Below the pieces are notes generated by a model. It was not told the DNA's origin and ran no database searches. It saw nothing but the letters and a program-made list of their open reading frames with translations. The position numbers were made by a program, and so were the translations under genes. DNA of 64,000 bases, taken from the NCBI RefSeq assembly GCF_010119975.1, contig NZ_CP048222.1, positions 5,866,501 through 5,930,500 of the forward strand, written 5' to 3'. Each line of letters begins with the position of its first letter. Positions within the stretch are counted from its first letter, which is position 1. Positions 1 to 64,000 of this stretch are shown here, one piece after another. Source of the stretch: Rhodocytophaga rosea. Its GTDB lineage: Bacteria; Bacteroidota; Bacteroidia; Cytophagales; 172606-1.

Positions 1-1
1 G

Positions 2-2035
2 CCTACAGCTGTTAATAATATTAATGTGGATATGAAGGTGGATAATAAAGACGGTGTGATCGATAATACCATAATTGATATCAAGAAATTCCATGCTGAC
101 CTGGGCAAAAACCCCATCGACGGACGTATTCTGGTAAAAGGGCTGACCAATTATGATGTAGATGCCAACATTCTGGCTAAACTCAACCTGGCTGAACTTA
201 CCCAGATGTTCCCCATTGAAGGCTTAACGCTGAAAGGATTGTACAACCTGGATCTGAAAGCCAAAGGTGTATACAGCGAAGCGCAGAAACGTATGCCTGC
301 TGTAAATGCCAGTATGAGTTTGCAGAACGGCTATGTAAAATCTAAGGATTTTCTGGCTCCGCTCGAACAAATGAGTTTTTCGTCTACTGTTCAAAACCAG
401 TCCGGACAAATGGCAGATACCAAAATCCATGTGAAGGACTTTAATATGATGCTGGAAGGGGAACCGTTACACGCCAATGCTTATATCGAAAATTTAGACG
501 ATTATACCTACGATGTGCAGGTAAAAGGTGCTGCTGACCTGACCAAAATGACCAAGATTTATCCGCTGGAAGGAATGACGTTGACTGGAAAAATCAAAGC
601 AGATATTTCGACCAAAGGAAAAATGTCGGATGTAGAAGCAGAACGGTATGACCAGTTGCCGACCAGTGGCACGATGGAGATCAGCAATTTTACCTACAAT
701 AGTGCTGATATGCCGCAGGGAATGAAAATCACCCATGCAGCGATGAACTTTACGCCGCAATACATCAACTTAACCGATTTTAGTGGATTTGCCGGAAAAA
801 GCGACATTGCCATGAGTGGTACACTTTCCAATTATATTGCCTATCTGTTTAAGGAAAACCAGACCATTAAAGGCAATATGAATTTTGCTTCTAAGCAGTT
901 TGATGTGAACGAATGGATGACCGAAGACCCGAATGCAGCTGCTACTACCACAGAGGAGCCATTAACGGTATTTGAAGTACCTAAAAATGTAGATTTTACA
1001 CTGGTTTCTACCCTCGGCAAAGTGCTATACGACAACATGTCTATGACCGACATGAATGGAACTATCATTGTGCGGGATGGAACTGTACGGATGGATAAAC
1101 TGGCTTTCAATAGCTTAGGCGGTAATTTTGTTACCAATGGAACCTACGATACAAAAGACATCAAAAATCCGAAATTCGATTTCGACCTCAATATCAACAA
1201 TGTAGCAGTTGCTGAGGCATACAAAACCTTCAATACCGTACAGGCGCTGATGCCACTGGCTAAAAATATTACCGGTAATTTTTCAACCGACTTTAAAATT
1301 GGTGGTGGCTTAGGCCAGGATATGATGCCATTGTATAATAGCTTAACCGGAGGCGGATTGATCAAATTAGCCAATGCGGTAGTGAAAGATGCGCCCATTC
1401 TGAGCAATCTGAGCAGTTTTACTAAACTGAATGATCTGAAAACCATTCAACTGAAAGATGTGTTGCTGCAAGCCGAAGTAAAAGACGGACGTATTCATTT
1501 CAAACCGTTTGATGTAGCAAGCGGACCTTATAAAATGAATATTGGCGGAAGTAATGGCATAGATGGTACCATGGATTACAAAGTGAAAATGGATATTCCA
1601 GCCGGACAATTGGGAGCAACTGTAAATAATGCCCTGGCTTCTCTTACCGGAAAACCAGCTGCTAATGCACAGAACATTAAATTAGACCTTAACATTGGTG
1701 GAACGTACAACCAGCCTAAAATCGGGCTAGCCGGAAGCAGTGCCAGTGGTACGGTGAAAGAAGCGGTAACCGAAGTAGTAAAAGATAAAGTGAATGCCGA
1801 AGTGGATAAAGCCAAGGCTGAAGCGGAAGCTAAGGCTAAGGCCGAAGCCGACCGTCTGAAAACTGAGGCAGAAGCCAAAGCAAAAGCAGAACAAGACCGT
1901 TTACAGAAGGAAGCTGAAGCTAAAAAGAAACAGCTGGAAGATGAAGCCAAAAAGAAAATAGAAGAAGAGAAGAAGAAGCTGAAAAACAAAATCTTCGGTG
2001 CACCGAAAAAGGATACAACAGCTACCGGGAATTAA
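2..2035 (+). CDS. AsmA-like protein, C-terminal part (5' end outside window)
   Basis: The reading frame is open to the left edge, so this is the C-terminal ~678 residues of a larger protein. Repeated blocks of beta-strand-rich sequence of the kind GxxxxxLxxxNLAELTQ/ADLTKM..YPLEGMTL recur about every 170 residues, and a late block around MPLAKNITGNFSTDFKIGGGL is typical of AsmA/TamB-like proteins. These are anchored in the inner membrane and project lipid-handling beta structure into the periplasm. The last ~90 residues are a highly charged Ala/Glu/Lys helix (KAEAEAKAKAEADRLKTEAE-like) ending in KNKIFGAPKK. The N-terminal anchor is not visible. Family call is by recognition of pattern only; the exact cargo is unknown. 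Confidence 0.75.
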   Translation, partial: PTAVNNINVDMKVDNKDGVIDNTIIDIKKFHADLGKNPIDGRILVKGLTNYDVDANILAKLNLAELTQMFPIEGLTLKGLYNLDLKAKGVYSEAQKRMPAVNASMSLQNGYVKSKDFLAPLEQMSFSSTVQNQSGQMADTKIHVKDFNMMLEGEPLHANAYIENLDDYTYDVQVKGAADLTKMTKIYPLEGMTLTGKIKADISTKGKMSDVEAERYDQLPTSGTMEISNFTYNSADMPQGMKITHAAMNFTPQYINLTDFSGFAGKSDIAMSGTLSNYIAYLFKENQTIKGNMNFASKQFDVNEWMTEDPNAAATTTEEPLTVFEVPKNVDFTLVSTLGKVLYDNMSMTDMNGTIIVRDGTVRMDKLAFNSLGGNFVTNGTYDTKDIKNPKFDFDLNINNVAVAEAYKTFNTVQALMPLAKNITGNFSTDFKIGGGLGQDMMPLYNSLTGGGLIKLANAVVKDAPILSNLSSFTKLNDLKTIQLKDVLLQAEVKDGRIHFKPFDVASGPYKMNIGGSNGIDGTMDYKVKMDIPAGQLGATVNNALASLTGKPAANAQNIKLDLNIGGTYNQPKIGLAGSSASGTVKEAVTEVVKDKVNAEVDKAKAEAEAKAKAEADRLKTEAEAKAKAEQDRLQKEAEAKKKQLEDEAKKKIEEEKKKLKNKIFGAPKKDTTATGN

Positions 2036-2060
2036 CCGATATGCAATTCGCAATAAAAAA

Positions 2061-2091
2061 AGCCTGGCAGAATATTATGCCAGGCTTTTTT
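2061..2091. terminator. bidirectional intrinsic terminator
   Basis: A 9-bp perfect stem (2061-2069 with 2078-2086, AGCCTGGCA/TGCCAGGCT) with an 8-nt loop is followed by a T run on the plus strand and by a T run on the minus strand. It lies between the AsmA-like gene and the convergent minus-strand gene and can serve both. Confidence 0.9.
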
Positions 2092-2120
2092 GTGTATTAC
2101 TATTTATACTAAACCTTTAT

Positions 2121-2984
2121 CTAATAATTCGAATCGAGAGAAACTTTCCATTCCCCATCTTTTTGTTTTTCCCACACCAGCATATAATGGCCGCCATAAC
2201 TGCCTGAACACTTACCTACTTCATACGCTAAATCTGGTTGTACCATTAGTACCGATATGGGTTTCAGACTTAATTGGTAACTGGGCTGCGACATGTATTT
2301 GTACTCAGTGAATAAGCTTTCCCACCCTTGCAATACCCTTCCTTTGTTGTAGTAATAGGCATCTTTCAGATACAAGCTTTTTACCAATTGCTGGTGGTTA
2401 TGGGCATTACAAAGCTGCATCCATTTTTCTCTGGCTGCATCAATCTGTACAGAATCATTATAGCTGGTGGTTTTTTTAGCCGTTGCTTCCAGCTCGCGTT
2501 GCCAGGTGCCTTTGCTTCCGTTCCAGCTTACCATGTATGGATACATCTCCTGTTTATCTGTGATTAAGGTACCTACTTCGTATATTAAAGTGGGCGTTTC
2601 AATAAAGCGTTTCTTCACCTGCACCGTTTTTACTTTGGATACATTGGGGTATTTCTGGCTATAAAACTGGGCAATATCTGTTTTGCCGGTAATTGCTTTA
2701 CTATTTTCAGGAAACAATACACATTGTTCGGTATAACATTCGCTTACATCGCCTGCTTTTTTATTATAATCTTCTACCCATTTGTCGTTGGCTTCATCCA
2801 GCTTTACGTTCAGAGATTCTACCAGCGATTTCTCCGACAGGCCAGGTGCATTCATTAAATCATACGAAATAAAAGCGTTGTTGAGCGAGGTGGCATACAG
2901 GCTCACAGAACTACGCTTTATGCTAACCAGTACTACTGATATGGAAAGCATTAGAAACAGCAGAATAAATGGTGATCCTTTCAT
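2121..2984 (-). CDS. secreted/membrane-anchored protein with two NTF2-like (DUF4440/SnoaL-type) repeats
   Basis: 287 residues. A hydrophobic segment at residues 4-23 (FILLFLMLSISVVLVSI) is a signal anchor. The rest reads as two similar halves, each starting with a helix of the type DEANDKWVEDYNKKAGDVSECY / DAAREKWMQLCNAHNHQQLVKSLY and followed by a strand region ending in LAYEVGKCSGSYGGHYMLVWEKQ.DGEWKV. This is the pattern of tandem NTF2-like DUF4440/SnoaL domains, small cone-shaped folds that bind ligands or act as ketosteroid-isomerase-like enzymes. No catalytic function can be assigned. Upstream of the ATG an AGAGG-like sequence (2994-2999) could be a weak ribosome-binding site, unusual for this phylum. 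Confidence 0.7.
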   Translation of the reverse strand: MKGSPFILLFLMLSISVVLVSIKRSSVSLYATSLNNAFISYDLMNAPGLSEKSLVESLNVKLDEANDKWVEDYNKKAGDVSECYTEQCVLFPENSKAITGKTDIAQFYSQKYPNVSKVKTVQVKKRFIETPTLIYEVGTLITDKQEMYPYMVSWNGSKGTWQRELEATAKKTTSYNDSVQIDAAREKWMQLCNAHNHQQLVKSLYLKDAYYYNKGRVLQGWESLFTEYKYMSQPSYQLSLKPISVLMVQPDLAYEVGKCSGSYGGHYMLVWEKQKDGEWKVSLDSNY

Positions 2985-3217
2985 TTTAATTAATCCTCTT
3001 TATGTGTAAGTGCTTAACACTGTTTATGTGATGCCAGGGGTATACCAATAGGTGTGCCAACCTATAAAAAGGCTTAAATTTGCAAAATAAGACCTGTTTT
3101 GTTTGATGAATTAAAAAATTACAATAAAAAAGTGTTCGTTTTCGTACACTGTCTGTTCGGAAGCAAACCACTAATCTGCCCTTTACAAAGCTATATAACC
3201 GTTTATACCAATTGATT

Positions 3218-4141
3218 TTATAGCTTATTGCCCCTCAGGAACTCTTCAATCCCCATCTTTTTCTTTCCTTCCAGCTGCAATTCATCAATAGAAAGCCATC
3301 CATCACTTGTTTTCATGTGTAAAAATTGTTTTCCGTCTGTAAAGTGCTCACCGGAATGCTTTAATGGTTCATCACGGTTTACAATGTGACTAATGTAGAT
3401 TTTACAGAACTTGCCATTAAGCGTAGTCCAGGCAGTAGGGTAGGGGGAAAGGCCGCGGATGAAATTATAGATGGTTCTGGAAGGTTGCTGCCAGTTAATT
3501 TCGCAGGTTTCTTTGAAAATTTTTGGAGCCAGTTTAATCGTTTCACTCATTTGCTGAGGAACTTGCGGATAATTTTCACTTTCAATTGCCTGAACAGTTT
3601 TTAGCACCAGTTCGGCTCCTTTTTGACGCAGTCGTTCATACAACCTGCCAGCAGTATCCTGTTCAGTGATCGGTTCTTTTTCCTGGAAGATAATATTGCC
3701 CGTATCAATTTCGTGTTTGAGAAAAAAAGTAGTAAGCCCTGTTTCGGTTTCTCCATTAATTATAGCCCAGTTAATAGGTGCTGCTCCCCGGTACTGCGGC
3801 AGCAGGGAAGCATGTAAATTAAATGTACCAATGGGGGGCATATTCCAGACTGCTTCTGGAAGCATGCGAAAAGCGACTACAATCTGCAGGTCTGCCTGGT
3901 AGCTTTTGAGTTCCTCGATGAATTCCGGCGATTTCAGATTGGTGGGTTGTAGCACTGGCACATTATACCTGACTGCCACCTCTTTCACTGGGGAAGGCAT
4001 TACTTTTAAACCTCTGCCAGAAGGTTTATCCGGGGCAGTAATTACAGCTTCTACTGTATAGTTGTGTTGTAAAAGAATTTCCAGGCTGGGTACGGCAAAT
4101 TCCGGTGTACCCATAAAAATGATTTTTAAACTAGATGGCAT
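3218..4141 (-). CDS. fmt: methionyl-tRNA formyltransferase
   Basis: 307 residues, the normal length for Fmt. It formylates Met-tRNA(fMet) using 10-formyl-tetrahydrofolate, enabling translation initiation in the cytoplasm. The N-terminus IIFMGTPEFAVPSLEIL, the catalytic block FNLHASLLPQYRGAAPINWAI (Asn-His-Ser-type triad with HASLLP signature) and ETGLTTFF.KHEIDTGNII are diagnostic. The C-terminal OB-like domain (residues ~205-300) is present and complete. The neighbours are not functionally linked, and def (peptide deformylase) is not adjacent. Confidence 0.97.
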   Translation of the reverse strand: MPSSLKIIFMGTPEFAVPSLEILLQHNYTVEAVITAPDKPSGRGLKVMPSPVKEVAVRYNVPVLQPTNLKSPEFIEELKSYQADLQIVVAFRMLPEAVWNMPPIGTFNLHASLLPQYRGAAPINWAIINGETETGLTTFFLKHEIDTGNIIFQEKEPITEQDTAGRLYERLRQKGAELVLKTVQAIESENYPQVPQQMSETIKLAPKIFKETCEINWQQPSRTIYNFIRGLSPYPTAWTTLNGKFCKIYISHIVNRDEPLKHSGEHFTDGKQFLHMKTSDGWLSIDELQLEGKKKMGIEEFLRGNKL

Positions 4142-4596
4142 AGTTAGTTGTAGAGATTATCTGAACTGGTTTATCAGGTTGTGGTCAAGTTTACTTTTAT
4201 AAGTAAAGAAGAAGGTGTGGCCTCAAGCCGTCTTTACTTTTATTTTGCTTGCCCAAAATAAAAGTAACAAAACAAAAGGGCAAAATGAAAAATGCTTCAG
4301 CGCACAAAGCTTACGCTCACCCCGCTTTTCATTTCTCCTCTCGCGCATGGAATGTTTGTTTGATTTTTGGTTTAACTATTAACTTTCATACTTATCTATC
4401 TTTTTTGCTGTCTACAACCTGTAAAACTAATTCATTTATGAAAGTAGGATTAAAAGTATAAAAATTCCAGCCGCCTGCGAAAATAGAGTTAAAATAGAAA
4501 ATTTAACTACCAGGCCAGATGTAGCGCCTAATAATTGACGGTCATTTAGTATTTTTACCGCTTCTGTTTTGTGTAAAATATTTGTAAAAGCCCATA
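4142..4596. other. 455-bp intergenic region holding a dispersed-repeat-like hairpin
   Basis: Between fmt and the LytTR gene (divergent). I see a perfect 14-bp inverted repeat at 4234-4267 (separate entry) and no convincing gene. The short open frame at 4249-4461 starts inside the hairpin and codes for a composition-biased peptide (KVTKQKGKMKN...AHPAFHFSSRAW) of the kind produced when such repeats are translated, so I do not call it a gene. The promoters of both flanking genes must lie here, but no clear -7 box is visible. Confidence 0.6.
4234..4267. repeat. palindromic repeat element (14-bp stem)
   Basis: Arms 4234-4247 (TTACTTTTATTTTG) and 4254-4267 are perfectly complementary around a CTTGCC loop. 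The surrounding sequence (cctcaagccgtc before, aacaaaacaaaagggc after) is like a short intergenic repeat often seen scattered in Bacteroidota genomes. It lacks a T-tract directly after the stem, so it is not an ordinary terminator. Confidence 0.6.
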
Positions 4597-5460
4597 ATGC
4601 TTTCTTTTCTCCGGCAACCTTATCCCATAGACGAACCTAAACTGACAAGAGTTATTTTGCAATCTCTGCTGGTTGGTATTTTTGTAGCTTTTGTACTAAT
4701 TGTTTTTCAACCGTTTGGTTCCTATAACTGGCAACATGCTTACAAAATACTTATTCTGATGGGTTATGGCGCTGTGGCATCGTTTACGACCTTCCTGAAT
4801 TTTTTTGCCCTTCCAAAATTAACTCCCCTATTTTATTTAGAAAAATACTGGACAGTCTGGAAGGAAATCACCTGGAATTTAATGCCTTGCGTAATAGGTG
4901 GATTTTTGAGTGTAGTATACGGCTATCTTATCGGAGCCATGCCCTTTACATTCACTCAAATCAGCTATATGATTGTGGTTGTATTTCTGGTGGGCTTGTT
5001 TCCGGCGATTATTCTGGTACTACTCAATTATGTATACCTCATCCGAAAATACCGGGCTGTTAATCAGTATCCCGAAAAGATAACTACGACTGAAGATAAA
5101 CCGGCTATAACGGAAACTACTATTGAGTTAATGGCTGAAAATGAAAAAGACCGGCTAAAATTACCAGCTTCCCAGTTGGTATATATTGAAGCCAGTGATA
5201 ATTATTGTACGGTTTTTCACCTGACTAACCAGAAACTCACAAAAACGCTGATCCGCAGCAGCCTTAGCCGCCTGGAAAGCCAGCTTTCAATTCCGGAAAT
5301 TGCCCGTTGCCACCGTTCCTATATTGTTAATTTCAGACGGGTAAAGCACATATCCGGAAATGCGCAAGGCTATAAATTGCATCTCGATGCTACAAACTTT
5401 GTGGTGCCAGTGGCCAGAACTTATTCATACCTGCTAAAAGAACAACTCGTAGCCAGCTAA
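4597..5460 (+). CDS. LytTR-family regulator with N-terminal membrane domain
   Basis: 287 residues. Residues ~20-150 contain four hydrophobic segments (VILQSLLVGIFVAFVLIVF, ILMGYGAVASFTTFLNFFAL, LMPCVIGGFLSVVYGYLIGA, YMIVVVFLVGLFPAIILVLL), so the protein is membrane-embedded. Residues ~175-285 are a LytTR DNA-binding domain (LVYIEASDNYCTVFH...LIRSSLSRLE...ARCHRSYIVN...GNAQGYKLHL...VPVARTYS). No receiver domain is present, so it is a one-component, membrane-tethered transcription factor. The next gene in the same direction, 129 bp downstream, encodes a membrane-anchored EreA-like protein and is the obvious candidate target, but that link is inference. Confidence 0.9.
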   Translation: MLSFLRQPYPIDEPKLTRVILQSLLVGIFVAFVLIVFQPFGSYNWQHAYKILILMGYGAVASFTTFLNFFALPKLTPLFYLEKYWTVWKEITWNLMPCVIGGFLSVVYGYLIGAMPFTFTQISYMIVVVFLVGLFPAIILVLLNYVYLIRKYRAVNQYPEKITTTEDKPAITETTIELMAENEKDRLKLPASQLVYIEASDNYCTVFHLTNQKLTKTLIRSSLSRLESQLSIPEIARCHRSYIVNFRRVKHISGNAQGYKLHLDATNFVVPVARTYSYLLKEQLVAS

Positions 5461-5556
5461 CCGCCCCAAAGCTTTGTAGTTTACCCCAACAGCCTGCAAA
5501 ATGCCCCAAATAGCTGTTGTTTAGCCCTTTTTTAGGCAAGAGAAATTTCGATGTTT

Positions 5557-5564
5557 TAGTTTTG
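5557..5564 (+). promoter_or_regulatory. candidate -7 box of the EreA-like gene
   Basis: TAGTTTTG matches the Bacteroidota -7 consensus TAnnTTTG and lies 25 nt before the ATG at 5590. No convincing TTG -33 element is seen at the expected distance, which could mean activator dependence. Confidence 0.4.
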
Positions 5565-5589
5565 ACGCATCAAATTCACTTGCCCGATC

Positions 5590-6918
5590 ATGAAAAAAAT
5601 CTTAAAAAGAACACTACTTTTTATTGTACTTACACCTGTTGTATTAACCATTATTGGTTTCGTTTTCTACTGGGTCTATGCCCTGCTAGCGGTTGGCGGA
5701 GAAAATTCTGAACACCAGGCTTATTTACATATGAATAAAGAAGTTATTCAGCCAGGAACTGAAAACAGCTTTACCTTATTTGATGCTGATTTTTATAATC
5801 AACAGATTTTCCTGCTGGGTGAAGTACATGGCTTTGCTATACCACAGGTATTGGATATACAACTGCTTACTCACTTAAATCAAAAAGTAGGTCTGAAATA
5901 TTATCTGGCGGAAGTAGATTACAGCCAGGCTTATTTTCTGAATGAGTACCTGCAAACCGGAAATGATACGCTGCTCAGCTATGTGTTTAAAACCTGGGTG
6001 AACCAGAATGCACAATGGGGAAACAAAAATTTCTATAATAAAATCAGGCAGATCCGCTCACTGAACCAACGTTTGCCTGCTGATAAGCAAATAAAAATCC
6101 TTGGCGTAGATAGGATACAGGATATGGCTGTAACGAACCGCTATCTTCAACAACTATTGAAACAACAAAACTACCAGACCGGCAAAAATCCGCTTCTGGA
6201 TAAAATACAACAACTTACCGCGAGTGATACCATCAGCATGCAAACATGGGCTGCCCAGGCTAACCAGATATTAACAGATGCAGATTCTCTAAGTAAACAT
6301 ATGCTGGGAAAAGAGACTTTTAATTGTATGTTCACCCTACAGAATATAGCCTATTATCAGCCTGTGGTTAACCGCGATAGTGTAATGTATCTGAACCTGA
6401 AAGCGCTTACTTCGGAATTTCATCTGGAAAACGAAAAAATGTATGGCTTATGGGGATTTTTTCATACTATGCAGGTACCTATCAAACGTGATCATATGGT
6501 ATGGCCTTTTGCAGCCTTACTCAAGCATAGCCAGGATTCACCTTTTAGAAACAAAGTAGTATCGCTGAATATATATGCCTTAGATAGTGAAAATATGATG
6601 CCAGGAAAAATGCTGCCTGCCTCTATCCGAAAAGGTAAATCCTATTTCAATACAAGCTGGGCAAACAGCGATGGTCCTCTGGCTTTTGTAGGTGGCATTA
6701 AGGATTTGCGTGCCGTTTCTGCCGAATCCACAGCTACTCTTTTTAAGCTCAACGGAGCAAATTCTCCTTACCGGACTTCTTCCCGCCTGGCCGAAACAAA
6801 AGTATTGATTCCAGGGCAAAGTCTGGAAGTAGCAGATAAAACAGCTACTACAGAAGACGTTTTTCAATACGTCATTCTTCTCAGGAATGGGGAAGCGCTG
6901 GAACCTATTGAGAATTAA
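5590..6918 (+). CDS. membrane-anchored erythromycin-esterase-like (EreA/ChaN-type) protein
   Basis: 442 residues. One hydrophobic N-terminal segment (residues ~9-35, LLFIVLTPVVLTIIGFVFYWVYALLAV) anchors it, with the catalytic part outside the cytoplasmic face. Residues 75-81 read LLGEVHG, the GE-x-HG signature of the erythromycin-esterase/ChaN-like superfamily, followed by LKYYLAEVDYSQAYFLNEYLQTGND, which matches the EreA pattern of a conserved acidic residue and helix. A later YGLWGFFHTMQVP supplies another conserved His. Despite the family name, most members do not hydrolyse macrolides and the substrate here is unknown. It follows the membrane LytTR gene in the same direction with its own candidate -7 box. 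Confidence 0.7.
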   Translation: MKKILKRTLLFIVLTPVVLTIIGFVFYWVYALLAVGGENSEHQAYLHMNKEVIQPGTENSFTLFDADFYNQQIFLLGEVHGFAIPQVLDIQLLTHLNQKVGLKYYLAEVDYSQAYFLNEYLQTGNDTLLSYVFKTWVNQNAQWGNKNFYNKIRQIRSLNQRLPADKQIKILGVDRIQDMAVTNRYLQQLLKQQNYQTGKNPLLDKIQQLTASDTISMQTWAAQANQILTDADSLSKHMLGKETFNCMFTLQNIAYYQPVVNRDSVMYLNLKALTSEFHLENEKMYGLWGFFHTMQVPIKRDHMVWPFAALLKHSQDSPFRNKVVSLNIYALDSENMMPGKMLPASIRKGKSYFNTSWANSDGPLAFVGGIKDLRAVSAESTATLFKLNGANSPYRTSSRLAETKVLIPGQSLEVADKTATTEDVFQYVILLRNGEALEPIEN

Positions 6919-7187
6919 AAAGAATGCTTCTCTGAAAATAAGAAGCATATTCGTGTGAAACGATATATATCAATTGCGCCTGATTTGCGTTAAGATAAAG
7001 CGGTAAATTTACTGTTGAACAGAGTGGTATAACGAAAACAAGTATTTATAAAATTTATTAAAGATGCTTGTCAGTTTTGCCAATAATTAGTATGTTTAAA
7101 CTCTCAAAATTGATAGCTCAATTGCATTTACACGCTTTTATCAACTTTTCGGGTTTCGATTGATTCTACAGCTCACAATGTCAATTG

Positions 7188-7195
7188 TAGTTTTG
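7188..7195 (+). promoter_or_regulatory. candidate greA -7 box
   Basis: TAGTTTTG matches TAnnTTTG. Transcription would start around 7200, inside or at the edge of the hairpin at 7198-7222, 60 nt before the greA start codon. A TTG at 7160-7162 is a poorly spaced -33 candidate. Confidence 0.4.
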
Positions 7196-7197
7196 TA

Positions 7198-7230
7198 GAA
7201 CGGCTGATTTCATTTGCCGTTCTTTTTTTA
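7198..7230 (+). terminator. terminator-like hairpin in the greA leader
   Basis: Seven-bp stem GAACGGC/GCCGTTC (7198-7204 with 7216-7222), 11-nt loop, then a run of seven or eight T. It has the form of an intrinsic terminator pointing toward greA and ends only about 30 nt before its ATG. It may stop read-through from upstream or act as an attenuator within the greA leader. Confidence 0.65.
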
Positions 7231-7259
7231 TTGTTTAAATTTTTAAAAGTTATTTTCAT

Positions 7260-7733
7260 ATGGCGAAGATTTCATATTACACAGAGGAAGGCTTACAGAA
7301 GCTGAAAGAAGAACTGAACGAATTAAGAATAAGAGGAAGGCAGGATATTGCCCGGCAGATTGCAGAAGCCCGCGACAAAGGTGATTTGAGTGAGAATGCG
7401 GAATATGATGCAGCCAAAGATGCGCAGGGTTTGCTGGAACTGAAAATTTCCAAACTGGAAGAAGTAGTTTCCAATGCCCGTGTAGTAGACGAATCTATCA
7501 TTGATACTTCACAGGTTTCTATTTTATCCAAAGTAAAGATCAAGAATAAAAAGAATGGTTCTACGGTTTGTTATACCCTGGTATCTGAAGAAGAGGCTGA
7601 TCTGAAAGCCGGTAAAATATCTGTACAATCGCCTATAGGTAAAGGTCTGCTAGGGAAAAAAGTAGGCGAAGTAGCCGCTATTAAAGTACCAGCCGGCATG
7701 ATGGAGTTTGAAGTAGTAGATATCGACAGATAA
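7260..7733 (+). CDS. greA: transcription elongation factor GreA
   Basis: 157 residues, normal length. GreA enters the secondary channel of RNA polymerase and stimulates cleavage of backtracked RNA. The N-terminal coiled coil carries the diagnostic block ARDKGDLSENAEYDAAKDAQGLLELKI, with the acidic tip D-L-S-E-N-A-E-Y. The C-terminal FKBP-like domain includes ISVQSPIGKGLLGKKVGEVAAIKVP. Start chosen at the ATG giving MAKISYYTEEGLQKL; no Shine-Dalgarno is present. The HIT-family gene follows 110 bp downstream on the same strand. Confidence 0.98.
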   Translation: MAKISYYTEEGLQKLKEELNELRIRGRQDIARQIAEARDKGDLSENAEYDAAKDAQGLLELKISKLEEVVSNARVVDESIIDTSQVSILSKVKIKNKKNGSTVCYTLVSEEEADLKAGKISVQSPIGKGLLGKKVGEVAAIKVPAGMMEFEVVDIDR

Positions 7734-7748
7734 TATAGTTGTGGGTTA

Positions 7749-7839
7749 TTGGTTATTCGTTGTTGGATTGGTTTTATACTATATTTGAAACACTTCACCG
7801 GATAATTAAATCTTCGAACAACAAGCAACGAACAACCAA
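7749..7839. repeat. imperfect inverted repeat between greA and the HIT gene
   Basis: The sequence TTGGTTATTCGTTGTTGG (7749-7766) is nearly complementary to 7819-7839 (CAACAAGCAACGAACAACCAA), with one mismatch and a 2-nt bulge. The right arm ends 3 nt before the HIT ATG, so a stem could mask that start. There is no T-tract, so it is not a canonical terminator. It may instead be a decayed mobile-repeat remnant. Confidence 0.45.
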
Positions 7840-7842
7840 ATT

Positions 7843-8238
7843 ATGACTATTTTCACTAAGATCATCAAAGGAGAAATTCCTTGTCACAAGGTAGCCGAAG
7901 ACGATAAATTCCTTGCTTTTCTGGATATTAACCCGGTAGCTATAGGGCATACACTGGTAATTCCCAAAGTAGAAGTGGATTATTTATTCAACCTCGACGA
8001 TGATACTTATACCGATTTAATGCTGTTTGCCAAACGTTTGGCTCCGGCCATAGCTCATGCTGTTCCTTGCCTGAGGATTGGTGTAGCTGTGATTGGACTT
8101 GAAGTGCCGCATACACATATTCACCTGGTGCCGCTCAATACTATGCAGGATATTAATTTCAGCAAACCCAAACTTACCCCAACTCTGGAAGAATTGAAGC
8201 AAGTGGCTGAAAACATAAAAAAAGCCCTTGTAAAATAA
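7843..8238 (+). CDS. HIT-family nucleotide-binding hydrolase
   Basis: 131 residues. The histidine-triad motif is H90-T-H92-I-H94-L-V-P-L near the C-terminus, preceded by FLDINPVAIGHTLVIPK, both typical of HINT-like nucleotide phosphoramidases/hydrolases (AMP-NH2-type or dinucleoside polyphosphate substrates). It is cytosolic with no signal sequence. It is co-oriented with greA at 110 bp and shares its likely transcript. The precise physiological substrate is not deducible. Confidence 0.93.
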   Translation: MTIFTKIIKGEIPCHKVAEDDKFLAFLDINPVAIGHTLVIPKVEVDYLFNLDDDTYTDLMLFAKRLAPAIAHAVPCLRIGVAVIGLEVPHTHIHLVPLNTMQDINFSKPKLTPTLEELKQVAENIKKALVK

Positions 8239-8258
8239 TGCCAATATAAATTTAAAGG

Positions 8259-8286
8259 AAGCCTGCCATAAAGCAGGCTTTTTTGT
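8259..8286 (+). terminator. intrinsic terminator after the HIT gene
   Basis: Stem AAGCCTGC/GCAGGCTT (8259-8266 with 8273-8280), 6-nt loop, followed by TTTTG. It ends the greA-HIT unit 20 nt after the HIT stop codon. Confidence 0.88.
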
Positions 8287-8377
8287 TTGTATAACCTGCC
8301 GGAAGGGTTTACGTACTAAGCTATGATTTTTACCTGCCATTGGTTTCAAATAAAAACAAACCTATATAAACATATAC

Positions 8378-11122
8378 ATGCAAGTTCCTCTTTCTACCTA
8401 TAGAATACAATTTCACAAAGAATTTACTTTTCAATCAGCTCAGCAAATCACAAAATATCTACATAAACTAGGTATTAAGGCTCTATATGCTTCGCCTATT
8501 TTTAAAGCGCCTGCCGGCAGTACACATGGCTATGATGTAGCCGATCCCAACCAGATCAACCCGGAAGTAGGAACACTGGAAGAGTTACAGGAATTGTCGC
8601 AGGCACTCAAGGAAAAAAATATCGGCTGGCTACAGGATATTGTACCGAACCATATGGTATTTAGTCCGGAGAATGGCTTGCTGATGGATTTGCTGGAAAA
8701 AGGGTATGCTTCGCCATACAGCAAACATTTTGATATTGCCTGGAATCATCCCAACGAAACCCTGAAACGGCGTTTACTGGTTCCATTCCTGGGATCACCA
8801 TATTATGAAGTGCTCAAAAATGGAGAACTACAGTTTCAATACCAGGAGGGTACGTTTCAGGTTGCCTATTATGATAATATCTTTCCGCTCCGCATCGAGT
8901 CATATCCGGTGTTGTTAGGGACACTTGCCGATACAGAAACGAATCTGGAAGAACTCTCGAAGGAACTGGTAGCTGCTTTTGCCCAGATTGCCGCTGTAAA
9001 GGGGGAAGAAAGGGTAGTTCAGATGGAACAAGCCAAACAAGCTTTGTGGGAAGCGTATAGCCACAATGCTGAGTTTAAAACCCTTATAGAAGCCCAGTTG
9101 AGTACCCTAAATGCAGATATGCAGAAAATGCACGATTTATTATCTGTACAGCATTTCCGACTGGCGTACTGGCGGCTGGCTAACCGGGAGATTAATTACA
9201 GGCGTTTCTTCAACATCAATCAGCTAATTAGTATCCGGGTAGAAGATCCTGCCGTACTTTCTCAAACCCATCAACTCATCTTTAATCTATTGCAACAAGG
9301 TGTTTTCACCGGCGTAAGAATAGATCATATCGATGGATTAAATGACCCATTGACTTATTTGCAACAACTCCGCAGCCGAGCTAAGGATGCCTATATTGTG
9401 GTAGAAAAAATTCTGGAAGCCGGAGAAGAATTGCCTGAAGAATGGCCTATCGAAGGAACCAGCGGCTACGATTTTCTGACCCAACTGAATGATGTATTCT
9501 GCGAGCGTGCCCATAAAGAAGATTTCCAGGAATTATTTACCAGGTTTACCGGACAGGAATTTTATTATGATGCTTTACTCTACGAAAAGAAACGCTTCAT
9601 CCTGCAACGTTTGTTTGTGGGCGACCTGGAAAAACTGTTTTTACAATTCAAGAAACTATCGTTTTATCTTCCGGAAGGGGTTGATATTTTGCAGGCAGAC
9701 CTGAGGCAGGCCCTGGGTATATTGCTTTCCTGTTTTCCAGTGTACCGTACGTATGTTAATTCGTCTGAGGTTTCTGACCGGGACCGCCACTATATTGAAG
9801 AAGCTCTGGAAAAGGCCGGAGATTTATTGGCAGGGCAAGAACTTACCCTACAGTTTCTGCGAAAAATTCTGCTGATGGAATTTCCGCCCAATCTGGGTCA
9901 GCTTAAAAAAGCCAACTGGATTAAAGCTGTGATGCAGTTTCAGCAGATCAGTGGTCCGTTAATGGCCAAAGGGCTGGAAGATACGGCTTTTTATATCTAC
10001 AACCGCTTATTATCGCTCAATGAAGTAGGTGGCAACCCTGAAGCATTTGGCTGTTCTGTAGAAGAGTTTCACCACTTTAATCTGTATCAGTTACAACATT
10101 GGCCATATAAAATCAATGCAACAGCTACACATGACACCAAACGGGGCGAAGATGTACGGGCAAGGCTGAATGTATTGTCTGAAATTCCTGGTGAGTGGGA
10201 AAAGCAGGTACGTCAATGGCATAAGATCAATCAGCCAGTAAAGCAGAAGCGGGAAAAAGCGTTTGTACCAGATAGAAATGAGGAATATATGCTCTATCAG
10301 GCCTTATTAGGCTCCTGGCCATTTGAAACGCCTTTGCCGGATGATTTTGCCCAACGATTAGAAGGCTATTTGCTCAAAGCTTTAAAAGAAGCCAAAGTGC
10401 ATTCCAGTTGGTCTATTCCGGATGAACAATATGAGCAGGCTATTCTCAAATTCAGCCGCAAACTGCTTGATCCGGCACAAGGCTTTTTGAAAGCATTTCT
10501 ACCTTTTCAGCAGAAAATTGCCTCATATGGTATATTTAATTCTCTTTCTCAGGTGTTATTAAAAATCACTTCTCCCGGTGTGCCAGATATTTACCAGGGT
10601 TGCGAACTATGGGATTTGAGTATGGTAGACCCCGACAACCGCCGTCCGGTGGATTATTCTTTAAGAAAACAATACCTGGATTTTTTACAGCAGAACGAGA
10701 ATGATAGCGCTCAGCTTATAAGCGAACTACTTTCCAGCAAGGAAGATGGCCGGATAAAAATGTATGTATTGTACAAAACTTTACAAGTACGTAACCAGTA
10801 TGCGGCACTGTTTGACAAAGGAGTATACCTGCCACTGGAAGTATCTGGTAAGCAAAAGGACTGTGTGATTGCATTTGCCCGGGTGAGTGAAGAAAATATA
10901 GCCCTTGTGGTCGCACCTCGTTTTTATACCAGATTGATGGCTGAAAATGAATTACATCTGGGAGAAAAAGCCTGGGCCAATACAGCGATTCATCTTCCGG
11001 ATGGTAAATCTTACAAGCCCTGGAAGCAGATTTTTACCGGAAGTGTAGTACAGCCCTCAGAAAAGCTATATTTGAAAGACATTTGTAAAGAATTTCCTTT
11101 AGGTTTGTTAACCAATCAATAA
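8378..11122 (+). CDS. treY: malto-oligosyltrehalose synthase
   Basis: 914 residues. A GH13-family (alpha/beta)8-barrel enzyme that converts the reducing end of maltodextrin into a trehalosyl unit by an intramolecular alpha-1,4 to alpha-1,1 rearrangement. Visible signatures are STYRIQFHKEFTFQSA at the N-terminus, SPIFKAPAGSTHGYDVADPNQINPE, DIVPNHM, the nucleophile strand GVRIDHIDGLNDP, the acid/base region AYIVVEKILEAGE and PGVPDIYQGCELWDLSMVDPDNRRPVDY. Full-length, with no lesion. malQ follows after 6 nt, so the two are one operon. The usual partner treZ, which releases free trehalose, is not in the window. Confidence 0.95.
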   Translation: MQVPLSTYRIQFHKEFTFQSAQQITKYLHKLGIKALYASPIFKAPAGSTHGYDVADPNQINPEVGTLEELQELSQALKEKNIGWLQDIVPNHMVFSPENGLLMDLLEKGYASPYSKHFDIAWNHPNETLKRRLLVPFLGSPYYEVLKNGELQFQYQEGTFQVAYYDNIFPLRIESYPVLLGTLADTETNLEELSKELVAAFAQIAAVKGEERVVQMEQAKQALWEAYSHNAEFKTLIEAQLSTLNADMQKMHDLLSVQHFRLAYWRLANREINYRRFFNINQLISIRVEDPAVLSQTHQLIFNLLQQGVFTGVRIDHIDGLNDPLTYLQQLRSRAKDAYIVVEKILEAGEELPEEWPIEGTSGYDFLTQLNDVFCERAHKEDFQELFTRFTGQEFYYDALLYEKKRFILQRLFVGDLEKLFLQFKKLSFYLPEGVDILQADLRQALGILLSCFPVYRTYVNSSEVSDRDRHYIEEALEKAGDLLAGQELTLQFLRKILLMEFPPNLGQLKKANWIKAVMQFQQISGPLMAKGLEDTAFYIYNRLLSLNEVGGNPEAFGCSVEEFHHFNLYQLQHWPYKINATATHDTKRGEDVRARLNVLSEIPGEWEKQVRQWHKINQPVKQKREKAFVPDRNEEYMLYQALLGSWPFETPLPDDFAQRLEGYLLKALKEAKVHSSWSIPDEQYEQAILKFSRKLLDPAQGFLKAFLPFQQKIASYGIFNSLSQVLLKITSPGVPDIYQGCELWDLSMVDPDNRRPVDYSLRKQYLDFLQQNENDSAQLISELLSSKEDGRIKMYVLYKTLQVRNQYAALFDKGVYLPLEVSGKQKDCVIAFARVSEENIALVVAPRFYTRLMAENELHLGEKAWANTAIHLPDGKSYKPWKQIFTGSVVQPSEKLYLKDICKEFPLGLLTNQ

Positions 11123-11128
11123 ATTTTT

Positions 11129-12637
11129 ATGATTACAAAAAGGGCAAGCGGACTTTTATTGCATATTACATCTTTGCCATCTGCACATGGTATTGGCGAT
11201 TTAGGTCCGGAAGCATACCGTTTTGCTGATTTTTTAGCGGCTTCCAAACAAACATACTGGCAGATTTTACCGCTTACCCCCATTGAAGAGGGCTTAGGCA
11301 ATTCACCTTATAGCAGTGCTTCGGCTTTTGCCGGAAATACCTTGCTCATTAGCCTGGAAGTACTGGCTTCTGAAGATATACTGTCGGCAGAAGATCTAAA
11401 ACATGCTCCTCCTTTTCCAGCCGGAAAAGTAGATTACCGGAAAGTACGGGCATTTAAAGAACCTTTATTGGAGAAGGCCTATCAAAACTTTTTTAATGAA
11501 GCCTCTACTACTGACAGGCAGGGATATGAAGTATTCTGTGAAGAAAATAAAGACTGGCTGGATGATTTTGCCTTGTTCTTCACCCTGAATCTGAATTTTA
11601 ATTACCAACCCTGGAATGAATGGCCGGAAGATATCCGCAACCGTACTGTAGCAGGCCTTACCAAATACAATAGTCTGCTGGAGAAAGAGATACAAAAAGA
11701 AAAATTCCTGCAATACTTGTTTGCCAGGCAGTGGTTTGCCCTCAAAAAATATTGTGCAGCGGCCGGAATCCATTTTATTGGCGACCTGCCTATTTATGTG
11801 CATTTTCAGAGTGCCGATGTATGGGCCAATCCGGAAGTATTCAAACTAGATAAGCATAAGAAACCTTATGTGGTAGCAGGCGTTCCGCCGGATTATTTTA
11901 GTGAAACCGGGCAATTATGGGGAAATCCGGTATATGACTGGGATTATCTGAAAAAAACGGGTTATGCCTGGTGGGTAAAACGCCTGGGGCATAATATTCA
12001 TTTATTTGATATGGTGCGCCTGGATCATTTCCTGGGTTTTGTGGCTTTCTGGGAAGTAGATGCCAGAGAAAAAACTGCTTTACATGGACAATGGGTAAAA
12101 GCCCCTGCTGATGACTTCTTCCAGACTTTATTAAGGCATTATCCACATTTGCCCATCATAGCTGAGGATTTAGGTATCGTAACAGCAGAAGTGACCCAGT
12201 GTATGCAGCGGTTTAATTTTCCGGGAATGAAAGTGTTATTATTTGCCTTTGGTGACAATACCGATACCAATCCGTATGCGCCACACAACCATATAGAAAA
12301 CTGCCTGGTCTATACAGGTACCCATGATAATAATACGGTGAAAGGCTGGTTCACCAAAGAAGCCGACAAACATACCAGGCAGGGTCTGGAAAAATATTCT
12401 GGGCTGGAATTGAATGGAGATAATATTTCCTGGGAGTTTGTACGGATGGCTATGCAATCTGTAGCTAAACTGATCATTATCCCTATTCAGGATTTAATTG
12501 GCCTGGATGACACCGCCAGAATGAATACCCCCGGAACAGTAGGTCAGAACTGGGCCTGGCGTTTAGAACCGGGCTTACTAACTAAAACCTTATCTTCGGA
12601 AACAGCCAGTGTTACTCATTTATTTGGAAGAGAATAA
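11129..12637 (+). CDS. malQ: 4-alpha-glucanotransferase (amylomaltase)
   Basis: 502 residues, usual for GH77 enzymes. It transfers alpha-1,4-glucan segments between maltodextrins and releases glucose. Diagnostic blocks are RASGLLLHITSLPSAHGIGDLG, YWQILPLTPIEEGLGNSPYSSASAFAGN, FIGDLPIYVHFQSADVWANPE, the nucleophile region MVRLDHFLGFVAFWEV, the acid/base IIAEDLGIVTAEV and YTGTHDNNTVKGWF. Separated from treY by 6 nt, it would reshape maltodextrins into lengths suitable for TreY. Start chosen at the ATG in the short gap after the treY stop. Confidence 0.96.
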   Translation: MITKRASGLLLHITSLPSAHGIGDLGPEAYRFADFLAASKQTYWQILPLTPIEEGLGNSPYSSASAFAGNTLLISLEVLASEDILSAEDLKHAPPFPAGKVDYRKVRAFKEPLLEKAYQNFFNEASTTDRQGYEVFCEENKDWLDDFALFFTLNLNFNYQPWNEWPEDIRNRTVAGLTKYNSLLEKEIQKEKFLQYLFARQWFALKKYCAAAGIHFIGDLPIYVHFQSADVWANPEVFKLDKHKKPYVVAGVPPDYFSETGQLWGNPVYDWDYLKKTGYAWWVKRLGHNIHLFDMVRLDHFLGFVAFWEVDAREKTALHGQWVKAPADDFFQTLLRHYPHLPIIAEDLGIVTAEVTQCMQRFNFPGMKVLLFAFGDNTDTNPYAPHNHIENCLVYTGTHDNNTVKGWFTKEADKHTRQGLEKYSGLELNGDNISWEFVRMAMQSVAKLIIIPIQDLIGLDDTARMNTPGTVGQNWAWRLEPGLLTKTLSSETASVTHLFGRE

Positions 12638-12674
12638 TTTTTAGAAGAAAAGCATGCATAGCCTTAAATAAAAA

Positions 12675-12705
12675 AAATCCGCAGAACTATTGTTCTACGG
12701 ATTTT
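12675..12705. terminator. bidirectional terminator between malQ and the ERF-like gene
   Basis: AAATCCG-c-AGAAC pairs with GTTCT-a-CGGATTT (12675-12687 with 12692-12704) with one mismatch and a 4-nt loop. A-rich sequence precedes it and T residues follow, so it works for malQ and for the convergent minus-strand gene. Confidence 0.8.
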
Positions 12706-12730
12706 ACATATATGGGAAATATACAATCGC

Positions 12731-13507
12731 TTAAGCAGCTACATCGTCGGTATTTCGACGTTCCTCAATTACTTTCTTCAGCTTGGCAATGGCTTTCTCC
12801 GCACGTTCTACATCCAGTTTATTAATACTGCTTACCATTTTCTCTTTTTCACTGGCTGTGATTACTTCATTATTCAGCAACAAGAGAATTTCAGCTTTTT
12901 GCTTGGTAGAAGCAGGCTTTAATTCAGCTTCTTCCTGAACTGGTGCTGGATGGCTTTCAGCTACAACGGCTGCAGGTTTGCTGGCTTGTGGACGGTTAGT
13001 ATATGATTGAGCAGGTTCATTTGCTGCAGGCTGAGCCATATAATCCATTTCTTCGGCTGGGGTAGGTTCGTAGCCGGCTGCCCGGATGATCCAGGCCAGA
13101 ATGTTGCGGTAGGCTTTACCAATGGCACGGGTTTGCGCCATAGAAGCAATAGCAAACTCCTGGTAATATTTTTTGCCAGACTCTTTATTACTGCAAATAG
13201 CAAAACCAGAACCGATGATCTGCTCTGTACGAAGGTTGAGTAACTCTACTTTCGCCTGGTACTTCATCTCATGCTCATCACTGATATTAGTGAGTTCCTT
13301 TACTACCGGCAGAATACCTAACCTTGAACCGGCATATTGCCAACCTTCTACATTCACATACTCTTTCCCCTGAATGTTATGGAAAAGTTTGTTCTCTTTG
13401 ATAAACTTAGCCAGATCAACAGCCAGGTACATGGTCTCATCAGATTTAGAAATATCGTAACTCTCGACTTTCCTCTTAATGGTTTTGTTATTGTTATCTG
13501 TATTCAT
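12731..13507 (-). CDS. protein resembling ERF/phage-type single-strand annealing proteins (function unproven)
   Basis: 258 residues. The first ~150 residues contain VNVEGWQYAGSRLGILPVV, KYQAKVELLNLRTEQIIGSGFAICSNKE and FAIASMAQTRAIGKAYRNIL followed by AAGYEPTPAEEM. This arrangement is similar to phage and plasmid proteins of the ERF/Rad52-like annealing group, where the MAQTRAIGKA-type helix is characteristic. A low-complexity Ala/Pro/Glu linker (~155-200) leads to a C-terminal helical tail rich in Lys/Glu. No other phage gene is nearby, so it may be a domesticated or stand-alone recombination/ssDNA-binding protein. Functional call is inference; the gene itself looks intact. Confidence 0.5.
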   Translation of the reverse strand: MNTDNNNKTIKRKVESYDISKSDETMYLAVDLAKFIKENKLFHNIQGKEYVNVEGWQYAGSRLGILPVVKELTNISDEHEMKYQAKVELLNLRTEQIIGSGFAICSNKESGKKYYQEFAIASMAQTRAIGKAYRNILAWIIRAAGYEPTPAEEMDYMAQPAANEPAQSYTNRPQASKPAAVVAESHPAPVQEEAELKPASTKQKAEILLLLNNEVITASEKEKMVSSINKLDVERAEKAIAKLKKVIEERRNTDDVAA

Positions 13508-13733
13508 TTAAAAAGTATTTATGTACAATATTTTAACAATACTATGAAAATAAAAGTGCCCAAAACATTAAAAATATTTGAGATCCAAAACGCTTATTTA
13601 TAATGATTTGTAAAGTAAATTTATATAATTTTTTTTGTATATGCAAATATCTGAATTAAAATTTGTATGCTTCAAAATTTGTATGATATATCATGTTTGC
13701 TACTGCTGGTTTTTCATCTGAGCCATGCATAAA

Positions 13734-13764
13734 AAAAGCCGCAGGTTGTACACCTGCGGCTTTT
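13734..13764 (-). terminator. terminator of the hsp20 gene
   Basis: Stem AAAAGCCGCAGGT/ACCTGCGGCTTTT (13734-13746 with 13752-13764), 5-nt loop. On the minus strand it is followed by a T run. It lies 28 nt after the hsp20 stop codon. Confidence 0.9.
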
Positions 13765-13791
13765 GAATTACCTCTATCTACTCAATTCACC

Positions 13792-14235
13792 TTATGAAAT
13801 ATTGATCTGACGTGCTGGTTTTTCTTTCGCTTCTTCTCTTTTAGGCAAGTATACATACAAGATACCTTCTTTGTAAGAAGCTTCTATTTTGCTGCTGTCC
13901 ACTGTAGTAGGCAAGGTAAAGGAGCGTTGGAAAGAAGTATATCCAAACTCTTTACGGGTATATTTGCCATTAGCTTCTTCATTGCTTTTTTCATAGGTAG
14001 AAGCAATGGTCAGCAGATTGTTGTTCAGGTTAATCTGGAAATTTTCTTTTTTCAGACCTGGCGCCGCTACTTCTACAGTAAAGTTTTCTTTTGTTTCTAC
14101 CACATTTACAGCCGGGGTCGTAGTTGCATAATCACGGCCTACAAATTCGCCAAGGTCTTTACCGAAAAAGTTTTCCAATAGATTAGAAAAAGCAGGGTTG
14201 GCGTTGCCATTTGAATTCCATTTAACAAGTGTCAT
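13792..14235 (-). CDS. Hsp20/alpha-crystallin small heat-shock protein
   Basis: 147 residues. An ATP-independent holdase that binds unfolding proteins in the cytoplasm. The alpha-crystallin domain runs from PAVNVVETKENFTVEVAAPGLKKENFQINLNNN to the conserved EASYKEGILYVYLPKRE (the A-x-x-x-G-I/V-L motif), with the short R-Q-I-N-I-S tail as the oligomerisation I-x-I motif. The start ATG is preceded, after an 8-nt spacer, by a perfect AAGGAGG Shine-Dalgarno (14244-14250), which is rare in this phylum and suggests strong or specially timed translation. A dedicated terminator follows. Confidence 0.96.
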   Translation of the reverse strand: MTLVKWNSNGNANPAFSNLLENFFGKDLGEFVGRDYATTTPAVNVVETKENFTVEVAAPGLKKENFQINLNNNLLTIASTYEKSNEEANGKYTRKEFGYTSFQRSFTLPTTVDSSKIEASYKEGILYVYLPKREEAKEKPARQINIS

Positions 14236-14243
14236 ATTTCTAT

Positions 14244-14250
14244 CCTCCTT
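14244..14250 (-). promoter_or_regulatory. perfect Shine-Dalgarno of hsp20
   Basis: AAGGAGG on the minus strand, 8 nt from the ATG at 14235. Nearly every other start in this window lacks such a site. Confidence 0.8.
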
Positions 14251-14406
14251 AAGTTTAATTTCTTTTATTGTTTGATAAGCTATTAAACAATTGAAATGCC
14301 ATTGGCTTAATCACCCTTTTTCTAAAGGAATTTAATGACTAAATGTCCGGAATATGAAAAATTGTACAAAATTTGCCTGCTATTATGGCAGAAATGTAAA
14401 TAAAAA

Positions 14407-14425
14407 AGCAGTCTTAAAGACTGCT
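14407..14425 (-). terminator. terminator of the 14453-15097 gene
   Basis: Stem AGCAGTCT/AGACTGCT (14407-14414 with 14418-14425), 3-nt loop, followed on the minus strand by TTTTTTA. It lies 28 nt downstream of the stop codon. Confidence 0.85.
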
Positions 14426-14452
14426 TCACTATTAAGGTAAGGATGATTCCCT

Positions 14453-15097
14453 TTATTTTTTTGCCGTTGAATCTGCTTTGGCCGGGCTTTGTTTTGACTT
14501 ATACTCATTATTCAAACCGGCAAGCACTTCCTGGGTAATTTCCAGGCTATTGTCAGCGAAGAGTATCCCGCCGCCTTTAGTATAGCCTAAAACCAGTTTA
14601 TAAGGCTTATCTTTGGTATAATCTTTCAGGTAATTGGCAATATTATTATACAACTCTTCTGTTCTTTCCTGTTCTTCCTGCGCCAGTTGCTGGCTGAGCC
14701 TATCACGGTATTGAACGAGTTCCTGCTGTTTGCGATACAGGTTCTTTTCAGTGAGCTGTGCCTGTTCCAATGTCATGCTGTTGCCTTTTTGCTGGAAAGA
14801 AACGGCTTCGTTTTCCAGGGATCTTGCCCGTCCGCCAATTTCAGTTTCCAGTTTTTTACGTCTTTCTTCCAGTTGCTGAATGGTATTTTTATAAAATTCA
14901 TAGTTCATCAGCAATGAATCAGAGTTCACGTAAGCAATTTTTTCTGCAACAGGATTTTTAGAAACAGCGCTTTCTGATGTCGGCTTGCCAGCAGATGAGG
15001 CAGGGGAAGCAGAAGTTCTGGAAGAAAAATGCAGGTAATACAGTACTGCTACAGCAACCAGCAATACAGCATTGAGGGCTAAGGATACGTTTTTCAC
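14453..15097 (-). CDS. OmpH/Skp-family periplasmic chaperone-like protein
   Basis: 214 residues, GTG start (MKNVSLALNAVLLVAVAVLYYLHF). The N-terminal hydrophobic segment is a signal anchor. After a Ser/Ala-rich linker comes KIAYVNSDSLLMNYEFYKN, the OmpH start motif, then a long charged coiled coil (~75-150) and the closing beta-hairpin KPYKLVLGYTKGGGILFADNSLEITQEVLAGLN. Skp-like proteins are trimeric tentacles holding outer-membrane proteins in the periplasm. It is a third OmpH paralogue, besides the two behind bamA at 27.6-29 kb, and stands alone with its own terminator. The anchor, rather than a cleavable signal, sets it apart. Confidence 0.88.
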   Translation of the reverse strand: MKNVSLALNAVLLVAVAVLYYLHFSSRTSASPASSAGKPTSESAVSKNPVAEKIAYVNSDSLLMNYEFYKNTIQQLEERRKKLETEIGGRARSLENEAVSFQQKGNSMTLEQAQLTEKNLYRKQQELVQYRDRLSQQLAQEEQERTEELYNNIANYLKDYTKDKPYKLVLGYTKGGGILFADNSLEITQEVLAGLNNEYKSKQSPAKADSTAKK

Positions 15098-15202
15098 AAG
15101 TATGGATTTTATTTAGGATGATCTAAGCTTTAGCGCTTATTTGTTAGTATAAGAAGATTGAATTAAAGAGCGTCAAAGATACTAGAATTTATTCTAACAA
15201 AA

Positions 15203-15235
15203 GAATAGCGATGAGCTTTAACCCCATCGCTATTC
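15203..15235 (-). terminator. terminator of the 15268-15963 gene
   Basis: Perfect 11-bp stem GAATAGCGATG/CATCGCTATTC (15203-15213 with 15225-15235), followed on the minus strand by CTTTTGTT. It lies about 33 nt downstream of the stop codon. Confidence 0.8.
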
Positions 15236-15267
15236 AAGAAATTATACCTAAGAAGTATGAGTATAAC

Positions 15268-15963
15268 CTAGTTGTTGATTGAGGAAAACTTTTGTTTAAC
15301 CTCCTCTACGGCTTTTTTCTGTTTTTCTACTTCAGCTACTGATTCTGTTTGGTCTTTTTTAGAGGAAACTACCTGTTTTTCCAGTTTTTCAAGATCCTTC
15401 TTATTGTCTTCCAGCTTTTGTTGCAGCGTTTTTTGTTCTTCCTTTTTCCGCTCAATATCTTTCAGTAGGTTTTCAGTTTCCTGGGTTCTCCGTTCCTGTT
15501 GTTTTATGGCACTGGCCAGTTCTTTTTCAGCACTTTTGAGTTCATCGCCAAATTCATCCTGATAGGCTTTCATGGCAAAATCTTCTAAAAACTTTTGTGC
15601 TGAACTTGCCTGGCTGCTTTGCTGGGTCACAAATGAATTGCCTAAGTCGATTGCATAAAAAACAGTAGTTCCGTTTTTATCTTCTGATACTTTGCTGATG
15701 ATATGAACCGGCTTTTCTGATAAGGTTTTGATCTTGGCAGAAGGTACGGTATATATCCCCTTTGAAGATTCTACTTTACCAAAATCTTCCAGATAATCTT
15801 CCCATGCCCGGGCAATGGTTTTTTCAGGTAATTTAAGCGTAGTTTTAAAACCCTGCCGGTTGATTTTTTGTATGTTTTCTTCCGAACCTGATACAGTGAT
15901 TTTTTGTGCCTGTATACTGGTCATGATTGTGCAATATAACAGGGCAAGTAGATACTTTTTCAT
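15268..15963 (-). CDS. secreted coiled-coil protein of unknown function
   Basis: 231 residues from the ATG at 15963 (MKKYLLALLYCTIMTSIQAQ), chosen because it starts a clean signal peptide with an A-Q cleavage site; the frame is open 19 codons further upstream, but that extension has no signal character. Residues ~20-140 form a small beta-rich domain (KITVSGSEENIQKINRQGFK, GTTVFYAIDLGNSFVTQQSS). The remainder is a long Glu/Lys/Gln coiled coil (AEKELASAIKQQERRTQETE onward). I recognise no named family. Position, secretion signal and coiled coil suggest an envelope protein. An IS5 element ends 65 bp upstream of the start and probably replaced or moved its promoter. Confidence 0.75.
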   Translation of the reverse strand: MKKYLLALLYCTIMTSIQAQKITVSGSEENIQKINRQGFKTTLKLPEKTIARAWEDYLEDFGKVESSKGIYTVPSAKIKTLSEKPVHIISKVSEDKNGTTVFYAIDLGNSFVTQQSSQASSAQKFLEDFAMKAYQDEFGDELKSAEKELASAIKQQERRTQETENLLKDIERKKEEQKTLQQKLEDNKKDLEKLEKQVVSSKKDQTESVAEVEKQKKAVEEVKQKFSSINN

Positions 15964-16027
15964 AAGAGTTTTGGTGAGTGAATAGATAAATGAAGTACTG
16001 CTGTTAAAATTTAAGAGCAACCCGTAA

Positions 16028-16891
16028 GAGAATGTTTTGAAAGGATAGAAATAGGGTAAAAGAAAGAATCAGTGAGTAAACTTGTGGTGTCCAACCAAAA
16101 AGTTTTATGCAAGAAAGATTCTTCGAACTCACTGATTGTGAGTGGGAAATTATCAAGGAAGTAGTAGATAACCAAAGAAAAATCAAACATGACAAACGTG
16201 TTATTCTTAATGCTATTCTATGGCTACTTACTACAGGTAGTCAATGGCGCAACATGGAAAGTAAATACCCACCCTGGCAAACCATTTATTACCATTACAG
16301 GCAGTGGAAGAAGCGAGGCATCATCGAAGAGCTGTTGGCTTTTTTAGCAATCAGAGAAAGAAAAAAAGCAGGCCGACAAGCCTTGCCAAGCGTGTTAGCT
16401 ATTGATAGTCAAAGTGTAAAGATTGTACAGTTTACTTCCCAAGACAAGGGCATAGATGGCAACAAAAAGGTGAATGGCAGAAAAAGACATCTAGCAGTGG
16501 ATTGTTTAGGTATTCCTTGGGCTGTGCATGTAACAGCCGCCCATGTGTCAGACACTACAGCCGGTTATGAGTTAGCAGCTAAGCTGAAGGGTAAGTCTTG
16601 CCGCCTACATACACTAAAAGCAGATAATGGCTACAAAGATACCTTTGTAGAAGAGATAGAAAGAGACTATGGATGGAAGGTAGAAATTGTACAAAAGCCT
16701 GAAAGCGTAAAGGGCTTTGTGCCGGCAGGAGGCCGTTGGGTGGTAGAACGCAGTTACGGATGGCTCAATTTTAAGCGTAGATTGAGCCGTGACTTTGAGA
16801 AAAGCACAGAAAGTTCGGAAGCTATGCTACAATTAGCCTTTATTGACACACTGCTTAAAAGAAAACCAGTATAATATTTCAAAACGTTCTC
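16028..16891 (+). mobile_element. complete IS5-family insertion sequence, 864 bp
   Basis: Terminal inverted repeats GAGAATGTTTTGAAA (16028-16042) and TTTCAAAACGTTCTC (16877-16891) match at 14 of 15 positions. Both ends are flanked by TAA (16025-16027 and 16892-16894), a 3-bp target duplication of the TNA type used by the IS427 group of IS5. One DDE transposase fills the element. Intact ends and an intact transposase point to a recent insertion. It lies in the gap between the secreted coiled-coil gene and pabA. Confidence 0.93.
16107..16874 (+). CDS. IS5-family (IS427-like) DDE transposase
   Basis: 255 residues, single uninterrupted reading frame. The N-terminal domain (RFFELTDCEWEIIKEVVDNQ...ILWLLTTGSQWRNMESKYPPWQTIYYHYRQW) is the DUF4096-type DNA-binding region. 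Catalytic core: first Asp in LAIDSQSVKI (near residue 100), second Asp in LKADNGYKDT, and the Glu in GGRWVVERSYGWLNFKRRLSRDFE, the Y-R-K-like signature of IS5 elements. The stop codon lies just before the right inverted repeat. Apparently functional. Confidence 0.96.
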   Translation: MQERFFELTDCEWEIIKEVVDNQRKIKHDKRVILNAILWLLTTGSQWRNMESKYPPWQTIYYHYRQWKKRGIIEELLAFLAIRERKKAGRQALPSVLAIDSQSVKIVQFTSQDKGIDGNKKVNGRKRHLAVDCLGIPWAVHVTAAHVSDTTAGYELAAKLKGKSCRLHTLKADNGYKDTFVEEIERDYGWKVEIVQKPESVKGFVPAGGRWVVERSYGWLNFKRRLSRDFEKSTESSEAMLQLAFIDTLLKRKPV

Positions 16892-17003
16892 TAAGTTTGC
16901 TGAATTTAATGAAATTTTAGTCTGTACAGTAACCCTGCCAGATTTTCATTATACAGGCTGTCGATCTGAAATTCTCTAGCTTATTTATCTTATTTGACCT
17001 TTC

Positions 17004-17582
17004 ATGATTCTGCTGTTAGATAACCTGGATTCTTTCACCTACAATCTGGCTGATTATATCAGGCAGGGTGGGGAAGAGTGTCTGGTACTGCGCAATACAG
17101 TCCCCATCAGCCAGATTAAAAAGCAGGCATACAAAGCGATTGTACTATCCCCCGGTCCACAGACACCAGAACGTGCCGGAAATATGATGGAAGTAATTCA
17201 TTATTACATTCAACAAATTCCTGTATTAGGAATATGCTTAGGACATCAGGCTATTGGGATTTATTTTGGCGCTTCCCTGGTAAAGGCGGTTCAACCAATG
17301 CATGGAAAAATATCTTCAGTTTCTCTGGAGCAAGATGAATTGTTTGAGCAGATACCATCGCCAACAAATGTGGTCCGGTATCATTCATTGATTCTGGAAG
17401 ATTTACCTGCCAGTCTGGAAACTATTGCTCATACAGCGGAACATGAGATTATGGCTATCCGGCATAAAACCTTACCGGTGAGGGGTATACAATTTCACCC
17501 GGAAGCCGCCCTCACTGTAGATGGGATAAAAATGATAGAAAACTGGATAAAATTTAATAAGTTAGCAGACCAAAGTTTTTAA
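17004..17582 (+). CDS. pabA: glutamine amidotransferase subunit of aminodeoxychorismate/anthranilate synthase
   Basis: 192 residues. A class I glutamine amidotransferase that supplies ammonia to chorismate for 4-amino-4-deoxychorismate (folate) or anthranilate (tryptophan). It shows LLLDNLDSFTYNLADY, IVLSPGPQTPERAG, nucleophile C78 in LGICLGHQAIG, and the H165/E167 pair in GIQFHPEAA, a complete triad. No pabB or other trp gene is adjacent, so the choice of partner (PabB or TrpE) cannot be made from context; pabA is assigned for the lone position. The IS5 element lies 112 bp upstream. Confidence 0.88.
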   Translation: MILLLDNLDSFTYNLADYIRQGGEECLVLRNTVPISQIKKQAYKAIVLSPGPQTPERAGNMMEVIHYYIQQIPVLGICLGHQAIGIYFGASLVKAVQPMHGKISSVSLEQDELFEQIPSPTNVVRYHSLILEDLPASLETIAHTAEHEIMAIRHKTLPVRGIQFHPEAALTVDGIKMIENWIKFNKLADQSF

Positions 17583-17704
17583 ACTTTCATTTACTTTGCA
17601 CAGGTCTGAAATTGTAGCATGCGTAATAATTTACCGGACTTTGTATCCAGTCAGCTAAATTTAGAAAGAAAGTAATTATTTAAAATTTCAATTATTAACC
17701 GATT

Positions 17705-18469
17705 ATGGCTCTGAATGTTAAACAGGAAGGTGGATTTAATTATATAGATGAAGGCAAGGGAGAAGTGCTGTTGCTGTTGCATGGCTTATTTGGCGCATTA
17801 AGCAACTGGGAAAGTGTGGTAAATACGTTCTCTGTCAATCACCGGGTGTTGATACCGGTGATGCCTATTTATGAAAGCCCTATCAAATCTGCCAGTCTGG
17901 ATGGGCTGGTTACATTTATCGAACAATTTGTTGCCTATAAATCTCTGGAAAATCTCACATTACTGGGCAATTCTCTGGGAGGTCATGTTGCCCTGATCTA
18001 TACCTTGCATAATCCGGATAATGTGAAGCGGTTAGTGCTTACCGGCAGTTCAGGCCTGTTTGAGAATGCCATGGGAGGTTCGTTTCCTAAACGGGGAAGT
18101 TATGATTACATCAAGGAAAGAGTAGAATATACTTTTTATGCTCCTGCTACAGCCAGCAAAGAACTCGTAGATGAGGTGTTTGATATTACAAAGGATATAC
18201 CTAAATGTATGCGTATTGTGGCCATTGCCAAATCGGCACAACGGCATAATATGGCGAAAGAGATTACGAAAATTACTGCCCCTACCTTACTGGTATGGGG
18301 ATTGAATGATACAATTACCCCACCTATTGTAGCGCATGAGTTTAATAAACTCATTCCTAATTCCGAGCTCCGGTTTATTGATAAATGTGGCCATGCACCT
18401 ATGATGGAGCACCCCGAAAAGTTTAATTACCTGCTCACTAAGTTTATGGAAGTTGAACAGCTCGCCTGA
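17705..18469 (+). CDS. alpha/beta-hydrolase
   Basis: 254 residues, no signal peptide. LLLLHGLFGALSNWESVV carries the oxyanion HG, the nucleophile elbow is GNS90LGGH, the acid is in LLVWGLNDTITPP and the histidine in IDKCGHAPMMEHPEKF, so the triad is complete. It resembles MhpC/pimeloyl-ester-hydrolase-type cytosolic esterases; the substrate is unknown. It sits 120 bp before the CBS-domain gene that opens the nadK/bamA block and may be co-transcribed with it. Confidence 0.9.
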   Translation: MALNVKQEGGFNYIDEGKGEVLLLLHGLFGALSNWESVVNTFSVNHRVLIPVMPIYESPIKSASLDGLVTFIEQFVAYKSLENLTLLGNSLGGHVALIYTLHNPDNVKRLVLTGSSGLFENAMGGSFPKRGSYDYIKERVEYTFYAPATASKELVDEVFDITKDIPKCMRIVAIAKSAQRHNMAKEITKITAPTLLVWGLNDTITPPIVAHEFNKLIPNSELRFIDKCGHAPMMEHPEKFNYLLTKFMEVEQLA

Positions 18470-18589
18470 TTTTCTGTTTATGTAATATACCTGTTAGAAT
18501 TGAGCAAGGATTTTGCTTGTATAAATTTATTATACAAAAATGTAAACGAATGTTTGCTGTCCAGGTATAAAACCTTATTATTACATCTT

Positions 18590-19252
18590 ATGATTGCAGA
18601 AGAGCTCATCAACCATAAAATCCCACCACTCAAAGTGACGGACACTGCTGACCAGGCCAAACGTTGGATGGAAGAACTCCGTGTGCCGCAACTGGCAGTA
18701 ATGGACGGACCGGATTATGCCGGCTTGGTTAGCGAAGAACAGATTTTTCAGCACAATGATCTTTCTATACTGCTTAAAGATGTAACGCTGTTTGGCCAAG
18801 ATATTTATGTGCTCAACTTCCAGCATTTTTATGATATATTAAAAGTTGCCTTAGATAATAATTTGCAGGTAGTGGCCGTATTAGATGAAGATCATAGATT
18901 TATCGGTGTAATTACAGTGGATAGTACCATAGCAGCTTTCGCCCAGTCGGCAGTGCAGGACCCAGGAGGTATTATTGTATTATCATTGTCTGAGCGGGAT
19001 TATTCCTTAACAGAAATCAGCCGGCTGGTGGAATCCAACGATGCCAAAATCCTGAGCAGCTATGTTTGCCCGGACCGTTCGGATCCGCTCAAGATCAAAC
19101 TAACGCTTAAACTCAATAGAAACGATATATCCAGAGTAGCCGCTACCTTCGAACGCTTCGATTACCGGATTGTAGCCAAATTCCAGAATGCACCGGATAA
19201 GGATGAAGATAAAGAAAGACTGGATCTGTTGCTAAAATACCTGAATATGTAG
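18590..19252 (+). CDS. CBS-domain protein
   Basis: 220 residues from the ATG at 18590 (MIAEELINHKIPPLKV), preferred to an upstream TTG because the extension (to 18500) is not conserved-looking. Residues ~5-120 form a pair of CBS motifs (KVTDTADQAKRWMEELRVPQLAVMDG... and LDNNLQVVAVLDEDHRFIGVITVDSTIAAFAQ), which bind adenine nucleotides. The C-terminal ~80 residues (GGIIVLSLSERDYSLTEISRLVESNDAKILS) look like an ACT-like regulatory fold. Stand-alone CBS proteins of this shape are commonly found just before nadK in Bacteroidota. Role is probably sensing, target unknown. Confidence 0.85.
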   Translation: MIAEELINHKIPPLKVTDTADQAKRWMEELRVPQLAVMDGPDYAGLVSEEQIFQHNDLSILLKDVTLFGQDIYVLNFQHFYDILKVALDNNLQVVAVLDEDHRFIGVITVDSTIAAFAQSAVQDPGGIIVLSLSERDYSLTEISRLVESNDAKILSSYVCPDRSDPLKIKLTLKLNRNDISRVAATFERFDYRIVAKFQNAPDKDEDKERLDLLLKYLNM

Positions 19253-19371
19253 TCTGTTAATAGGTAAGAATGGAAAAGTTAGAAGGAGGAGTTTTACCAG
19301 CCAAATCACTTTAAATTTTAAAAATTAGGGTGCTTGACTGATCTCAATTGAATCAACAAATTATAATTTTC

Positions 19372-19379
19372 TAATTTTG
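19372..19379 (+). promoter_or_regulatory. candidate nadK -7 box
   Basis: TAATTTTG fits TAnnTTTG, 55 nt before the nadK ATG; a TTG at 19348-19350 is 21 nt upstream and could be the -33 element. Confidence 0.4.
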
Positions 19380-19434
19380 TAATCTTTCGTTTACGAATAG
19401 CCATCAATTTAGTGCCTTAGCCTCCAACGCCTGT

Positions 19435-20310
19435 ATGAAAATTGCCATTCACGGAAGAAACTTTAAAGATGAAGCAAAGCCATACATTCAGGAAATGTTC
19501 GAGGAACTGGCTGCCAGGCAAGTAGAAATCCAGGTATCAGAAATCTTCAGCCATTTCCTCCATAAGATTGGCATGCCAAAACCTGATTCCCCGGTTTTTA
19601 ACAACAGAAAAGAAATCTTTGATGCCGATATTATTTTCAGCTTGGGCGGCGATGGAACGTTACTGGAAACAGTTACCATGGTAGGAGCCCGTGAAATTCC
19701 GATTCTGGGCATCAATACCGGCAGGCTGGGCTTTCTGGCCACTACATCTCCACATCAGGTAAAAAAGGCCATCCATAGTATTTTTAATGGGTATTATACC
19801 TATGACGACCGTACGCTCATCAAGCTGGAATCCGACAAAGATGTATTCGATGGCTTAAATTATGGCCTCAATGAATTCACCGTTACCAAACGTGATTCTT
19901 CCTCGATGATTGTAGTAAATACCTACCTGGATGGAGAATATCTAAACTCCTATTGGGCAGACGGGCTGATTGTTGCCACACCAACTGGTTCAACCGGATA
20001 TTCCCTAAGTTGCGGAGGGCCGGTAGTAATGCCACAATCCAGTAATTTTATAATTGCCCCTGTTAGTCCGCACAACCTGAATGTACGGCCACTGATCGTT
20101 TCAGACAATAGTATTATCTCTTTTGAGATACAAGGCCGCAGTAAAAATTACCTGATTTCTTTAGACTCGCGTTCAAAAGTAGTAGATGCTTCTGTACAGC
20201 TGGCAGTAAAAAAAGAAAATTTTAAGGCCAGATTGATGAAATTAAACGGAGATAATTACTTGGATACTTTGCGAAATAAACTGAACTGGGGCTTTGATAA
20301 AAGGAATTAA
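19435..20310 (+). CDS. nadK: NAD kinase
   Basis: 291 residues, normal length. It phosphorylates NAD+ to NADP+ in the cytoplasm. The GGDGTLLE motif (catalytic Asp), GINTGRLGFLA, NEFTVTKRDSSSMI and PTGSTGYSLSCGGPVV are diagnostic of the polyphosphate/ATP-NAD kinase family. It lies between the CBS-domain gene and the DUF6089 genes, the arrangement expected in Cytophagales. Confidence 0.98.
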   Translation: MKIAIHGRNFKDEAKPYIQEMFEELAARQVEIQVSEIFSHFLHKIGMPKPDSPVFNNRKEIFDADIIFSLGGDGTLLETVTMVGAREIPILGINTGRLGFLATTSPHQVKKAIHSIFNGYYTYDDRTLIKLESDKDVFDGLNYGLNEFTVTKRDSSSMIVVNTYLDGEYLNSYWADGLIVATPTGSTGYSLSCGGPVVMPQSSNFIIAPVSPHNLNVRPLIVSDNSIISFEIQGRSKNYLISLDSRSKVVDASVQLAVKKENFKARLMKLNGDNYLDTLRNKLNWGFDKRN

Positions 20311-20332
20311 TTTTTTTTGAAACTTTAAATAT

Positions 20333-20340
20333 TATCTTTG
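20333..20340 (+). promoter_or_regulatory. candidate -7 box for the first DUF6089 gene
   Basis: TATCTTTG matches TAnnTTTG about 79 nt before the chosen ATG. A TTTG at 20316-20319 is only 13 nt upstream, shorter than the usual spacing, so this is weak. Confidence 0.3.
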
Positions 20341-20418
20341 TAACCTTTCAAGGTTTTGCCATATTTTCATTTTATTCAGAAGTTTTCTGATGTATCTAAC
20401 AGCTCAATTACATACTGT

Positions 20419-21462
20419 ATGAGAAAACATACTATACTATTCATTCTGGTTGCGTTTGTATTCACATCGTCCCAGGTATTTGCCCAGCGATATACCAAAA
20501 GCAAACGTTACACAAGTATAGGAGGTGGTTTAAGTGCAATGAATTATTTTGGGGATATCACGCCTAGTTCCTCTTTTACCAGTGCAGATATTCAGTTTAC
20601 ACGACCCAACCTTAGTCTGCACATCATGCGTCGTTTAACACCCCGGTTTAGTGCCAAAGCAGCTTTTGCCTGGGGGCGTTTAAAAGGAGATGATTTTCTA
20701 TCAGCAGATCCTTCAGACAAAAACGGCCGGTATAGATATATTAGAAATGCTCATTTCAGGAACGATATTAAGGAATTTTCAGTAGTAGGTATGCTGGATT
20801 TGTTTGAAAACCGCAATACATTCCTGCGCAGGCCCAATTTTGTACCTTATGCGTTTGCCGGAATTGCTGTTTTTCACCACAATCCAAAGGCAAGAACGCC
20901 TGAAGATATGGGAAGAAATTGGGTAGCTTTACAACCTTTAGGCACTGAAGGACAATTTCTAACTGGCCCTGGTTCAGAGAAATATCCTGATCCATACAAA
21001 CGTATACAAATTTCTATACCAGCAGGTATTGGTCTACGTTATAAATTATCTCCCCGAATTGATCTGGCATTTGAAGTAGGTTACCGGTTTACTTTCTTTG
21101 ATTACTTGGATGATGTGAGTGGAAACTATCCTGATCTGAATGTGCTGAGAACACAAAAAGGGGACCTGGCATATAAGATGTCGGATCGTGCGCTTGAAAC
21201 AGTAGCTGCTAATACAGGAGATGCCAGAAGTGTGGATAGGGTATTAACAGACCTTTATGGTGGCCCTTCTAATGGAATTGTAACTCTTACATATGTTGAT
21301 GATAATGGAAATCCAGTTCCTTTTACCCATACTACTGTAAATGGCTATGGTCGTCGAGGAGATCAAAGAGGAAAACCAAGCGAAAATGACTGGTATCTGG
21401 TTACTGGTTTTCACATTAATTATATTCTGATCAAGGGGGTACGTTGTCCGAAATTCAGATAA
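20419..21462 (+). CDS. DUF6089-type outer-membrane beta-barrel protein
   Basis: 347 residues from the ATG at 20419, which begins a clean signal peptide (MRKHTILFILVAFVFTSSQVFAQ). The mature part is a beta-barrel: GGGLSAMNYFGDI, PNLSLHIMRRLTPRFSAKAAFAWGRLKGDD, FVPYAFAGIAVFHHNPKA, GIGLRYKLSPRIDLAFEVGYRFTFFDYLDDVSG and an end YILIKGVRCPKFR. These are hallmarks of the DUF6089 family, found next to nadK/uppS/bamA in many Bacteroidota. Compared with the next gene it has an extra ~90-residue insertion (LRTQKGDLAYKMSDRALETV region). Function is unknown; envelope structural or OMP-biogenesis role is inferred from context. Confidence 0.85.
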   Translation: MRKHTILFILVAFVFTSSQVFAQRYTKSKRYTSIGGGLSAMNYFGDITPSSSFTSADIQFTRPNLSLHIMRRLTPRFSAKAAFAWGRLKGDDFLSADPSDKNGRYRYIRNAHFRNDIKEFSVVGMLDLFENRNTFLRRPNFVPYAFAGIAVFHHNPKARTPEDMGRNWVALQPLGTEGQFLTGPGSEKYPDPYKRIQISIPAGIGLRYKLSPRIDLAFEVGYRFTFFDYLDDVSGNYPDLNVLRTQKGDLAYKMSDRALETVAANTGDARSVDRVLTDLYGGPSNGIVTLTYVDDNGNPVPFTHTTVNGYGRRGDQRGKPSENDWYLVTGFHINYILIKGVRCPKFR

Positions 21463-21482
21463 AATCACTATAAAACTTACTT

Positions 21483-22208
21483 GTGTTATTCTTAATCAAG
21501 ACTTGTCAAACTTTCATTTTTTATTACCCAAAAGCGCTTCTTGCTTTTCTTATTTGTTGTCTGCTGGGATTGATCTCTTATGAGAGTATAGCCCAGCGCC
21601 TGGAGATAGGAGCAGGAGGGGGAGCCATGTTATACAAAGGAGATCTGGCCCCTGAACTAATTCCGAAATTTGCCCGTCCGGGAGCTACCATTTTCCTGAG
21701 GCACAATCCCGGTAAAGCCATTAGTTTGAAATACAGCTTCTCTCTGGGAAGAATATTTGCCGATGACCGGGAAACTGATGATAACTTTGCTAACCAGCGC
21801 AACCGGTTTTTTAACACCCGCATTACTGAACTTGCTGCTACAGCTGAATACAACTTCCTCGATTACCGGAGTGATAAGGCCAGAAAGCCCTGGACACCTT
21901 ATTTATTTGGCGGTATTGCTGTTTATAAATTCGACCCGGTAGAAAATCTGCGACCTGAGTATAAGCTAACCCAGCTGGCTTTACCTTTTGGCGTAGGCTT
22001 TAAATATGTATTGGGTGGACAGTGGAACCTGGGCATCGAATTTGGCGCCAGAAAAATCTTTACAGATTATTTAGATGACCTGGGCGGTGATTTAAATACA
22101 ACAAATAAATTCCAGAATGGTAATCCCAATGATAAGGATATGTACGTATTTACCACCTTAACAGTAAGCTACACATTTTATAAAATCCGTTGCCCTAATT
22201 TTTATTGA
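21483..22208 (+). CDS. DUF6089-type outer-membrane protein, second copy
   Basis: 241 residues with a GTG start (gtg tta ttc tta) giving a long hydrophobic signal region ending LISYESIAQRLEIG. It shares the pattern of the preceding gene: GAGGGAMLYKGDLAP, AISLKYSFSLGRIFADDRE, WTPYLFGGIAVYKFDP, LPFGVGFKYVLGGQWNLGIEFGARKIFTDYLDDLGG and the same C-terminus FYKIRCPNFY. It starts 20 nt after the first copy, so the pair is a tandem duplication in one operon. No terminator is seen before the convergent serine-hydrolase gene 47 bp away. Confidence 0.85.
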   Translation: MLFLIKTCQTFIFYYPKALLAFLICCLLGLISYESIAQRLEIGAGGGAMLYKGDLAPELIPKFARPGATIFLRHNPGKAISLKYSFSLGRIFADDRETDDNFANQRNRFFNTRITELAATAEYNFLDYRSDKARKPWTPYLFGGIAVYKFDPVENLRPEYKLTQLALPFGVGFKYVLGGQWNLGIEFGARKIFTDYLDDLGGDLNTTNKFQNGNPNDKDMYVFTTLTVSYTFYKIRCPNFY

Positions 22209-22255
22209 TTTGCTGGCAGTTGCATTTCTAGGCTGTATTTAATGACTTACTTCTT

Positions 22256-23998
22256 TCATTTTATAATCAGCACTGAGTTCGTATAGCCTCCCTCATCTTT
22301 CAAGGTAGAAGCATTGTTGGGGTCAAGCATCCATTCTCCGTCTTTTACAATTTTGTAGGTATAGGTTCCGGGAGATAGTTCAACAGCACATTCCCATACA
22401 TCGCCATTCTTTCGGAAAAACGTGTGAAGATCGTTCCAGTCATTAAAACTACCAGCCAGGGTTACTAGTTTTGCATTAGAATATCCTTTTAAGGTTATTA
22501 TAGTGTTGCCCTGTTTGCGTTGCGATTTTTCAAGTCCGGCCAGCATTTGTTTAACTTTGAAATTATCTGCCTTTATTTGTAAAGATTTGTTAAGCGTGGA
22601 AATAGCTTTCTCTCTGTCTCCGTTTCGCAACAAGGCAATCGCATAATCAGCATATGTATTCGCAGAAGCAGGATAAGCTTTTAGATTTAGTTCAAATACC
22701 TCAATTGCTTCCTTTACTTTACCTCTGTTGAGCAACTGGTTCCCAATCCAGTTCATTTGCTCCTCTTCAATTGTAGAATTGCCTTTTTCATCCAGAAAAG
22801 GGGCAATGGCGGCCGCAACACCTTTCGATGGAATATCTCTGGCAAATAGGCTATTAGGTGCTTTGTACCAGTCATAGTCTAAAAAATCAACCGCAGGATG
22901 CTTGCCGGGAATTACTTGTTGCACCATCTCCTGCATGATTCCTAAGCCATTAAAACTATTGGTGAAATAAATCATTCCGTTCCCAGCCTCTTTGTCTACA
23001 GCCACATAACATTTATAAGTACCATTATCGCCCCAATGCCAGAATACGTTTCCCGCCTCTGTCTGCTCCAGCCCAAATCCTAATCCCCAGCCTACTTCTG
23101 TAGAAAGAGGTGCATTGGCAGAGTCTGCGACAGGAACGGCTATTTGCCTGGTAAGCATCTGCTGAACAGTACTATCACTTATACCTGTATGATGAATAAT
23201 AGCCAGTAAGAAAGTGGCATAATCCTGGGCGGTGGTTTGCAAGGAATAAGCTGCATTGGCATGATCTGATTTATTTTTTTCGAAAGGATGGCCAAAATTA
23301 CTATGTGGGAAAGCAAAATTGGTATCAAAATCTTTTTGCCAGATATAACTGCTGCATTTCATGCCCAAGGGTGTAAATACTTTCTCCTGCATTACTTCAT
23401 TGAGTGGCTTGCCGGTAATTTTCTCTACGACTCTTTGCAGGTATACAAATCCTTCTCCGGAATAAGAAAACTTTTCACCAGGGGTGAACTGGATTTTTAG
23501 CTTATCTCCGCCTCGCCAGTTAGGAAAACCAGTGGTATGACTCAGCACCATGCGGGCCGTAATTTTTTTATACCTGTCGTCATAGGCAATATCCGGATAG
23601 GGCAGGTAGGTGTACAATGGCGTATCTAAGCTCAATTTACCTTCCTCCATCAATTTAAATACGGCATATCCAAAAACCGGTTTACTCAGCGAAGCCGCAT
23701 CAAAAACAGTATGCTCATCTACTTTGGCAGTTGAATCGGATTTTAGTAACCCATATCCTTTTGTATACACAATTTTCCCTTGCTGGATAACGCCTAATGC
23801 CAATCCAGGTATATTTGCACTATCCATCAAGTTATACACCTGCTGATCTATAAGTTCCCTGGAAAATGCTGTGTTTATTTGAGTGGTTTTATTAGCGTTC
23901 CCTTCTTTTGATTCAGAGGTACAACTCATTGCTGCATAGAGAAGGAGTCCGGGTAGAACCGTATTTTTGAGGGCGCGAAAGGAGGTAAGGCTGTGCAT
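22256..23998 (-). CDS. lipoprotein serine hydrolase (beta-lactamase class C/CubicO type) with TPR-like and CBM48-like C-terminal domains
   Basis: 580 residues. The N-terminus LPGLLLYAAMSC26TS is a lipoprotein signal. Residues ~45-400 are a penicillin-binding-type serine hydrolase: nucleophile motif S103-L-S-K106, YSGEGFVYLQ in the place of the second motif, and HWGDNGTYK for the third. Residues ~425-490 hold two TPR-like helices (GKVKEAIEVFELNLKAYPAS, GDREKAISTLNKSLQIKADN). The last ~80 (TLKGYSNAKLVTLAGSFNDWNDL ... GTYTYKIVKDGEWMLDPNN) are an AMPK/isoamylase N-terminal type (CBM48) glycan-binding domain. It breaks the DUF6089-uppS order in opposite orientation. Substrate unknown; a glycan- or peptide-esterase is possible. 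Confidence 0.85.
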   Translation of the reverse strand: MHSLTSFRALKNTVLPGLLLYAAMSCTSESKEGNANKTTQINTAFSRELIDQQVYNLMDSANIPGLALGVIQQGKIVYTKGYGLLKSDSTAKVDEHTVFDAASLSKPVFGYAVFKLMEEGKLSLDTPLYTYLPYPDIAYDDRYKKITARMVLSHTTGFPNWRGGDKLKIQFTPGEKFSYSGEGFVYLQRVVEKITGKPLNEVMQEKVFTPLGMKCSSYIWQKDFDTNFAFPHSNFGHPFEKNKSDHANAAYSLQTTAQDYATFLLAIIHHTGISDSTVQQMLTRQIAVPVADSANAPLSTEVGWGLGFGLEQTEAGNVFWHWGDNGTYKCYVAVDKEAGNGMIYFTNSFNGLGIMQEMVQQVIPGKHPAVDFLDYDWYKAPNSLFARDIPSKGVAAAIAPFLDEKGNSTIEEEQMNWIGNQLLNRGKVKEAIEVFELNLKAYPASANTYADYAIALLRNGDREKAISTLNKSLQIKADNFKVKQMLAGLEKSQRKQGNTIITLKGYSNAKLVTLAGSFNDWNDLHTFFRKNGDVWECAVELSPGTYTYKIVKDGEWMLDPNNASTLKDEGGYTNSVLIIK

Positions 23999-24324
23999 CA
24001 GAATAAGTGTTTGTATTTGGATAAGGAATATAATTTGTTGCTGAAGGTTGCAGCTGGCTTGAACAAAAATAAATAGCCCTGCAAATGAGTTATGTATCTA
24101 AAACAGGTATCTATGTGGCGCTATAGGAATCATTTCCTGTAAAGCTCGAAAGGAAAATCCTTGAATTTTTATGCAGATAATGTAACTCTCTCGCTTTCAA
24201 TATGTAAAAATAAAATTGATAAACGGTTTATTTTTTATAAATAAGGCTTATTTTATCATTCCAATAAGTTGAATAGCAGTTACAATATTCTTAAATTGCG
24301 GTTTATTTGAAGCGCTCAGCGGGA
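23999..24324. other. 326-bp gap between divergent serine-hydrolase and uppS genes
   Basis: AT-rich, and must contain both promoters, but I see no TAnnTTTG box and no strong hairpin. No gene or RNA is evident. Confidence 0.5.
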
Positions 24325-25062
24325 ATGAAACAACAGATTGACACAAACAAGTTACCCAGACATATTGCTGTTATTATGGATGGTAACGGCCGTTGGGCTA
24401 AGAATAAAGGGGCAGCCCGGGTATTTGGCCATAGAAATGCAATAAAGGCTGTACGGGAAACGGCCGAAGCTTGTGCTGAACTGGGTATCCAGTATCTGAC
24501 TTTATACGCTTTTTCTACCGAAAACTGGTCGAGGCCGAAAGAAGAAGTGGATGCGCTGATGCAATTGCTGGTGTCCACCATCCGGAGTGAAACGCAAACA
24601 TTAACTAAAAATAATATTAAACTTGCTTCTATCGGAGATATTGCCCATCTTCCCAGGGTTTGCCAGAAGGAATTGCAGGAAGCTAAAGATCTTACCAGGC
24701 AAAATACTGGCTTAACCCTGATTCTTGCCTTAAGTTACAGCGGCCGATGGGAAATTATAGAAGCAGTAAAGCAGATTGCGCAGGAAGTTCAAAAAGGAAA
24801 TTTACAGGCAGATGAAATTACAGATGAAGTGTTTGCCCATCATTTAACTACTAAAAATATTCCCGATCCGGAACTACTCATCCGGACCAGCGGCGAAATG
24901 CGCATCAGTAATTTTCTGCTCTGGCAGATTGCATACTCAGAGTTATACATGCCTGAGGTTTTGTGGCCCGATTTTAGACGGGAACACCTTTACGAAGCCA
25001 TTCTTTCTTATCAGAAACGGGAACGCAGGTTTGGTAAAATCAGCGAACAAGTGAAATCCTAA
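24325..25062 (+). CDS. uppS: isoprenyl transferase (undecaprenyl diphosphate synthase)
   Basis: 245 residues from the ATG at 24325; a TTG six codons upstream is less likely. It condenses isopentenyl diphosphate onto farnesyl diphosphate to make the C55 carrier for peptidoglycan and polysaccharide synthesis. Signatures are HIAVIMD19GNGRWAKNKG, the catalytic Asp loop, LTLYAFSTENWSRPKEEV, and PDPELLIRTSGEMRISNFLLWQIAYSELY. bamA starts 6 nt after the stop, so the two are translated from one transcript. Confidence 0.97.
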   Translation: MKQQIDTNKLPRHIAVIMDGNGRWAKNKGAARVFGHRNAIKAVRETAEACAELGIQYLTLYAFSTENWSRPKEEVDALMQLLVSTIRSETQTLTKNNIKLASIGDIAHLPRVCQKELQEAKDLTRQNTGLTLILALSYSGRWEIIEAVKQIAQEVQKGNLQADEITDEVFAHHLTTKNIPDPELLIRTSGEMRISNFLLWQIAYSELYMPEVLWPDFRREHLYEAILSYQKRERRFGKISEQVKS

Positions 25063-25068
25063 CCACCC

Positions 25069-27591
25069 ATGAAGAAATTATTCATTTTCATTGCGGCATT
25101 ATTTATCATTCTGCCATTCTTATCCCAGGCTCAAACCGACATTAACTACGGCGATCCCAAAGAGTACGAAATCGCCGACATTACCGTGAGTGGTCGTCAG
25201 TTCCTCGATCCTAATGCCCTTATTTCGATTACTGGCCTCAAAGTAGGAGATAAAATCAGGGTGCCCGGTGATGATATTACCTCTGCTATTAAACGGTTAT
25301 GGGAACAGGGAATTCTGGGCGATGTACGGATTTCTGCTTCTAAAATCGAAGGTGAAAAAATCTACCTGGATGTGTTTTTGAAAGAACGCCCCAGGCTCTC
25401 CAGGTTTACCTTCAAAGGAATTAAAAAAGGCGAAATAGATGCTCTTACGGAGAAGATCAAACTGATCCGGGGAAAAGTAGTAGATGATGCCCTGATTAAA
25501 AATACCCAGCTTACCATTAAAAAGCATTTTGTAGAAAAGGGTTTCCTGAACACATCGGTAAATATGGTGCAGGTAGAAGATAGTGCACGGGCCAATACCA
25601 TTACGCTCAAGATCAATGTAGATAAGAAAACAAAAGTAAAGATCAATGAGCTGGCTATTAATGGCAATGAGGTCTTTTCTGACAGGAAGCTGCACCGCAA
25701 ACTAAAAAAGACCAAACAGAAAAATCTCTTTCGCATATTTACCCCCTCCAAATACATTGCTACCCAGTACGAAGAAGATAAGAAGAAATTAATTTCTTTT
25801 TACAATTCTGAAGGCTACCGGGATGCCATAATTACCTCAGATACGGTATATGCCCATGATGGAAAAACCATCAATATTGCCATCAATCTGGAAGAAGGCC
25901 AGAAATATTATTACCGTAATGTAGCCTGGGAAGGCAATTATGTTTATACAGATGAGCAACTGGCAACGGTGCTGGGTATCAAAAAAGGGGATGTATATAA
26001 TATAGAAGAACTCGAAAAGAAACTCACCTATAATCCGACAGGTACTGATATTACCTCACTATATATGGATGATGGCTATCTGTTCTTTAACGTAGACCCA
26101 GTAGAGGCTGCCATTATCGGTGATTCTGTAGATCTGGAAATGAGAATTACAGAAGGTCCTCAGGCTACTATACGCGAAGTACGAATTACTGGAAATACCC
26201 GTACCAGCGACCATGTAGTGCTGAGAGAGATCCGTACCTTGCCTGGACAGAAATTCAACCGCTCATTGCTGATTCGTACACAGCGGGAGATTTCTACCTT
26301 AGGATACTTCAATCCGGAAACAGTAAATCCGGTGCCGATCCCTAACCCTTCGGATGGAACGGTTGATATTGAATACCAGCTGGAAGAACGGCCCAGTGAC
26401 CAGATTGAACTCTCAGGAGGCTGGGGTGGCGGAGGACGCAATGGCTATGGTGTAGGTTTTGTAGGAACGCTGGGGGTAGTGTTTAATAACTTTTCTACCC
26501 GCAAATTATTTAAATGGGGTCAGTGGGGTGGCGTACTTCCTTCCGGTGATGGCCAGCGTTTGGCAGTCCGTTTCCAGGCCAGTGGCCGCCAGTTCCAGAC
26601 GTATTCATTCACCTTTACCGAACCCTGGCTGGGCGGCAGAAGAAGGAATACGTTTACCCTTGGATTGAATCATACCGTACAGCGGCCGGGAGAAGGCTAT
26701 TATGGACAATTATATGGATATAGTAAAAATAGTTTATTCCAGATATCAGGCCTTTCTCTGGGTTTGAGTAAACTGCTTAATGTGCCAGATAATTATTTTG
26801 CGTTAAGCAATTCCATTTCTTACCAGATCTACCGGACCCGGGATTACGATTATTTCAGGTTAAATACAGACGCAGGAAAGAATTTTACTTCACACAATGT
26901 TACTTTTAACACTACACTTTCCAGGAATAGTATAGATAATCCAATCTTCCCTAGGAGAGGTTCGTCTGTCTCATTAAGTGCTACTTTTACGCCACCTTAC
27001 TCCATTGCCCGTAGTGGCGAAACTTCTAAGCAACAACAGTATACTACAGCAGAATATCACAAATGGATGTTCGACTCCAACTGGATTACTCCTATTGGAT
27101 TGGGTGGTAAATTAGTGTTAAGCACCAGGGCGCATATGGGTTTCCTTGGCGTATATAGAAGGGGAAATCAATACACTACTTTTGAACGCTTTGTGTTAGG
27201 TGGTTCAGGCATGGCTGGTCAGGGAGGTTTTTATTTGGCCCGTGATATTATAGGTTTACGTGGATATACTGATAATTCATTGAGTGGCGATAACGGACAG
27301 GGTGGTATAGTGTATAATAAATATGTGATGGAGATGCGCTACCTGATCTCTCCGAATCCTTCGGCTACGATTTTTGTGCTGGGCTTCCTGGAAGGGGGTA
27401 ACAACTGGAGCAATTATTCTGAGTTTAATCCGTTTAAAATTAACAGGTCTGCTGGAGTGGGTGCCAGAATCAATATGGCTGCCTTTGGTTTAATTGGTAT
27501 TGACTGGGCCTATGGCTTTGATACCCTGCCAGGCTCAACCAAACGCAGTGGTCCGCAATTCCACTTTACCATCGGTCAGCAGTTCCGTTAA
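25069..27591 (+). CDS. bamA: outer-membrane protein assembly factor BamA
   Basis: 840 residues with signal peptide MKKLFIFIAALFIILPFLSQAQ. About residues 35-420 form the periplasmic POTRA repeats (ITVSGRQFLDPNALISITGLKVGD, FTFKGIKKGEIDALTEKI, LAINGNEVFSDRKLHRKL, RNVAWEGNYVYTDEQL, EVRITGNTRTSDHVVLREIRTLPGQKF). The rest is the 16-strand barrel, with SFTFTEPWLGGRR and the loop-6 signature GLRGYTDNSL, similar to the V-R-G-F/Y motif of BamA. It folds other beta-barrels into the outer membrane. Two OmpH chaperones follow. Confidence 0.97.
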   Translation: MKKLFIFIAALFIILPFLSQAQTDINYGDPKEYEIADITVSGRQFLDPNALISITGLKVGDKIRVPGDDITSAIKRLWEQGILGDVRISASKIEGEKIYLDVFLKERPRLSRFTFKGIKKGEIDALTEKIKLIRGKVVDDALIKNTQLTIKKHFVEKGFLNTSVNMVQVEDSARANTITLKINVDKKTKVKINELAINGNEVFSDRKLHRKLKKTKQKNLFRIFTPSKYIATQYEEDKKKLISFYNSEGYRDAIITSDTVYAHDGKTINIAINLEEGQKYYYRNVAWEGNYVYTDEQLATVLGIKKGDVYNIEELEKKLTYNPTGTDITSLYMDDGYLFFNVDPVEAAIIGDSVDLEMRITEGPQATIREVRITGNTRTSDHVVLREIRTLPGQKFNRSLLIRTQREISTLGYFNPETVNPVPIPNPSDGTVDIEYQLEERPSDQIELSGGWGGGGRNGYGVGFVGTLGVVFNNFSTRKLFKWGQWGGVLPSGDGQRLAVRFQASGRQFQTYSFTFTEPWLGGRRRNTFTLGLNHTVQRPGEGYYGQLYGYSKNSLFQISGLSLGLSKLLNVPDNYFALSNSISYQIYRTRDYDYFRLNTDAGKNFTSHNVTFNTTLSRNSIDNPIFPRRGSSVSLSATFTPPYSIARSGETSKQQQYTTAEYHKWMFDSNWITPIGLGGKLVLSTRAHMGFLGVYRRGNQYTTFERFVLGGSGMAGQGGFYLARDIIGLRGYTDNSLSGDNGQGGIVYNKYVMEMRYLISPNPSATIFVLGFLEGGNNWSNYSEFNPFKINRSAGVGARINMAAFGLIGIDWAYGFDTLPGSTKRSGPQFHFTIGQQFR

Positions 27592-27625
27592 TAGTGCAAA
27601 TAATCTAATTGAACCCATTATCTCT

Positions 27626-28255
27626 ATGAAAAAAGCTGGTATGATTTTTATACTATGTGCTTGTATTGCACAAAGTACGCTGGCTCAAAAGTTTGGATAT
27701 ATCGATACTGATTTTATCCTGAGTAAAATGCCAGATGCCGCAAAAGCACAAAGTGAAATAGATGCGTTTGTGGGCAAATGGCAGAATGACATACAGGCCA
27801 GATATGCGGAGGTCGATAAATTGAGCCAGGATTACCGGGCCGAAGAAATTCTGCTAACGGATGAAATGAAACAGCAACGGCTGAAAGCAATTGAAGACAA
27901 GAAAAAAGAAGCGATTGACTATAATAATAAGATCTTTGGGTATGAAGGGATGTTGTTTCTGAAAAAGAAAGAACTGATGCAACCCCTGCGTGATCAAATA
28001 GATGAAGCTGTTAATAAAGTAGCAAAAACCCGGAAACTTGAATTTGTATTTGATAAAGCTTCCGACCTGACTATGATCTACTCTGATCCCCGGCACGATT
28101 ATTCGGACTATGTACTGGAGGAATTAGGTTTAGCTGGAGAAGGCCAGGAAAATAAAGATACACCAGGAGGGAATACGCCTAATACGGATGCGCCTAAAAC
28201 AAGTAATCCTCCCGGAACAAAGAGAACGAATCCTCCCGGAGCTCCTAAACGATAG
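27626..28255 (+). CDS. OmpH/Skp-family periplasmic chaperone (first of pair)
   Basis: 209 residues from the ATG at 27626 that opens a signal peptide (MKKAGMIFILCACIAQSTLAQ); an upstream start at 27494 would overlap the bamA end and is rejected. It begins KFGYIDTDFILSKMPDAAKAQSE, then a coiled coil and the closing strand KTRKLEFVFDKASDLTMIYSDPRHDYSDYVLEELG. The C-terminal ~40 residues are a Pro/Thr/Gly/Asn-rich disordered tail (GNTPNTDAPKTSNPPG). It lies 34 nt after bamA and presumably carries unfolded outer-membrane proteins to it. Confidence 0.93.
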   Translation: MKKAGMIFILCACIAQSTLAQKFGYIDTDFILSKMPDAAKAQSEIDAFVGKWQNDIQARYAEVDKLSQDYRAEEILLTDEMKQQRLKAIEDKKKEAIDYNNKIFGYEGMLFLKKKELMQPLRDQIDEAVNKVAKTRKLEFVFDKASDLTMIYSDPRHDYSDYVLEELGLAGEGQENKDTPGGNTPNTDAPKTSNPPGTKRTNPPGAPKR

Positions 28256-28309
28256 GATAAAAATTGGAATAAATATTGATAATCAATACTATAACTAGTA
28301 AGTATTTCC

Positions 28310-28317
28310 TATTTTTG
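28310..28317 (+). promoter_or_regulatory. candidate -7 box for the second ompH gene
   Basis: TATTTTTG fits TAnnTTTG, 72 nt before the ATG. No matching -33 TTG at the right distance. Confidence 0.3.
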
Positions 28318-28389
28318 CTTTCTAGCTGAAATTATTCATAAGTAATACACGTTAACCTTTTAACATTCTTTACAAATACCATTTTTATT

Positions 28390-28995
28390 ATGAAAAATAA
28401 ACTTATTGCTGTTGCTTTATTCGTGCTGGGTTTAGGATATACGACTGTGAACGCGCAAACTCAAAAAATTGGCTACGTAGATTCAGGATCGATCTCTGAA
28501 AAACTTCCCGAAGTAAAGCAGGCTACTGCCCAACTAACTGAATTTCAAAAAGTAAAAGAAGCTGAATTCCGCAAACAATATGAAACATTTCAGCAACAGG
28601 TAGAAGATTATCAAAAAAATGCTGGAACCATGGAAGCAGCTATGCGTGCTTCCAAGGAAAAAGAATTACAGGCTAAAGAAGAGCAGCTACAATTGGTGCA
28701 GAGCAATATTCAGACAGACCTGCAAAAAAGACAACAACAAGTATTTGAGCCGATTGAAAAGCGGATTCAGGAAGCCATTGTTCAGGTAGCCAATGAGAAT
28801 GGATATGCGTATGTATTGCGTAAAGAAGCCTTATTGCATTTTCCTCCGGCTGATGATATCTCTGAACTGGTAACCAAAAAATTACTGGCTTCTGCTCCTA
28901 AAACGGATGCTACCACTCAGAAACCGGCTGGTGCTGGTAGTAATCAAACCGGCAGCAATACACCAACCAACACGACTGCACCCAAAAAGAAATAA
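28390..28995 (+). CDS. OmpH/Skp-family periplasmic chaperone (second of pair)
   Basis: 201 residues, signal peptide MKNKLIAVALFVLGLGYTTVNAQ. It starts KIGYVDSGSISEKLPEVKQA, followed by a Gln/Glu/Lys coiled coil (~35-115) and the hairpin IVQVANENGYAYVLRKEALLHFPPADDISELV. The tail is Thr/Asn/Gly-rich like that of the first copy. It is 134 nt after the first OmpH gene with a possible promoter of its own, and is followed by a strong terminator that closes the uppS-bamA-ompH-ompH unit. Confidence 0.93.
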   Translation: MKNKLIAVALFVLGLGYTTVNAQTQKIGYVDSGSISEKLPEVKQATAQLTEFQKVKEAEFRKQYETFQQQVEDYQKNAGTMEAAMRASKEKELQAKEEQLQLVQSNIQTDLQKRQQQVFEPIEKRIQEAIVQVANENGYAYVLRKEALLHFPPADDISELVTKKLLASAPKTDATTQKPAGAGSNQTGSNTPTNTTAPKKK

Positions 28996-29021
28996 TTATT
29001 ATAACAATATATTTAATAAAG

Positions 29022-29047
29022 GCCTTCCCAATCGGAAGGCTTTTTTA
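29022..29047 (+). terminator. terminator of the bamA/ompH operon
   Basis: Stem GCCTTCC/GGAAGGC (29022-29028 with 29034-29040), 5-nt loop, then TTTTTT. It lies 26 nt after the ompH stop. Confidence 0.9.
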
Positions 29048-29119
29048 TTGCATATAAAATTGCCTAGATCTATAAACAATCCACCTTAATGAGCGTTTTA
29101 CAGATAGTCGCTTTTATGT

Positions 29120-29704
29120 ATGAGCAATATTCTGACCAGGCGGAGGGAACCCTTTAGGTTTATGCTGATCGTAGGCATTGTGGGCATTGTATTCCTTTTT
29201 CTAACCTTATCTTTGTTATATCTGTTACGCAAATCCAGTACTGACTGGGTAGCATTTCATATACCACTTATTTTCTGGGTAAGCACCGGCATGATATTAC
29301 TCAGCAGTATCACTCTTCACCAGGCTATTATTTATTTCAAACGAGAACACTTTCGTCGATACCGTTGGAGTATGGGCATTACATTATTGTTGGGCGTATT
29401 GTTTATTTGTACACAGCTGCTAGGCTGGTGGCAACTTACCAGTGAAGGTATTGGCATGAAAACCCCTGCCGGAGCTTTTTTATATATGCTCACTGGTTTG
29501 CATATCCTGCATATTCTGGGAGGAATTGTTTTTCTGTCTGTTGCTTTTGTTCATGCCGTGAAGAGGCCGCAATATGTAGATTCATTTGTATATAGCGTAA
29601 ATCCTCCTAACCTGTTGCGTTTACAGTTAGGCACCGTATACTGGCATTTTGTTGACGGACTTTGGATTTACTTATTCCTGTTTTTACTCTATCACCAGGG
29701 CTGA
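29120..29704 (+). CDS. heme-copper oxidase subunit III-like membrane protein
   Basis: 194 residues with five hydrophobic helices: LIVGIVGIVFLFLTLSLLYL, IPLIFWVSTGMILLSSITL, ITLLLGVLFICTQLLGWW, GAFLYMLTGLHILHILGGIVFL and VYWHFVDGLWIYLFLFLLY. The patterns FLYMLTGLHILHILGG and VYWHFVDGLWIYLF are the conserved helix-5/helix-7 blocks of cytochrome c/quinol oxidase subunit III (CtaE/CyoC). No subunit I, II or IV gene is adjacent, so this is an orphan copy. It may serve an oxidase encoded elsewhere. Short spacing to aroE (13 bp) is convergent. Confidence 0.88.
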   Translation: MSNILTRRREPFRFMLIVGIVGIVFLFLTLSLLYLLRKSSTDWVAFHIPLIFWVSTGMILLSSITLHQAIIYFKREHFRRYRWSMGITLLLGVLFICTQLLGWWQLTSEGIGMKTPAGAFLYMLTGLHILHILGGIVFLSVAFVHAVKRPQYVDSFVYSVNPPNLLRLQLGTVYWHFVDGLWIYLFLFLLYHQG

Positions 29705-29717
29705 AAATATCCTATAG

Positions 29718-30491
29718 TTACTCATTCGAATTCCAGATTTCCCAGGATTTTTCAGCCTGTCCGTAGAGCATCGGCAAACCATTCAGCACAAATGCACCTT
29801 TATCTTTTCCTTTCTGCATAAAAACTGTTTCTTCCGGGTTATACACCAGATCATAAAGATAGTGGCCGGTGGTAAGATATTGGTAGGGAATAGGGGGGAA
29901 GTTTTGTGTATCAGGCGACATACCCAAAGGAGTTGTATTAATGATCAGCGTATGTTCTTTCAGAATTGCCTCTGTAAGTTGGTCATAGCTAAGCTGGTTT
30001 TGAGCAGGCTGGCGGGAAACAGATATATAATTAATCTGAAGATCCTCTAATGCTGCTTTTACTGCTTTGCTGGCTCCGCCGGTACCTAATACCAATGCTT
30101 TACATTGCTTTATTATATCTTCCACTGAGCCGTCTTTATGTACTTGTGAGAACCATTCGAACAGGGAGGATGTAAAGCCGAAATAATCTGAATTGTACCC
30201 TGTTTTACTTCCGTTTTCCCCAATCCGGATCACATTTACGGCTCCTATTCTCGCTGCCGCCGGATGTAACTGGTCTAGATAGGGCAGAACAGCCTGTTTG
30301 TAGGGAATCGTTACATTCAATCCCCGAAGGTGTGGCTGCGAACGGAACAAATCTGGTAAGAGGCTGATCGTTTGCAGAGGAAAAAGTTCATAGGAAGCAT
30401 CCGTAATTCCTTCCCGGCTAAACTTTTCAGTAAAATATTTTTTGGAGAATGAATGAGAAAGCGGAAAGCCAATAAGTCCGAAAATGCGCAT
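29718..30491 (-). CDS. aroE: shikimate dehydrogenase
   Basis: 257 residues. NADPH-dependent reduction of 3-dehydroshikimate to shikimate in aromatic amino-acid synthesis. Diagnostic features are FGLIGFPLSHSFSKKYF with the substrate-binding Ser pair, GLNVTIPYKQAVLPYLD with the catalytic Lys, GAVNVIRI, the dinucleotide-binding GTGGASKAV, NTTPLGMSP and FVLNGLPMLYGQAEKSWEIW. It is preceded in the same direction by a GNAT gene 46 bp upstream. Confidence 0.97.
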   Translation of the reverse strand: MRIFGLIGFPLSHSFSKKYFTEKFSREGITDASYELFPLQTISLLPDLFRSQPHLRGLNVTIPYKQAVLPYLDQLHPAAARIGAVNVIRIGENGSKTGYNSDYFGFTSSLFEWFSQVHKDGSVEDIIKQCKALVLGTGGASKAVKAALEDLQINYISVSRQPAQNQLSYDQLTEAILKEHTLIINTTPLGMSPDTQNFPPIPYQYLTTGHYLYDLVYNPEETVFMQKGKDKGAFVLNGLPMLYGQAEKSWEIWNSNE

Positions 30492-30537
30492 AGAAGTAAA
30501 AATGATAATTGATTTACAAACAACAAGATGCGCTGCA

Positions 30538-31095
30538 TTAGAGATTATGGCTCATTTCTTTAATATAGTTTAAAAAATAAAGGCTTCTTTCCAAACGCCA
30601 GATATACAATAAATCTTTTTCTGCGGCTTGTACAAAACCATTTTTGAGCAACACTTTATGAGAAGCCAAATTGTCTTTGAGCGTTTCAGCTACGATTTTG
30701 TGTACATAGGCATTTTTGAAAATCCATTGCACCATCGCCTGTAGCGCTTCCGTTGCAAATCCCTGTCGGTGATAATTCCCATCTACCCCATAACCTACTG
30801 TTACCTCCCCTTTGCGGTCTGGCAGGCCGGTGAGTCCGATTCCGCCGATGGACATATTCTTATCTTTCAGCACCATTTCCCAGTTGGTAAACCAGAAGTA
30901 GTTCTCTTCATTTTCTCCTACCCTGGTAATCCAGAAATCAATGGCTTCGGCCATTTCTTCCTGAATCTGCGGATCAAACGACATTTTTGAAATTTCCAGA
31001 CCCAGATTTCTTTCCATCGAAGCCCGGTCTTTCTTCAATAAAAGCAAATTTTGTAAGTCTAATGGAATTAACCTGAGTCTTTCTGTTTCTAACAT
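30538..31095 (-). CDS. GNAT-family N-acetyltransferase (RimJ/RimL type)
   Basis: 185 residues. ETERLRLIPLDLQNLLLL is the RimJ/RimL-type start, GEVTVGYGVDGNYHRQGFATEALQAMVQWIF holds the acetyl-CoA-binding RxxGxA loop, and VHKIVAETLKDNLASHKVLLKNGFV is the conserved helix-strand. It is cytosolic. Acceptor (ribosomal protein N-terminus, amino acid or small molecule) cannot be determined. It is encoded upstream of aroE on the same strand and may share its transcript. Confidence 0.9.
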   Translation of the reverse strand: MLETERLRLIPLDLQNLLLLKKDRASMERNLGLEISKMSFDPQIQEEMAEAIDFWITRVGENEENYFWFTNWEMVLKDKNMSIGGIGLTGLPDRKGEVTVGYGVDGNYHRQGFATEALQAMVQWIFKNAYVHKIVAETLKDNLASHKVLLKNGFVQAAEKDLLYIWRLERSLYFLNYIKEMSHNL

Positions 31096-31209
31096 GCCTG
31101 GTACAAAATGTTATAAAATACGAATCTACTTCTACCAGCGATAAATTAAAAATCTAAATTGGCTGATTTAGAAAAAAATATCAGGTCAGTAAAAAAATAA
31201 ATTCTATGC

Positions 31210-32247
31210 TTAGAAAATATACCGGATCTGGCACCAGGGAATTGTTTCCTGATGAATCTGCCTGAAAATAGCGATCATTTGTGCTTTGAGCTGGTGTTGA
31301 TACCGGATGTTGATACCTCCGGTCTGGCTGCGTTTGGTTTCCTGCCATTCTGGATTCCAGAGTACTTCTTCCGCTTTTGGATTAATTTGCAGATTAACCT
31401 GATGCTGTCCGGCATGATGGGTAAGCATAATTACCTCACAAGCCATCTGTGCTTTCACCTCCGGACGGATAACCGCATTCAACTGCTCAAACAATTGCCG
31501 GTAATCTTCCCGCCATTGTTTGCCGCCATACACAATCACCGGCGAAAAATTCAAATGCACCTCATACCCGGCTTCCCAGAAATCGTTGACGGCAGCAATA
31601 CGTTTTTCCATGGCATCGGTACGCACATCTACTAGCTTACTCATAGGTGCAGGCATTAAACTGAACCTGATTCTGGTTTTACGCTCCGGATTATACGAGA
31701 GCAGATCGCGGTTTACAAACTTGGTAGCAAACGTTGCTTTGGCTCTGAGATGTTTCCTAAAGAAATCAACAGCCAGCTGCACACTATCCGAAAGGGTGGC
31801 ATCTACTGAAATATCAGAATTACAGCCAATATCGTAGGTATAATATATAGGATCAGTCTGGTCAGGAATACGGGGCCAGGGAAGAGAATACACATGTTTG
31901 TCTACAGCTTGTAAGGCTTCTTCGGTATTGGTAAATAAAGTGATGGGGTTTACTGGTTTGTTGCGGTCTACGTAGCAATAAGCACAGCCACCTACACAGC
32001 CATTGGCAAAACTAGGTGCCATATAATCGGCACTGCGGCCACTCCACTTGCATTCCAGGGTTTTCAGTTTGCCTAATACCAATACATCTGACTTGATCTT
32101 AAAATGATTTCCTTCCAGATATGGCAAGCGGTTATGCTGAACAATTTCCTGTACCTCCGCTTCACTGAAATTTTTCAGTATTTTTTTGCCCCGCTCATTA
32201 AGCGAATCAGGTGTATATAATATAGTTTGTGGCTGAACTGGTTGCAT
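31210..32247 (-). CDS. spore-photoproduct-lyase-like radical SAM protein
   Basis: 345 residues. The iron-sulfur motif is NGC84VGGC88AYC91YVDR, the C-x3-C-x2-C pattern of radical SAM enzymes, set in PSFANGCVGGCAYCYVDRNKP as in the spore photoproduct lyase (SPL) family. Further matches are DIGCNSDISVDATLSDSV, FATKFVNRDLL and TRIRFSLMPAPMSKLVDVRTDAM. The organism type does not sporulate, so the protein likely acts on another nucleic-acid or small-molecule substrate. It lies 230 bp downstream of egtB on the same strand. Confidence 0.85.
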   Translation of the reverse strand: MQPVQPQTILYTPDSLNERGKKILKNFSEAEVQEIVQHNRLPYLEGNHFKIKSDVLVLGKLKTLECKWSGRSADYMAPSFANGCVGGCAYCYVDRNKPVNPITLFTNTEEALQAVDKHVYSLPWPRIPDQTDPIYYTYDIGCNSDISVDATLSDSVQLAVDFFRKHLRAKATFATKFVNRDLLSYNPERKTRIRFSLMPAPMSKLVDVRTDAMEKRIAAVNDFWEAGYEVHLNFSPVIVYGGKQWREDYRQLFEQLNAVIRPEVKAQMACEVIMLTHHAGQHQVNLQINPKAEEVLWNPEWQETKRSQTGGINIRYQHQLKAQMIAIFRQIHQETIPWCQIRYIF

Positions 32248-32420
32248 GGTTTAAGCTTTATTTTATAACACCAAATAAAGACATATTGTTTAGTATGTAT
32301 GATATTAATTGCACTGAATATCAATAAGTTATAAATAATTTTTGAGTGAACAAACGTACAATTAATTCTCTTTTTTTATATAAGAAGTAGGATAATAATG
32401 CCGATTCATGTAAAAGAAAA

Positions 32421-32441
32421 GTCGCTCTTTATAGGAGCGAC
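32421..32441 (-). terminator. terminator after egtB
   Basis: Stem GTCGCTC/GAGCGAC (32421-32427 with 32435-32441), followed on the minus strand by TTTTCTTTTA. It lies about 40 nt beyond the egtB stop and separates it from the SPL-like gene. Confidence 0.75.
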
Positions 32442-32479
32442 AATATCTATAATTTTTGAAAAAAATAATTAGTGAGGTT

Positions 32480-33760
32480 CTACTCAGCCAGCCGGATACC
32501 GGAGAACTGCCACTGCGCATTTGCGGGGAAGAAGTTCCGGTAGGTATGACGCATATGGTTGTAGGGTGTCGCACAGGAACTCCCCCGGAGTATCATCTGG
32601 TTCATCATAAACTTACCGTTGTACTCGCCCAAAGCGCCTTCGGCAATGGCAAATCCAGGATAGGGTAAGTAAGCACTATTGGTCCATTGCCAGGTTTCTC
32701 CAAATAACTGCTGGCAGGCAGGTTGGTTTTCACTGGTAGTTACAGGCTGAAATATCCAGTGGTCCTGGCTATTCTGTACCTTGAGTTCAGGATTATATAA
32801 CCGGGCAGCTACTTCCCATTCAAATTCTGTTAATAAGCGTTTTCCGGCCCAGGCAGCATAAGCGGCTGCTTCAAAAAAACTCACATGACAAACCGGTGCC
32901 TGTTTATTTACTTTATGCTCACCTGCCAGGCTGAATTCATACCATTCTCCGTCTTTCTGTTCCCAGTACAAGGGATGCTGCCATTGTTCTTTATTCACCA
33001 GATCCCAGCCTTCGGAAAGCCACAAGCGGAAATCTTTATACCCGCCATCGGCCATAAACTCCATGTACTCTCCATTGGTCACCAGCCGGTTTTGTATCCG
33101 GAATTCAGTCAGAAACACCTGGTGTACACCCAGTTCATTGTCAAAGCAAAATTCATCGCCAGCGTACCCGATCTGATACATGCCTTCAGAAACCGGCAGA
33201 AAAGCCGATTTTATAGTATGCGTTTGATCAGGTATTGAAACAGTATGATAAGTGGGCCTGATAATATTGCAGGATAAAATATATTTCAAATCGGTAATTA
33301 ACAGTTCCTGGTGTTGTTGTTCGTGCTGGCAACCAGTTTCGATCAGCGTACAAATCTCCTGTTCGTTTTTTTCTGTAATAAAAGATTCCAGCTTAGCTAC
33401 ATGTTCGTTTACATGAGCCCGGTAGGCATATACTTCGGCTACTGTGGGCCTGGATAAAAAACCACGCCTGTTGCGGGCAGTACGGTTGCCAATAGTGTTA
33501 TAATAGGAGTTGAATAGTTCGTTATACACCGGATCGAAAGCTTTATAACCCGGATAAAACGTTTTTAAAACAAATATCTCAAAAAACCAGGTAGAGTGCG
33601 CCAGATGCCACTTTGGCGGACTCACATCTACGATCGGCTGAGGGATGTAATCTTCAATGGCCAATGGTTTACAAATGGCTTCAGTAGCGGAACGTACCAG
33701 AGAAAATTTATCAAGAACTTTTCTCAGTGGCTGAACCAGGGTATCGGTTGTAGGAAACAT
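32480..33760 (-). CDS. egtB: EgtB-like ergothioneine-pathway sulfoxide synthase
   Basis: 426 residues. The N-terminal DinB-like half has SPPKWHLAHSTWFFEIFVLK and Q-H146-EQQ-H150-QELLITD, the iron-binding His pattern of EgtB. The C-terminal half is a formylglycine-generating-enzyme fold (FDNELGVHQVFLTEFRIQNRLVTNGEYMEF, PVCHVSFFEAAAYAAWAGKRLLTEFEWEVAAR, ETWQWTNSAYLPYPGF, RGSSCATPYNHMRHTYRNFF, QFSGIRLA). The enzyme adds a cysteine/gamma-glutamylcysteine sulfur to hercynine. The partner methyltransferase EgtD is not next to it in this window. Confidence 0.92.
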   Translation of the reverse strand: MFPTTDTLVQPLRKVLDKFSLVRSATEAICKPLAIEDYIPQPIVDVSPPKWHLAHSTWFFEIFVLKTFYPGYKAFDPVYNELFNSYYNTIGNRTARNRRGFLSRPTVAEVYAYRAHVNEHVAKLESFITEKNEQEICTLIETGCQHEQQHQELLITDLKYILSCNIIRPTYHTVSIPDQTHTIKSAFLPVSEGMYQIGYAGDEFCFDNELGVHQVFLTEFRIQNRLVTNGEYMEFMADGGYKDFRLWLSEGWDLVNKEQWQHPLYWEQKDGEWYEFSLAGEHKVNKQAPVCHVSFFEAAAYAAWAGKRLLTEFEWEVAARLYNPELKVQNSQDHWIFQPVTTSENQPACQQLFGETWQWTNSAYLPYPGFAIAEGALGEYNGKFMMNQMILRGSSCATPYNHMRHTYRNFFPANAQWQFSGIRLAE

Positions 33761-33886
33761 AATCGGTGGTTTAAGAATATAAACAGATATAATGCGAAAA
33801 AGTTGGAATAAGTGATTTAAGTATGTTATACAGCTTGATAAATACTGATGAGTTAAATTATACAGGTATCAATTTTTCATAAGCTG

Positions 33887-34317
33887 TTAATCCCCAATAA
33901 AATTACAATTAATGGTAATGTTTCCCTTGGTTATCCCTTTTGGAACAAATCTGACGATGCAAATATCAACGTACCAGTCGCTGCTATGATGAATATCAAT
34001 ATTGCCTGAATGTAGTGTATACTGCCTATAAACGGTCGTGTCGGTATCAATGATGGTTAGTATCCCCTGACCTTCAATTTTACATCGAAATACAGATCAA
34101 TGCCGGTTATTGAACCTTTGGTCTCAAATATGGTTGATTTTTCAACAGATAAGTCTTTAAATTCATCCAAGAAACCAGCATTTACCAATATATCTTTGAG
34201 AGGCGATCGATGGCTTACTATCCATACTCCTGCAAGAACAACCAGCACCAATCCTAACAGGAAATATATCTTTTTCTTATTTAAGTAATTAAACACAATT
34301 AAGTATAATATTTTCAT
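33887..34317 (-). pseudogene. broken small membrane-protein gene (IS630 insertion plus one-base frameshift)
   Basis: The reading frame from 34317 runs KKKIYFLLGLVLVVLAGVWIV (a membrane segment), then KDILVNAGFLDEFKDL, GSITGIDLYFDVKLKVRGY and stops at 34057. If one A is added to the A4 run at 34078-34081 the frame continues as KIEGQGILTIIDTDTTVYRQ, TLHSGNIDIHHSSDWYVDIC and ends ...NCNFIGD at 33887, about 62 further residues with no stop. So the original was a ~140-residue protein. Its first codons now come from the end of the IS630 element (MKILYLIV is IS sequence); the genuine ATG may be at 35389-35391 beyond the IS. Family not recognised. Confidence 0.75.
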
Positions 34318-34897
34318 CTACTTCAAGTTTTTTAAAATCAAGTTTAAAGTAAGTACCCAATCCTGAAAAGATGGTATAAAGTGCCTCCTTAAGCGCTTCT
34401 ACAGACAGATAGTCTTCGGCTTTGAGCCAATGATATTTCACCTGCTTCCAAAATCGTTCGATCCTGTTAAGATGAGGACTATACTTAGGCAGCAAAAAGA
34501 TGTATAATCCTTTCTGTTCCCATTCTTCTTTTTTGACTTCCCATAGGCCACATGTATGCCAGGAGGCGTTGTCTAAGACTATGACAGTAAACTTGGAAAT
34601 AGATGTTGAGAAGGCCTCTACACATTCAATGATAAAGTCAGCGTTTAGACTCCCACTTTTCTGATAAGTAAGCAACTCATTATTTGTACTTAACAAGCCA
34701 AATACATTTATCCTTGTACTTCTTTGGGATAAAATAGGGGCGTGTTCGCCTTTTTTGATCCATCCATAAGGTACACAAGGGGTAAGGCAAAACCCTGATT
34801 CGTCTCCAAAATATAAATCTATACTGCCTGTCTGTGCCAAATAAAGCAAAGCATGTAATCGCTTGACTTTCTGCTCATATGCTTCTTTGTTTTGCAA
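34289..34897 (-). CDS. IS630 transposase, catalytic (DDE) part
   Basis: About 202 residues as a separate frame, but the open frame extends further upstream through DYRWKRFRKWIKPLQNKEAY, so it is almost surely made as a fusion with the upstream HTH frame. Catalytic residues: YFGDESGF (first Asp), VIVLDNASWHTCG (second Asp), and YSPHLNRIERFWKQVKYHW (Glu). The stop codon lies in flanking DNA just outside the left inverted repeat. Frame relation to the upstream part is -1. Confidence 0.92.
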   Translation of the reverse strand: MQNKEAYEQKVKRLHALLYLAQTGSIDLYFGDESGFCLTPCVPYGWIKKGEHAPILSQRSTRINVFGLLSTNNELLTYQKSGSLNADFIIECVEAFSTSISKFTVIVLDNASWHTCGLWEVKKEEWEQKGLYIFLLPKYSPHLNRIERFWKQVKYHWLKAEDYLSVEALKEALYTIFSGLGTYFKLDFKKLEVDENIILNCV

Positions 34898-34902
34898 TGG
34901 CT

Positions 34903-35334
34903 TTATCCATTTACGGAAACGTTTCCATCGGTAGTCAATTTTTTTAAAAACCGCTTCAAGGTCATCTCACTCATAGCCGTGCCTAATTTAGCTTCTATCT
35001 CTCGCTTAGCTAATTTAAGTTGTTGTTTTTCTTTCTCTATGCTATTTTCCACTACTTCAACATGGGTAGCATTACTGGTAGTAAGGATGGGTTTTCTGCC
35101 TTTCCCTTTTTGGTTCTTTAACCCTACCACACCTGTTTTCTCAAAGCGATCAAACCACTTATAAATACTTAACTGACTTACTTGAAAAATGCTTGCTAAC
35201 TTCTGTACTTGATAGCCTTGATTGGATAACAGTATACATTGGCAACGGTTACGTTCCTGATAACTTTTACTATCTTTATGAATCTTCTCTAAGTCTTGTT
35301 TTTGCTTGTCTGTAATCTCCTTGATATAACGCAT
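34903..35334 (-). CDS. IS630 transposase, N-terminal HTH part
   Basis: About 143 residues from the likely ATG at 35334 (MRYIKEITDKQKQDLEKIHK); an earlier ATG at 35391 lies outside the inverted repeat and probably belongs to the interrupted host gene. It contains a helix-turn-helix (YQVQKLASIFQVSQLSIYKWFDRFEKTGVVGL) and a Winged-helix-like DUF4096/HTH_33-type region (KREIEAKLGTAMSEMTLKRFLKKL). It stops at 34903. The T5A7 run (34939-34950) inside RFLKKL allows a -1 slip into the DDE frame. Confidence 0.9.
   Translation of the reverse strand: MRYIKEITDKQKQDLEKIHKDSKSYQERNRCQCILLSNQGYQVQKLASIFQVSQLSIYKWFDRFEKTGVVGLKNQKGKGRKPILTTSNATHVEVVENSIEKEKQQLKLAKREIEAKLGTAMSEMTLKRFLKKLTTDGNVSVNG
34939..34950 (-). 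promoter_or_regulatory. probable programmed -1 ribosomal frameshift site
   Basis: On the minus strand the sequence is TTTTTAAAAAAA, read ttt tta aaa aaa in the HTH frame. A -1 shift on T-TTA-AAA (or on the A7 run) joins ...LKRFLKK to IDYRWKRFRKWIKP..., the expected continuous IS630 transposase. Confidence 0.75.
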
Positions 35335-35489
35335 AAGCAAAGATACAATTTGCCAAAATCTTATACTTAATTGTGTACTCTTACTTATCATGGCTTTAAT
35401 AATTTAAGCGCTATACTTAAATATACACGTCAGATCAACTAATTTTAAAAAGTATTGGATAAATTTCATTCTTTCACTAATTAATCACC

Positions 35490-36455
35490 ATGATTGAAGT
35501 CAGGCAGGTGAGCAGACAATTTGGCAATCGCCCGGTAGTGTCGGATATTTCTTTTACCGTGAAGGAAAAAGAAACACTGGTACTTCTGGGAAGCAGCGGC
35601 AGTGGGAAAACTACTACCCTGAAAATGCTAAACCGGCTCATTGAGCCTGATTCCGGAGAAATTTTAATTGGTGGAAAAAATGTATTGCACCAGCCGCTAG
35701 AACAATTGCGGCGAAGCATTGGGTATGTTATTCAGCAGACCGGACTGTTTCCACACTATACGGTAGCCGAAAATATTGCCATCGTGCCACACCTGCTCAA
35801 ATGGAGTAAAGAGGCAATAAAACAACGGGTTAAACATTTACTCGAAACCCTGGGACTGCCCCCGGCACAATTTGCAGCCAGATATCCACATGAATTGAGT
35901 GGAGGTCAACAGCAAAGGGTGGGTTTGGCAAGAGCACTGGCAGCTAATCCGCCTATACTATTAATGGATGAACCTTTTGGCGCCTTAGATCCGGTAATCC
36001 GCCATAACATCCGGCAGGAGTTTCTGAACCTGGAAGAACTCAAAGACAAAACCATTGTAATGGTAACTCATGATGTAACCGAGGCAGTATTACTGGCCAA
36101 TCAAATTTGCCTGCTCAGTGAAGGAAAGATACTGCAAACCGGAACTGCCAGAGAATTGTTATTACAGCCGGTAAATACGTTGGGAAAGGAATTTTTTGAC
36201 CAGAACCGCTTTCAGTTAGAGCGGATGGTATATACCCTGGCTGATATTTTTCCCAGGCTCACTTTTACGCCAACACCTGATACCCATGTGCCAGTTTTTG
36301 ACAGTGAGTTAACATTATGGGAAATTTTAAATAAGGATCAATATGATAAAACAGGTATAATTGGCATCCGCCAGCAATCGCAACTGTATTATGTTCCGGT
36401 TACCCAACTGCTGAGTTTTATGCCTGAAGCCGATCTTCTGAATTCTAGAAAATAG
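35490..36455 (+). CDS. ABC-transporter ATPase of the glycine-betaine/osmoprotectant (OpuCA/ProV) type
   Basis: 321 residues. Walker A LLGSSGSGKTTTLKML, Q-loop region GYVIQQTGLFPHYTVAENIAIVP, signature LSGGQQQRVGLARALA, Walker B ILLMDEPFGALDP and switch His MVTHDVTEA are all intact. The blocks TGLFPHYTVAENI and SGEILIGGKNV are characteristic of the OpuCA/ProV subgroup importing quaternary amines. After the ATPase (~235) comes a ~85-residue C-terminal extension with weak CBS-like features (TGIIGIRQQSQLYYVPVTQLL). No permease or substrate-binding gene is adjacent; the next gene is an unrelated reductase. Confidence 0.85.
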   Translation: MIEVRQVSRQFGNRPVVSDISFTVKEKETLVLLGSSGSGKTTTLKMLNRLIEPDSGEILIGGKNVLHQPLEQLRRSIGYVIQQTGLFPHYTVAENIAIVPHLLKWSKEAIKQRVKHLLETLGLPPAQFAARYPHELSGGQQQRVGLARALAANPPILLMDEPFGALDPVIRHNIRQEFLNLEELKDKTIVMVTHDVTEAVLLANQICLLSEGKILQTGTARELLLQPVNTLGKEFFDQNRFQLERMVYTLADIFPRLTFTPTPDTHVPVFDSELTLWEILNKDQYDKTGIIGIRQQSQLYYVPVTQLLSFMPEADLLNSRK

Positions 36456-36572
36456 CCTTCCTAAATTGCCCGATAAAGCTTGCTTAAGCAGTTGATTATC
36501 TATATCTTTTCTGATAATCAGCTATATACCTCCATATTTTTTAATATTCCCACATTTTTATGCTATCCACCT

Positions 36573-37649
36573 ATGAATAAACTTGTGTTAGTTACAGGTG
36601 CCAACGGACATCTTGGCCTGAATACAGTTCGATCGCTGTTAAATAAGGGATACCAGGTAAAAGCGTTTGTACGAAAAACGTCTGACCTGCAAGGGCTGGC
36701 TAATTTGCCGCTTAGTTTGAGTTATGGAGATATACGTGATCTGGTGGCACTTACAAAAGCGGCTGAGGGTTGTGAGGTAATTATTCATCATGCGGCTGTA
36801 TATAAAACCTGGGCCAGATCGCCTGAAGAAGTGATGGAACCGGCTATTGTGGGCACCAGAAATATTTTCGCTGCCGCTGTTCATGCAGGCATTCAACGCT
36901 TAATTTACACCAGTTCTACTTATGCCATTGGTACTACCACCAATGCTCAAACCATCCTGACATCAAAAGACTGGAACCAGAATGAAAATGTGCCCTATGG
37001 AATTGCCAAAACCAAAAGTGAGCAACTCGCCTGGGAACTTGCTGATCAACACAATATTCCTATGATTTCTTTTTGTCCGGGAGCTATTTTCGGCAGATAC
37101 GATTACCGGGTAACTCCTTCCAACCGTATGGTACTTGATATGATAAGAGGGATGGGTATGACCGTTGAAGGGATTTTAGCTACGGTAGATGTACGGGATG
37201 TTGGGAATATTCATGCTCTGGCTGTGGAGAAGGGTACTATTGGAGAACGGTATATTGTAACCGGGCAAAACCACTCCATGAAAGAAGTAGGCAGCATTGT
37301 AAATAGGCTAACCCATAATATAGTGCCTCATATGCCTTTTGGAAGGTCTATAAATATTGGTATGGCAGGTATGATGGAAATGGTAGCCAAGCTTAGCGGC
37401 TGGACACCTCCTTTTACCGTAGGAATGGCAAAGGAATACAGCCACCGCTATGCGCAGTTTGATAACTCCAAAACTATTAAGGATTTTAATTATAGATTTT
37501 ACACCCTGGAAGAAACCATTGCCGATACGATTAAATGGTTCATGTTCCTCCATAATATTAAATTAAGCAAGGAGGTAGCAGACCAATTTAAACCTGAAAA
37601 CGAATGGCTGGAAATGAAAAACAAAGTAAGTCAGCAACAGCCTGTATAA
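36573..37649 (+). CDS. NAD(P)-dependent epimerase/dihydroflavonol-4-reductase-like (extended SDR)
   Basis: 358 residues from the ATG at 36573 (MNKLVLVTGANGHLGLNTVRSLL); the upstream extension is not SDR sequence. The Rossmann GxxGxxG is GANGHLG, the active-site Tyr/Lys is in YGIAKTKSEQ, and SSTYAIGTT supplies the catalytic Ser/Thr region. FCPGAIFGRYDYRVTPSN resembles the dihydroflavonol-reductase/cinnamoyl-CoA-reductase group. Cytosolic. Substrate unknown. Confidence 0.88.
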   Translation: MNKLVLVTGANGHLGLNTVRSLLNKGYQVKAFVRKTSDLQGLANLPLSLSYGDIRDLVALTKAAEGCEVIIHHAAVYKTWARSPEEVMEPAIVGTRNIFAAAVHAGIQRLIYTSSTYAIGTTTNAQTILTSKDWNQNENVPYGIAKTKSEQLAWELADQHNIPMISFCPGAIFGRYDYRVTPSNRMVLDMIRGMGMTVEGILATVDVRDVGNIHALAVEKGTIGERYIVTGQNHSMKEVGSIVNRLTHNIVPHMPFGRSINIGMAGMMEMVAKLSGWTPPFTVGMAKEYSHRYAQFDNSKTIKDFNYRFYTLEETIADTIKWFMFLHNIKLSKEVADQFKPENEWLEMKNKVSQQQPV

Positions 37650-37728
37650 GATAAAGTAACTCTCTATTTTTTACACCAAAAATGATAACCTTCTAAGATT
37701 TAAATAAATGATAATATCCCTAAAGTTT

Positions 37729-37908
37729 ATGAAGGTAAAAGATTTATTAATCACTATTATTTTAACTATTGTTTCTGTCATTCTTGGCTTATTCTTGGGT
37801 ATGAAAATAACAAAGAATATTCATGATGTTAAATTCTTGTTAATAGGTTTAGGAATCGGTTTTATTGTTCCCATACTTTACCGGACAATTGTAAAAAAAG
37901 CTAGATAG
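37729..37908 (+). CDS. small two-helix membrane protein, unknown
   Basis: 59 residues from the ATG at 37729 (an in-frame ATG at 37708 is an alternative). Two hydrophobic helices, LLITIILTIVSVILGLFLGM and FLLIGLGIGFIVPILYRTIV, with a short charged loop and a Lys/Arg-rich end. No family recognised. It is followed by a long terminator, which supports expression. Confidence 0.55.
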   Translation: MKVKDLLITIILTIVSVILGLFLGMKITKNIHDVKFLLIGLGIGFIVPILYRTIVKKAR

Positions 37909-38006
37909 TTGGATGCGAAAATCTCATGCTAATTTCTTTTACATAATGTGCTGTATAAACACATTGGATGCAAAGAAATCGGGAGTCATTTAAGATAATG
38001 GTCTGT

Positions 38007-38052
38007 AAAACAAACCGGCAAACTTTAATTAAAAAATCTGCCGGTTTGTTTT
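38007..38052. terminator. bidirectional terminator
   Basis: Perfect 14-bp stem AAAACAAACCGGCA/TGCCGGTTTGTTTT (38007-38020 with 38039-38052), 18-nt AT-rich loop. It serves the small membrane gene on the plus strand and the OmpA-family gene on the minus strand. Confidence 0.85.
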
Positions 38053-38069
38053 CATTATAAATTCAATAT

Positions 38070-38693
38070 CTATTGATTATTCATCACTACAATTTCTACC
38101 CGGCGGTTCTGTTGCCGGCCGGCTTCGGTTTTATTGGAAGCTTCCGGCTTACTTTCTCCCATCGGATGTATAGATATCCTGGAGGCATCCATTTTGCCTT
38201 CCTGCACCAGCCATTGTTTTACGGCTTCTGCCCGTTGTTTGGATAACTCTTTGTTAGAGGCTGCGCTTTCTTTGGAATCCGTATAACCATAAATGCGGAT
38301 TTTGCCTTTGGAACGATTGGAAATAGAGGCAGCTATCTGCTGCAGGCTTTCCTGTGCCTGTGGACGGAGGGCGGATACGCCGGATTCAAATAAAATAGTT
38401 TCGTCAAGAGAATAATTGGTGTACCGGTCATTTTCCCTGACTTCCACATCTTTTACTGTAATTTCAGGTACTCTTACCTGATGGTTATCCAGGTCTACCC
38501 CAATCCACTCAGAAGCTTCCAAGGCGGTATCGGCATCTGTCTCTTTTGCAGATATATCGGTTCGGTCAAGGGCTTCCTCTGTTTTTTCTACATTTGCATC
38601 GGCTGTGCTGTTGTCCTGCGATGATTGGTTCTGGTTACAGGAATATATAGCGCCTGTCAGGGCTAAAGCGAGTATGATAATTTTCTTTTTCAT
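38070..38693 (-). CDS. OmpA-family lipoprotein
   Basis: 207 residues. Lipobox at ALTGAIYSCNQN. A Ser/Asp/Glu-rich linker (~20-100) precedes the peptidoglycan-binding OmpA domain: LFESGVSALRPQAQESLQQIA, YGYTDSKESAASNKELSKQRAEAVKQWL and GRQQNRRVEIVVM. The domain binds diaminopimelate through conserved Asp and Arg residues. It tethers the outer membrane to the cell wall. Single gene with its own terminator. Confidence 0.92.
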   Translation of the reverse strand: MKKKIIILALALTGAIYSCNQNQSSQDNSTADANVEKTEEALDRTDISAKETDADTALEASEWIGVDLDNHQVRVPEITVKDVEVRENDRYTNYSLDETILFESGVSALRPQAQESLQQIAASISNRSKGKIRIYGYTDSKESAASNKELSKQRAEAVKQWLVQEGKMDASRISIHPMGESKPEASNKTEAGRQQNRRVEIVVMNNQ

Positions 38694-38813
38694 GTCGGTT
38701 AAAAAATGGTTACTACACTTTACGCAATTGCAGATGAAAATGTTAAATTAAACATAGCCAAGTAACTAACTTGTCAGTGGAAATATATTGTAAGGCCAAA
38801 TTCTTCATATGTC

Positions 38814-39914
38814 ATGCAAAAAATAGTATGTATTCTCGTTTTGCTGCTCCTAAGTAATATTGTTTTTGGCCAGGCTGCCGGGCAAAAGCGCAAAACAGTA
38901 ATTTCTATTCGGGAAGAAAAGTTTTACATCAATGGTAAACCAACCTTCAAAGGCCGTACCTGGAATGGGTATACAATCGAAGGCCTGTTGCCTAATTCGA
39001 GAATGGTACAGGGCATATTCGATGACCTGAATCCTGAAACGAAAGTGAAATGGAAATACCCCGATTCGCAGAAATGGGATGCCGGGCGGAATACCAGAGA
39101 GTTTATTGAAGCCATGCCTTTATGGAAACAATACGGATTATTAGCTTTCACGCTAAACCTGCAAGGAGGAAGTCCTGAAGGGTATTCGAAGAACCAGCCC
39201 TGGCATAATTCCGCCATCACCGAAAATGGAGATCTCCTGCCAGCCTATATGCAACGCCTGGAACAAATTATTACTAAGGCTGATGAACTGGGAATGGTGG
39301 TGATTCTGGGGATTTTTTATTTCGGGCAGGATGAACGTGTCAAAGACGAGGCGGCTGTCATCCGGGCCGTAGACAACACCATTAACTGGCTTTTTGAGAA
39401 GAATTATACGAATGTACTGATTGAGATAAACAATGAATGCGATATTGCCTATAATCATGAGATTCTGAAACCTGATAGGGTACATGAATTAATAGAACGT
39501 GTAAAAAATACCCAGCAAAATGGCAGGCGTTTTCTGGTGAGTACCAGTTATGGAGGAGGTACTTTGCCTAAACCGAATGTATTGAGCTCGGCCGATTTTG
39601 TTTTGTTGCATGGCAATGGAGTAAGCGATCCCAATCGTGTTTCCCAAATGGTGCAGCAGACCCGTAAAGTGGAAGGTTATCGCCCGATGCCCATTGTATT
39701 TAACGAAGATGACCATTTCGATTTTGATAAGCCTATCAATAATTTTGTAGCGGCTACGAGTGTATATGCCTCCTGGGGCTATTTCGATTTCCGGATGAAA
39801 GACGAAGGTTTGACAGAAGGGTATCAGAGTGTGCCTGTCAACTGGGGTATTAGTTCAGCCCGGAAAGAAGGCTTTTTTAAGAAATTGAAAGAAATCACCG
39901 GCGGTTTGAAATAG
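38814..39914 (+). CDS. secreted clan GH-A-like glycoside hydrolase, unknown specificity
   Basis: 366 residues, signal peptide MQKIVCILVLLLLSNIVFGQ. FYINGKPTFKGRTWNGYTIEGL is the typical start of GH5-like TIM-barrel enzymes. The acid/base candidate is E208 in VLIEINNECDIAYN (the N-E pair of clan GH-A), and the nucleophile candidate is E298 in PMPIVFNEDDHFD, about 90 residues later as expected. RRFLVSTSYGGGT and VYASWGYFDFRM are plausible sugar-contact strands. No polysaccharide-utilisation genes are adjacent. Could also be an unclassified DUF4038-like family. Confidence 0.65.
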   Translation: MQKIVCILVLLLLSNIVFGQAAGQKRKTVISIREEKFYINGKPTFKGRTWNGYTIEGLLPNSRMVQGIFDDLNPETKVKWKYPDSQKWDAGRNTREFIEAMPLWKQYGLLAFTLNLQGGSPEGYSKNQPWHNSAITENGDLLPAYMQRLEQIITKADELGMVVILGIFYFGQDERVKDEAAVIRAVDNTINWLFEKNYTNVLIEINNECDIAYNHEILKPDRVHELIERVKNTQQNGRRFLVSTSYGGGTLPKPNVLSSADFVLLHGNGVSDPNRVSQMVQQTRKVEGYRPMPIVFNEDDHFDFDKPINNFVAATSVYASWGYFDFRMKDEGLTEGYQSVPVNWGISSARKEGFFKKLKEITGGLK

Positions 39915-40209
39915 AACCCATTTAAACGAATACAATACTCTTGCTACTGGAATAATCAGTAAAGATAAATCTGATTATAAACTTTGCTTTACTTGCTGAA
40001 AATACACCAGAATACCATAAATACTGATAAAAGCTTATATAAAGCGCTTTAGAATGAAATAATTTTCAGGTGCATGAGTCTAATAAGTTAACGCCCTTTA
40101 ATATTAGTTTTTATAAATTCATCTGAAAATTTTCCATTTTACAATAGTTTTTTATTACCTTGAAAAGGTATTATCTAAAAATCTTTATAAACCAGTTAAC
40201 CTTACCTGC

Positions 40210-40659
40210 ATGAAAAAAATATCTATACTCTATGTTTGTGCGCTAAGCCTGTTATTATTCCAAACCTCCTGTAACAAAGATGATGAAGCTCCGGCACCCA
40301 ATCCTATGATTGGTGAATGGGAGTTATATAGACTTAATGTTGATTTTCCAGGAACCTCTCAATCTGATGGAGATTATCCGGCTAATAGTTTCTTTAATTT
40401 ATACAAAATCACTTTTAATGCGGATGATTCATTTGTAGAAGAAGTATCTGCTGGTGGCCCAATTAGTAATAATGAAGGTGAATGGACATTAACCAATAAA
40501 GAAGTAACACTGAATTACGATTCTGGCGGCGATGATGAAACCTTTACCCTCAATACGGAAAATACTTTAATGACAGGTGAGACTTTTAATGTTAACTTTG
40601 GCACTGAAGCAGCACCCAATGTAGGGGCTGTTAAATTTATTTTCAAGAAAAATCAGTAA
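40210..40659 (+). CDS. lipocalin-like lipoprotein
   Basis: 149 residues. Lipobox LLLFQTSCNKDDEAP, then a small beta-barrel: MIGEWELYRLNVDFPG, FNLYKITFNADDSFVEEVS, GEWTLTNKEVTLNYDSG and VGAVKFIFKKNQ. This is the pattern of lipocalin-like domains common among Bacteroidota secreted proteins. Ligand unknown. A terminator follows about 100 nt later. Confidence 0.75.
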   Translation: MKKISILYVCALSLLLFQTSCNKDDEAPAPNPMIGEWELYRLNVDFPGTSQSDGDYPANSFFNLYKITFNADDSFVEEVSAGGPISNNEGEWTLTNKEVTLNYDSGGDDETFTLNTENTLMTGETFNVNFGTEAAPNVGAVKFIFKKNQ

Positions 40660-41059
40660 CACTTTAATTTGAGCATCTTGGACGTAGAATATAAGATAGT
40701 TCCACTTGTTCCAGGCTGTTAGCCAGACTGTTAATCATATAAATTACAAAGTATTATAAAAAACCACAGGTAGAACTTCTATCTGTGGTTTTTTATGGTG
40801 TATAAAAGCGATTTCAAAAAAATCTTAATTGATATATTTAATATGCTGATAATAAGATATTTAATAACAGAAAATGCCTCTTAAAATGTAGAGAATATAA
40901 CTCAAAAATTGGCCATAAGATAACCTTCTCCATAAAAAAAACGTAAAAAGCAATGAATTTAGTGAAACTTTTAATAATGTGATTAAGTAAAAAGAGGCAT
41001 TATTAGATATAATTCACATAAAACCAATTAACCTTAAACCTGAAATTAATTTTAAAGCT
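40660..41059. other. 400-bp gap between two lipoprotein genes
   Basis: Contains the terminator at 40758-40794. The right part is AT-rich with no gene. Two distant 9-nt complementary segments (40874-40882, 40992-41000) are probably chance. Confidence 0.6.
40758..40794. terminator. terminator after the lipocalin-like gene
   Basis: Stem AAAAAACCACAG/CTGTGGTTTTTT (40758-40769 with 40783-40794), plus partial inner pairing; T run on both strands. Confidence 0.85.
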
Positions 41060-41632
41060 ATGAAAAAACTGTTTTTAGTGATGCTTGTAGCCGGCTGTAT
41101 GTCGGCATGTGCGCCTACGTCAAATACAACTTCAAGTACCGGTACAACTGATGGAACCACGACCGATAGCAATACGGCTGATGACTCAAGTACTGGCACT
41201 ACCGGAACCACAGGTACTGGAACATCAACTAGCGGTACAACCGGAACTGATAATTCTTCCAGTTCATCTACTACTGATCAGTCTTCAACCAGCGGTGCTT
41301 CTACTACCGATACAACTGGCACTTCTAGTTCAAGTTCAACCACTGGCGACAATAGCACCATGAGTAACGAAAGTTCCAGCAGTACTGGTACAGCCGCTAC
41401 TGGTGTAGATGCCATGGAAGGTACTTCTATTCAGATGACTGATTTACCAAAAGCTGTTAGTGATGCGTATATGAAGATGCCCGGACATGATAATGCCAGC
41501 GGAGAGAAAGTTACCCAGGTAAAAACTGCTCAGTACCCAGTATTATATAAAATTGAAGGTACTTCAGGTAGCACGCAATATGTGCATTATTTCACTCCGG
41601 AAGGAACTGAAATTACAATGCCGAAAAACTAA
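41060..41632 (+). CDS. Ser/Thr-rich lipoprotein with small C-terminal domain
   Basis: 190 residues. Lipobox VAGCMSACAPTSN. About residues 20-115 are almost only Ser, Thr, Gly, Asp and Asn, a low-complexity linker. The last ~70 residues (IQMTDLPKAVSDAYMKMPG ... VTQVKTAQYPVLYKIEGTSG ... YVHYFTPEGTEITMPKN) form a globular domain of PepSY-like/BLIP-like shape. The design suggests a surface-exposed domain on a flexible, perhaps O-glycosylated stalk; Bacteroidota O-glycosylate D-S/T-containing extracytoplasmic proteins. A perfect terminator follows. Confidence 0.75.
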   Translation: MKKLFLVMLVAGCMSACAPTSNTTSSTGTTDGTTTDSNTADDSSTGTTGTTGTGTSTSGTTGTDNSSSSSTTDQSSTSGASTTDTTGTSSSSSTTGDNSTMSNESSSSTGTAATGVDAMEGTSIQMTDLPKAVSDAYMKMPGHDNASGEKVTQVKTAQYPVLYKIEGTSGSTQYVHYFTPEGTEITMPKN

Positions 41633-41659
41633 TTAATAAGGTATAAACAACCAGTTAGG

Positions 41660-41688
41660 AAAACCGCAACAATATTGTTGCGGTTTTT
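41660..41688. terminator. terminator between lipoprotein and nuclease genes
   Basis: Perfect 13-bp palindromic stem AAAACCGCAACAA/TTGTTGCGGTTTT (41660-41672 with 41675-41687) with T run to the right and A run to the left. Works for both convergent genes. Confidence 0.9.
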
Positions 41689-41744
41689 TGTTGCCTACAA
41701 ATGAATATAGACTATTATATCAGCATTTTATCAAGCTAAAGGTT

Positions 41745-44696
41745 TTATGCTCTTCCGCAGATACTGGTGTAAGGGCAAAACTGGCAGCTTTCCAGCCTGG
41801 TAGTACGGGCAAAGGGCTGTTCCGGATCAAGCATAGAGGCGACTAACTTTTGCAGATATACTTCCGACTGTTCTACAAATACCTCCAAATCTCCGGCAGC
41901 ACCATTTCCAAGCCTTAACTGGTCAGTCATCAGGCCCTGTTCTATATTGCGGAAGGAGTAAATACCAGCTACCAGTTCATGGGTTTGTTCTTTGTCCTGT
42001 AATAAACGTTTGGCCAGTATATATTTATAAAGCCAGAGTTGCCGCACCTTATCAGCTTCAGGATTGCTCACCAGCAGGGTTTCCGTATCGGCATCGGGTG
42101 CTTTTAACTGGTGTTTCTCTACTTTACCGGTTTTATAATCTATAATACGGATGGTATTTCCTGTTTTATCAATCCGATCCATGCGGCCATATAGCTGCAC
42201 TTTTACAGGTTTGCCGCCAATATCAAGCGTTGTATTTGTACTTAGTGTTTTCTCTAATCCCAGAATTTCCAGCGGAAAAATGCTCTTGTCGATCTGGTGT
42301 TGCAATAAATTATGAATTACCCTGGTAGCTACTTTATATAGCAAATAATTTAATCCTTCGGTTACAGACCCCCCCGGATGACTTTCCTTATAAGCCGTTT
42401 TCACCCGTTCGGCAATCGTAGGTAATACTTGCGCTATATCATCTTTGGTGATTGGATAGCCTATTCTGGAAAGTTCTACATCTATTCCCTCCAGGGTTTT
42501 GTGTACAATATTTCCGAAGGTGTCGGCACTCATACTTTCCTGCACCACTTTTTCTTCTTTCAAATTGCTCAGGTAGCTGAAATAATATTGCAGGGAACAA
42601 TGTACAAAAGTATTTAGCTGGGTCGGCGAAATACCCCTGGCAATCTCACTGGTTAAATGATCCAGTACTTGTTGGGTTTTAGGAATCTGCATTGGCGGAG
42701 ATTCTACTGAAAGCGGCTTGTCTTCTGTGAGTACCTTCCGGTAATGCAAGCGGATATTAGGATTCAGGTTCGTAAGCTCATGTTCAATCTGAAGCAGGAA
42801 GCGGCTTTTTTCTCCGGCACCATACGTATCGGAAGGCAGCAGGTGGAGAAAATATACTTTTTTGGCCCGTTGCAGTAAGCGGTAAAAATGATAGCTCATA
42901 GTCGCTTCCTGCGAACGATAGGTAGGCAAACCCAGTTGTAGGCTAATATCTAAAGGAATAAGTGAATTCTGCTTTTTTGCCTGGGGAAGCGTTTTTTCGT
43001 TCGCCGATAGAATAATCACATTTTCAAAATCCAGGGTACGGGTTTCCAGCATCCCCATGATTTGCAGCTGGCTTACTGGTTCACCACTGAACGGAATTTT
43101 GGTTTGCTTAAATAGTTCGTATAAAAAGAGCTTAAAACTGCGTAGGGATAAGGGTTCCACATCGGGTTGCGCCTGACGTTCCTCCAGAATGGCATCCAGC
43201 CGTTTGATAATGGTATAAAACAGATACAGGTATTCCGTTTCTATGGCATCTTTCCGGTTGTGATATACACACCTGAGCAGGTCGATCAGCCGGTAGAAAC
43301 ATTGCAGCGCTTTCCGGGCATCCCCATTCCAGGGAGTAAATAATACCTCGAATAAAGCTTCATGCTTGCCCAATGCCTGCAATTCAGCTGGTGAAAGAAA
43401 TACTTTGTTGTTCTTTTTTATGTGATCCAGCGTATGACGAATGTAATTCCTGTCTTCTGTTTCTGAAGCCCCTTTTTGATTTTCTTCCTGTAAAAATAAT
43501 TGCTCGTATTGCTTAATAAAAGGATGGGTAAGCACTTTTACCACATGCCGGTGGTTAAATTTGGCTGTTTTTTTCTGTTCGCTTTTATCCGCAAGTGTCA
43601 GGTATTGCAGTTCAAACAGCAGGTTTACCAGCGTAAATAAGGCCGAACTCCGCAGGGAAATACCCATGGTAATGTTAAAATCTTCTACTTCAGGGTCAAG
43701 CGAATGTAACAAAGGCATCAGCAGGTTTTCATCTGGCAATACAATGGCGGTCATGCAGGAGTCTGCAAAGGAGGCACCATTCTCCTGACTTTTTTCTTCC
43801 TGCAAAAGTTCTTTATAAATCTGAAAAGCCAGTTTTCCCTGCATGCTGGCATTGAGCACACCAGTAATATAAATGTCTTTGGGCTGGGTAAGCAGATCGT
43901 CAGTTTGCCAGTTCCATTCGCTTCCCAGCCGGCCTTCCTTTTTGTAGCGCCTAAGCAGATCGCCAGCTTTTACCAGCGGATTTTTCTCCATGTAATAGCT
44001 ATCTGTATCCCAGAGTACTTCGGCCATATGGGCTTTTACCAGGTCTTTCAGAATTTTCTCTTCGGCATGACTCAGGGCATTTAAACCCACAAAAATGTAC
44101 TTATCTACTTCCGGATCATCTTCCAGTTTCTCGGTATGTTCAGCAACCCAGCGGTACATCATGCCCCGGTATGCTTTTTTTTGTGCGGTTAGCCGGTCTT
44201 TCAGGGTTTCATAGGTTTTCTCCAGGTTTTCCCAAAGCCTGAAATACTTATCAATGATCAGCGATTGAGTGCGGAACGGACGATTAGGCAGAACGTCAGG
44301 TTGCCACCTTTCTATGGCTTTGGCTTTGGTTAAATAGCTAAAAAGTTCCTTGGTATCTACCAGGTACTGGTCAATTTTATCAAAATCCTGCAAGAGTGGA
44401 TGCGCCCAGGCGGTAAAACGGTCGAAGCTGATTTGAGGATCTATTTCTTTGCATACATCATACAGCAACCAGAGCAGGCTGATCGGTTCAACCAGGGTGG
44501 CATCAGCGGCCTCTGTAATAAAGTCATCAATAGGCAGAATTTTAGGTCCCCAGACTGGTTTGTCGGATTGCATGGCCAGTGCCCGTTTGAAAAAGAAACA
44601 AGCCCGGTTGGTGGGTAAAATGATAACAAGCCGGTGAAGATTTTCTGAGTACTGTTGAAAAACATGCGCCGCCGCCTTTTCCAGAAATGTTTGCAT
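41745..44696 (-). CDS. AddB/PD-(D/E)XK-family recombination nuclease-helicase subunit
   Basis: 983 residues from the ATG at 44696 (MQTFLEKAAAHVFQQYSENL); earlier in-frame starts lack conservation. N-terminal helicase-like part contains VIILPTNRACFFFKRALA, a degenerate Walker region. The C-terminal domain has ISPTQLNTFVHCSLQYYFSYLSNL, GNIVHKTLEGID, MDRIDKTGNTIRIIDYKTGKVEK (the D-x-K nuclease centre) and ESCQFCPYTSICGRA; the Cys in VHCSLQ plus the three in CQFCPYTSIC form the AddB-type iron-sulfur staple. It processes DNA ends with an AddA/UvrD partner, which is not adjacent here. Confidence 0.88.
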   Translation of the reverse strand: MQTFLEKAAAHVFQQYSENLHRLVIILPTNRACFFFKRALAMQSDKPVWGPKILPIDDFITEAADATLVEPISLLWLLYDVCKEIDPQISFDRFTAWAHPLLQDFDKIDQYLVDTKELFSYLTKAKAIERWQPDVLPNRPFRTQSLIIDKYFRLWENLEKTYETLKDRLTAQKKAYRGMMYRWVAEHTEKLEDDPEVDKYIFVGLNALSHAEEKILKDLVKAHMAEVLWDTDSYYMEKNPLVKAGDLLRRYKKEGRLGSEWNWQTDDLLTQPKDIYITGVLNASMQGKLAFQIYKELLQEEKSQENGASFADSCMTAIVLPDENLLMPLLHSLDPEVEDFNITMGISLRSSALFTLVNLLFELQYLTLADKSEQKKTAKFNHRHVVKVLTHPFIKQYEQLFLQEENQKGASETEDRNYIRHTLDHIKKNNKVFLSPAELQALGKHEALFEVLFTPWNGDARKALQCFYRLIDLLRCVYHNRKDAIETEYLYLFYTIIKRLDAILEERQAQPDVEPLSLRSFKLFLYELFKQTKIPFSGEPVSQLQIMGMLETRTLDFENVIILSANEKTLPQAKKQNSLIPLDISLQLGLPTYRSQEATMSYHFYRLLQRAKKVYFLHLLPSDTYGAGEKSRFLLQIEHELTNLNPNIRLHYRKVLTEDKPLSVESPPMQIPKTQQVLDHLTSEIARGISPTQLNTFVHCSLQYYFSYLSNLKEEKVVQESMSADTFGNIVHKTLEGIDVELSRIGYPITKDDIAQVLPTIAERVKTAYKESHPGGSVTEGLNYLLYKVATRVIHNLLQHQIDKSIFPLEILGLEKTLSTNTTLDIGGKPVKVQLYGRMDRIDKTGNTIRIIDYKTGKVEKHQLKAPDADTETLLVSNPEADKVRQLWLYKYILAKRLLQDKEQTHELVAGIYSFRNIEQGLMTDQLRLGNGAAGDLEVFVEQSEVYLQKLVASMLDPEQPFARTTRLESCQFCPYTSICGRA

Positions 44697-44870
44697 GAGA
44701 AAATCAGTCTTCAAACAAATATACACCAAAAAGCCGGAAAGCCCTGTTCCTATTAGTGCAATTAGGGTTGCAACCTTTACTTCTAAAAGAGGGTCTTAGT
44801 CATAGCCTGATGCAATTACCTGAAAGACAATTTAAATCGTTTTCTGTATGTAATATTGGCTACCTGCACT

Positions 44871-45419
44871 ATGAAAAAAATTACACTACTATTGATATAT
44901 CCGGTGCTGATAAGTTTATCAGGTTGTGAGCTGGGTTTATTGCAATCCGGAAAATCCACAGAAAACAAAGAAGTGAAAAACTACCAGAAAAGTTATGAAA
45001 AGTGGCTTTCCGACAAGCAGGCGTATAAAGAATCTTATCAATATGTGGTGACATTCAGTTCATGGGCAGGTTTTGGAGAAAGTACTACTATTACGGTGAA
45101 TAGGGGAATAGTTACCGGCAGAAGTTATGAAGCCTGGAAGTTTAGGGACGATAAACCTGGCGAAAAAGAAATTACTACACAATGGACAGAGAACACGGAG
45201 AATTTGAATTCACACCAGGAAGGAGCTACTTCGCAGACCTTGGACCAGTTATATCAGCAATGTTCTACCGACTGGCTGCATGTAAATCCTTCTCAGCATA
45301 CTGTTTACTTTGAGAATGAAAATAATGGCTTACTCTCCCTCTGTGGGTATGTTCCCAAAAATTGCGCAGATGATTGTTTTACAGGTGTACGGATTTCTGA
45401 CTTCAACTGGCTAGAATAA
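44871..45419 (+). CDS. lipoprotein of unknown function with four-cysteine C-terminus
   Basis: 182 residues from the ATG at 44871 (MKKITLLLIYPVLISLSGCEL, lipobox LSGC). The mature part holds KSYEKWLSDKQAYKESYQYVVTFSSWAGFGESTTITVNRGIV-type strands (DUF6174-like appearance, low certainty) and ends with C residues in LLSLCGYVPKNCADDCFTGV that could form disulfides. No named family is certain. A terminator follows 25 nt after the stop. Confidence 0.65.
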   Translation: MKKITLLLIYPVLISLSGCELGLLQSGKSTENKEVKNYQKSYEKWLSDKQAYKESYQYVVTFSSWAGFGESTTITVNRGIVTGRSYEAWKFRDDKPGEKEITTQWTENTENLNSHQEGATSQTLDQLYQQCSTDWLHVNPSQHTVYFENENNGLLSLCGYVPKNCADDCFTGVRISDFNWLE

Positions 45420-45444
45420 AAGTAAAAGGTAGATAAATTCATAC

Positions 45445-45472
45445 AAAAGCAGAGACATGATTCTCTGCTTTT
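45445..45472 (+). terminator. terminator after the four-cysteine lipoprotein gene
   Basis: Stem AAAAGCAGAGA/TCTCTGCTTTT (45445-45455 with 45462-45472), 6-nt loop. Confidence 0.85.
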
Positions 45473-45572
45473 GTGTTTAGATTGCTCTTCATGGAGTATT
45501 ATGTACACCAAGCAGAAAATAAAGGTGGATTCTAAAACGTTTGTATAGAGTCCCAATTAAACTCCACCTTTT

Positions 45573-46043
45573 ATGAAAACTTCCTTGATTTATTCTTTTT
45601 CTCTCATCTTGTTACTGTCCATTACACCTCTATGCTATGGGCAATTTCTGCAGAAAGGCTTTATGTTTGAAGGAATGGCACCTTCTGAATCTGAAATAGA
45701 TTCATTCCCTGTATATCCTGGAGGTGATGAAGCCTTAGAAAAATACATCTATACCCATTTAAAAGAAGAATCTAAAGGTGTAGGACAAAGTTTGCTTACG
45801 CTATCAACTTATAGAGTGGTTGTTCACTTTCAAGTAGATGAAAAGGGTAATGTAAATACGCAAATGGTTAGAATATGGGACAGCACCCCTAATATGACTC
45901 AACTAGATGAAAAAGTAAAAGAAATGGTTAGAAATATGCCTGCATGGAGTCCTTGTATCATTGCTAAGCAGGCAACTACTCAAACCATTGGGTTAATCAT
46001 TAATTATGATGCAAACAAAAGTCAGTTTGATTTTGAAAAGTAG
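45573..46043 (+). CDS. secreted protein with TonB C-terminal-like domain
   Basis: 156 residues, signal peptide MKTSLIYSFSLILLLSITPLCYGQ. FPVYPGGDEALEKYIYTHLK, YRVVVHFQVDEKGNVNTQMVRIW and LDEKVKEMVRNMPAWSPCIIAKQATTQTIGLIINY follow the TonB-C pattern (F-x-G-G-x-x-A/L-x-x-Y-I; V-x-F-x-V-x-x-x-G; M-P-x-W-x-P). It has no membrane anchor or Pro-rich spacer, so it is not a full TonB but a soluble periplasmic relative, of which Bacteroidota have many. Role unknown. Confidence 0.82.
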   Translation: MKTSLIYSFSLILLLSITPLCYGQFLQKGFMFEGMAPSESEIDSFPVYPGGDEALEKYIYTHLKEESKGVGQSLLTLSTYRVVVHFQVDEKGNVNTQMVRIWDSTPNMTQLDEKVKEMVRNMPAWSPCIIAKQATTQTIGLIINYDANKSQFDFEK

Positions 46044-46174
46044 TATAAGTCTATATACCGGATTTTGTCTGCCCAATTAAAATCTATACTAAGTTTGAAC
46101 TTGGTTGAGCATTTTATAAACTATGCTCAACCAAGGATTAAAATCTAATACTTAGTACTTACTACTCAATACTA

Positions 46175-47188
46175 TTAGTTTGCTTCCAGAATCTTGAAAA
46201 GCTCATCGAGCTTGGGTGTGAGAATAATTTCGGTACGGCGGTTTTTCTGGCGTATCTCTGGGGTTTTTCCGGTGGCAATCGGTACAAATTCACCTCTGCC
46301 GGCAGCGGTCAGCTTGGTAGGGTTAACGCCTTCTTTTGCCAGAATATTAACAATAGAAGTAGCCCGTAGCACACTTAAGTCCCAGTTATCATCCATTCCT
46401 CCGCTTCCTTTGGCAATCGGCACATCATCGGTATGGCCTTCTACCATTACACTAATGTCAGGCTGGGTTTTGAGTACATTGGCTACTTTCTTTAATGCTT
46501 CTGCGCCTTTGGGGTCTACGGCATAGCTGCCAGATTTAAAAAGCAGTTTTTCTGATAAGGAGACATATACTTTTCCATTGCGGATGTCTACCGTAAGATC
46601 GCTGTCTTTAAAGCTAAGCAGAGCATTACTAACGCTGTTTTTAAGGTCATTTACGGCTTTATCTTTGTCTTCCAGTATTTTTTCCAGTTCTTTCACTCGT
46701 TGTTCCCTGCTTTGCAGATCTGCACTGAGTTTATCTACCTGGGCTTTATTGGCAAGCAGGTTTTGCTCCATGGCCAACAATTGTTTCTCTTTCTCCGACA
46801 GATTTTTAGATAAAGTACCGGCTTCAGCTGCACTGTTGGAAAGAAGTTGATTATAGGTTTTATCCAGGCGGTCATATTTGTCGAACAGGTCATCAAGCAG
46901 GGTTTTGTTGCGGCGGTAGAGTTCTCCCATCCGGGCACTGTCGGCTTTCAGTTTGGATGCTTCATCGGTGAGTTCCCTGATCTGGGCATCCAGTTTTTTG
47001 CGGTCTTCTTCCATCAGGGCCATTTTTTCTTCAGCAGTCGCTTTGGCCGCTTCCGCTTCGGTAGCTCTGGTTTCCATGGCCTGGTAGCGCCGGGCTGTAA
47101 CACAACTGCTAAGCATACTACCCGACAGAAGCAGCAGGCAGATGTAAAAGCTTATTTGTTTTAGGTTTGTGGAGTAAATAATCTTCAT
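46175..47188 (-). CDS. OmpA/MotB-type lipoprotein with long coiled coil
   Basis: 337 residues. Lipobox LLLSGSMLSSCVTARRY. Residues ~35-185 are a long charged coiled coil (TRATEAEAAKATAEEKMALM, EKEKQLLAMEQNLLANKAQV, REQRVKELEKILEDKDKAV). Residues ~200-325 are an OmpA domain: VYVSLSEKLLFKSGSYAVDP, ISVMVEGHTDDVPI, NWDLSVLRATSIVNILAKEG, GRGEFVPIATGKT, RQKNRRTEIILTP. It would attach the outer membrane to peptidoglycan with a long spacer. Single gene. Confidence 0.92.
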   Translation of the reverse strand: MKIIYSTNLKQISFYICLLLLSGSMLSSCVTARRYQAMETRATEAEAAKATAEEKMALMEEDRKKLDAQIRELTDEASKLKADSARMGELYRRNKTLLDDLFDKYDRLDKTYNQLLSNSAAEAGTLSKNLSEKEKQLLAMEQNLLANKAQVDKLSADLQSREQRVKELEKILEDKDKAVNDLKNSVSNALLSFKDSDLTVDIRNGKVYVSLSEKLLFKSGSYAVDPKGAEALKKVANVLKTQPDISVMVEGHTDDVPIAKGSGGMDDNWDLSVLRATSIVNILAKEGVNPTKLTAAGRGEFVPIATGKTPEIRQKNRRTEIILTPKLDELFKILEAN

Positions 47189-47519
47189 AGCAAAATCAAA
47201 ATAATGGGTGGTGAACTTGGCTAGTATAAGGCAAGCGTATTCTAAAATGTACGGTAAGTTACGGATTTAGGTTAAAAATGAAAGTATTCACCCCTTAAAA
47301 GACATGGCAAATAAATAGAAAGTAAGAGACCGGAAATTTTATTTTGTCGTTTCGCTTTTTAGTGTGTAGTATAAATTTTATAAAATTAAAATAGGTATTA
47401 TATGATGAGTTGTTATTAAAATATATGGTATGCGATATCAACTAATAACTAGTTGATGGCCGCTTCCTTACCGCACATCTACATAAGCATTAGCTTGAGC
47501 TTAGGACTGCTCTTAATTA
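47189..47519. other. 331-bp gap upstream of the OmpA/MotB-like gene
   Basis: AT-rich; must hold the OmpA-like gene promoter. An 8-bp hairpin ATCAACTA/TAGTTGAT (47437-47457) without T-tract is the only structure. No gene seen. Confidence 0.5.
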
Positions 47520-47945
47520 TTATTCTTTGGTTAGTGGTACTCCTACTTTTTCATCATACAAGTAGAATAATTTTCCCTCTAAGGTATCTACTTGTATTAC
47601 TGTCATATTTAATGAATCAATAAAGTCTTTTAAATTCTTGTTCTTTATCTCAGCTAGTATATTATCGACTACCGCAGGAAAGTTATTCGCATTTGGATTT
47701 CTGGTATGGATGTATAGAGCATCTTCTGCACTATCCTGCTCATCAATTAATATCCAAAGTTGATAATCCTTAGGGGAATGCTTTAACTCAATTTTTAATT
47801 TATTATATTTCACTACCAAGTCATTTAAGTACGGTAGTCTTGCTTCCCAATTACGATTGCCATTTCCATCCCAATCAACATGCGTATGCCATAAGTCAAA
47901 CCAACTATTATCTCCACCACTAAAATCTAAGTCTGTTAATTTCAT
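47520..47945 (-). CDS. uncharacterised small cytosolic protein
   Basis: 141 residues from the ATG at 47945 (MKLTDLDFSGGDNSWFDLWH); an upstream TTG would add six residues. No signal peptide. The sequence is rich in Asp, Asn and Trp near the start (DFSGGDNSWFDLWHTHVDWDGNGNR), followed by LPYLNDLVVKYNKLKIELKH and a hydrophobic core LWILIDEQDSAEDALYIHTRNP. No family recognised. It starts 25 nt after the gatC stop on the same strand, so may share the plsC-gatC transcript but is not an expected partner. Confidence 0.6.
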   Translation of the reverse strand: MKLTDLDFSGGDNSWFDLWHTHVDWDGNGNRNWEARLPYLNDLVVKYNKLKIELKHSPKDYQLWILIDEQDSAEDALYIHTRNPNANNFPAVVDNILAEIKNKNLKDFIDSLNMTVIQVDTLEGKLFYLYDEKVGVPLTKE

Positions 47946-47970
47946 TTCACTTGTGACCAACAACCATTCA

Positions 47971-48258
47971 TTACTCCATCACTTTCGGAACCCGGAAGTA
48001 GTCGGAATCTTTTTTTGGAGCATTCAACAAACCACGGTCATGGGGCAGGGGAGGTTTTATTTCATCTTCCCGCATAATATTTACTTCCTCCGACATATGC
48101 GTAAGTGGTTCAACCTGAGAGGTATCTACCTGATTTAGCTGATCTACCCAGTTGAGAATATCATTGAGGCTGTCGAGCATCTTTTGTTCAGCATCAGGGT
48201 CAAATTCCAGTCTGGCCAGGTGGGCAATCTTGCGTAAGGTCTCTTTATCGGCTTTCAT
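47971..48258 (-). CDS. gatC: Asp-tRNA(Asn)/Glu-tRNA(Gln) amidotransferase subunit C
   Basis: 95 residues, normal length. MKADKETLRKIAHLARLEFD, LDSLNDILNWVDQLNQVDTSQVEPLTHM and REDEIKPPLPHDRGLLNAPKKDSDYFRVPKVME are typical. GatC stabilises the GatCAB complex, which converts mis-acylated Glu-tRNA(Gln) or Asp-tRNA(Asn) into the correct amide. gatA and gatB are not adjacent. Its start overlaps the end of plsC by 14 nt, indicating translational coupling. Confidence 0.97.
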   Translation of the reverse strand: MKADKETLRKIAHLARLEFDPDAEQKMLDSLNDILNWVDQLNQVDTSQVEPLTHMSEEVNIMREDEIKPPLPHDRGLLNAPKKDSDYFRVPKVME

Positions 48259-49033
48259 GATTAATAACAGGAGAAGGAGTGGTAACAGGTTGTTCTGGAT
48301 TAGCTAAAGGATATTTTTGTAATTCCCGGTCGATAACATCGAACGTCATTTTTTTGAGTCTGGATAAGTCATCCATGGTCATTCCGGCGGTAGGAACCGG
48401 ATCATGGACAATGGCTTTAATGGTATGCCTGCGGAACAATAACTTTCCGTCGTCGGGCAAAATATACCAGTTGTAAGGCAGCGTAATGGGAACTACCGGT
48501 ACCTGCTTTTCTATCGCCATCCGGAAAGGACCATCTTTAAAAGGAGTCATCTGCGGAGGATTTTCAGTAACAATACCTCCCTCCGGAAATATCATAATGC
48601 TGCGTCCTTTTCCGAGAGTATCCAGAGCTGTTTGCATGGTACGGTAACTGCTTACCCGGCTGCTGCGGTCTACGGTGATGTGTAATTTGGTGAACATATA
48701 GCCAAACAGGGGGATTTTGGCCAGCTCCCGTTTACCGACAAAGGCATAAAAGTTCTCAATAACCACACCCATCACCGCTATATCCAGCACAGAAGTATGG
48801 TTGGCACAAAAAACATAGGGCTTATGCTTATCAAGTTTTGTGCGGTGTTCGATAGATACAGGCAAAAAACAAATGGGAAAAAACAGGTGTCCCCAGAGCC
48901 GGTTGAGGTAATGTGCTTTGGGATGCCATTTTTCTTTCTGCAAAAAGATATAAAAAAAGGGAAACAGCAGCAGAAACAGCCCCAAAAACCAGATGTAACA
49001 CCAGATAGAATAGATTCTTCTTACAAACTGCAT
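48245..49033 (-). CDS. plsC: 1-acyl-sn-glycerol-3-phosphate acyltransferase
   Basis: 262 residues from the ATG at 49033 (MQFVRRIYSIWCYIWFLGLF). An N-terminal membrane helix (YIWFLGLFLLLFPFFYIF) precedes the acyltransferase: FCANHTSVLDIAVMG (H-x4-D motif), GKRELAKIPLFGYMF, DRSSRVSSYRTMQ, MIFPEGGIVTENP and VPVVPITLPYNW. It acylates lysophosphatidate to phosphatidate at the inner membrane. It overlaps gatC by 14 nt. Confidence 0.93.
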   Translation of the reverse strand: MQFVRRIYSIWCYIWFLGLFLLLFPFFYIFLQKEKWHPKAHYLNRLWGHLFFPICFLPVSIEHRTKLDKHKPYVFCANHTSVLDIAVMGVVIENFYAFVGKRELAKIPLFGYMFTKLHITVDRSSRVSSYRTMQTALDTLGKGRSIMIFPEGGIVTENPPQMTPFKDGPFRMAIEKQVPVVPITLPYNWYILPDDGKLLFRRHTIKAIVHDPVPTAGMTMDDLSRLKKMTFDVIDRELQKYPLANPEQPVTTPSPVINHESR

Positions 49034-49149
49034 ATCCTGCAAAATTAGTATATTTTGTGTTTAAATAATAAGCTGCCCGGAAGATGCTGTCACTAAATCC
49101 TGAAAAAATATTTTGTAACCCTTCTTCACAAATGAAAGTATAAGATTGA

Positions 49150-49179
49150 GTTGCAAAGCCGGAAAAAAACGTATATTTG
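49150..49179 (+). promoter_or_regulatory. promoter of the YtxH gene
   Basis: TTG at 49151-49153 (-33) and TATATTTG at 49172-49179 (-7, TAnnTTTG) are 18 bp apart, the best-spaced Bacteroidota-type promoter in the window, about 70 nt before the ATG. Confidence 0.55.
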
Positions 49180-49249
49180 AACCGTGATACGGGTTTTGTA
49201 ACACATGGTAAACGAGTAGAAATTCAAAAAAACATCAAACCCCAACATT

Positions 49250-49558
49250 ATGAATACCCAAAAAACACTTTTAAGCTTCATTATTGGAGCAGCTGCCGGT
49301 GTGGCAGCAGGGATGTTGATTGCGCCCAGCACTGGTGCAGATACCAGAAAGAAAATTGTTGACAAAGCCAATACGCTGAAAAATGATTTGGGCGGCCAGT
49401 TAGAAGAAACCCTGAATAAATTTTCTGAACTTACTGATTCTGCTCTGGCTACAATCAGTACCTATGCTAACAAAGCTGAAAAAGCTGCTAACCAAGGAAC
49501 AGCCGGAAATACCACTAATACTGCCGGTACACCTAACAAACCAGCAGAACAGTTATAA
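49250..49558 (+). CDS. YtxH-domain protein
   Basis: 102 residues. It begins MNTQKTLLSFIIGAAAGVAAGMLIAPSTGADTRKKI, the glycine-rich membrane helix and L-x-A-P-x-x-G-x-x-x-R motif of YtxH (DUF883-like) proteins, followed by an amphipathic helix (LGGQLEETLNKFSELTDSALATI) and a Thr/Asn/Gly-rich tail. Such proteins are often stress-induced in Bacteria; function here is not known. A hairpin terminator follows. Confidence 0.85.
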   Translation: MNTQKTLLSFIIGAAAGVAAGMLIAPSTGADTRKKIVDKANTLKNDLGGQLEETLNKFSELTDSALATISTYANKAEKAANQGTAGNTTNTAGTPNKPAEQL

Positions 49559-49576
49559 TTTTTTGTTCTAGAAAAG

Positions 49577-49608
49577 AAAAACCTCCGCTATTCAAAGTGG
49601 AGGTTTTT
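49577..49608. terminator. terminator after the YtxH gene
   Basis: Stem AAAAACCTCC/GGAGGTTTTT (49577-49586 with 49599-49608), T run to the right. Confidence 0.85.
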
Positions 49609-49748
49609 TGTTTAAAATAGTTCTCTCTAACATTGATCAGCAGTATAGAATAACCGAATATCCATCAAGGAATAAGGAATATTGACAACTAAATATTCTG
49701 CCATTGCTTATTCTGCTGTTCCATATTCCTGCAACGCAACAACCTTGT

Positions 49749-51026
49749 TTATTTTCCGCCGGCTATTACCACCAGCATTGATTCATCGGTCAGGTATTGG
49801 TTGGCTAATTCCTGTAATTGCCGAGCGCTGGTATTTAAGATATTTTCGATATAATTGTCATAGAAATCATAAGTCAATCCATCAAAATAGATGGCTTTAA
49901 AATGGTCGGCAAGGGTAAAAGGCGTACTTAACGAACCGGCAAATGAACCTGCCATATAATTCTTTACCACTTCCAGTTCCTCTTCTTCCACCAATTCTGT
50001 GCGGAGTATCTGCATTTCTTTATAGACTTCCTCAATAGTCAGGCTTGTAAATTCTCTTTTTACATCCGTTCCTATCACAAAGTAGCCTAGTTGCTGGAGC
50101 GTAACCAGGTTTGAAGAAATACCATAGGTAAATCCTTTTTCTTCCCGGATGTTTCTCATGAGTCTGGAACCAAAATATCCGCCCAGAATCTCATTCAGTA
50201 CCAGCATTTTGATGTAATCCGGATGACTGCGGGTGAACAGTTTTCTTCCCATACGAAGGGTAGATTGCAAACTCTCAGATTTCTCCACGATGTCTTCTTT
50301 TATAGATATAGGGGCCTGGGAATATTCCTTTCCATTTAATGAAATTCCACGCACTACTATATCTTCAAAGGTATGGCGGAGCAGGGCTAATGTTTGTTCA
50401 CTCACCTCACCGGCTGCCACTATGTCAAATGGCTGAGAAGTAATTCTTTCCAGATAGAATTGTTTTAATGCCTCTGGTTCTATACGCAGAATATCTTCCT
50501 CATACATATTTTTTCCATAGGGATGATCTTTGCCGAACAAGAGTTCCCGGAAACGGGTTTGTGCCAGATACGCTGTTTTTTCCTGATTTACTTTCAGGTT
50601 CTGAATACTAATATTTTTGATGTTTTGCAGTTCCTTTTCCGGAAAAGTTGAACCAGTTACAATGTCTTTTAATACCGGCAACAGTTTCTCCAGATGCTTG
50701 GTTATCGTGTACAAGGTAATAGAAGATTTATCTTGCCCATGATTAAATTCCAGAAATGCCCCAAACTGGTCTATATACTCATTAATCTGGCGGGCGGTCA
50801 TTCTGGTGGTACCCTCGTTCATCATTTTAATAGTAAAATAAGAAACGTTCCGCTGAGATTCATACCAGTTGCCAGCCTTAAAAATAAGCTCGATGCGTAC
50901 AATGGGCTGCTCGCCGGCATTGAGCCAGTGAAGTTTAATGCCATTGGTTAAGGTGTGCGATTGCACCCTGGGAACATGTACGTGCTGGAGTATCTGAAAA
51001 TCTGGCGGATTATATCTGTTTAGCAT
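49749..51026 (-). CDS. M16-family (insulinase-like) protein lacking the zinc motif
   Basis: 425 residues, two M16 half-domains. The N-terminal domain has LTNGIKLHWLNAGEQPIVRIELIFKAGNWYE and then YFTIKMMNEGTTRMTARQINEYIDQFGAFLEF where active enzymes have H-x-x-E-H; here the three metal/catalytic residues are Y, I and K. The second domain has LFGKDHPYGKN, RMGRKLFTRSHPDYIKMLVLNEILGGYFGSRLMRNIREEKGFTYG, including the R-x-x-G-x-x-Y-like substrate-clamp motif. So it is the non-catalytic partner of an M16 heterodimer. The catalytic partner is not adjacent. Confidence 0.9.
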   Translation of the reverse strand: MLNRYNPPDFQILQHVHVPRVQSHTLTNGIKLHWLNAGEQPIVRIELIFKAGNWYESQRNVSYFTIKMMNEGTTRMTARQINEYIDQFGAFLEFNHGQDKSSITLYTITKHLEKLLPVLKDIVTGSTFPEKELQNIKNISIQNLKVNQEKTAYLAQTRFRELLFGKDHPYGKNMYEEDILRIEPEALKQFYLERITSQPFDIVAAGEVSEQTLALLRHTFEDIVVRGISLNGKEYSQAPISIKEDIVEKSESLQSTLRMGRKLFTRSHPDYIKMLVLNEILGGYFGSRLMRNIREEKGFTYGISSNLVTLQQLGYFVIGTDVKREFTSLTIEEVYKEMQILRTELVEEEELEVVKNYMAGSFAGSLSTPFTLADHFKAIYFDGLTYDFYDNYIENILNTSARQLQELANQYLTDESMLVVIAGGK

Positions 51027-51167
51027 GGTTTGTTAGTTAGTTTGAAAAATTATATGGTCGGTGTACAAGGGTATTATGTCCCAAGACTATTAAAAAGCCC
51101 TGATGCCTTGTCAATTTCTCTTGTGTTACCATTTGTGTTATAGGAACGAGTATACGAGTAAAATACA

Positions 51168-51198
51168 AAAGAGGCAAGCTATTCGTGCCTGCCTCTTT
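51168..51198 (-). terminator. terminator of the 51224-52519 gene
   Basis: Stem AAAGAGGCA/TGCCTCTTT (51168-51176 with 51190-51198), with T residues after it on the minus strand. Confidence 0.75.
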
Positions 51199-51223
51199 GC
51201 TTTATTTAGATAAATGGCTGTTT

Positions 51224-52519
51224 TTAATCATTAATGGCCTGGTAAATCATTTGCGTGAACATAGCCGATGAATTATCACCAGCAGCGTTTTGTGTCTGTT
51301 TCATGAGTACGGCTACAATTTTTTCTTTCGGGTCGGCAAAGTAATTGGTATTGAAATATCCTCCCCAGCTGAATGTCCCGACACTTCCTGCACCTCCTCT
51401 ATCATGACCTTTGGGAGTTACTACAGAAAAAGCCAGACTGAAATGAGTATTACCACCGCCATATAAGTCACCTGTCTGGTTGGAGGCAGTAAGCAACTCA
51501 ACGGTAGGTCGGCTCAGGAAACGTTTGCCGTTGAAGGTGCCATCATTGACCAGCATTTGCAGAAAAGTAGCGTAATCTTTCGCTGTACAAGAAAGCCCGG
51601 CTCCTCCGGAAAAGAAAGTTTTAGCTCCTTTGGCTGGATATTCAGGATCGTAGAAAGTAACCGGAAATTTTACCCATTTCTGTGAAGCATCCGGCTTTTG
51701 TATGGGAACCAGCCGGCTGGCTTTGGCTTCCGGCAGATAAAAATAAGTATCATTCATACCTAGTGGATCAAACAGACGTTCCTTCAAAAATACATCGAAT
51801 GGCTTCCCTGACCAGATTTCAACTAAATATCCTAAAACATCAGAATTTAGTCCGTATGTCCATTTCTCACCGGGATGGTGTTGCAAGGGTAGAGTAGCTA
51901 ATTTCTTAATGTTGTCGGAGATTTTTACTGGTTCGGTGGTGAATAAATCCGTAATTCCAGCCTTCGCATTAATAGCCTTAAAACGTTCTTCATTGGCAAT
52001 CACTCCATAATTAATACCTGAGGTATGCGTAAGTAAATGCCGGATAGTGATTTCACTTTTAGCCGGTTCAGTGGTATACGTGCTGTCTTTCCAGGTAAAA
52101 GTTTTAATGACCGGCGGATTTTTGAATTCAGGAATATATTTGGAAACCGGGTCGTCGAGGCTGAATTTTCCTTCTTCATACAGCATCATTACGGCTGTGG
52201 AAGTAATGGCTTTACTCATAGAAGCAATCCGGAAAATATCATCTGTTTTCATCTGGCGACCGCCTTGTACATCTGCCTGTCCGAAGGCTTTGTGATAGAC
52301 AATCTGCCCGTTCCGCACAATAATGGCTACCATTCCCGGAAGTGTGCCTTTGTCCACAAACTGCTGCAATGTATTGTCTATGCGCTTAAGCCTCTCCGAA
52401 GACATACCGGCAGACTCAGGTGTTTTAGCCGTAGTGATTTTCTGTGGTTTATCAGCATACTGGGCAAAGGAGTGTAAGGAAAACAGGCTTATCAGAATGA
52501 CAAGTACATATTTCTTCAT
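51224..52519 (-). CDS. secreted class C beta-lactamase-type serine hydrolase
   Basis: 431 residues, signal peptide MKKYVLVILISLFSLHSFAQ. Nucleophile motif S100-M-S-K103 in FRIASMSKAITSTAVMMLYEEGKF; second-motif region KWTYGLNSDVLGYLVEIWSGKP; HDRGGAGSVGTFSWGGYFNTNY replaces the KTG box with a G-x-G/W-G-G pattern typical of CubicO-like esterases. It is the second such hydrolase in the window (first at 22256) but has no extra domains. Substrate unknown: D-Ala-containing peptide or ester. Confidence 0.9.
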   Translation of the reverse strand: MKKYVLVILISLFSLHSFAQYADKPQKITTAKTPESAGMSSERLKRIDNTLQQFVDKGTLPGMVAIIVRNGQIVYHKAFGQADVQGGRQMKTDDIFRIASMSKAITSTAVMMLYEEGKFSLDDPVSKYIPEFKNPPVIKTFTWKDSTYTTEPAKSEITIRHLLTHTSGINYGVIANEERFKAINAKAGITDLFTTEPVKISDNIKKLATLPLQHHPGEKWTYGLNSDVLGYLVEIWSGKPFDVFLKERLFDPLGMNDTYFYLPEAKASRLVPIQKPDASQKWVKFPVTFYDPEYPAKGAKTFFSGGAGLSCTAKDYATFLQMLVNDGTFNGKRFLSRPTVELLTASNQTGDLYGGGNTHFSLAFSVVTPKGHDRGGAGSVGTFSWGGYFNTNYFADPKEKIVAVLMKQTQNAAGDNSSAMFTQMIYQAIND

Positions 52520-53198
52520 ACAGGAAATAAGTGGTTAGGTGGAAAGAAAAAGAGAAGGCAATATATGATTTTTTTGGTTTGGAATATAATTATTGTTTGT
52601 TATTGAATGGCTAAGATTTGACCAATTTTATAACAATCTTAAATTTCAAGACCTCTTATTATCGCTTCACTTTTTATTCTATCTATCCAATCTTCAGATC
52701 GTTTTCCGGATTGTAAATATGAATTAATTTCTTTTTTAGCCAATTTATAATCTCCTTTTTTTGCTAAAGTAAGGCCTACTTGAATTTGGATCATTTCTCC
52801 AAAAGTTGTGTCTACTTCTTGAAGCTTTAATAAATCAAATAAGCTTTTATACTGATTATAAAATGGTAAAATATAGTCAGTGATGTGATGATGAATCAAT
52901 CCTATTAAAGCTGTAATTTCCGTTGTAGAGTCGATTCTATACCAATAATCACTTGTGCCACTTTTAATTATTGGACCGGGTCTAACTTGAAATGCACAAT
53001 CAAAGGCTTTGATATGTTTGGGGACAGGCTGTTTCATCCAGAATTCATAGGTATCAGGAAGAAACAAGCCTATATTAAAGGTAAATTTTACATGGTGTTT
53101 TCATTCCATTGACTGGATTGAATATTGAAGACTTTTACAAAATCTATTTCTTGTTTAAAAAATGTCTTTCCGGCAACTTTAAAATGGGGTGTTGTTAC

Positions 53199-53570
53199 TT
53201 AAGTATAGTTAAGTTTATGCATGAGTAGTAAAATAGAGTAATGTAACATAAGCCAAGACTTAGAATAGCATAAGGTATTCCTTTTCAAACGGGCTAAGCC
53301 ATGTCTCAACCGGGTGTTATAGCCTTCCACCGTATAAGTTTCCTTTTTAGATTGCCTGAGTTGATGGGAAGGAATCATTTGTGGATATACTTTCCAATGA
53401 TCACTCATCACCCACCTAATGGTTTTCTCTTGCACACTCTCCCAAAGCAACTTGCCAGTCGAGTAGCCTCTTGTACCCAAAACAAAGTCTATAAACCGGT
53501 GCCCATATCTGTCAACGGCTATCCAAACCCAACAGTAGTTTTTTATGGCCAATGTAGGTATGCAACTCAT
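53199..53570 (-). CDS. IS1 transposase catalytic part (InsB-like)
   Basis: About 123 residues as a separate frame; in the family it is joined to InsA by frameshifting. NYCWVWIAVDRYGHRFIDFV, LGTRGYSTGKLLWESVQEK, WVMSDHWKVYPQMIP (second Asp) and ETYTVEGYNTRLRHGLARLKR (Glu and the R-H/LARL signature) are typical. The join should fall at the A6 run in GHKK; here InsB lies +1 (not -1) relative to InsA. Confidence 0.9.
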   Translation of the reverse strand: MSCIPTLAIKNYCWVWIAVDRYGHRFIDFVLGTRGYSTGKLLWESVQEKTIRWVMSDHWKVYPQMIPSHQLRQSKKETYTVEGYNTRLRHGLARLKRNTLCYSKSWLMLHYSILLLMHKLNYT

Positions 53571-53865
53571 CCATTTCTACTACATCAATTGCTGAAGGGC
53601 TTTCTAACGCAGGCGTTTGTTGTCCAAAAGCTCGAATCCAACGATAGACACTCACATGACTTACCTGTAAGTGACGGCCGATTGCTCTCAAACCCATTCC
53701 TTCTAAATATAAGTGTAAAGCTTCTTGTTTGACATCTACACGAAAGGCACTTGATTTAAGGCTAACTGTGAAATGATACCCACACTTTTTACATACATAG
53801 CGTTGCCGACCATGGACAAAGCCACTTTTAGGGCAATTTTTATTGTCACATTTGATACAGTCCAT
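53512..53865 (-). CDS. IS1 InsA-like protein with zinc ribbon
   Basis: About 117 residues from the ATG at 53865 (MDCIKCDNKNCPKSGFVHGR); an upstream start at 53913 lies in the inverted repeat. Zinc-ribbon cysteines C-x2-C...C-x2-C (CIKC, CKKC), helix-turn-helix MGLRAIGRHLQVSHVSVYRWIRAFG, then the first catalytic Asp in VVEMDELHTYIGHKK. The frame ends soon after, at 53512, overlapping InsB. Confidence 0.9.
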   Translation of the reverse strand: MDCIKCDNKNCPKSGFVHGRQRYVCKKCGYHFTVSLKSSAFRVDVKQEALHLYLEGMGLRAIGRHLQVSHVSVYRWIRAFGQQTPALESPSAIDVVEMDELHTYIGHKKLLLGLDSR

Positions 53866-54089
53866 AAAGTAGTTTATCCTTGATCCTGCATATATATCTT
53901 TAGGTAACAACACCTAAAATGGTTTTGCTTAAAAAGCGGTTTAATTTCTTCTTTAATTATCTTTTCTTCTAACTCTTTAGCATTCATGATTCTTATGTGA
54001 CTGATTGATATAATATTTAGTGGTTCAAATTGAATTTATAAATTTAAAGCAATCAATAATTATTGATTAGTAAATTAACCGGCGTTTGT

Positions 54090-54818
54090 TTATACCTGTA
54101 AAAAGTGTTTGAGGGTCCAGGCATTGCGGACAGCGTTTCCATGGCCATCGTTGTTGAAGTAGACAAACACTTCTTTGCCACTGTATTCCCATTCCCGGAT
54201 GCGGTTGGCCCACCAGTGAAGATCATCATCTGAATAAGAACCGCCATAGAGCCAGTTGGTATCTGGTCCATGCATGCGTACATATACAAATGAGGCCGTT
54301 GCTCTCAGTATACAAGGCAAATGTGCACCACTCATCACACAATAAGCAACCTGGTATTGTTCCAGTAATTGAAAGATAGATTCCTGGTGCCAGCTATGAT
54401 GTCTGAATTCGATGGTCACCCGGAGCCAGGAAGGAAGAAGTTGCAGAAAATAACGCAGCCTTTCGTAGTCATATCCCAGTTGTGGCGGAAGCTGGATGAG
54501 TATCACACCATTTTTATGTCTCAGTTCACTGGCCGCTTTACTTAAACGTTGCACCCATACTTCTGGAGAATACAGTTTTTTGGCATGGGTTAATCCTCTG
54601 GAAGCTTTAAAACTCAGTAAAAAATGATCTGGTAAACGTTGCTGCCAGCTGCGGAAACTATACAGGGATGGCCACCGGTAAAAACTGCTGTTTAGTTCTG
54701 CCGTGCGGAAATGCTGCAAGTAATAATATAAACGATCCTGCACCGGACTTCCATGCGGATATAATACGCCATGCCAGTGGTCATAGCTCCAGCCGGAAGT
54801 TCCTATGTGTATTGCCAT
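54090..54818 (-). CDS. DUF72-family protein
   Basis: 243 residues from the ATG at 54818 (MAIHIGTSGWSYDHWHGVLYP), the true DUF72 start; the upstream extension is spurious. Other family blocks are AELNSSFYRWPSLYSFRSWQQRLPDHFLLSFKASRGLTHAKKL, GVILIQLPPQLGYDYERLRYFLQLLP, RVTIEFRHHSW, FVYVRMHGP and VFVYFNNDGHGNAVRNA. DUF72 proteins have a TIM-barrel fold of unknown function, possibly nuclease-like. Single gene. Confidence 0.92.
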   Translation of the reverse strand: MAIHIGTSGWSYDHWHGVLYPHGSPVQDRLYYYLQHFRTAELNSSFYRWPSLYSFRSWQQRLPDHFLLSFKASRGLTHAKKLYSPEVWVQRLSKAASELRHKNGVILIQLPPQLGYDYERLRYFLQLLPSWLRVTIEFRHHSWHQESIFQLLEQYQVAYCVMSGAHLPCILRATASFVYVRMHGPDTNWLYGGSYSDDDLHWWANRIREWEYSGKEVFVYFNNDGHGNAVRNAWTLKHFLQV

Positions 54819-55024
54819 GCACGAAAATAATATGTTTATCAAGTACAATGCTAGCATAAAAATATTTTCAAATAGGAAGGCAACCCTTTTTAAAATACTA
54901 ACGTGGTCAAGTAAACTGTTTAAATCCAAAAAAATAGCAACAAATAAATATTTCGCTGGTCAATCTGTCTCAAACAAATTATCGTACTTTTAAATATTCA
55001 TCCCAACCTCAAACCACCCCTCCT

Positions 55025-55948
55025 ATGAAAAAGTATGCTATCTTGCCTCTTGTGCTATTGTTGATGGTGCTGCTCAGCAGTTGCGAACTCATCGAAGATT
55101 TGCTTCCGAACGACAACAAAAAAGCAAAAACATATACCGCCTTCCTTTCAGGAAACCAGGAAGTACCAGCGGTAGTTGCTCCTGGTGCCGGTCAGGCGAT
55201 TTTTACGCTGAATAAAGAAAAAACAGAAATTGCCTACAAACTGATCGTTGCCAATACCGATCATATCAAGTTTGCCCATATTCATGCGGCACCTGCCGGA
55301 GAAAATGGACAGGTAGTAGCCTTTTTACTTGAATTGCAGGAACCTTCTACCGACACGGTAAATGGCGTACTGGCTGAGGGAATAATTAAAGCAGAAGATT
55401 TATTAGGACCGCTGGCCAGCAAATCCATAAAAGACCTGGCAGCGCTACTGGAATCAGGAAATGCCTATGCCAATATTCATACAGATGAGAATCCTTCGGG
55501 CGAACTTCGCGGACAGATTGGGAAAGCCAAGCCACATCCTGTATATGAATTTGAGGCCAAACTAACTGGCAGTGAAGAAGTGCCGCCGGTAACTACTACT
55601 GCGTCCGGAGATGCTACTTATAAATTTAACCCGGCTGTAACAGAGCTTACCTTTAAAGTAAAACTATCCAGTATAGAGAATGTAAAATTTGCTCATATCC
55701 ATCTGGCTCCCAAAGGTGTGAACGGGGGAGTTGTAGTAACCCTTAAACATGAACGGGTGGATGGCCCGGTGAATGGTGATTATGCGGAAGGAAAAATTAC
55801 TGCAGCCGATTTGTCGGGTAACTTAAAAGGCGGCCCACTTTCTATTCTGAAGGCAGCTATAGATAACGGATATACTTATACTAATGTACATTCAGATAAA
55901 TATCCGGCTGGGGAGATTAGAGGGCAGATTGGGGAAAAACATCATTAA
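55025..55948 (+). CDS. lipoprotein with two CHRD domains
   Basis: 307 residues. Lipobox LLLMVLLSSCELIE. Two CHRD repeats follow at ~38-168 and ~178-303. Each has A-x-L-x-G-x-x-E-V-P-x-V, then K-F-A-H-I-H-x-A-P-x-G-x-N-G, and ends Y-x-N-x-H-(S/T)-D-x-x-P-x-G-E-x-R-G-Q-I-G. The conserved His/Asp/Glu cluster could bind metal. CHRD domains are known from chordin and many secreted bacterial proteins; the role here is unknown. A long terminator follows. Confidence 0.95.
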   Translation: MKKYAILPLVLLLMVLLSSCELIEDLLPNDNKKAKTYTAFLSGNQEVPAVVAPGAGQAIFTLNKEKTEIAYKLIVANTDHIKFAHIHAAPAGENGQVVAFLLELQEPSTDTVNGVLAEGIIKAEDLLGPLASKSIKDLAALLESGNAYANIHTDENPSGELRGQIGKAKPHPVYEFEAKLTGSEEVPPVTTTASGDATYKFNPAVTELTFKVKLSSIENVKFAHIHLAPKGVNGGVVVTLKHERVDGPVNGDYAEGKITAADLSGNLKGGPLSILKAAIDNGYTYTNVHSDKYPAGEIRGQIGEKHH

Positions 55949-56014
55949 AAAGCTTTAAGTATTATGCTTATAAATAGTTGATAATATGTAATGCTCAAAT
56001 TAAACTAACATTAT

Positions 56015-56058
56015 AAAAACAAAAGATGAATGCTTGAAAGCACTCACCTTTTGTTTTT
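56015..56058. terminator. terminator between the CHRD and mutB genes
   Basis: Stem AAAAACAAAAG/CTTTTGTTTTT (56015-56025 with 56048-56058) plus inner stem TGCTT/AAGCA. Convergent genes on both sides. Confidence 0.8.
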
Positions 56059-56080
56059 AGCTTAATACTGACTGAAAATC

Positions 56081-58228
56081 TTATTCCATTAATTTCTTAA
56101 GGATTTGCTGGGCAGCTACAGAAATAATGGTTCCAGGACCGAAAATACCTGCTACGCCTGCTTTGTATAGGAAATCATAATCACCCGGAGGAATCACTCC
56201 GCCCACAATTACCATAATATCTGGCCTGCCTATTTTCTTTAGTTCTTCTATAAGTTGGGGAATCAAGGTTTTGTGGCCGGCTGCCAGGCTGGAAGCACCC
56301 ACCATATGCACATCGTTTTCGGCAGCTTGCCTGGCTACTTCTTCCGGTGTCTGGAATAAAGGACCAATGTCTACATCGAAGCCTAGGTCAGCAAAGCTAG
56401 TCGCTATTATTTTAGCTCCTCTGTCATGGCCATCTTGTCCCATTTTAGCGATCATAATCCGGGGTCTTCGCCCTTCCATGGCAGCAAACTGATTGGTCAT
56501 TTCACGGGCTGTGCGGAAGTTTTCATCATCGGGTACCTCAGCCGCATACACACCAGAAATAGCACGGATCACTGCCCTATGCCTGCCAAATACTTTTTCC
56601 ATGGCAAAAGATATTTCACCCAAGGTAGCCCGTTGTCGGGCTGCATTCACCGCTAACGCCAATAGATTACACCCCCCAGCCCCTCTTGTTAGTGGGGAAT
56701 CTTGTTGTGCACATTGGGTAATGGCATCGAGTGCTTCTTGTAGGGCATCTTGGTTACGATCTCTTTTTACTTTTTCCAGTCTGGCAATCTGCGAATTTCT
56801 GACAGCGGCGTTGTCCACTTCTAATAGTTCAATATCCGTATTTTCAGAAACAGTATATTTATTTACCCCGACAATTACATCCTTTCCAGAATCAATTCTG
56901 GCTTGTTTTCTGGCGGCGGCTTCTTCAATACGCATTTTAGGAAGGCCGGTTTCTATGGCTTTGGTCATACCGCCGAGTTGCTCTACTTCTTCAATGAGTT
57001 TCCAGGCTTTTTGTGCCAGCTGGTGGGTCAGGTATTCTACATAATAGGAACCGCCCCATGGATCTACTACTTTGGTTACATTTGTTTCTTTAGCAATCAA
57101 CAGTTGCGTATTTCTGGCGATACGGGCCGAAAAATCGGTAGGCAAAGCAATAGCTTCATCTAGAGAATTGGTATGCAGAGATTGTGTACCACCCATTACA
57201 GCGGCAAGGGCTTCGATGCAGGTGCGGGTTACATTATTAAATGGATCTTGAGCGGTTAAACTCCAGCCCGAAGTCTGGCAATGGGTACGGAGGGCAAGCG
57301 ATTTGGTATTTTTAGGATTAAAGGTTTTTACCATCTTCGCCCAAAGCATTCGGGCGGCCCGCATTTTGGCAATCTCCATAAAATGATTCATGCCAATAGC
57401 CCAGAAAAAAGAGAGCCTGGGCGCAAAATCATCTATTGGGATTCCGGCTGCAATTCCAGTCCGGATATATTCCAGACCATCAGCCAAAGTATACGCCAGT
57501 TCCAGGTCGGCAGTAGCACCGGCTTCCTGCATATGATAGCCGCTGATACTGATGGAGTTGAATTTGGGCATATAACGGGAAGTATAAGCAAAAATATCAG
57601 CCACAATTCGCATGGAAGGTTCGGGTGGATAAATATAGGTATTACGCACCATAAATTCTTTCAGAATATCATTTTGAATCGTGCCACTCAGCTGTTCCGG
57701 GGTAACGCCTTGTTCTTCTGCAGCTATAATATAAAAAGCCATAATCGGAAGTACGGCTCCGTTCATGGTCATCGAAACCGACATTTCATTAAGTGGAATG
57801 CCATCAAAGAGAATTTTCATGTCTTCTACAGAATCTATAGCCACTCCGGCTTTTCCCACATCACCGGTCACCCTCGGATGATCCGAATCATAGCCCCTGT
57901 GCGTAGCAAGATCGAAAGCAACAGATAGACCTTTTTGTCCGGCAGCCAGATTGCGGCGGTAAAATGCATTAGATTCTTCGGCCGTAGAAAAACCGGCATA
58001 CTGGCGGATAGTCCAGGGCTGGGTGACATACATCGAAGCATAGGGTCCCCGCAGAAAAGGCGGCAACCCAGCCCCAAAATCCAGGTGTTCAAAATCAGCT
58101 ATATCCTGAGCTGTATACGTTTTCTTTACCGGAATTCCTTCAGCCGTGAGCCAGTCTTTCGATTTGGCAGGTGTTGATATGGCTTGTGCCTTAAACTCAG
58201 GTTTTATATGTAAAAAATCTGGTTTCAT
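56081..58228 (-). CDS. mutB: methylmalonyl-CoA mutase, large (cobalamin-binding) subunit
   Basis: 715 residues. Interconverts succinyl-CoA and (R)-methylmalonyl-CoA with adenosylcobalamin. The barrel shows [64 protein letters not shown]-type sequence, [16 protein letters not shown] and [23 protein letters not shown]. The B12 domain has [39 protein letters not shown] with the D-x-H-x-x-G motif. Near residues 507-520, where other mutases have a short linker, the sequence reads [16 protein letters not shown]; the DNA there (56669-56704) matches a palindromic repeat, read in frame. mutA lies just upstream. Confidence 0.96.
56669..56704. repeat. C-rich palindromic repeat inserted in mutB
   Basis: ACACCCCCCAGCCCCTC...AGTGGGGAATCT matches the plan of short palindromic repeats scattered in Bacteroidota and cyanobacterial genomes. 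It is read in frame as [10 protein letters not shown] within the linker between the mutase barrel and the B12 domain. Confidence 0.6.
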
Positions 58229-58321
58229 AGTAGAGAATTACGAATTACATTCCTTTAAAAGCTTATTAGCTAAGCTTACATAGCTTAATAATTTCACTCA
58301 ATCACTCATTCTCCTAATCAC

Positions 58322-59515
58322 TCATTGCGAAGGCAAAATTAGAAAACCAGATTGCCGGGCTTGCAAAAAACCACCTTCCGCTTCTATCTCTGTAAATAAG
58401 CGCCAGGCTTCTGTAGCAATCATATGAGTTAGATTTTCTACGTAATACGAACCACCGGCTATATCAGCCACCTGGGCAAAATAACTCTCTTCTTTCAAGA
58501 TAATAGACACATTCCGGCTTATCCGCCTGGAAATAACATCATCTGTTTTTCCATTAAAAGGTAATACACGTAGCGACTGGCAACCTCCCAGTACAGCAGA
58601 CATGGCGGCCAGTGAAGAACGGATCAGGTTATTATAAGGATCTTCTGCCGGAGTATGTGAAAACTCAATAGGTGTATGAATAAAAAGTTTATGATTCGTT
58701 ACCTGATAAGCCGCTGCCAGCTGTGTATATAACAAGCGCAAAGCCATTAACTTGGCCATTTCCATAAAAAAGTTAGTGCCTACACTCACAGAGAAAATCG
58801 TTTTATTGAAAATAGCAGCTGCCTGAACACCTCGTTCCGTAAGCTGATGGGCATATTCTACAAAGGCAGACAGCAAGTATGCAATCTCCCGAGTAGTGGA
58901 ATTACCAGGATTGCTATTCACGGTAAGCGGATAAAATTCTGGAAAATCGTTTGTCTGCCTGAAAACTTCTGCCAGACTGTCTATGTCTGAAACTGAAGCA
59001 CTTTGTTGCATGAGCGGATCGTAATGCAGACCTCCTTTCCACTGGTAAGGAGCAATGATTTGAAGCTGCTGAAGAAAGCTGCCTGGTGATTTGTTTACTA
59101 TAAAACGGACAGGTGCATCAGAAAGCTTAATCCCTTGCAGCAAAACCGGTAAGTTGACTGTAGCAAGATTCACCGCAGAAAGGTCAAAACACAATGCATC
59201 CGCACCTTGTTGTAAGGCTTCCCTGCCTAGTTGATTGGAAGATTTTTCGGTTAAAAAAGGAATAAATTCCTCAGTAAGCCAGCCTACCTGTGAAGCAGGC
59301 ACGACAGGTAAGGGAATTGTTTGTATATCTTCTCTGGTGTAAAATGGCGCAGTTGTGATCTCAGGTTCAGGTTTCCATATCATTTTCTGTTCATACAAGG
59401 CCTGTTTTTCTTCCAGCGTAGCCGCTTTTAAGTCATGCAGGATTTGTTTTCTCCAGGCTTCCTGAGTGGCTGGTTCAAAGGCTGAAAATAATTTTGTTTG
59501 TTTCCCGAGAGTCAT
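58322..59515 (-). CDS. mutA: methylmalonyl-CoA mutase, small subunit
   Basis: 397 residues from the ATG at 59515 (MTLGKQTKLFSAFEPATQEAW). Typical blocks are KLFSAFEPATQEAWRKQILHDLK, VNSNPGNSTTREIAYLLSAFVEYAHQLTERG, SVSVGTNFFMEMAKLMALRLL and AMSAVLGGCQSLRVLPFNG. It ends shortly after FTEIEAEGGFLQARQSG, so the C-terminal cobalamin-like domain of longer MutA proteins is missing; similar short beta subunits are known in Bacteroidota. It forms a heterodimer with MutB, which starts 93 nt downstream of its stop. Confidence 0.92.
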   Translation of the reverse strand: MTLGKQTKLFSAFEPATQEAWRKQILHDLKAATLEEKQALYEQKMIWKPEPEITTAPFYTREDIQTIPLPVVPASQVGWLTEEFIPFLTEKSSNQLGREALQQGADALCFDLSAVNLATVNLPVLLQGIKLSDAPVRFIVNKSPGSFLQQLQIIAPYQWKGGLHYDPLMQQSASVSDIDSLAEVFRQTNDFPEFYPLTVNSNPGNSTTREIAYLLSAFVEYAHQLTERGVQAAAIFNKTIFSVSVGTNFFMEMAKLMALRLLYTQLAAAYQVTNHKLFIHTPIEFSHTPAEDPYNNLIRSSLAAMSAVLGGCQSLRVLPFNGKTDDVISRRISRNVSIILKEESYFAQVADIAGGSYYVENLTHMIATEAWRLFTEIEAEGGFLQARQSGFLILPSQ

Positions 59516-59622
59516 AGGCGGCATGTATAATTGAGGGACTGAAAGATATATTAAACTTTTATAACCAGCTGTACTCATCCCTCAAAATGAATGTTGAATA
59601 CATAGGTTATGGTATTAAAATG

Positions 59623-59630
59623 TATATTTG
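59623..59630 (+). promoter_or_regulatory. candidate -7 box of the surface-sugar operon
   Basis: TATATTTG fits TAnnTTTG, 20 nt before the first ATG of the operon. No clear -33 TTG. Confidence 0.4.
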
Positions 59631-59650
59631 CGACTTAATTTAAAAAGCAC

Positions 59651-60532
59651 ATGTTCAACTTTAAATATAAGCAACCAAAAATAATTGCTGAAATCGGTTG
59701 CAATCACATGGGCCAGTTTGATATAGCTTTAGAATTAGTCAAATTAGCCAAGGAGTGCGGAGCAAACGTAGCTAAATTTCAGAAAAGAAACCCACAGGAA
59801 TTGCTTACCGAAGAGCAGTATGCGGCACCACACCCTAATCCTTATCATGCATATGGCCCTACCTACGGAGCACATCGCGAATTTCTGGAATTCACCCAGG
59901 AACAACATGCAGACCTGAAAAAATATGCAGAAGGAATTGGAATCAAATATTCAACTTCCGTATGGGATGTTACATCAGCTGTCGAAATTATTGCATTAAA
60001 TCCTGAATTGATTAAAGTGCCTTCTGCCTGTAACAATCATTATGAAATGCTCAGGTTATTACGGGATACATATAGTGGAGAAATCCATATCTCTTTTGGA
60101 ATGACTACCCATGAAGAAGAGGAAGAAGTAATCCGGTTTTTTGAAGAAACCGGGCAGGCAAAAGAACGGCTGGTGGTTTATTCATGTACCTCTGGTTATC
60201 CTGTACAATTTAAAGACGTTTGCTTACTGGAGATAAAGCGGCTACATGATGTGTTTGGTGATCGTGTAAAGACAATTGGTTTCTCAGGCCATCATCTTGG
60301 AATTAGCATAGATATTGCCGCCTTTACCTTAGGAGCTGAATGGATAGAAAGGCATTTCACAAAAGACCGCACATGGAGGGGAACAGACCATGCAGCTTCT
60401 TTGGAGGTTCCGGGCTTACAAAAATTAGCCAGAGATTTACACCATACTCATGAATCTTTAACCTATAAAAATCAGGAAATTTTACCTGTAGAACTGGTTC
60501 AGAGAGATAAATTAAAATACAGGATTAGGTAA
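59651..60532 (+). CDS. neuB: NeuB-family nonulosonate (sialic-acid-like) synthase, without SAF domain
   Basis: 293 residues. PKIIAEIGCNHMGQFDIALELVKLAKECGANVAKFQKRNP is the NeuB/SpsE start, followed by EFLEFTQEQHADLKKYAEGIGIKYSTSVWD, IKVPSACNNHYEMLRLL, ISFGMTTHEEEEEV, YSCTSGYPVQFKDVCL, KTIGFSGHHLGISIDIAAFTLGAEWIERHFTKDRTWRGTDHAASLE. The enzyme condenses phosphoenolpyruvate with a six-carbon sugar or its phosphate. The usual C-terminal SAF (antifreeze-like) domain, which helps bind substrate in NeuB, is absent. First gene of the operon. Confidence 0.9.
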   Translation: MFNFKYKQPKIIAEIGCNHMGQFDIALELVKLAKECGANVAKFQKRNPQELLTEEQYAAPHPNPYHAYGPTYGAHREFLEFTQEQHADLKKYAEGIGIKYSTSVWDVTSAVEIIALNPELIKVPSACNNHYEMLRLLRDTYSGEIHISFGMTTHEEEEEVIRFFEETGQAKERLVVYSCTSGYPVQFKDVCLLEIKRLHDVFGDRVKTIGFSGHHLGISIDIAAFTLGAEWIERHFTKDRTWRGTDHAASLEVPGLQKLARDLHHTHESLTYKNQEILPVELVQRDKLKYRIR

Positions 60533-60546
60533 ATTTTAAAAACATA

Positions 60547-61233
60547 ATGGCTACCATAGCATTTATCCCGGTACGTTGTGGAAGTAAATCTATTCCATTT
60601 AAAAATATTAAAGACTTTTGTGGGAAACCGCTTATATATTGGAACTTGAAAGCATTACAGGATTGTACTAAAGTAGATAAAATATATGTTGCCACTGATT
60701 GTAGCGAAATTGAGCAGGTGGCCAAAAGTTTTGGATTTTCTAAAGTAGAGGTATACAGGCGTCAGGTAGAAAATGCCACGGATACAGCCTCAACAGAAAG
60801 CGTGATGCTGGAGTTTTTAGAATGGAAAGCTGTTCAGTTTCAAGAGGAAGACATATTTATACTGGTACAGGCAACTTCCCCCTTTACAAGTACCCGGGAT
60901 TTTACTGAAGCTTTGCAATTATTTCAGAAGGATGCTTTGGATTCTTTACTCACTTGTGTGCGTACAAAAAGATTTTTCTGGAATAAGGAGGGTACACCCA
61001 TTAATTATGATTACAGGAGCCGCCCACGGAGACAGGATTTTCCGGGTATGCTGATGGAGAATGGCGCTTTTTATGTTAGTACCATTCAGGCCATTATGGT
61101 TTCTAAAAACCGGCTTAGTGGAAAGATAGGTATATATGAAATGTCTGAAGATACAGCTATAGAATTAGATGAAGAATCAGACTGGCTTATAGCTGAACAG
61201 ATCATGAAAGCTAACCGCAGTTATTCTATATGA
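60547..61233 (+). CDS. neuA: CMP-nonulosonate cytidylyltransferase (NeuA-like)
   Basis: 228 residues. IAFIPVRCGSKSIPFKNIKDFCGKPLIYWNLKAL has the R-x-G-S-K nucleotide loop of acylneuraminate/Kdo cytidylyltransferases; VDKIYVATDCSEIEQVAKSFG, TDTASTESVMLEFLEWK and FILVQATSPFTSTRDFTEAL follow, ending IELDEESDWLIAEQIM. It activates the sugar as a CMP ester for transfer. Start 14 nt after neuB; its stop overlaps the next start (ATGA). Confidence 0.9.
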   Translation: MATIAFIPVRCGSKSIPFKNIKDFCGKPLIYWNLKALQDCTKVDKIYVATDCSEIEQVAKSFGFSKVEVYRRQVENATDTASTESVMLEFLEWKAVQFQEEDIFILVQATSPFTSTRDFTEALQLFQKDALDSLLTCVRTKRFFWNKEGTPINYDYRSRPRRQDFPGMLMENGAFYVSTIQAIMVSKNRLSGKIGIYEMSEDTAIELDEESDWLIAEQIMKANRSYSI

Positions 61234-61817
61234 GTGTTTATGGGTTTATTAAAAATATCTACTGGAATATCAGACTATATCCAAATTTAAAAATAGGCTT
61301 AGGTGTTGATTTTGAAAACAAGGGAAATATTGTGGCGAAATCTGCTTTTATAGGCAGTATTCGTAACCGTACCGTGCAGTGGACATATACCGGTAAACGA
61401 AGTGCTTTCCTCAATCATGGTCAGGTATATTTAGGAAAAAACACACGTATCCATAAAGGATTAGGTATTCAGGTGAATGGCGTATTCAGTATGGGGAATA
61501 ATTCTTATATAAATCCTAACTGTATTATTATATGCCAGGAAAAAATCGAAATAGGGAATGAGTGTGCCATCAGCTGGAATTTTACAGCTATGGATACTGA
61601 TCTGCACCATATTACAGGAAGTCCCCTTACGGCACCTATCATTATTGAAGACAATGTGTGGATCGGAGCAAATGTAACAGTACTGAAAGGAGTAAGGATA
61701 GGGAAGGGGGCTGTAATTGCAGCGCAGGCTGTAGTAACAAAGAATGTGCCTCCTCACAGTCTGGTAGCTGGCAATCCTGCAAAACTTATAAGGGAACAAG
61801 TAGAATGGAAAATGTAA
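61230..61817 (+). CDS. left-handed beta-helix (hexapeptide) acyltransferase
   Basis: 195 residues, starting in a 4-nt ATGA overlap with neuA, so translationally coupled. Hexapeptide repeats run from ~35 to 185: SAFIGSIRNRTVQW, VYLGKNTRIHKGLGIQVNG, SMGNNSYINPNCIIICQEK, APIIIEDNVWIGANVTVLKGVRIGKGAVIAAQAVVTKNVPPHSLVAGNPAKLIRE. The catalytic His is likely in TDLHHITG. It resembles WbbJ/maltose-acetyltransferase-like enzymes and may O- or N-acetylate the nonulosonate or another sugar of the polymer. Confidence 0.88.
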   Translation: MSVYGFIKNIYWNIRLYPNLKIGLGVDFENKGNIVAKSAFIGSIRNRTVQWTYTGKRSAFLNHGQVYLGKNTRIHKGLGIQVNGVFSMGNNSYINPNCIIICQEKIEIGNECAISWNFTAMDTDLHHITGSPLTAPIIIEDNVWIGANVTVLKGVRIGKGAVIAAQAVVTKNVPPHSLVAGNPAKLIREQVEWKM

Positions 61818-61824
61818 TAGTATA

Positions 61825-62313
61825 ATGTCAGATAAAGAGTATCAAAACATTAAGTTATTTATGTCTGATGTAGATGGCGTTCTGACAGATGCCGGCATGT
61901 ATTACACAGAAAGTGGTGATGAATTTAAAAAGTTTAATACCCATGATGGGATGGGGTTTCAGCTGTTGAGAGAAAAAGGGATAAAAACAGCAATTATTAC
62001 TTCTGAAAAAACCTTTATTGTAGAGCGGAGAGCAAACAAACTTAAAGTAGATTACTTATACCAGGCATGTAAAAATAAATTGCAGGCTGCTCAAGAAATT
62101 TGTAGTAAGGAAAATATTACGCTTGCAGAAGCAGCCTATATCGGAGATGATATAAATTGTTTGGATCTGTTATCTCATGTGGGTATGGCTGCTTGTCCGG
62201 ATAATGCTGTGGCCAGAATAAAAGCAATTCCGGATATTATCCACCTGAAAAAAAAAGGAGGAGATGGCGCAGTAAGAGAGTTTGTTGAGTTAATTTTGAG
62301 CCAAGGAGTATAA
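61825..62313 (+). CDS. KdsC-like HAD phosphatase
   Basis: 162 residues, the length of KdsC. KLFMSDVDGVLTDAGMYYTESGDEFKKFNTHDGMGFQLLRE contains the HAD nucleophile motif D-V-D-G-V-L-T-D, KTAIITSEKT the second motif and AAYIGDDINCLDLL the third. Family members dephosphorylate Kdo-8-phosphate, or, in Bacteroides, KDN-9-phosphate. In this operon it would remove a phosphate from the NeuB product. No cap domain, so it is a C0 tetramer type. Confidence 0.9.
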   Translation: MSDKEYQNIKLFMSDVDGVLTDAGMYYTESGDEFKKFNTHDGMGFQLLREKGIKTAIITSEKTFIVERRANKLKVDYLYQACKNKLQAAQEICSKENITLAEAAYIGDDINCLDLLSHVGMAACPDNAVARIKAIPDIIHLKKKGGDGAVREFVELILSQGV

Positions 62314-62363
62314 AGTGTGCAGATATATATAATTAAAATATCTGAAAAGCTGTTATTCATTAT

Positions 62364-63359
62364 ATGCAAATTCGTAATTCAGCTGCTGTTGGCTATCATC
62401 AGTCACTCATAGATGTATTGAGAATTGAGTCGGAGGCTATTTTGCAGGCATCCAGGCAACTTAGCCAGGAAGAAACGCAGAAAGCCATTGACCTGATTCT
62501 GGCATGTGAAGGAAAGGTAGTAGTACTGGGCGTAGGTAAATCTGGGATTGTGGCGCATAAGATAGCCGCAACACTGGCCAGTATTGGTACAACAGCGGTA
62601 TATTTACACGCAGCTGATGCCATGCATGGTGATCTGGGAATTATAGATCGTAAGGATATTATTATGGCTGTTAGCAACAGTGGGGAAACGGAAGAAATTA
62701 TTTCTCTGTTGCCTCACCTGAATTTGCGCAAAGTACCTATTATTTCAATCGTAGGAAATATTCAATCTACTCTGGCACAGCAGTCGTACGCCATACTGGA
62801 TGCTTCTATCAGCCGGGAAGCCTGCCCCTTGAATCTGGCTCCAACTACAAGTACAACAGTAGCCTTAGCTGTAGGAGACGCACTGGCAATGACGTTAATG
62901 CAGGTAAAACAGGTAACAGCAGAAGAGTTTGCCATTAATCATCCGGCCGGAAAATTAGGCAGGCGGCTGGCATTACGGGTGAAGAATCTGATGCATTCGG
63001 GAGAAAACAATCCGGTTATTGAGCAACATTCCAGCTGGAAACAGGTAGTGGATGCCATAGACCAGGGTAGGTTAGGAGCCGTAAGTGTGGTAAATAAAGA
63101 AATGCATTTATTGGGCATTATTACCGATGGGGATTTACGTAGGGTGATGCAGCGTACGCCAGTTGAGAAACTTTCAACACTGACTGCAGCAGATATGATG
63201 ACTAAAAAACCGGTAGTAGCTCACCCGAATATGCTCGCTTACGATGCGTTGCAACTGATGGAAAAAAGAAGTTCACAGATTTCAGTATTACCTGTTGTAT
63301 TGGCCTCAAACCAGGTAACAGGCCTGATCCGGATACATGATATTATCGGGAAATTGTGA
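62364..63359 (+). CDS. kpsF: KpsF/GutQ-type sugar-phosphate isomerase (SIS + CBS pair)
   Basis: 331 residues. SIS domain (~40-180): GKVVVLGVGKSGIVAHKIAATLASIGTTAVYLHAADAMHGDLGIIDRKDIIMAVSNSGETEEII, then APTTSTTVALAVGDALA. Two CBS motifs (~210-330), ITDGDLRRVMQRTP and ISVLPVVLASNQVTGLIRIHDIIGKL. KpsF interconverts ribulose-5-phosphate and arabinose-5-phosphate, the Kdo precursor. Its place in the operon may mean the sugar is Kdo-like, or that Kdo for the lipid anchor is made here too. 50 nt after the phosphatase. Confidence 0.93.
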   Translation: MQIRNSAAVGYHQSLIDVLRIESEAILQASRQLSQEETQKAIDLILACEGKVVVLGVGKSGIVAHKIAATLASIGTTAVYLHAADAMHGDLGIIDRKDIIMAVSNSGETEEIISLLPHLNLRKVPIISIVGNIQSTLAQQSYAILDASISREACPLNLAPTTSTTVALAVGDALAMTLMQVKQVTAEEFAINHPAGKLGRRLALRVKNLMHSGENNPVIEQHSSWKQVVDAIDQGRLGAVSVVNKEMHLLGIITDGDLRRVMQRTPVEKLSTLTAADMMTKKPVVAHPNMLAYDALQLMEKRSSQISVLPVVLASNQVTGLIRIHDIIGKL

Positions 63360-63427
63360 GATGCTTACAAAGAATGGATGACAGGTTGTTAAAAAGGAAA
63401 GCTAAGAGATTATAAGACAATTGATGA

Positions 63428-64000
63428 ATGGCCATTGAAACGAGTGAGGCTGAAAAGCCAGTTATACATACACCAAAGGAAGAAGACTGGACCATGGAGA
63501 TCAAATCCAATCCTGGTCTGCTGGATATTAATCTGAAAGAACTATGGCGTTACCGGGATCTGATTACCCTTATTGTCAGGCGGGATTTTGTATCGGCTTA
63601 CAAGCAAACGATACTTGGGCCTGTGTGGCACCTGGCCGAACCAATGGTAACTACCCTTACTTATGCCTTTATTTTTGGTGCCATTGCCAATATATCTACT
63701 GATGGGCTGCCAAGAATTTTGTTTTATCTATCAGGTATTATGCTCTGGACATATTTTTCCAACTGCCTGCTCAATACCTCAGGAACCTTTAATGCCAACG
63801 CAGGAATTTTTGGGAAGGTGTACTTTCCCAGACTGGTAATGCCGATTACCACTACTATTTCGGGTATGATTGCCTGGGGATTGCAATTTATGTTATTTAT
63901 TGTCCTGGTCTTATTTTATTTATATAAAGGAGAAAACATCCATATAAACATCTATGCTTTGCTTACACCACTATTGCTGCTCATGATTGCAGGTACCGGC
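63428..64000 (+). CDS. polysaccharide ABC-2-type exporter permease (Wzm/KpsM-like), 5' part
   Basis: 191 codons from the ATG at 63428 to the edge, no stop. A soluble N-terminus (SEAEKPVIHTPKEEDWTMEI) leads to LDINLKELWRYRDLITLIVRRDFVSAYKQTILGPVWHLAEP, the conserved Wzm/TagG start, then membrane helices VTTLTYAFIFGAIANIS, LPRILFYLSGIMLWTYFSN, GMIAWGLQFMLFIVLVLFY and YALLTPLLLLMIAGTG. It would export the lipid-linked glycan with a Wzt ATPase expected to the right. Confidence 0.92.
   Translation, partial: MAIETSEAEKPVIHTPKEEDWTMEIKSNPGLLDINLKELWRYRDLITLIVRRDFVSAYKQTILGPVWHLAEPMVTTLTYAFIFGAIANISTDGLPRILFYLSGIMLWTYFSNCLLNTSGTFNANAGIFGKVYFPRLVMPITTTISGMIAWGLQFMLFIVLVLFYLYKGENIHINIYALLTPLLLLMIAGTG

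Follow-up and report, generated by a model that had tools for sequence, protein, structure and literature searches.

The operon at the right-hand end of the window (the whole 64,000-nucleotide stretch of Rhodocytophaga rosea DNA that was analyzed) probably directs the synthesis and export of a surface glycan containing a KDN-type nonulosonate made by a phosphorylated route. KDN is a sialic acid that lacks the amino group normally present. Judging from sequence comparisons, the route most likely runs from mannose-6-phosphate through KDN-9-phosphate and KDN to CMP-KDN. In the proposed pathway, a NeuB-family synthase that lacks the antifreeze (SAF) domain would use mannose-6-phosphate and phosphoenolpyruvate (PEP) to form KDN-9-phosphate, a HAD enzyme would remove the 9-phosphate, and a NeuA-type enzyme would produce CMP-KDN. 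Downstream glycosyltransferases would then attach KDN to a chain that an acyltransferase may decorate and that Wzm-Wzt would export. KpsF, encoded amid these genes, would supply arabinose-5-phosphate to the separate Kdo pathway of the genome. From position 59651 onward, six open reading frames were tightly packed on the plus strand, with gaps of 14, -4, 7, 50, and 68 bases between successive frames from NeuB through Wzm:

59651..60532, plus strand: SAF-less NeuB-family synthase, proposed KDN-9-phosphate synthase (293 amino acids; PF03102, 214 bits)
60547..61233, plus strand: NeuA-type CMP-transferase, proposed CMP-KDN synthetase (228 amino acids; PF02348, 83 bits)
61230..61817, plus strand: left-handed beta-helix hexapeptide acyltransferase (195 amino acids; Hexapep, 48 bits)
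61825..62313, plus strand: HAD phosphatase, proposed KDN-9-phosphate phosphatase (162 amino acids; NF058599, 187.5 bits)
62364..63359, plus strand: KpsF/KdsD-type sugar-phosphate isomerase (331 amino acids; TIGR00393, 282.7 bits)
63428..64000, plus strand: Wzm permease of an ABC polysaccharide exporter (open frame; cut by the window end, with its stop at window-equivalent 64318)
Downstream region L003: Wzm at 124-819 and Wzt at 837-2102

The first-pass annotation had placed a NeuB, a CMP-transferase, an acyltransferase, a phosphatase, KpsF, and an ABC permease here, and the open frames and family matches bore this out. It had also advised looking to the right of position 64000 for Wzt and glycosyltransferases, and both were indeed found after Wzm, the former as a Wzt-type ATPase (PF00005, 82 bits). 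Its view that a surface-sugar operon holds the parts of a phosphorylated, KDN-like nonulosonate pathway appears sound in light of the family of the phosphatase and two of its residues, a recurring cassette, the failure to find NanE, and the export genes. Wzm itself matched family models weakly (NF050109, 35 bits), and no Pfam sialyltransferase family was matched among the 18 proteins scanned after Wzt. The best solved relatives of the CMP-transferase were PpNeuA (9t4z) and a CMP-Neu5Ac synthetase (1qwj), and it scored below the pseudaminate cytidylyltransferase cutoff (TIGR03584; 111 versus 205.7 bits). The acyltransferase was WcaF/WbbJ-like, under the cutoffs of those models, and possibly O-acetylates KDN or a different sugar within the glycan.

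The window phosphatase passed the NCBI cutoff for KDN-9-phosphatases of the BT1714 type (NF058599) with 187.5 versus 180 bits, a margin of 7.5, while the other KdsC-like protein of the genome reached 87.3 bits on the same model. Its best solved relative was 3e81, which we take to be Bacteroides thetaiotaomicron BT1714, and it retained the equivalents of Glu56 and Lys67 of 3e81 together with the DVDG nucleophile motif. This Glu/Lys pair is presumed here to determine the specificity of the phosphatase. The pair was present in all 70 phosphatases taken, one apiece, from 70 of the 80 loci of NeuB relatives, as well as in 7 of 7 phosphatases from B. thetaiotaomicron-like loci. At the same positions, the genome's own KdsC-like protein has Gly/Phe, and the pair occurred in none of the five solved KdsC-like chains with printed alignments that served as PDB controls, the KDO8P phosphohydrolase 4hgn among them (3ewi was excluded as a fragment out of register); in the printed sequences, positions 56 and 67 of 3e81 also differed in 4hgq and 4hgr. 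The pair is nonetheless no proof of KDN, because Glu/Lys is also present in 3mmz, a solved HAD protein whose function is not named. Moreover, a passage of one study calls these phosphatases functionally redundant (PMC6200933).

The window NeuB exceeded the PF03102 cutoff (214 versus 22.1 bits) and fell below the cutoffs for N-acetylneuraminate synthase (TIGR03569; 174.3 versus 399.65 bits) and pseudaminate synthase (TIGR03586; 120.7 versus 340.25 bits). Its predicted structure (pLDDT of 92.6) matched NeuB/PseI barrels with Z scores of 31 to 34 and KDO8P synthases with Z scores of about 22. At 293 amino acids, the protein has no SAF domain, the alignment stopping ahead of the SAF region, and it therefore also lacks Arg314, a residue that, according to a passage of PMC6795526, positions the N-acetyl group in the Neisseria meningitidis NeuB. 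The latter (1xuu) shares the barrel fold (Z score of 33.0; 25% identity) but, as described in the same source, acts on unphosphorylated ManNAc and carries the SAF domain. NeuBs without this domain are not unheard of, since the solved chain of the Leptospira NeuB (6ncs), the top structural match (Z score of 33.8) at only 27% identity, has 285 to 290 residues.

An animal-like route, in which ManNAc-6-phosphate and PEP would give Neu5Ac-9-phosphate and then, by dephosphorylation, Neu5Ac or another N-acylated nonulosonate, would employ the same gene set. Moreover, PMC7845648 states in part that the human synthase takes both mannose-6-phosphate and ManNAc-6-phosphate, and a passage of PMC8053191 has the same bacterial machinery making NeuAc and Kdn. 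We nevertheless regard such a product as unlikely: the SAF domain that would hold the N-acetyl group is absent, the phosphatase is of the KDN type, NanE was not found in the genome (0/1, with the NanE model matching in 8/14 controls), and the operon has no NeuC, NeuC-like genes lying near only 3 of the 80 clade NeuBs (24 to 25% identity). On a source of mannose-6-phosphate, the isomerase model PF01238 says little: it had no match in the genome (0/1), but it is a poorly suited model that matched in only 2/14 controls. The animal NANS/CMAS route resembles the proposed KDN route in its phosphorylated substrates and in the joining of the CMP-transferase to a KdsC-like domain (compare 3ewi), which was the commonest arrangement among the relatives (49/80 loci). 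It differs in that animal NANS has an antifreeze domain, as noted in PMC13214540, and in that the CMP-transferase and phosphatase of the window are separate genes with the acyltransferase between them.

The synthase, CMP-transferase, and phosphatase set had been likened in the first-pass annotation to the one that makes CMP-KDN in B. thetaiotaomicron, whose KDN pathway consists of a synthase, the BT1714 phosphatase, and a CMP-KDN synthetase. With part of 3e81 as the query, 43 of 198 genomes of the class gave a match at E 1e-30, and rows of 50 to 65% identity were distinct from rows of 36 to 45% that resembled KdsC. Ten of the matching regions were read; eight (L126-L133) contained an SAF-bearing NeuB, one (L134) was of the window's own type (NeuB at 66%, with a fused CMP-transferase-phosphatase), and one (L135) had no NeuB. 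The likeness held for the phosphatase family, Glu56/Lys67, and the three-enzyme logic, and a TYG motif was also shared with the synthases next to the B. thetaiotaomicron-like phosphatases. However, those synthases were 344 to 355 amino acids long, possessed the SAF region, and belonged to another clade (the synthase of B. thetaiotaomicron itself lay outside the comparison), and in 5 of the 8 loci an upstream open reading frame judged by eye to be SpsF-like replaced the window-type CMP-transferase. A B. thetaiotaomicron-type operon as such was rejected on account of these SAF-bearing synthases of another clade.

In the tree, the clade of the window NeuB was separate from these SAF-bearing synthases (100/100 in the group table); because the tree was flagged for long branches meeting, this separateness is trusted above the order of the clades. 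The motif TYGxH[KR]xxLE was found in 70/79 clade NeuBs and in 8/8 NeuBs of the B. thetaiotaomicron-like loci. It was missing from the genome's own PseI and the NeuB of the same-genus genome G004 (both by pattern search), from the N. meningitidis NeuB (by alignment), and from all 8 long plasmid NeuBs, our own selection out of 40 rows, that had no Glu/Lys-type phosphatase within 3 kb. As a marker the motif is imperfect: the Methylomagnum (L139) and Nonomuraea (L143) NeuBs are without it yet sit beside Glu/Lys phosphatases, and it is present in a Streptomyces NeuB (L142) for which no Glu/Lys-type phosphatase was found within 4 kb. Five loci with a misread strand (L114, L115, L119, L120, and L125) were left out of the NeuB/phosphatase comparison.

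Among the 80 sampled loci of NeuB relatives, drawn from several phyla, the 6 kb downstream of NeuB held a phosphatase at 68 (in one of these, L084, it adjoins a second NeuB) and a CMP-transferase, mostly fused to the phosphatase, at 71; no phosphatase was found in 7 loci that extended more than 5 kb downstream of NeuB. Since the three genes recur together in most of the 80 loci, across several phyla, chance was ruled out as an explanation of the operon. Homologues of all three were also adjacent in two unannotated records of Sinorhizobium fredii; a list in PMC7845648 includes S. fredii SVQ293 with Kdn-glycoconjugates, a match to the gene-bearing records at the species level. In the locus closest by NeuB (L022, 80%), NeuA and the phosphatase were separated by Gfo/Idh, SDR, and Gmd-like genes, and the Gfo/Idh-SDR pair occurred at 13/80 loci, with one further locus having Gfo/Idh ahead of a contig end. 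With such genes, the same phosphorylated route might lead to a nonulosonate that is modified or otherwise unusual, such as KDN altered at one carbon; for the window this seems quite unlikely, as Gfo/Idh and SDR genes are absent from NeuB to Wzm and the CMP-transferase belongs to the more common type among the 80 loci. Some described systems resemble parts of the proposal. In Prymnesium parvum, a passage of PMC6200933 describes a mannose-6-phosphate-based Kdn-9-phosphate synthase and a CMP-Kdn synthetase, the likeness being one of description rather than sequence; this organism differs in being an alga and in that, by the same account, a phosphatase homologue was not found there. The Serratia marcescens KL1/KL2 capsule is NeuB dependent and contains KDN, but its NeuB bears an additional isomerase/epimerase domain, and the main text of the source, PMC9000132, never uses the word phosphatase. 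Among titles and the beginnings of abstracts of CC-licensed papers, no literature on the SAF-less NeuB clade was found, which does not imply its absence from print, and none was found among CC-licensed papers on CMP-transferase-phosphatase fusions.

KpsF, as the gene directly next to this cassette, had been taken to raise a Kdo-like alternative, in which KpsF would make arabinose-5-phosphate, NeuB would use it with PEP to form Kdo-8-phosphate, and the HAD enzyme and NeuA would carry this on to CMP-Kdo. Besides the adjacency, the barrel that NeuB has in common with KDO8P synthases (Z score of about 22) speaks for such a pathway, as does the position of kdsD beside kdsC in E. coli. KpsF passed the KpsF/GutQ family cutoff (TIGR00393; 282.7 versus 203.7), and because it missed the equivalog cutoff for the KdsD arabinose-5-phosphate isomerase (NF008141; 298.5 versus 505 bits), a KdsD function is suggested by context. 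That context points away from the operon: KpsF was the sole copy found in the genome, while KdsA (375 bits), a KdsB candidate (196 bits to PF02348), a KdsC-like gene, and a WaaA-like gene sit elsewhere. A KpsF of more than 40% identity was found at only 1/80 of the relatives' loci, there beside kdsA, and KpsF adjoins KdsA in genome G001. Moreover, in the same-genus genome G004, KpsF stays with Wzm-Wzt, and not with NeuB, while other nonulosonate genes replace the NeuB cassette. The residues of the HAD enzyme are also of the KDN type, and the structure of NeuB fits NeuBs (Z score of 33) better than KDO8P synthases. A Kdo-like pathway through KpsF was thus rejected on genome content and synteny, and we consider it very improbable; KpsF probably stands outside the nonulosonate route and serves the genome's Kdo synthesis. 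Two points weigh against this argument: relatives G005 and G006 (listed as 100% complete) have KdsA above the cutoff but gave no KpsF match at E 1e-20, so that Kdo synthesis is not KpsF dependent throughout this family, and the window KpsF missed the KdsD cutoff.

Together, these comparisons lead us to lean toward regarding the SAF-less NeuB clade as a separate and widespread class of KDN-9-phosphate synthases, whose partner is a KDN-type phosphatase, in most cases fused to the CMP-transferase. The introduction of PMC7845648 lists KDN for four bacterial strains, and a passage of the same paper describes it as resistant to most bacterial and viral sialidases. The SAF-less NeuB would allow substrate selection to be tested in a synthase that lacks the N-acetyl-holding domain, and KpsF teaches that annotation can be misled by a Kdo gene bordering a sugar module that is exchangeable. 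The cassette of SAF-less NeuB, CMP-transferase, and Glu/Lys phosphatase, seen at most of the 80 sampled loci, would permit KDN producers to be predicted from genomes. If this assignment is true, KDN would be common on the surfaces of Bacteroidota, Campylobacterota, and other bacteria and predictable from the cassette alone, in contrast to its present listing for a handful of bacteria.

The operon reads forward from NeuB into Wzm, in which the window ends, with intergenic gaps of 14, -4, 7, 50 and 68 bases in that order; the window is G000:C1:5866501-5930500 on a single 8,983,451-base contig.

56081-58228, reverse strand: putative second methylmalonyl-CoA mutase gene, upstream of NeuB, divergent
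58322-59578, reverse strand: methylmalonyl-CoA mutase gene (PF01642), upstream of NeuB, divergent
59651-60532, forward strand: NeuB, open frame of 293 aa
60547-61233, forward strand: CMP-transferase, open frame
61230-61817, forward strand: hexapeptide acyltransferase, open frame
61825-62313, forward strand: HAD phosphatase, open frame
62364-63359, forward strand: KpsF, open frame
From 63428, forward strand: Wzm, stop at window-equivalent 64318
L003:837-2102, right of the window end: Wzt (PF00005), directly after Wzm

At 59623-59630, 20 bases 5' of the NeuB start, TATATTTG fits the Bacteroidota -7 box consensus; inspection by eye showed no good -33 element with the expected spacing. Elsewhere in the window, two short overlapping reverse-strand frames (53199-53913) are, by eye, a putative IS1-type transposase pair.

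The window NeuB ends ahead of the SAF (antifreeze) region and falls below the curated cut-offs of both Neu5Ac synthase and pseudaminate synthase. Its predicted structure (pLDDT 92.6) matched NeuB/PseI barrels with Z scores of 31 to 34 and KDO8P synthases with about 22; the alignment reached residue 294 of 1xuu, and the top match was 6ncs from Leptospira, which has just 285 residues. A passage in PMC6795526 says that Arg314, in the SAF domain of N. meningitidis NeuB, positions the N-acetyl group, and because of this role we infer that a SAF-less NeuB would prefer Man-6-P. A five-sequence alignment scanned over genome contigs gave 291 relatives, the best 80 of which were retained as the clade loci. 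Among these best 80 of 291, a phosphatase lay within 6 kb downstream of NeuB in 68 loci, a CMP-transferase did so in 71, and the two were fused in 49. Four of the 12 loci without the phosphatase have at most 1.7 kb of downstream sequence, L098 carries the fused gene upstream, and none was found in L025, L040, L070, L082, L087, L088 and L092 despite at least 5.6 kb downstream. Judged by record titles, the clade spans Bacteroidota, Campylobacterota, Pseudomonadota, Planctomycetota, Neomarinimicrobiota and several smaller contributors; metagenome bins, whose placement may be wrong, are numerous among its members. In the tree, 30 clade rows and the 8 synthases from loci with a B. theta-like phosphatase fell on opposite sides (100/100 in the group table, with a long-branch warning); judged by sequence, the window synthase is of a SAF-less lineage distinct from that of the synthases found next to B. 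theta-like phosphatases.

At L084, one of the 68 loci, the cassette genes adjoin a second, SAF-bearing NeuB. This protein (L084:14932-15987; 351 aa), which shares 39% identity with the NeuB of the window and has CMP-transferase and phosphatase genes next to it, is possibly an intermediate between SAF-bearing and SAF-less forms. Separately, L053, L058 and L076 share a neighborhood with the phosphatase directly after NeuB, and no CMP-transferase was found within 6 kb downstream of NeuB there.

The window phosphatase scored 187.5 bits against the KDN-9-phosphatase equivalog (NF058599; cut-off 180, a margin of 7.5 bits) and 142.9 bits against the KdsC subfamily (cut-off 106.95); the other KdsC-like protein of the genome gave 87.3 bits with the KDN model. 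Its closest solved relative is 3e81, which we take to be B. theta BT1714, with specificity presumably determined by Glu56 and Lys67. As printed, 4hgq differs from 3e81 at Glu56, and 4hgr differs at both residues. Glu and Lys occupy the equivalent positions in the window phosphatase, in 70/70 clade phosphatases (best match over 120 aa, one per locus; 10 of the 80 loci gave none) and in 7/7 from B. theta-like loci. In the genome's other KdsC-like protein these positions hold Gly and Phe, and five solved KdsC-like chains have Gly/Ala (4hgn), Arg/Glu (2p9j), Arg/Thr (7t35 and 3i6b) and Arg/Ala (3n07); 3mmz, a solved HAD protein with no named function, also has Glu/Lys. The DxDG nucleophile motif occurs in all 50 fused frames (40 by the strict pattern, 10 others); among 18 separate phosphatases, the strict pattern detects it in 15.

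Of 79 clade NeuBs, 70 carry the motif TYGxH[KR]xxLE, as do all 8 synthases from B. theta-like loci and the SAF-bearing L084 NeuB. The motif was absent from the genome's own PseI, the NeuB of G004 (a genome of the same genus), the aligned N. meningitidis NeuB, a Marinovum PseI, a SAF-less Hymenobacter NeuB where no phosphatase was found, an Azospirillum one, and 8 of 8 long plasmid NeuBs (349 to 359 aa; no such phosphatase within 3 kb), these last being hand-picked from listed rows and not a random sample. Among the exceptions, a Streptomyces NeuB carries the motif with no phosphatase found nearby, and the Methylomagnum and Nonomuraea NeuBs adjoin a Glu/Lys phosphatase yet lack it. In the latter two (L139:3941-5453 and L143:3446-4804) a TYxxY[KR] loop replaces it, perhaps reflecting a different substrate. 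The motif is a candidate phosphate site, a lead rather than proof.

Among the best 80 of 291, NeuC-like genes (24 to 25% identity) lay within 4 kb of NeuB in 3 loci, a PseH-like gene in 1, and PseG or LegB in none; these queries recover their partners in control loci. Therefore, the cassette appears to have no dedicated traveling supply of ManNAc or diamino sugars, which fits Man-6-P from central metabolism. NanE was not found in the genome by a model that finds 8 of 14 controls. The search for a Man-6-P isomerase with PF01238, which finds 2 of 14 controls, gave no match and was uninformative. Homologues of the synthase, CMP-transferase and phosphatase are adjacent in S. fredii CCBAU 25509 and NXT3; a passage in PMC7845648 lists Kdn-glycoconjugates for SVQ293, a different strain, and one in PMC8053191 describes a single bacterial machinery for NeuAc and Kdn. 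A Gfo/Idh-SDR pair occurs in 13 of the best 80 loci. This second cassette form (L022:10886-15013 and 12 other loci) runs NeuB, CMP-transferase, Gfo/Idh, SDR and phosphatase, with an extra Gmd-like gene between SDR and phosphatase at L022, and suggests a modified nonulosonate. A second nonulosonate synthase of the genome, a pseudaminate synthase (504.8 bits, cut-off 340.25), and a cytidylyltransferase-like gene some 11 kb from it lie in G000:C1:4898058-4909728.

The first-pass annotation had proposed checking the sequence right of 64000 for Wzt and glycosyltransferases, and both are there: Wzt is followed, up to L004:2818, by Glycos_transf_2 and Glycos_transf_1 proteins, methyltransferases, a DegT aminotransferase, a second hexapeptide protein and a KAS III-like protein. 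No Pfam sialyltransferase family was found among 18 scanned proteins of at least 150 aa 3' of Wzt. Adjoining the cluster on the right, L004:3018-5969 encodes a predicted 983-aa protein that begins, by eye, with four near-identical repeats, each about 100 aa long. The phosphorylated nonulosonate pathway already proposed for this surface-sugar operon has good support, as a putative KDN-type route, from the phosphatase, the cassette and the export genes.

A Kdo-like alternative had been raised through KpsF, of which this is the sole copy found in the genome (next match 21 bits). Separate Kdo-type genes lie elsewhere in the genome.

3.70 Mb: KdsA, 375 bits, above cut-off
3.47 Mb: KdsB candidate, PF02348, 196 bits
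1.76 Mb: KdsC-like gene, KdsC subfamily 112.2 bits
4.15 Mb: WaaA-like gene, PF04413, 160 bits

KpsF above 40% identity accompanied 1 of the best 80 of 291 loci (L022). In G001, KdsA is divergent from KpsF-Wzm-Wzt with the NeuB cassette on its far side, and in G003 KpsF lies about 5.5 kb from KdsA on one contig; these are the genomes of L022 and L023 and are not independent evidence. The argument tying KpsF to the Kdo side is tempered by G005 and G006, in which KpsF was not found at E 1e-20 though KdsA is present in both. G004 shares the window's flanks: methylmalonyl-CoA mutase genes bound the region at one end, KpsF-Wzm-Wzt at the opposite end. Between them (L111, G004:C137:8000-27000, at 10546-16344 of L111) are a different CMP-transferase-like gene (356 aa) and a different NeuB (498 aa, with a cupin-like tail by eye); the window phosphatase has no match there, and the G004 genome has no NeuB of the window clade (best match E 1.4e-23). 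Together with the separate Kdo-type genes and the rarity of KpsF among the loci, this synteny argues against the Kdo-like alternative. The replacement at the same genomic place is like a serotype switch. Since the flanks are kept and the NeuB and CMP-transferase genes are swapped, the nonulosonate part of the locus resembles a module that can be exchanged, with KpsF as part of the fixed side.
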